Assembly (NCBI GenBank): GCA_016932075.1
Contig: JAFGDP010000065.1
Span: forward strand, 1-12,642
Length of the DNA: 12,642 nucleotides
DNA from: Chitinispirillaceae bacterium
GTDB taxonomy: Bacteria; Fibrobacterota; Chitinivibrionia; Chitinivibrionales; Chitinispirillaceae
Direction of reading: 5' to 3'
Shown here: positions 1-12,642 of the stretch, piece after piece
Position numbering within the stretch: position 1 is the stretch's first letter
How the letters are laid out: the number at the start of each line of letters is the position of its first letter
Program-made: the position numbers and the translations under genes
Notes under the pieces: model-generated
Database searches by the model: none
What the model saw: only the letters and a program-made list of their open reading frames with translations
Told to the model about the DNA's origin: nothing

Positions 1-569
1 GCCGGACCGCTCTTTTCCGGGTGAAACTGCGTGCCGATCAGGTTCCGGTCGCCGATGATCGCCGCGAACGTCAGCTCATAGTCGCACGTGGCAATGACTG
101 CGTCATCGGAGGAGGGAAGGGGATAGTACGAATGCACGAAGTAAAACTCGTCGCCCGGTTTCACCTCGCAAAGGATCGGGTGCGGTTTGCGAATGGTAAT
201 GCCGTCCCATCCCATGTGCGGGACCTTGAGCCCGGGATCTGAAAGGGAAAATCGGGGCACCGTGCCCTCGATCAGCCCCAGGCAGGGCGTGTCGCCCTCA
301 TCCGAGCGCGACAGTATGATCTGGGTGCCCAGACAGATGCCAAGGATCGGTGTTCCCGCGTCAAACGCCTGCCGAAGCATGCGGTCAAGGCCGCGCTCCC
401 TGAGCACCTTCATGGCCGCGGCGGCATGACCAACGCCCGGAAAAACGATCCGCCCGGCCCTGGCGATCGCTGTCGGATCATACGTGATCGTTGAGGCGAT
501 CCCGAGAAAGTCGAGCGCGCGTTTGACCGAGGTCAAGTTGCCGGCGTTGTAGTCGATAATGGCGATCAT
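1..569 (-). CDS. hisH: Imidazole glycerol phosphate synthase, glutamine amidotransferase subunit HisH (3' end cut by window edge)
   Basis: HisH hydrolyses glutamine and channels ammonia to HisF, which makes imidazole glycerol phosphate and AICAR in histidine biosynthesis (cytoplasm). The minus strand reads 189 codons from ATG at 569-567 to the window edge. It opens with MIAIIDYNAGNLTSV, the typical HisH N-terminus. The class I amidotransferase nucleophile elbow is GICLGTQ with Cys79. The other triad residues are His183 and Glu185 in GTQFHPEKSG. PHMGWD (117-122) and FVHSYY (144-149) are further HisH hallmarks. Family members are about 200 residues, so only about 10-15 C-terminal residues are missing. 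A GGAGGA ribosome binding site (complement of 581-586) lies 11 bases upstream of the start. Other his genes (for example hisA and hisF) would be expected beyond the left edge, but this cannot be seen. Confidence 0.97.
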   Translation of the reverse strand, partial: MIAIIDYNAGNLTSVKRALDFLGIASTITYDPTAIARAGRIVFPGVGHAAAAMKVLRERGLDRMLRQAFDAGTPILGICLGTQIILSRSDEGDTPCLGLIEGTVPRFSLSDPGLKVPHMGWDGITIRKPHPILCEVKPGDEFYFVHSYYPLPSSDDAVIATCDYELTFAAIIGDRNLIGTQFHPEKSGP

Positions 570-659
570 GCTAGCAGGTCTCCTCCGGAGTATTCAAAAA
601 TAGCATTGTGCCGGTGTCATACGGACAGCGGCGTGCCCGCTTTTTCCCTTTTTCTTAAC

Positions 660-680
660 GGGCGACTGGGTCAGTCGCCC
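660..680. repeat. Perfect 9-bp hairpin between hisH and the upstream gene
   Basis: GGGCGACTG (660-668) pairs perfectly with CAGTCGCCC (672-680) around the loop GGT. On the minus strand, the direction of both neighbouring genes, the bases after the hairpin are A-rich rather than T-rich, so it is not a standard intrinsic terminator. It is either a dispersed palindromic repeat or a weak mRNA structure in the hisH leader. Confidence 0.6.
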
Positions 681-694
681 CAAACGGGATCTCG

Positions 695-735
695 CCTCAC
701 CCCCGGCCCCTCTCCAGAAGCGTGGAGAGGGGAGG
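695..735. repeat. Palindromic intergenic repeat with perfect 10-bp stem
   Basis: CCCCTCTCCA (707-716) and TGGAGAGGGG (723-732) form a perfect stem around the loop GAAGCG. The preceding CTCACCCCCGGC is the usual lead-in of a palindromic repeat seen between genes in many environmental bacterial genomes (recognised from memory, not searched). It lies just past the stop of the minus-strand gene ending at 749, so it could end that transcript, but no T-tract follows on the minus strand. Confidence 0.6.
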
Positions 736-748
736 CAGTGAATAATGC

Positions 749-1252
749 TTATGCTGCGGCGTTCATCTGTACAGGCTGGTGTTTTACGTTGCGGCGGTGG
801 AGTATGTCCATGTTATACCTGCCTGCCGCGAGCGGGTCATCGGCGTGGAGCGCGTGGCCCTCGTTATTGATCATTTTCAGGCCGGTGTAGAGCAGGCCCT
901 TGGTATGGTAAAAATCCCGTATTGTTTCAGGCAGCTCCCTCCACCGTTTGACTTCCTGCTCGGCGTCGGATGCGCGCAATTCTTTTTCAAGGGTTGTACC
1001 CTGTTCGAGCAGGTCCGTGACCCCTTTGCCCGGGATTTTCGCGAGGTTTTCCTCAAGCAGCCGTACCATTTCAGATATCTGCACCTGCAGCTCGGGCATG
1101 GTCCTGGCCTTTGATATTTTCAAGAGCCCGTCAGGCATCGATTTTCCCATTTCAAGCGCGTTGGCCGCCAGCCTGAACACGGTTAACGAGGGATGCAACC
1201 GATTTTCCACGTAGGTCGTACAGGTGAATTGACACAGACGATTTTTGAGCAA
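749..1252 (-). CDS. Uncharacterised helical protein, possibly frameshifted at its 5' end
   Basis: I do not recognise the family. The C-terminal 130 or so residues look genuinely coding: a charged amphipathic helical stretch (ISEMVRLLEENLAKI, then DLLEQGTTLEKEL), then RWRELPETIRDFY, YTGLKMINNEGHAL and HADDPLAAGRYNMDILHR before a short basic tail. There is no signal peptide or membrane segment. The start is uncertain. The longest frame begins at TTG 1252 with no good ribosome binding site. GTG 1210 is possible. ATG 1150 sits one base after the TGA of an overlapping upstream frame (TGA A ATG), which would suit translational coupling. That upstream frame (1151-1277) has its own GGGAGG site and reads like a sorting domain, so a real frameshift near 1152 is also possible. 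The gene has the same orientation as hisH and diverges from tdh. Confidence 0.5.
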   Translation of the reverse strand: MLKNRLCQFTCTTYVENRLHPSLTVFRLAANALEMGKSMPDGLLKISKARTMPELQVQISEMVRLLEENLAKIPGKGVTDLLEQGTTLEKELRASDAEQEVKRWRELPETIRDFYHTKGLLYTGLKMINNEGHALHADDPLAAGRYNMDILHRRNVKHQPVQMNAAA

Positions 1253-1277
1253 GAGTATAAGACTCTTTCCGCATCAT
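1151..1277 (-). other. Overlapping 41-residue frame resembling a C-terminal secretion-sorting (FlgD-like) domain
   Basis: Starting at ATG ATG (1277-1272), with GGGAGG (complement of 1282-1287) four bases before the first ATG, the minus strand reads 41 codons to TGA at 1153-1151. Residues 14-37 (SSVSIHLYDLRGKSVASL, then VNRVQA) follow the pattern V-x-I-x-[LI]-Y-D-x-x-G-[RK]-x-V-x-x-L-[VA]-N-x-x-Q-x-[AP]-G known from Por secretion-tail and FlgD Ig-like domains. In the overlapping frame the text continues ALEMGKSMPDGLLKI, which could be the missing final strands (x-x-x-LPxGxYxxxx). A single-base indel would join them. This is inferred by eye. It may be a pseudogene remnant, a short coupled leader ORF or chance. 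Confidence 0.35.
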
Positions 1278-1527
1278 ACAACCTCCCGATGTTCATGGCT
1301 AGTAACAGGCAAAAAAAATGCTTTGTACCCTGCTCCCGGAGGTACTTGCGTGTACCGGCCGGTCTTGCATGAATTATTTTTGAAATCCGCAAGGGGAGGC
1401 GCGACCTATCCCGTCCGCAGGCAAGGGTCGCATGGCACGGCACAAAGAGGGGTGCAGTGTATACGGGTGACATTCATCGCAAACCACATTCAAAGCATTT
1501 TTCACTTTCCTGGAACCGCGGCACGCC
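1253..1527. other. Divergent intergenic region before tdh
   Basis: This gap separates the minus-strand gene from tdh and should hold the tdh promoter. I see no convincing -35/-10 pair and no recognisable riboswitch. Small inverted repeats are present: GGTAC/GTACC (1341-1345 with 1352-1356) and GCGACC/GGTCGC (1401-1406 with 1426-1431). The 40 bases before tdh lack a strong Shine-Dalgarno sequence. Confidence 0.4.
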
Positions 1528-2568
1528 ATGAAGAAAATGAAAGCGCTTGTCAAGGCACGCCCCGTCGTCGGGCTCGAACTGCAGACGGTCCCGGTCCCGG
1601 AGGTCGGCATCAACGACGTTCTCATCAAAATCCTCAAGACGTCCATCTGCGGCACCGACGTCCATATTTACGAATGGAACGACTGGGCCCAGCGCACCAT
1701 CAGGACGCCCATGGTCATCGGCCATGAGTTCGTGGGCGTGGTGGAACGAATCGGCGCCAACGTGCACGATTTCAAGAAGGGCGATCTGGTGAGCGGCGAG
1801 GGGCATATCACCTGCGGCCGCTGCCGCAACTGCATGGCGGGCCGGCGCCACCTGTGCAACCATACCCGGGGCGTCGGCGTGAACCGCAACGGCGCGTTCG
1901 CCGAATATCTTTCCATTCCCATGAACAACGTCTGGTACTGCAATCCCAAGATTCCACTCGACGTCATTTCGTGCTTCGACCCGCTCGGCAACGCCACGCA
2001 CACGGCCCTCTCCTTCAACGTGCTGGGCGAGGACGTGCTCATCACCGGCGCCGGGCCGATTGGCTGCATGGCGGTCGGCATTGCCAAACACTGCGGCGCG
2101 CGCCACGTGGTGATCACCGACGTCAACCCGTACCGCCTGAAGATCGCGAAAAAAATGGGCGCCACGGTGGCGCTCGACGTCCGCAGCGGGAACCTCGACG
2201 GCACCATGAAGAAGCTCGGCATGAAGGAGGGGTTCGACGTGGGCATGGAGATGTCGGGCAACCCGGCCGCGTTCGCCGACATGCTCCGCACCATGTGCCA
2301 CGGCGGCAAGATAGCGCTGCTCGGCATCCAGTCCGGCCCGTCCCCCATCAACTGGGACTACGTGGTGTTCAACATGCTGACCATCAAGGGCATTTACGGC
2401 CGGGAAATGTTCGAGACCTGGTACAAGATGACCATGATGATAGAAAGCGGCCTCGACATCGGGCCGGTCATCACGCACCGGTTCGATTACGGCGATTTCC
2501 TGGAGGGGTTCGAGGTCATGTGCTCGGGAAGGTCGGGCAAGGTCGTGCTGAACTGGGAGAATGTATGA
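1528..2568 (+). CDS. tdh: L-threonine 3-dehydrogenase (zinc-dependent)
   Basis: Oxidises L-threonine with NAD+ to 2-amino-3-ketobutyrate, the first step of threonine catabolism to glycine (cytoplasm, homotetramer in the family). The 346 residues match the usual length (about 341). Catalytic zinc and proton-relay residues are visible: Cys41 in [12 protein letters not shown] with Thr43 and His46, and His66-Glu67 in GHEFVG. The structural zinc cysteines are Cys96, 99, 102 and 110. The Rossmann motif GAGPIG starts at 174, with Asp198 in ITDVN giving NAD preference. [14 protein letters not shown] (288-301) is a Tdh-specific signature that separates it from sorbitol dehydrogenases. The start could be ATG 1528 or ATG 1537 (MKALVK, closer to the usual N-terminus). 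Neither has a strong ribosome binding site. Its partner kbl follows 190 bases downstream, interrupted by a repeat. Confidence 0.96.
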
Positions 2569-2587
2569 AATAAAAAATTCATGAGCT

Positions 2588-2718
2588 CACCGCAGAGACG
2601 CGGAGATCGCAGAGGATGAAGGAGCAGAAAAGGATAGGTTTTGTCGGAGAAGTTTTTATGTATCCTGTTTACCTTCATTTTGCATTTCTTTCTCCGCGTA
2701 CTCTGCGTCTCTGCGGTG
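2588..2718. repeat. Inverted pair of CGCAGAGACGC-type dispersed repeats in the tdh-kbl spacer
   Basis: The left arm 2588-2615 begins CACCGCAGAGACGC. The right arm 2691-2718 is its inverted copy, ending GCGTCTCTGCGGTG. By hand, 23 of 28 positions pair. The interior can continue pairing in parts (AGGATA/TATCCT, TGAAGG/CCTTCA), so the whole unit could fold as one long hairpin in the tdh-kbl transcript. The motif is familiar as a common dispersed intergenic repeat in environmental genomes (memory, not searched). It is neither a tRNA nor a CRISPR. Confidence 0.8.
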
Positions 2719-2758
2719 AAATACTTGTTTTTATTTTTATCAGACACCGGAGGGTACC

Positions 2759-3997
2759 ATGGCACTGAATAAACTGGCGGCCGCCCTTGATAAAGAGTTG
2801 CAGCAGCTCCGTGGCGAGGGCAGGGCAAAGGGCAAAGAAGACATCATCGTGGGCGTTAAAAAGCCGCAGGGAGACAAGGGTCCGCGGTACCTCCTCAAGG
2901 GAAAGGGCGACAAGGAGTATATCCGGTTCAACTCAAATTCCTATCTGGGCATGTCGCTCGATCCGTCGGCCATCGCCGCCGAGGAGAAGGCGGTGCATGC
3001 CTTTGGGGTTGGCCCCGGGGCGGTGCGGTTCATCAACGGAACGTTCGAGGCCCACCGCGATCTCGAAAAAAGGCTCGCGCAATTCCACGGCTTCGAGGAC
3101 GCGGTCATTTTCAGCTGCGCCTACGCGACCATGATCGGCGTGTTCAACTCGCTCACCTCGGCCGAGACCGTCATCATTTCGGACGAACTGAACCATAACT
3201 GCATCATCAACGCCATGAAGCTCTCCCGGCCCAAGGAGAAGATGATTTACAAGCACAACAACATGCAGGTCCTCGAACAGCAGATCAAGTCGTGCGTCGG
3301 CATATGCAGCCGCGTGCTCATCGTCACGGACGGCATCTTCAGCATGCGGGGCGACTTCGCGCCGCTCGATGTCATCTGCGGGCTCGCGGAAAAGTACGAC
3401 GCCTCGTTCCCGGAAAACATCGTGATCATGGTCGACGACTCGCACGGCGTGGGCGCGTTCGGCGAGACCGGCCGGGGCACGCTTGAGCGCACCAACGCCA
3501 GGGGCGTGGACGTCCTCATCGGCACGCTGGGCAAGGCCTTCGGCGTGAATGGCGGCTATGTGGTGACCAGCCTGGCGCTCACCCGCTACATCCGCGAAAA
3601 GGCAATCACCTACATCTATTCCAACCCCATCACCGTGGGCGAAGCGGCCGCGTGCGGCGCGGTCCTTGACTTCATCGACAGCCCGCGGGGCAGGGAGCGG
3701 CTGCAGCACGTGCGCACCCTGGCAAAGCGGTTCGCCGACGGCTGCATAAAACTGGGTTTTGAAATCATCGAGAGCGGGCACCCCATCGTGCCGCTCATGA
3801 TACGCGACACGAAAAAGACGTCGGAGCTGGTCGCCTTTTTCAAGGAGCACGGCGTCCTCACCACGGGCCTGAACTTCCCGGTGGTGCCGAACGGCGACCA
3901 GACCATCCGCTGCCAGGTGAACGGCAGCCACACGGCCGCGGACATCGACGACGTGCTTTCCGTGCTGAAAAAATACCGGGAGACGAAGACGGCGTAG
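2759..3997 (+). CDS. kbl: 2-amino-3-ketobutyrate CoA ligase (glycine C-acetyltransferase)
   Basis: A PLP enzyme that cleaves 2-amino-3-ketobutyrate with CoA to glycine plus acetyl-CoA, completing the pathway begun by Tdh just upstream. The 412 residues are slightly longer than the usual 398 or so. Class II alpha-oxoamine synthase landmarks: NSYLGMS (60-66), GVGPGAVRFINGT (83-95), the PLP-stacking His146 in DELNHNC, VDDSHGVGAFG (225-235) with the pyridine-binding Asp and His229, the Schiff-base Lys259 in GTLGKAFG, and Arg384 in TIRCQ for the substrate carboxylate. A GGAGGG site ends four bases before ATG 2759. The family includes 8-amino-7-oxononanoate and 5-aminolevulinate synthases. Adjacency to tdh decides the assignment. 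The N-terminal 45 residues, with KGEDK/GDKG-like charged stretches, are less typical. No clear terminator follows. Confidence 0.92.
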   Translation: MALNKLAAALDKELQQLRGEGRAKGKEDIIVGVKKPQGDKGPRYLLKGKGDKEYIRFNSNSYLGMSLDPSAIAAEEKAVHAFGVGPGAVRFINGTFEAHRDLEKRLAQFHGFEDAVIFSCAYATMIGVFNSLTSAETVIISDELNHNCIINAMKLSRPKEKMIYKHNNMQVLEQQIKSCVGICSRVLIVTDGIFSMRGDFAPLDVICGLAEKYDASFPENIVIMVDDSHGVGAFGETGRGTLERTNARGVDVLIGTLGKAFGVNGGYVVTSLALTRYIREKAITYIYSNPITVGEAAACGAVLDFIDSPRGRERLQHVRTLAKRFADGCIKLGFEIIESGHPIVPLMIRDTKKTSELVAFFKEHGVLTTGLNFPVVPNGDQTIRCQVNGSHTAADIDDVLSVLKKYRETKTA

Positions 3998-4411
3998 ATT
4001 GGGCAATTATCACAGAGGGCCTGCATTCAGCATACCATCCTTAGACAGGCTCAGGATGACGTCGCATGTGCCTGAAAAAAACTGATAGGTAATTGTTTTT
4101 TTTCCGGAGCGGGCTGGTATCCTGTAATGCTGCAACTGCATACGACATGATCTGTCCTCTGAAGGGTAAAACCAGAGAGACAGTACAAATCGTATGCCGG
4201 AAAATGCAGAAACGTCACATTAGCAACCATAGCAACAACTAACAACGAATGGAACGGCTCTGCACTACTTTGCAGAAAATCGCTTAATCGCAGCAGAAAC
4301 AACTTGTGGTCGCAAAGCTGCAACACAGCACCTTAAAACCGATCGCTGTACTTGGTGTTTACCGGAGCGTATCTTAAAGGCAGGAAAAGCCAAGGTATTC
4401 AAGAAAATCGC
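3998..4411. other. AT-richer region left of the attC site, no convincing gene
   Basis: A 414-base stretch between kbl and the attC site. Hand-counted GC is about 46% over 4081-4560, against clearly above 60% in tdh and kbl. In integron logic this should be the body of a cassette read on the plus strand, but no plus frame has both a start and reasonable length. The best is ATG 4149, giving 31 residues. A longer plus frame runs without a stop from 4230 into the attC (stop at 4467-4469), but it has no usable start codon. A 91-codon minus frame (4051-4326, GTG start) does not look like a protein. The content is either a decayed cassette or a non-coding cassette. Confidence 0.45.
4041..4062. repeat. 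Fragment of GACAGGCTCAGGATGAC-type dispersed repeat
   Basis: The text CTTAGACAGGCTCAGGATGACG (4041-4062) matches a widespread intergenic repeat family usually read as TTCGACAGGCTCAGGATGAC. A related inverted fragment (GGTGAGATTGTCGAACCA) lies at 5799-5816. Recognised by eye only. It marks the left boundary of the accessory island. Confidence 0.5.
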
Positions 4412-4471
4412 GCCTAACAATCTGCTCAACCGGACTGCAAACTGCCGCAGCCGGTTAGCAGTGTGTTAGAC
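4412..4471 (+). mobile_element. Integron attC recombination site (cassette-associated)
   Basis: Outer core boxes are GCCTAAC (4412-4418, fits RYYYAAC) and GTTAGAC (4465-4471, fits GTTRRRY). Inner boxes CTGCTCAACCGG (4422-4433) and CCGGTTAGCAG (4451-4461) pair completely except for C4427, an extrahelical base. The stem then continues CTGC (4435-4438) with GCAG (4447-4450), leaving A4434 as a second extrahelical base and an 8-base terminal loop. On the recombinogenic bottom strand the bulges are G and T, in the places expected for IntI-bound attC hairpins. The spacing from the left box to the first bulge equals that of the classical aadA attC as I remember it. Orientation implies the associated cassette lies to the left and that cleavage would fall after G4465. 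Confidence 0.88.
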
Positions 4472-4522
4472 CTATTAAGCCAGGAGACTTTTTAAAACTG
4501 TTGGAGGCATAGTAGGAGCGCA

Positions 4523-4750
4523 ATATCCTTACGTATTCCGAACTCCATTCATTCGCGGGTAAAGAACTTGGCGGAATACGACGGCGTTTCAGTAAACCAA
4601 TTTATCACAGTTGCCATCACGGAAAAACTTTCTGTTATGAATGCTGCTGAATATTTTAGCGAAAAGGCCAGCAAAGGCAGCAGGGATAAATTCGATCAGG
4701 TTCTTTCAAAGGTTTCAAAGAGAGAGCCGCTTGAATATGATAAAAAATGA
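4523..4750 (+). CDS. HicB/CopG-like ribbon-helix-helix antitoxin, ATG start apparently lost
   Basis: The frame reads ISLRIPNSIHSRVKNLAEYD, then GVSVNQFITVAITEKLS, then AAEYFSEKASKGSRDKFDQV and a tail ending EPLEYDKK. This is the layout of small HicB-family or CopG-type antitoxins: a DNA-contacting beta strand, helix A, the GVSxNQFI turn and helix B, then a toxin-binding tail. No ATG, GTG or TTG opens the full domain. The codon at the expected start is ATA (4523-4525), preceded by GGAG (4516-4519) at normal spacing. The first usable start, TTG 4568, would drop the beta strand and half of helix A. It therefore looks like an ATG-to-ATA loss, a rare non-canonical start or a base error. GC is about 41%, unlike the neighbours. 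No toxin gene is recognisable beside it. It sits directly behind the attC site, typical of integron cassette cargo. Confidence 0.62.
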   Translation: MSLRIPNSIHSRVKNLAEYDGVSVNQFITVAITEKLSVMNAAEYFSEKASKGSRDKFDQVLSKVSKREPLEYDKK

Positions 4751-4794
4751 AAAAGCCCGCCGCCAAGAAATAGGGGAAGGGGCGCAAGCAAATC

Positions 4795-4942
4795 CGCCAA
4801 CAGCGGTATGGGCGCTGCGGCCGGAAACCCGGCCTTGGCCTCCGGCAATTACCCGGTTCTACGCCTCCGTCACCGTCTTCGCTTCGCTCACGGTATCATG
4901 TAGGCGCTCCGGACAACTTCACCATACCGCGAGACGTTGGCG
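4795..4942. repeat. Long imperfect inverted repeat after the antitoxin gene
   Basis: CGCCAAC (4795-4801) pairs with GTTGGCG (4936-4942), and GCGGTATGG (4803-4811) pairs with CCATACCGC (4922-4930). A third match, CCGGA (4821-4825) with TCCGG (4908-4912), keeps equal 9-base spacing in both arms. Spacers between the outer two boxes differ (1 versus 5 bases). Inside are smaller hairpins: GGCCGG/CCGGCC (4819-4834) and ACCGT/ACGGT. It could be a very degenerate attC, a dispersed repeat or a structured RNA. The end boxes do not fit the strict attC consensus. Confidence 0.55.
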
Positions 4943-5040
4943 CAATTAATCCGGCAATATATTTTGCTTGAAAGCGCCAGGTCGACGCCACTGACCGCCG
5001 CGGAATAACGCATGGAATACAACTTTTTCAGGAGGACGCA

Positions 5041-5580
5041 ATGAAACCACGGGGACCGTTGATGATCGAGCACCGGTTGATAGAAAAAATGCTGAAGATC
5101 GCGGGCAGGGAATTGGATGTGATGAGGAAGGAAAAGACCGTTGATCCGGTTTTTATTGATACGCTTGTTGATTTTATAAGGACCTATGCCGACCGCACCC
5201 ATCATGGCAAGGAGGAGGATATTCTTTTCAGGGAATTGGAAAAGAAAACGCTCAATGACAGGGATAAGGATGGCATGCGGGAGTTGATCGATGAACATAT
5301 ATCGGCCAGGAAGGCCGTGAAAGAGCTGGTCGCAGCAAAAACCAGATATGCGGACGGCGATTCAGGCAGTATTGACGGCATCATTGAGAAACTGGACTAC
5401 CTGATCAAGTTTTATCCCGAGCATATCCGGAAAGAGGACAAGGTGTTTTTTCCTGACACGGAGAAATACTTTTCGGATGAAGAATTGGATGCAATGCTCG
5501 GTGATTTCTGGGAATTTGACAGAAAAATGATTCATGAAAAATACACCCGGTTATATGAATCATTATCGGAAAAATACTGA
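5041..5580 (+). CDS. Hemerythrin HHE-domain protein
   Basis: A stand-alone soluble four-helix protein of 179 residues that should bind a non-heme di-iron centre. In this family the role is O2, NO or iron sensing, or stress protection; the exact role is unknown here. Likely iron ligands: His11 (MIEHRLIEKML), His54 and/or His55 with Glu58/59 (THHGKEEDILF), His86 (LIDEHISARKAV), and His128 with Glu132 (PEHIRKEDKVFFP). This matches the H...HxxxE...H...HxxxE hemerythrin pattern. It resembles the group annotated as hemerythrin domain-containing proteins in anaerobes. A strong AGGAGG (5030-5035) lies five bases before the ATG. It is a monocistronic unit between the accessory island and a repeat-rich gap. 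There is no signal peptide, so it is cytoplasmic. Confidence 0.93.
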   Translation: MKPRGPLMIEHRLIEKMLKIAGRELDVMRKEKTVDPVFIDTLVDFIRTYADRTHHGKEEDILFRELEKKTLNDRDKDGMRELIDEHISARKAVKELVAAKTRYADGDSGSIDGIIEKLDYLIKFYPEHIRKEDKVFFPDTEKYFSDEELDAMLGDFWEFDRKMIHEKYTRLYESLSEKY

Positions 5581-5754
5581 CGGGTTTTGCGCGGCGCCCT
5601 TTCCTTTTTATCGGCTTCCGCGGCGGAAGAAGGACTGCATCTTTCTGATTGACTTTGCGCCCTTTCACTGCTTATATTTTGTGTCTTTTTAAGGGTATTG
5701 CTCTTCGTAGCATGTCTGTTTTTTATTTCGGGCTCCGCTGATCTATTTAATGGG
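5581..5754. other. Intergenic segment after the hemerythrin gene
   Basis: No gene and no convincing terminator. A short palindrome CTTCC-GCGGC-GGAAG lies near 5613-5630 without a T-tract. The segment leads into the inverted-repeat element at 5755. Confidence 0.3.
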
Positions 5755-5909
5755 TGTCCGAAAAGTCTCCGTTTTATAAGGTCACACCGGTGACCTGTGG
5801 TGAGATTGTCGAACCAAAGCCAGTATCCAGGAACGTGCATCAGCATCGAAAGCCTGGATTCCGGATCAGGGTCCGGAATGACGCCTGACGGATAAATGGT
5901 TTTCGGACA
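5755..5909. mobile_element. MITE-like element with 10-bp terminal inverted repeats and 7-bp direct repeats
   Basis: TGTCCGAAAA (5755-5764) and TTTTCGGACA (5900-5909) are perfect inverted termini 155 bases apart. Just outside, CTATTTA occurs as a direct repeat at 5743-5749 and 5914-5920, a candidate target duplication. The interior has no ORF but is full of stems: GGTCAC/GTGACC (5780-5785, 5790-5795), CCAGG/CCTGG (5827-5831, 5853-5857), and ATTCCGGA/TCCGGAAT (5858-5865, 5872-5879). The last is part of the familiar ATTCCGG...CCGGAATGAC repeat. The right end lies 11 bases from the symporter ribosome binding site. I infer a non-autonomous element or a compound dispersed repeat. No transposase is visible. 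Confidence 0.55.
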
Positions 5910-5938
5910 GAAACTATTTAGAAAGGACCGGTACGCGT

Positions 5939-7660
5939 ATGCCGCACATCGATGTAGGCGCCATTGATTATGCCATTATGGCGATTTACGTAGTGTTCGT
6001 TCTGGGGATCGGCTGGGTGCTCAAGAACCGCATGAAATCCAGCGAGGATTTTCTTACGTCGAAGAGATCGATTCCCGCGTGGATCACGGGTCTTGCGTTC
6101 ATTTCCACCAACCTTGGCGCGCTTGAGGTGATCGGCATGGGTGCCTCGGGCGCGAAATACGGAATTGCCACCTGCCACTTTTACTGGGTAGGCGCCATTC
6201 CTGCCATGGTGTTTCTCGGCGTGTTCATGATGCCGTTTTACTACGGATCAAAGGCGCGCTCCGTGCCTGAATACCTGAAGCTGCGGTTTGATGAGAAGAC
6301 ACGCGGTTTCAATGCGTTCTCCTTTGCGATCATGACGATCTTCGCCTCGGGCATCTCCATGTTCGCCATGGCAAAGCTCATGCAGGTGCTTTTAGGGTGG
6401 GACTTTAACGCGAGCCTGATCGTGTCGGCGATCATCGTTCTCATATACACGTTTCTCGGCGGCCTCACCTCGGCCATTTACAACGAGGTGCTGCAGTTTT
6501 TCCTGATCGTAGCAGGGTTCGTTCCCCTCGTGTTCCTCGGGCTCAAGGACGCGGGCGGATGGGCCGGGGTGCAGGAACGGTTGCAGCTCGTGGCAACGAA
6601 TGCCGGTTTTGCTCCTGACGCGTGGACCAGGAGCTGGGCCCACATGGGGTCGCCCTCCACCAACCCGATGGGTATCGAGTGGTTCGGTCTGATCATGGGG
6701 CTCGGGTTCGTTCTTTCGTTCGGGTACTGGTGCACCAACTTTCTGGTGGTGCAGCGCGCCATGGCCGCGAAAACCATGTCTGCTGCGCGCAATACCCCGC
6801 TCATCGGCGCCATTCCCAAAATGTTCATTCCGATCCTGGTCATATTGCCGGGCATGATCGCCATAGGGCTTACGGCCCACAGCGGCACGAGCGGGTTCCA
6901 GTTGCCGACACTTGCTGACGGTACCTATGATTACAACAACACCATCCCGCTCATGCTCGGCCATTATCTCCCGTCCGGCGTGCTTGGGCTCGGTCTTACT
7001 GCGCTCATGGCGTCGTTCATGTCCGGCATGGCCGGCAACGTGACCGCGTTCAATACGGTCTGGACCTATGATATTTATCAGAGTTACATCCGGCCCGGCC
7101 AGCCGGACAAGCACTATCTGACCATGGGAAAGTATGCGACCGTTTTCGGCACCATCGTGAGCATGGGCGCGGCGTACGTGGCGGCGAATTTCAACAATAT
7201 CATGGATTTCCTGCAGCTCATCTTTGCCTTTGTTAACGCACCGCTGTTCGCCACGTTCCTTCTGGGCATGTTCTGGAAGCGGGCCACGGGTCATGGCGCG
7301 TTCATCGGCCTTGTCTGCGGAACGCTCGCAGCCGCGCTCCACCACGGCCTTACCCTGCCGGCAGGCGCTGCTGCGGGCATAAAGGGCGGATGGCTGGGCG
7401 CGGTGTTTCACACCTATCCCAGTGAAATGGCCCAGAATTTCTGGGCTGCAACGTTCGCGTGGACCGGCTGTTTCCTCATTACCATTATTATTTCCATGAT
7501 TACCAGGCGCACGAAGACCGACGAGGACCTCAAGGGGTTAGTCTATTCCTTGACGCCGAAAATCAAGGAGACGGCAGGGGTACCCTGGTATTCGCAGCCG
7601 GCAATTCTTGGTACCATAGTGCTGGTGAGCGCGTTCGTTCTCAACCTTATGTTCTGGTAA
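5939..7660 (+). CDS. Sodium:solute symporter, SSS (SGLT-like) family
   Basis: An inner-membrane transporter of 573 residues with about 13-14 hydrophobic helices, of the LeuT-fold family that drives uptake of sugars or other organic solutes with Na+. Evidence: the N-terminal YAIMAIYVVFVLGIGW helix; DFLTSKRSIPAWITGLAF (37-54); the SSS loop YYGSKARSVPEYLKLRF (101-117); GGLTSAIYNEVLQFF (174-188); and ALMASFMSGMAGNV to DIYQSYIRP (355-386), the helix that normally carries Na2-site serines. Here the vSGLT Ser364-Ser365 pair appears as Ser362-Gly363. The substrate cannot be deduced; the overall pattern is closer to sugar symporters than to proline or acetate ones. A GAAAGGA site precedes the ATG by 11 bases. 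It is followed 15 bases later by a small membrane protein, then a terminator, so the two form an operon. Confidence 0.94.
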   Translation: MPHIDVGAIDYAIMAIYVVFVLGIGWVLKNRMKSSEDFLTSKRSIPAWITGLAFISTNLGALEVIGMGASGAKYGIATCHFYWVGAIPAMVFLGVFMMPFYYGSKARSVPEYLKLRFDEKTRGFNAFSFAIMTIFASGISMFAMAKLMQVLLGWDFNASLIVSAIIVLIYTFLGGLTSAIYNEVLQFFLIVAGFVPLVFLGLKDAGGWAGVQERLQLVATNAGFAPDAWTRSWAHMGSPSTNPMGIEWFGLIMGLGFVLSFGYWCTNFLVVQRAMAAKTMSAARNTPLIGAIPKMFIPILVILPGMIAIGLTAHSGTSGFQLPTLADGTYDYNNTIPLMLGHYLPSGVLGLGLTALMASFMSGMAGNVTAFNTVWTYDIYQSYIRPGQPDKHYLTMGKYATVFGTIVSMGAAYVAANFNNIMDFLQLIFAFVNAPLFATFLLGMFWKRATGHGAFIGLVCGTLAAALHHGLTLPAGAAAGIKGGWLGAVFHTYPSEMAQNFWAATFAWTGCFLITIIISMITRRTKTDEDLKGLVYSLTPKIKETAGVPWYSQPAILGTIVLVSAFVLNLMFW

Positions 7661-7675
7661 AAAGGGGGTTTTTTC

Positions 7676-7897
7676 ATGGATACCGACATTCGTTTTCCCA
7701 TCGGACTGCTCTTTACCATAGTGGGCGTCATAATAACCATTTTCGGATTTGCCACCAGCGGTGCGGAGATGTATCAGCACTCGCTTGGTATTAACATCAA
7801 CATATGGTCCGGCATCTGCCTGACGGTATTCGGGGTCATCATGCTCGTCATGGCATTTATGGCGCAATCCAAAGACAAGGCGTCGGCCGGAACGTAA
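7676..7897 (+). CDS. Small two-helix membrane protein paired with the SSS symporter
   Basis: 73 residues with two hydrophobic helices, about 8-25 (PIGLLFTIVGVIITIFGF) and 42-63 (NIWSGICLTVFGVIMLVM, continuing AFMA), joined by a loop ending SLGININIWSG. Short proteins of this layout (DxRxPIGLLF at the start, SLGINxNxW before the second helix) are found beside SSS symporters in several phyla; I recall this pattern but cannot search it. The role is unknown. It may be a small accessory or stabilising subunit of the transporter. AAGGGGG (7662-7668) serves as ribosome binding site. The gene starts 15 bases after the symporter stop and ends 28 bases before an intrinsic terminator. Confidence 0.85.
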   Translation: MDTDIRFPIGLLFTIVGVIITIFGFATSGAEMYQHSLGININIWSGICLTVFGVIMLVMAFMAQSKDKASAGT

Positions 7898-7925
7898 TCG
7901 GTGGTCAACAGGCAATTCCTGCCTT

Positions 7926-7962
7926 GGGAGCAGGGGTAACCACCCCGCGCTCCCGCTTTTTT
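7926..7962 (+). terminator. Strong rho-independent terminator of the symporter operon
   Basis: GGGAGC (7926-7931) pairs with GCTCCC (7949-7954). An inner stem GGGGT (7933-7937) pairs with ACCCC (7942-7946) around the loop AACC. GC is followed by a run of six T (7957-7962). It ends the symporter/small-protein transcript and insulates the lipoprotein operon. Confidence 0.9.
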
Positions 7963-8100
7963 CAGCGGAAAATACGTTATTTTCACTGATAATCCGGACC
8001 GGTTGAATCTGTTGCCTGTATTTTACTATCTTACCTAAACATCAAAGATCATTACATCCAGAACCATTATCCTTGTCCACGCCCAAACAAAGGAGTCGTG

Positions 8101-10488
8101 ATGCGTTTAAAGATACTGCTGTTGGCTGTAGCACTGGTGCTCATGAACTGCGCCGCATACAAGCAACTCAAGCCCAAACCCGGGCTTGAGAGCAAGGAAG
8201 CCGGATACATCGAACTGAAGAAGAAGGCCAAGAAGAATTTCTCGCTTAAAAAGGGCAAAAAATACTTTATCACCTTTCCCGGCCCGTCAGAAGACCACTT
8301 CTACCTGGTGGTCACGTCACCGCAGAAACAGAAGTTCGCTACGTCGCTGACCGACCGGCTTGAAAAGAAAAAGACCCCCGGCGCACTGATCGGGGACGAG
8401 ACCTGGGGCCCTGAAACCATGAGCGTTTACCCGATCAACAAGAGCGTGCCTGCCTATTACCTTCTCATCGACAAGGTGTCGGAGAACCTCAAGGACCTGC
8501 CCATCAAGTACCGTTATACGCCCCAGTGGCGGTTCAAGTTCGAGGGCAAGCACGCCATCTACAAGGAAACGCTTGCAAAAAACCGCGTGGACCGGGGAGT
8601 GTACAACGCCATCGGGACCAGCCTGCATCTGGAGGATTTCAATTACACCTTGGTCATGGATACCGTGTCAAAGCACACGGCGGAGCTTGAAAAGCTTGAG
8701 AAGGAGCTGCGGGCGCTTGAAAGCATTTTCCCCTCCGACATGCTCAACTCCACGGACGTCGCGTATCTGAACTATAAGAAGCTCAAGAAGGAGCTTGACG
8801 AGGAGATCGCGTTCCAGACCGCCTATGTCAGCGTGCTCGGCTTTTTCCACCGGGAGTATCAGACCAGGAAAAATCCGTTCACGTTCCTCGGATTCACCGA
8901 GGACTTCATCGCCTACTTTTCAAAAAAGAAAGAGCTGCCCGACCATATTGTCAAAGAGAGCCAGACCTATCTTGAAAAGCGGCTCGCCGAACTGCCCGCT
9001 TTTTTCGATGAGCGGCTGAAGACCAAAGAGGACGCGGCACCGCTTGATACCAGCTATTTCCGTGTTGGCGCGAGAAACCTGCTCGACTCCCTGCACGCGG
9101 TTGCCGAAGTTGCCATGCCAAAGGAGCTGGCCGCAGTCGTGAAATTCATGACCGATTTCGACGCCAACGGCAACGCCATGCTTGGCATAAAGGATTCGCT
9201 CGCCGAACTGGCGAAGTTCGTCAAGGAGGGGCCGAGCCTGCCGCCGGACGACTTTTTCAAGAAGGTGAATGCCCGTGCCGCCGGGCTGGAACAGGTCATT
9301 CCCAAGGGCATCGACAAATCATACGGAAAATACCATGAGATGCCCTGCGCCAAGAAACTCAACGAAGCGATCGGCGCGTTCAACACCGAGGTGCTCAAGC
9401 AGATCGCCCAGTACCGCGAGGCCGAGCAGATGGTGGTCCAGTTGAACGTGCTCAAGGCGGGAAAGGATTACAGCGGCATGATCGGCATGCTCAAGGCCAA
9501 GCCGGAGCTCACCTTCCTTATCGAAAAATATCGCGGGCTCGACAAGATGTCGATCGACGCGCAGGTTGGCGCCATCAAGACCGCGCTCGGCAGCAATGCG
9601 TGGCGCGACGCAGAATCCGGCCTTAAAACACTGCACGCCGACCAGAATTTTCTCGATCCTGCCATGCTGCAGGTCAAGGAGGCGGCGGTCATGGATTACG
9701 AGGATTCGCTCTATTCCAAGGTTGAGCGGGTGACCAGACGGGCCGTGACCAAGTTCCTGGATGACAATGTGAACAAGTTCGAGGACATCGATTCGTTCTA
9801 TACGGATTCGGTGTTCCTGCCCGTCTACGACATTACGTTCTCCTCGGGGTCGCGCAAGGAGCTTGTCCAGCGCAAGGCAACGCTGGTCGCCGATCTTGCC
9901 AAGATGAAGGAGAACGAGTTCCCGGCGCGGGCCGTCCAGCTGCTGTTCAAGGAGTTCGTCAAAAACCCGAATGACAACGGCGTGCTCAAGGCCCGTGCGA
10001 TCGTTGCCCACGGCAATCATTACAAGGGCGAGGACGACGAGGTCAAGCGGCGGATCGCCGAGGCCGATCCGATGCGGGCCAAGTGGATCGTGGAGCCCAA
10101 AAAATACCGCCGTGTGCTCGTGGTCCCGGTCACCGACAACCGGAGAGGCACGAACAAATACGTGGTCCGGTTCAACGTGAAGATCAAGAAGGAGGAGGCG
10201 GTATTCCCGGTCTATGATGTCAACATCAAGCTGCCCAAGGAGGTGGCCCAAAACGCGGCGTCAACCCAGTGGTACGAGACCATCAAGCTCAACAAGAAGC
10301 TGTTGAAGAACGAGGGCAGGTTCACCATCACCGCGCCGACGGCGGAAAATGACTATGTGTGCCAGATGACGCCGGTCCAGATGAGCAAGGAAAAAACCAA
10401 TGTTCTGGAGATCGTGTTCAAATACCCGGCGTTCAAGGTGGTGCAGGTCAGCGTCATGGTACAGAAACCAATTATCAAGAAGAACTGA
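8101..10488 (+). CDS. Large uncharacterised lipoprotein
   Basis: I recognise no family. 795 residues from ATG 8101, chosen because AGGAG (8091-8095) is five bases away; an in-frame GTG at 8098 is too close. The N-terminus is a lipoprotein signal: MRLK, a hydrophobic run, then LVLMNC with Cys17. Asn at -1 is unusual for a lipobox. Regions: a lysine-rich linker and a strand-rich domain (about 20-145, with KKYFITFPGPSEDHFYLVVT); a long helical middle (about 180-630) with charged heptad-like stretches such as AELEKLEKELRALES; and a strand-rich C-terminal domain (about 675-790, with YVVRFNVKIKKEE and VLEIVFKYPAFKVVQVSV). It is probably anchored in the outer or inner membrane facing the periplasm. 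It is followed after 12 bases by a solute-binding-like protein gene, so the two are one operon and probably work together. Confidence 0.88.
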   Translation: MRLKILLLAVALVLMNCAAYKQLKPKPGLESKEAGYIELKKKAKKNFSLKKGKKYFITFPGPSEDHFYLVVTSPQKQKFATSLTDRLEKKKTPGALIGDETWGPETMSVYPINKSVPAYYLLIDKVSENLKDLPIKYRYTPQWRFKFEGKHAIYKETLAKNRVDRGVYNAIGTSLHLEDFNYTLVMDTVSKHTAELEKLEKELRALESIFPSDMLNSTDVAYLNYKKLKKELDEEIAFQTAYVSVLGFFHREYQTRKNPFTFLGFTEDFIAYFSKKKELPDHIVKESQTYLEKRLAELPAFFDERLKTKEDAAPLDTSYFRVGARNLLDSLHAVAEVAMPKELAAVVKFMTDFDANGNAMLGIKDSLAELAKFVKEGPSLPPDDFFKKVNARAAGLEQVIPKGIDKSYGKYHEMPCAKKLNEAIGAFNTEVLKQIAQYREAEQMVVQLNVLKAGKDYSGMIGMLKAKPELTFLIEKYRGLDKMSIDAQVGAIKTALGSNAWRDAESGLKTLHADQNFLDPAMLQVKEAAVMDYEDSLYSKVERVTRRAVTKFLDDNVNKFEDIDSFYTDSVFLPVYDITFSSGSRKELVQRKATLVADLAKMKENEFPARAVQLLFKEFVKNPNDNGVLKARAIVAHGNHYKGEDDEVKRRIAEADPMRAKWIVEPKKYRRVLVVPVTDNRRGTNKYVVRFNVKIKKEEAVFPVYDVNIKLPKEVAQNAASTQWYETIKLNKKLLKNEGRFTITAPTAENDYVCQMTPVQMSKEKTNVLEIVFKYPAFKVVQVSVMVQKPIIKKN

Positions 10489-10500
10489 CAGGAGGAATGA

Positions 10501-12237
10501 ATGAAAAAAACTATTCTTGGTATCGTTATCGGTCTTGTCGTCCTCGTCGGTGCCGGTGCGCTGTACTGGTTCGTGTTCAGAAAAGACCTTTCCGGGCAGA
10601 TTATCATTCCTTATATTGCGCACCAGAAACCCAAGGTTGATCCGCACGTGCCGAGTTCGGTCCCCATATCAGACAAGCTTGACGAGGTGCTGTTTGACGG
10701 CCTGTTCAACGTGTCGGCTAGCCCGAGCGGCGTGATATACGAAAACGGCCTGGGTGAATTGATCGGCATGGATGAGAAAAACGTGGTGACCATCCGTCTC
10801 AAGCCCAACCGCAAGTGGCACTCCAGTTTCGGCGTCACCATGGAAAAGAAGGAGATCACGCTCTCGCCCAAGGAGGAGATCGCTTTTACGGCCGAGGACC
10901 TTAAATTCACGCTCAGCCGCATCCAGAAGCTGGGGAGCCTTTCGCCCGACTACATCCTGGTCTCGCAGGCGGTCCCGGATTTCAGCTTCAGCGGTCCGGA
11001 TGAGAACGGCGAGATCAAGTTCCAGTTCAGGGGCGACCGCGTCTGGAGCGAGGACGACGTGAAGGAGATCCTGTCGTTCAAGGTGCTGCCTGCCAGTTCC
11101 GATATGGAAGCGCCGCAGTACACCACCGGTACCGGTCCGTATCTTCTGTGCGGCGAGTATGAGGACCAGATCTTTTTCAAGGACATGCCCGGCAGCGGCG
11201 CTGTCGTGCCGACCATTCTGCTGCGGCCGTTTATCGACAACAGCACCTATACCACCGAACTCAAGAACCGCAATATCAACACGCTGCTTTCAACGCCGTT
11301 CGGCGCGGTGTCGCCCATCCTTCGCGACACCGGCGACTATTTCTACAAATCGAGCATTGCCACCGCGTTTTTCGCGCTCTTTTTCAATACCGAGCGGCTC
11401 TCGCTGGAAAAACGCATGGCGGTCCGCAAACTGGTGAACAACAAGATGATCATGAACCGGTTTTTCAAGATTGGCACGCCGCAGCAGCGCCATATTGCGA
11501 ACTACCGGGGAGCGGGTGATAATTATGACGAGTACCTCAATTTCAGCGTGTTTCCGACCACCACCTACTATGTTGAAGATGAGATCGTCAATCCGCCCAA
11601 GGAGCCGCTCGAGGGCGACATCTCGCTTCTCACCGATACGGTGCGGATCCAGACCTGTCTCAATTTCGGGTTCCGGGAGGAGCTTTCTGATCTGGTGGAG
11701 ATCATGAATGATCCTGCCATGTTCCACGGCAAAATAAAGGCGACCGCGGTCTCCAACGAAGAGATCGCGAACGGCATGTACGACGCGGTGCTGGTCCCGA
11801 CGACCGGGTACCGCTCGAACTTTCTGTTCGACTTGTACAATGTGTTCCTGCGCGAGCCTGATTTCAGCGCCTACAAGGTGTATCTGCAGACCAGCTTTGA
11901 CCGCAAGGGAAAACAGGTCGTGAGCGAGCAGTCGTTTACCGCGGACAAGAACTTTTTCCGGCTTGACCTGGGCAAGGAAACGCCGGAACGGGCCGATCTG
12001 AAACAGCTGCTCGACTATCTGTTCCTGTTCATGTCCTCGCGTGAGATCGGCGACAAACAGCAGGGCGCCATACTCATCGACCAGCTCGAGTCCAAAATCT
12101 GCCTCGGCGCATGGCTCTTTTCGCTGCCGTCCCTCGCGTACATGAGCACGCAGTTCGACGCGGGCACCATTGACATGTACGGCATGGCGTCGCAATTGTC
12201 GACGATCGAGAAATGGCAGGAGGCGAAGAAGAAATAA
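10501..12237 (+). CDS. Membrane-anchored extracellular solute-binding protein, family 5 (SBP_bac_5)-like
   Basis: 578 residues beginning with MKKT and one hydrophobic helix (about 4-26), with no lipobox Cys: a signal anchor or uncleaved signal, with the rest periplasmic. Family 5 (oligopeptide, dipeptide or nickel binding) landmarks in order: DEVLFDGLFNVSASPSGVIY (61-80); VVTIRLKPNRKWH (95-107); FTAEDLKFTLSRIQ (129-142); TGTGPYLLCGEY (209-220); and FALFFNTERLSLEKRMAVRK (291-310), which matches the NTxxxPLxDxRVRxA segment. The C-terminal half is divergent. No permease or ATPase gene is adjacent, so it may serve a distant ABC transporter or a non-transport sensing or binding role with its lipoprotein neighbour. 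AGGAGG (10490-10495) lies five bases before the ATG and 12 bases separate it from the preceding stop. Confidence 0.88.
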   Translation: MKKTILGIVIGLVVLVGAGALYWFVFRKDLSGQIIIPYIAHQKPKVDPHVPSSVPISDKLDEVLFDGLFNVSASPSGVIYENGLGELIGMDEKNVVTIRLKPNRKWHSSFGVTMEKKEITLSPKEEIAFTAEDLKFTLSRIQKLGSLSPDYILVSQAVPDFSFSGPDENGEIKFQFRGDRVWSEDDVKEILSFKVLPASSDMEAPQYTTGTGPYLLCGEYEDQIFFKDMPGSGAVVPTILLRPFIDNSTYTTELKNRNINTLLSTPFGAVSPILRDTGDYFYKSSIATAFFALFFNTERLSLEKRMAVRKLVNNKMIMNRFFKIGTPQQRHIANYRGAGDNYDEYLNFSVFPTTTYYVEDEIVNPPKEPLEGDISLLTDTVRIQTCLNFGFREELSDLVEIMNDPAMFHGKIKATAVSNEEIANGMYDAVLVPTTGYRSNFLFDLYNVFLREPDFSAYKVYLQTSFDRKGKQVVSEQSFTADKNFFRLDLGKETPERADLKQLLDYLFLFMSSREIGDKQQGAILIDQLESKICLGAWLFSLPSLAYMSTQFDAGTIDMYGMASQLSTIEKWQEAKKK

Positions 12238-12264
12238 GCTTTAAATAGTAAGATAGATTTAAAA

Positions 12265-12312
12265 GGGGGACGTGTCCCCCTGTCTTCGAATCCCGACAGT
12301 ATGTCGGGATTC
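12265..12312 (+). terminator. Tandem hairpins after the lipoprotein operon (possible terminator or repeat)
   Basis: The first hairpin is GGGGGA (12265-12270) with TCCCCC (12275-12280), loop CGTG. The second is GAATCCCGACA (12288-12298) with TGTCGGGATTC (12302-12312), a perfect 11-bp stem with loop GTA. They start 27 bases after the stop codon. Neither is followed by a proper T-tract, so termination is plausible but not certain. The second resembles a dispersed palindromic repeat. Confidence 0.5.
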
Positions 12313-12642
12313 TTCGCCACCCCCTCTGTGCGGACTACCAATAGCGGTTGTCAAAAAACTCCTGCGCCCTCAGGTACCGTGAATAGCGAAGCGAAGCTTT
12401 TTCACTATGGAAGAAGAGATGGTTTTTAGCCTTGAATTTTGGTTTTTCAATCATCAATCTTCATGCTGCAATCTGCAATTGAAAGGGATGGTTCATGGCG
12501 TTGTGTTTTGGTTTTTGTTTTTCGCGTTAGGGCGGACAAAGGGTGTGCAAGAGCACCTGCCTGCCGTTCTTTGTAAAAAATCTTTTTTCCAAATAAGGCC
12601 TTTAGGCGCCGAGACTTCGGCAGGCAGGCAGTGCAGCCGAGC
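12313..12642. other. Gene-free tail of the window
   Basis: I see no gene. A GTGAA...TTCAC stem with an AGCGAAGCGAAGCT core lies at about 12380-12407. CCTGCCTGCCG (12556-12566) and CGGCAGGCAGG (12618-12628) form a perfect 11-bp inverted repeat around an AT-rich interior. Much of the rest is low-complexity T-rich text. Confidence 0.4.

Follow-up and report, generated by a model that had tools for sequence, protein, structure and literature searches.

A lone attC site on an integrase-free contig of a Chitinispirillaceae bacterium, likely the remnant of a decayed integron cassette

Integron attC sites are the places at which mobile gene cassettes are cut and joined, and the 60-nt hairpin described here lies among genes of ordinary function on a contig that carries no integron integrase. 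Is it a true attC site and, if so, how might it have come to this place? A reading made from the letters alone (below, the sequence-only reading) had called it a well-formed attC site, lone or of the CALIN type, between a housekeeping pathway and a hemerythrin gene. By the window we mean the whole stretch of DNA that was analyzed, which appears to be the entire 12,642-base contig; one contig end is about 4.4 kb from the site and the other about 8.2 kb. The features discussed below are collected in Table 1.

Table 1. Features of the attC locus, with positions in the window and the basis of each assignment.
Feature	Position	Strand	Basis
Open frame without ATG, GTG or TTG at its head, running through the attC site	4233-4469	+	Open reading frames
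attC site, 60 nt	4412-4471	+	Covariance model R1; layout detector (score 17)
Core box R'', GCCTAAC (RYYYAAC)	4412-4418	+	Sequence; pattern scan
Inner box L'', CTGCT(C)AACCGG	4422-4433	+	Detector (5 pairs, bulged C, 6 pairs); fold
First extrahelical base, C (G on the bottom strand), inside L''	4427	+	Detector; fold
Second extrahelical base, A (T on the bottom strand)	4434	+	Fold; bottom-strand reading
Inner box L', CCGGTTAGCAG (CCGGTT-AGCAG), pairs with L''	4451-4461	+	Detector; fold
Core box R', GTTAGAC (GTTRRRY)	4465-4471	+	Sequence; pattern scan
HicB-family (PF05534) antitoxin frame	4517-4750	+	Pfam, E 1.1e-6, 28.9 bits (cut-off 21)

Structure and recognition of the site

Inspection of the sequence confirmed that the core boxes, the paired inner boxes and the two bulged bases all lie where the sequence-only reading had placed them. 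R'' and R' are complementary at 6 of 7 positions, as befits a pair of attC core boxes, and L'' and L' form 11 pairs, with spacers of 3 and 3 nt between the R and L boxes. A central stem and loop lie between the bulged A and L'. Cleavage would fall in R' between G4465 and T4466 (G^TT), which we take to be the usual place.

That reading had also proposed folding the bottom strand. As single-stranded DNA this strand gives a bulged hairpin of -18.3 kcal/mol and the top strand gives the same hairpin at -18.0 kcal/mol; the stability corresponds to a z of about -5.9 and was equaled by none of 200 shuffled sequences. The Pfold values of the two strands are 0.72 and 0.71. Folding energy alone therefore cannot pick the bottom strand, and a choice on this basis was rejected. 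On the bottom strand the extrahelical bases read T-CCGGTT-G, that is T-N6-G, and the predicted fold places both on its 3' arm. In the portion of PMC3053210 available, such a same-side pair is characteristic of folded attC bottom strands, and the attC sites that IntI1 excises most easily have the T-N6-G arrangement. The bottom (-) strand is predicted to be the recombinogenic one.

Two approaches were used to judge how readily such a layout appears by chance. The layout detector demands both core boxes, complementarity of the R boxes at 5 or more of 7 positions, at least 9 inner pairs and one bulge in the 5' arm. It returned 31 sites in 852,276 bases of partly overlapping sequence, namely the window site and 30 sites in integrase-bearing loci (6 in Krumholzibacteriota, 21 on a Gemmatirosa plasmid and 3 on class 1 integron plasmids). 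It found none when both strands of 3,000 dinucleotide-shuffled versions of the window were scanned. The covariance model R1 is home-made, with a rough, short calibration, and was built from 27 attC sites, trimmed to 30 + 30 nt, with the window site left out; its training set shows strong covariation, with 91 cells in which both sides are changed where shuffling gives a mean of 33. With filters off, R1 scored the window site at 51.3 bits (E 1.7e-10) on the + strand, within the range of known sites, versus 19.6 bits on the - strand. The covariance-model check that the sequence-only reading had proposed gave a high score, with R1 in place of the IntegronFinder model. Over 49 sources (753,400 bases, default filters) the window site came 34th among 95 matches; apart from it, the strong ones fall in integron loci, several of the matched array sites being members of the training set.

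In 14 loci fetched regardless of integrons (L001-L011, L024-L026) R1 matched nothing up to E 10. On the 5' side of 20 Krumholzibacteriota integrases a loose pattern search gave scattered matches and no arrays, and R1, run on 19 of these 20 loci, had no match up to E 10 in any of them. On the 3' side, 9 of the 11 loci run through R1 (of 20) match at 30 bits or more. In these 9 of 11 Krumholzibacteriota loci and in Gemmatirosa the attC sites lie 3' of the integrase and in the same orientation (the loci behind this layout are L057-L060, L064, L066, L070 and L075-L077), opposite to what is seen in the class 1 integrons that we fetched. Many Krumholzibacteriota MAG contigs stop shortly past the integrase on this 3', attC-bearing side.

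The surroundings of the site

The contig carries, in order, hisH (on the - strand), a threonine dehydrogenase, a KBL/BioF-type acyltransferase, the interval 3998-5040 that holds the attC site, a hemerythrin, a sodium:solute symporter, an unclassified 796-aa protein and a solute-binding protein. They have the look of ordinary chromosomal genes, and the location is probably chromosomal. The sequence-only reading set the site between a housekeeping pathway and the hemerythrin gene, which is too simple: it made no mention of the HicB-family frame directly downstream of the site. A search with the solute-binding protein gave 853 relatives among 7,996 candidates scored, and among the 120 relatives listed six carry organism names, five of Chitinispirillaceae and one of Fibrobacter sp. 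Together with a HicB relative named Chitinivibrionales (below), these source-given names make a Fibrobacterota host (Chitinispirillaceae-like) probable. Relatives of the KBL-type protein were found at 11 loci in genome contigs, the best at 69% identity in Krumholzibacteriota and none under a Fibrobacterota name; a relative of the solute-binding protein appeared in none of the 6 genomes behind these loci that were tried, and these genomes are of no help in placing the host. The profile TIGR02249 matched 7 of 8 genomes behind these loci, none over the family cut-off, and this result was set aside because the same loose E-value also matched 14 of 14 control genomes. The 796-aa protein (8098-10488), which adjoins the solute-binding protein, has no Pfam or NCBIfam match. 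Two further stretches of the window (2583-2725 and 4016-4060) appear to resemble short repeats of many environmental genomes, with a palindrome around CGCAGAGACGCGGAG and the CATCCTTAGACAGGCTCAGGATGACG motif.

Within these 12.6 kb the site stands alone. With filters off and E up to 10, the only other R1 match in the window is the site's own opposite strand. In 3990-5040 there is no + strand GTTRRRY besides R', and + strand RYYYAAC boxes are confined to the attC itself. When three IntI proteins were compared with the window by tblastn, only fragments with E 0.52 or worse were obtained, while the positive control was recovered, and a profile of the same three proteins matched nothing at E 10 among 180 window frames of at least 40 aa. 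The claims that the window holds no integrase and no second attC are borne out. A single attC lacking an integron integrase is termed a SALIN (PMC12690207, in the part available), and this label fits the contig, which falls short of a complete integron by its want of an integrase. Of the proposed "lone or CALIN-type" the first half stands. The second does not, since IntegronFinder 2 requires by default two clustered attC sites for a CALIN and one is present; the accessible part of PMC9024848 adds that single-attC CALINs may be true positives.

An intact cassette is not recognizable in the interval, as the frame upstream has no usual start and no second + strand GTTRRRY marks a cassette boundary in 3990-5040. 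This upstream frame ends in a TAG at 4467-4469, inside R'. The sole relative found for it is a metagenome protein (P0053; 74% identity over 50 aa), and both contain the peptide APNNLLNRTANCRSRLA, which is encoded by the attC. Compared with window positions 4233-4466, P0053 is alike as far as the L' box, and the two part company a few bases ahead of where R' lies, as if one cassette had different neighbors after it. Cassette shuffling would leave roughly such a picture, as judged from one protein on a 1,549-base contig. The upstream frame likely represents the end, now decayed, of the cassette that owned this attC.

The HicB-family frame begins 45 nt after R'. A protein search returned 52 proteins, the window's own among them. 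The best full-length relative is 87% identical, and 41 of the 51 others (P0002-P0042) share 75-87% identity over 92-100% of the query; 39 of these 41 are 78 aa long, and the close relatives come from metagenomes. One relative is named Chitinivibrionales, an order of Fibrobacterota. All 15 relatives that were read start with Met where the window has AGG (4514), and no ATG, GTG or TTG lies between the preceding stop and this codon. The window copy is for these reasons probably broken, to judge by the sequence. No toxin partner was recognized in the frames scanned, and PADLOC and NCBIfam gave no match to the frame itself. Relatives were absent from viral contigs, and plasmids yielded only 7 records, all below 60% identity. 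The 80 Krumholzibacteriota genomes contain 3 weak relatives (best 45% identity), none with an attC in its locus (L024-L026). These three attC-free loci speak against the antitoxin as a cassette gene. The integron of Vibrio cholerae does hold toxin-antitoxin cassettes (PMC11023631, in the part available). The frame may possibly be a second cassette gene.

Comparison with known attC sites and with other lone sites

The attC of the aadA1 cassette in a class 1 integron (L079, Leclercia plasmid p4) provides a convenient standard. It is likewise 60 nt long, with RYYYAAC and GTTRRRY boxes, and it shares with the window site the position of the extrahelical base counted from R'', two bulges on the same side and a similar folding energy (-18.8 versus -18.3 kcal/mol). 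It differs in the sequence of its inner boxes, in its R-L spacers (5 and 6 nt, compared with 3 and 3) and in having 9 inner pairs rather than 11; and the window site, unlike that of aadA1, has no integrase nearby. The chromosomal-type attC sites of Krumholzibacteriota and Gemmatirosa, which supply 24 of the 27 training sites, resemble the window site in boxes, bulges and spacing class, and three from Krumholzibacteriota also have spacers of 3 and 3 nt. They all come from integrase loci, however, and 21 of the 24 are 96-131 nt long, with longer central parts. The window shares with SALINs and CALINs an attC on a contig without intI, and differs from them in that no intact cassette gene can be recognized. 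Similarly, the downstream frame exceeds the Pfam cut-off for HicB-family antitoxins, but it lacks the usual start and a recognized toxin partner.

How often do attC sites stand apart from an integrase? An integron integrase exceeds the family cut-off in 40 of 80 Krumholzibacteriota genomes and is matched in 43 at E up to 1e-40. R1 found 93 attC sites in 33 of these genomes (E up to 1e-4, with strict filters by which weak sites are lost). Of the 55 contigs that bear these sites, 42 lack an integrase match at E up to 1e-40, and a single site is all that 32 of these 42 hold; at the same threshold 10 of the 33 attC-bearing genomes have no integrase at all. Because the contigs are broken this tally of lone sites is overstated, and 10 of the 32 single-site cases fall within 900 bases of a contig start. 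Even so, lone attC sites look common. Five of them (L081-L085) lie on megabase contigs (G022:C1, G040:C2 and G081:C1), away from the other sites there. Three of the five neighborhoods fetched were read, and each has an open frame that terminates in R'' or ten bases ahead of it. These five sites are candidates for single-cassette insertions outside integrons.

Origin and meaning of the site

As a whole, these results favor the conclusion, to which we give a probability of roughly 0.87, that positions 4412-4471 are a complete lone attC (a SALIN) and likely what remains of a decayed cassette, or of a very short array, that was once inserted by an integron integrase. The cassette-like neighbors are in the right order and on the right strand, one frame ending inside R' and the antitoxin frame following it. 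The history of a cassette is not directly visible, because 3990-5040 lacks a cassette start boundary and the antitoxin frame is not followed by an attC. We infer the following sequence of events. An integron integrase would have inserted one or more cassettes at this locus; the cassette genes would then have decayed while the structure of the attC was kept, leaving neither an integrase nor another attC on the contig. By the known mechanism of integrons, the bulged hairpin would form from the bottom strand, IntI would recognize its extrahelical T and G (as described in the available portion of PMC3053210), and cleavage would take place at G^TT in R'. With no integrase in cis, this attC would stay inert unless IntI were supplied in trans, and for an integrase so supplied it is predicted, from the modeled fold, still to be a substrate.

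Three other explanations deserve consideration. The least probable is that the hairpin is an unrelated palindrome, be it a terminator, a REP-type repeat or a structured RNA. A stable palindrome in an intergenic stretch invites this thought, and each version of it was tried: the terminator was rejected as no terminator-like call falls at the site, the structured RNA as there is no Rfam match, and the tRNA as none was found. Nor does the site behave as a repeat, a possibility that the sequence-only reading had set against its own proposal. It has no further copy within 3900-5100; positions 4404-4471 have no copy in plasmids, where one 34-base match at E 6 was obtained, or in phages; and viral contigs contain no exact match to a 23-base piece of it. 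In these collections, at least, the proposal withstood the challenge. Comparison at the DNA level of 4000-5040 with plasmids and of 4190-4471 with phages likewise gave no useful match. The full attC layout, the unequal R1 scores of the two strands and the empty shuffles are further arguments against a chance palindrome. It is also improbable, if less so, that the contig is part of a live integron or of a larger CALIN, with the integrase and other cassettes past the contig ends. The window is the whole contig, MAG contigs often break near arrays, and several of the Krumholzibacteriota integrase matches have a contig end 200 to 1,000 bases away. But the attC lies several kilobases from either end, between ordinary genes and without another attC on the contig, and a continuous array would have adjacent cassettes.

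The third explanation is a serious, though clearly weaker, competitor. A single cassette may have been inserted by a trans-acting integrase at a genomic site of the attG type, after which its gene decayed, and the HicB frame would be an unrelated resident gene. Insertion of cassettes at attG sites was reportedly described by Loot et al. in 2024. The subject is treated in PMC12690207, PMC12444791 and PMC11023631, as far as the available portions of these papers go. Such an event would agree with the lone sites that lie away from arrays on the three megabase contigs mentioned above, with the open frames that end at the site in the three neighborhoods read, as they do in one-gene cassettes, and with the HicB relatives in L024-L026 that have no attC nearby. 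On the other hand, the HicB frame occupies the place of a next cassette gene, and at a bare G-W-T site the last four letters of R' would be chromosome-derived and would fit RRRY in about 1 of 16 cases. Since R' is a full GTTRRRY, a following second cassette, that of the HicB frame, would be slightly favored over insertion at a bare attG.

A lone attC without an integrase is in itself a known and fairly ordinary situation. Our search of the open-licence literature found no report of integrons in Chitinivibrionales or Fibrobacteres, which is a weak negative. To find an attC so well preserved in an environmental lineage that is uncultured strengthens the case that bacterial genomes carry scattered recombination sites outside arrays as well as in them. 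The bulges are arranged as in the sites best excised by IntI1, and for this reason the site would be a fair test of whether integrases from outside can still use orphan sites. Tentatively, one might go further and suppose that integron cassettes have spread into Fibrobacterota (Chitinispirillaceae-like bacteria) and that this site marks an antitoxin-adjoined cassette delivered outside any array, a view that we consider doubtful at present. If it were true, orphan attC sites of this sort would record, like fossils, where integrases once acted, and would offer new cassettes a ready place to land.
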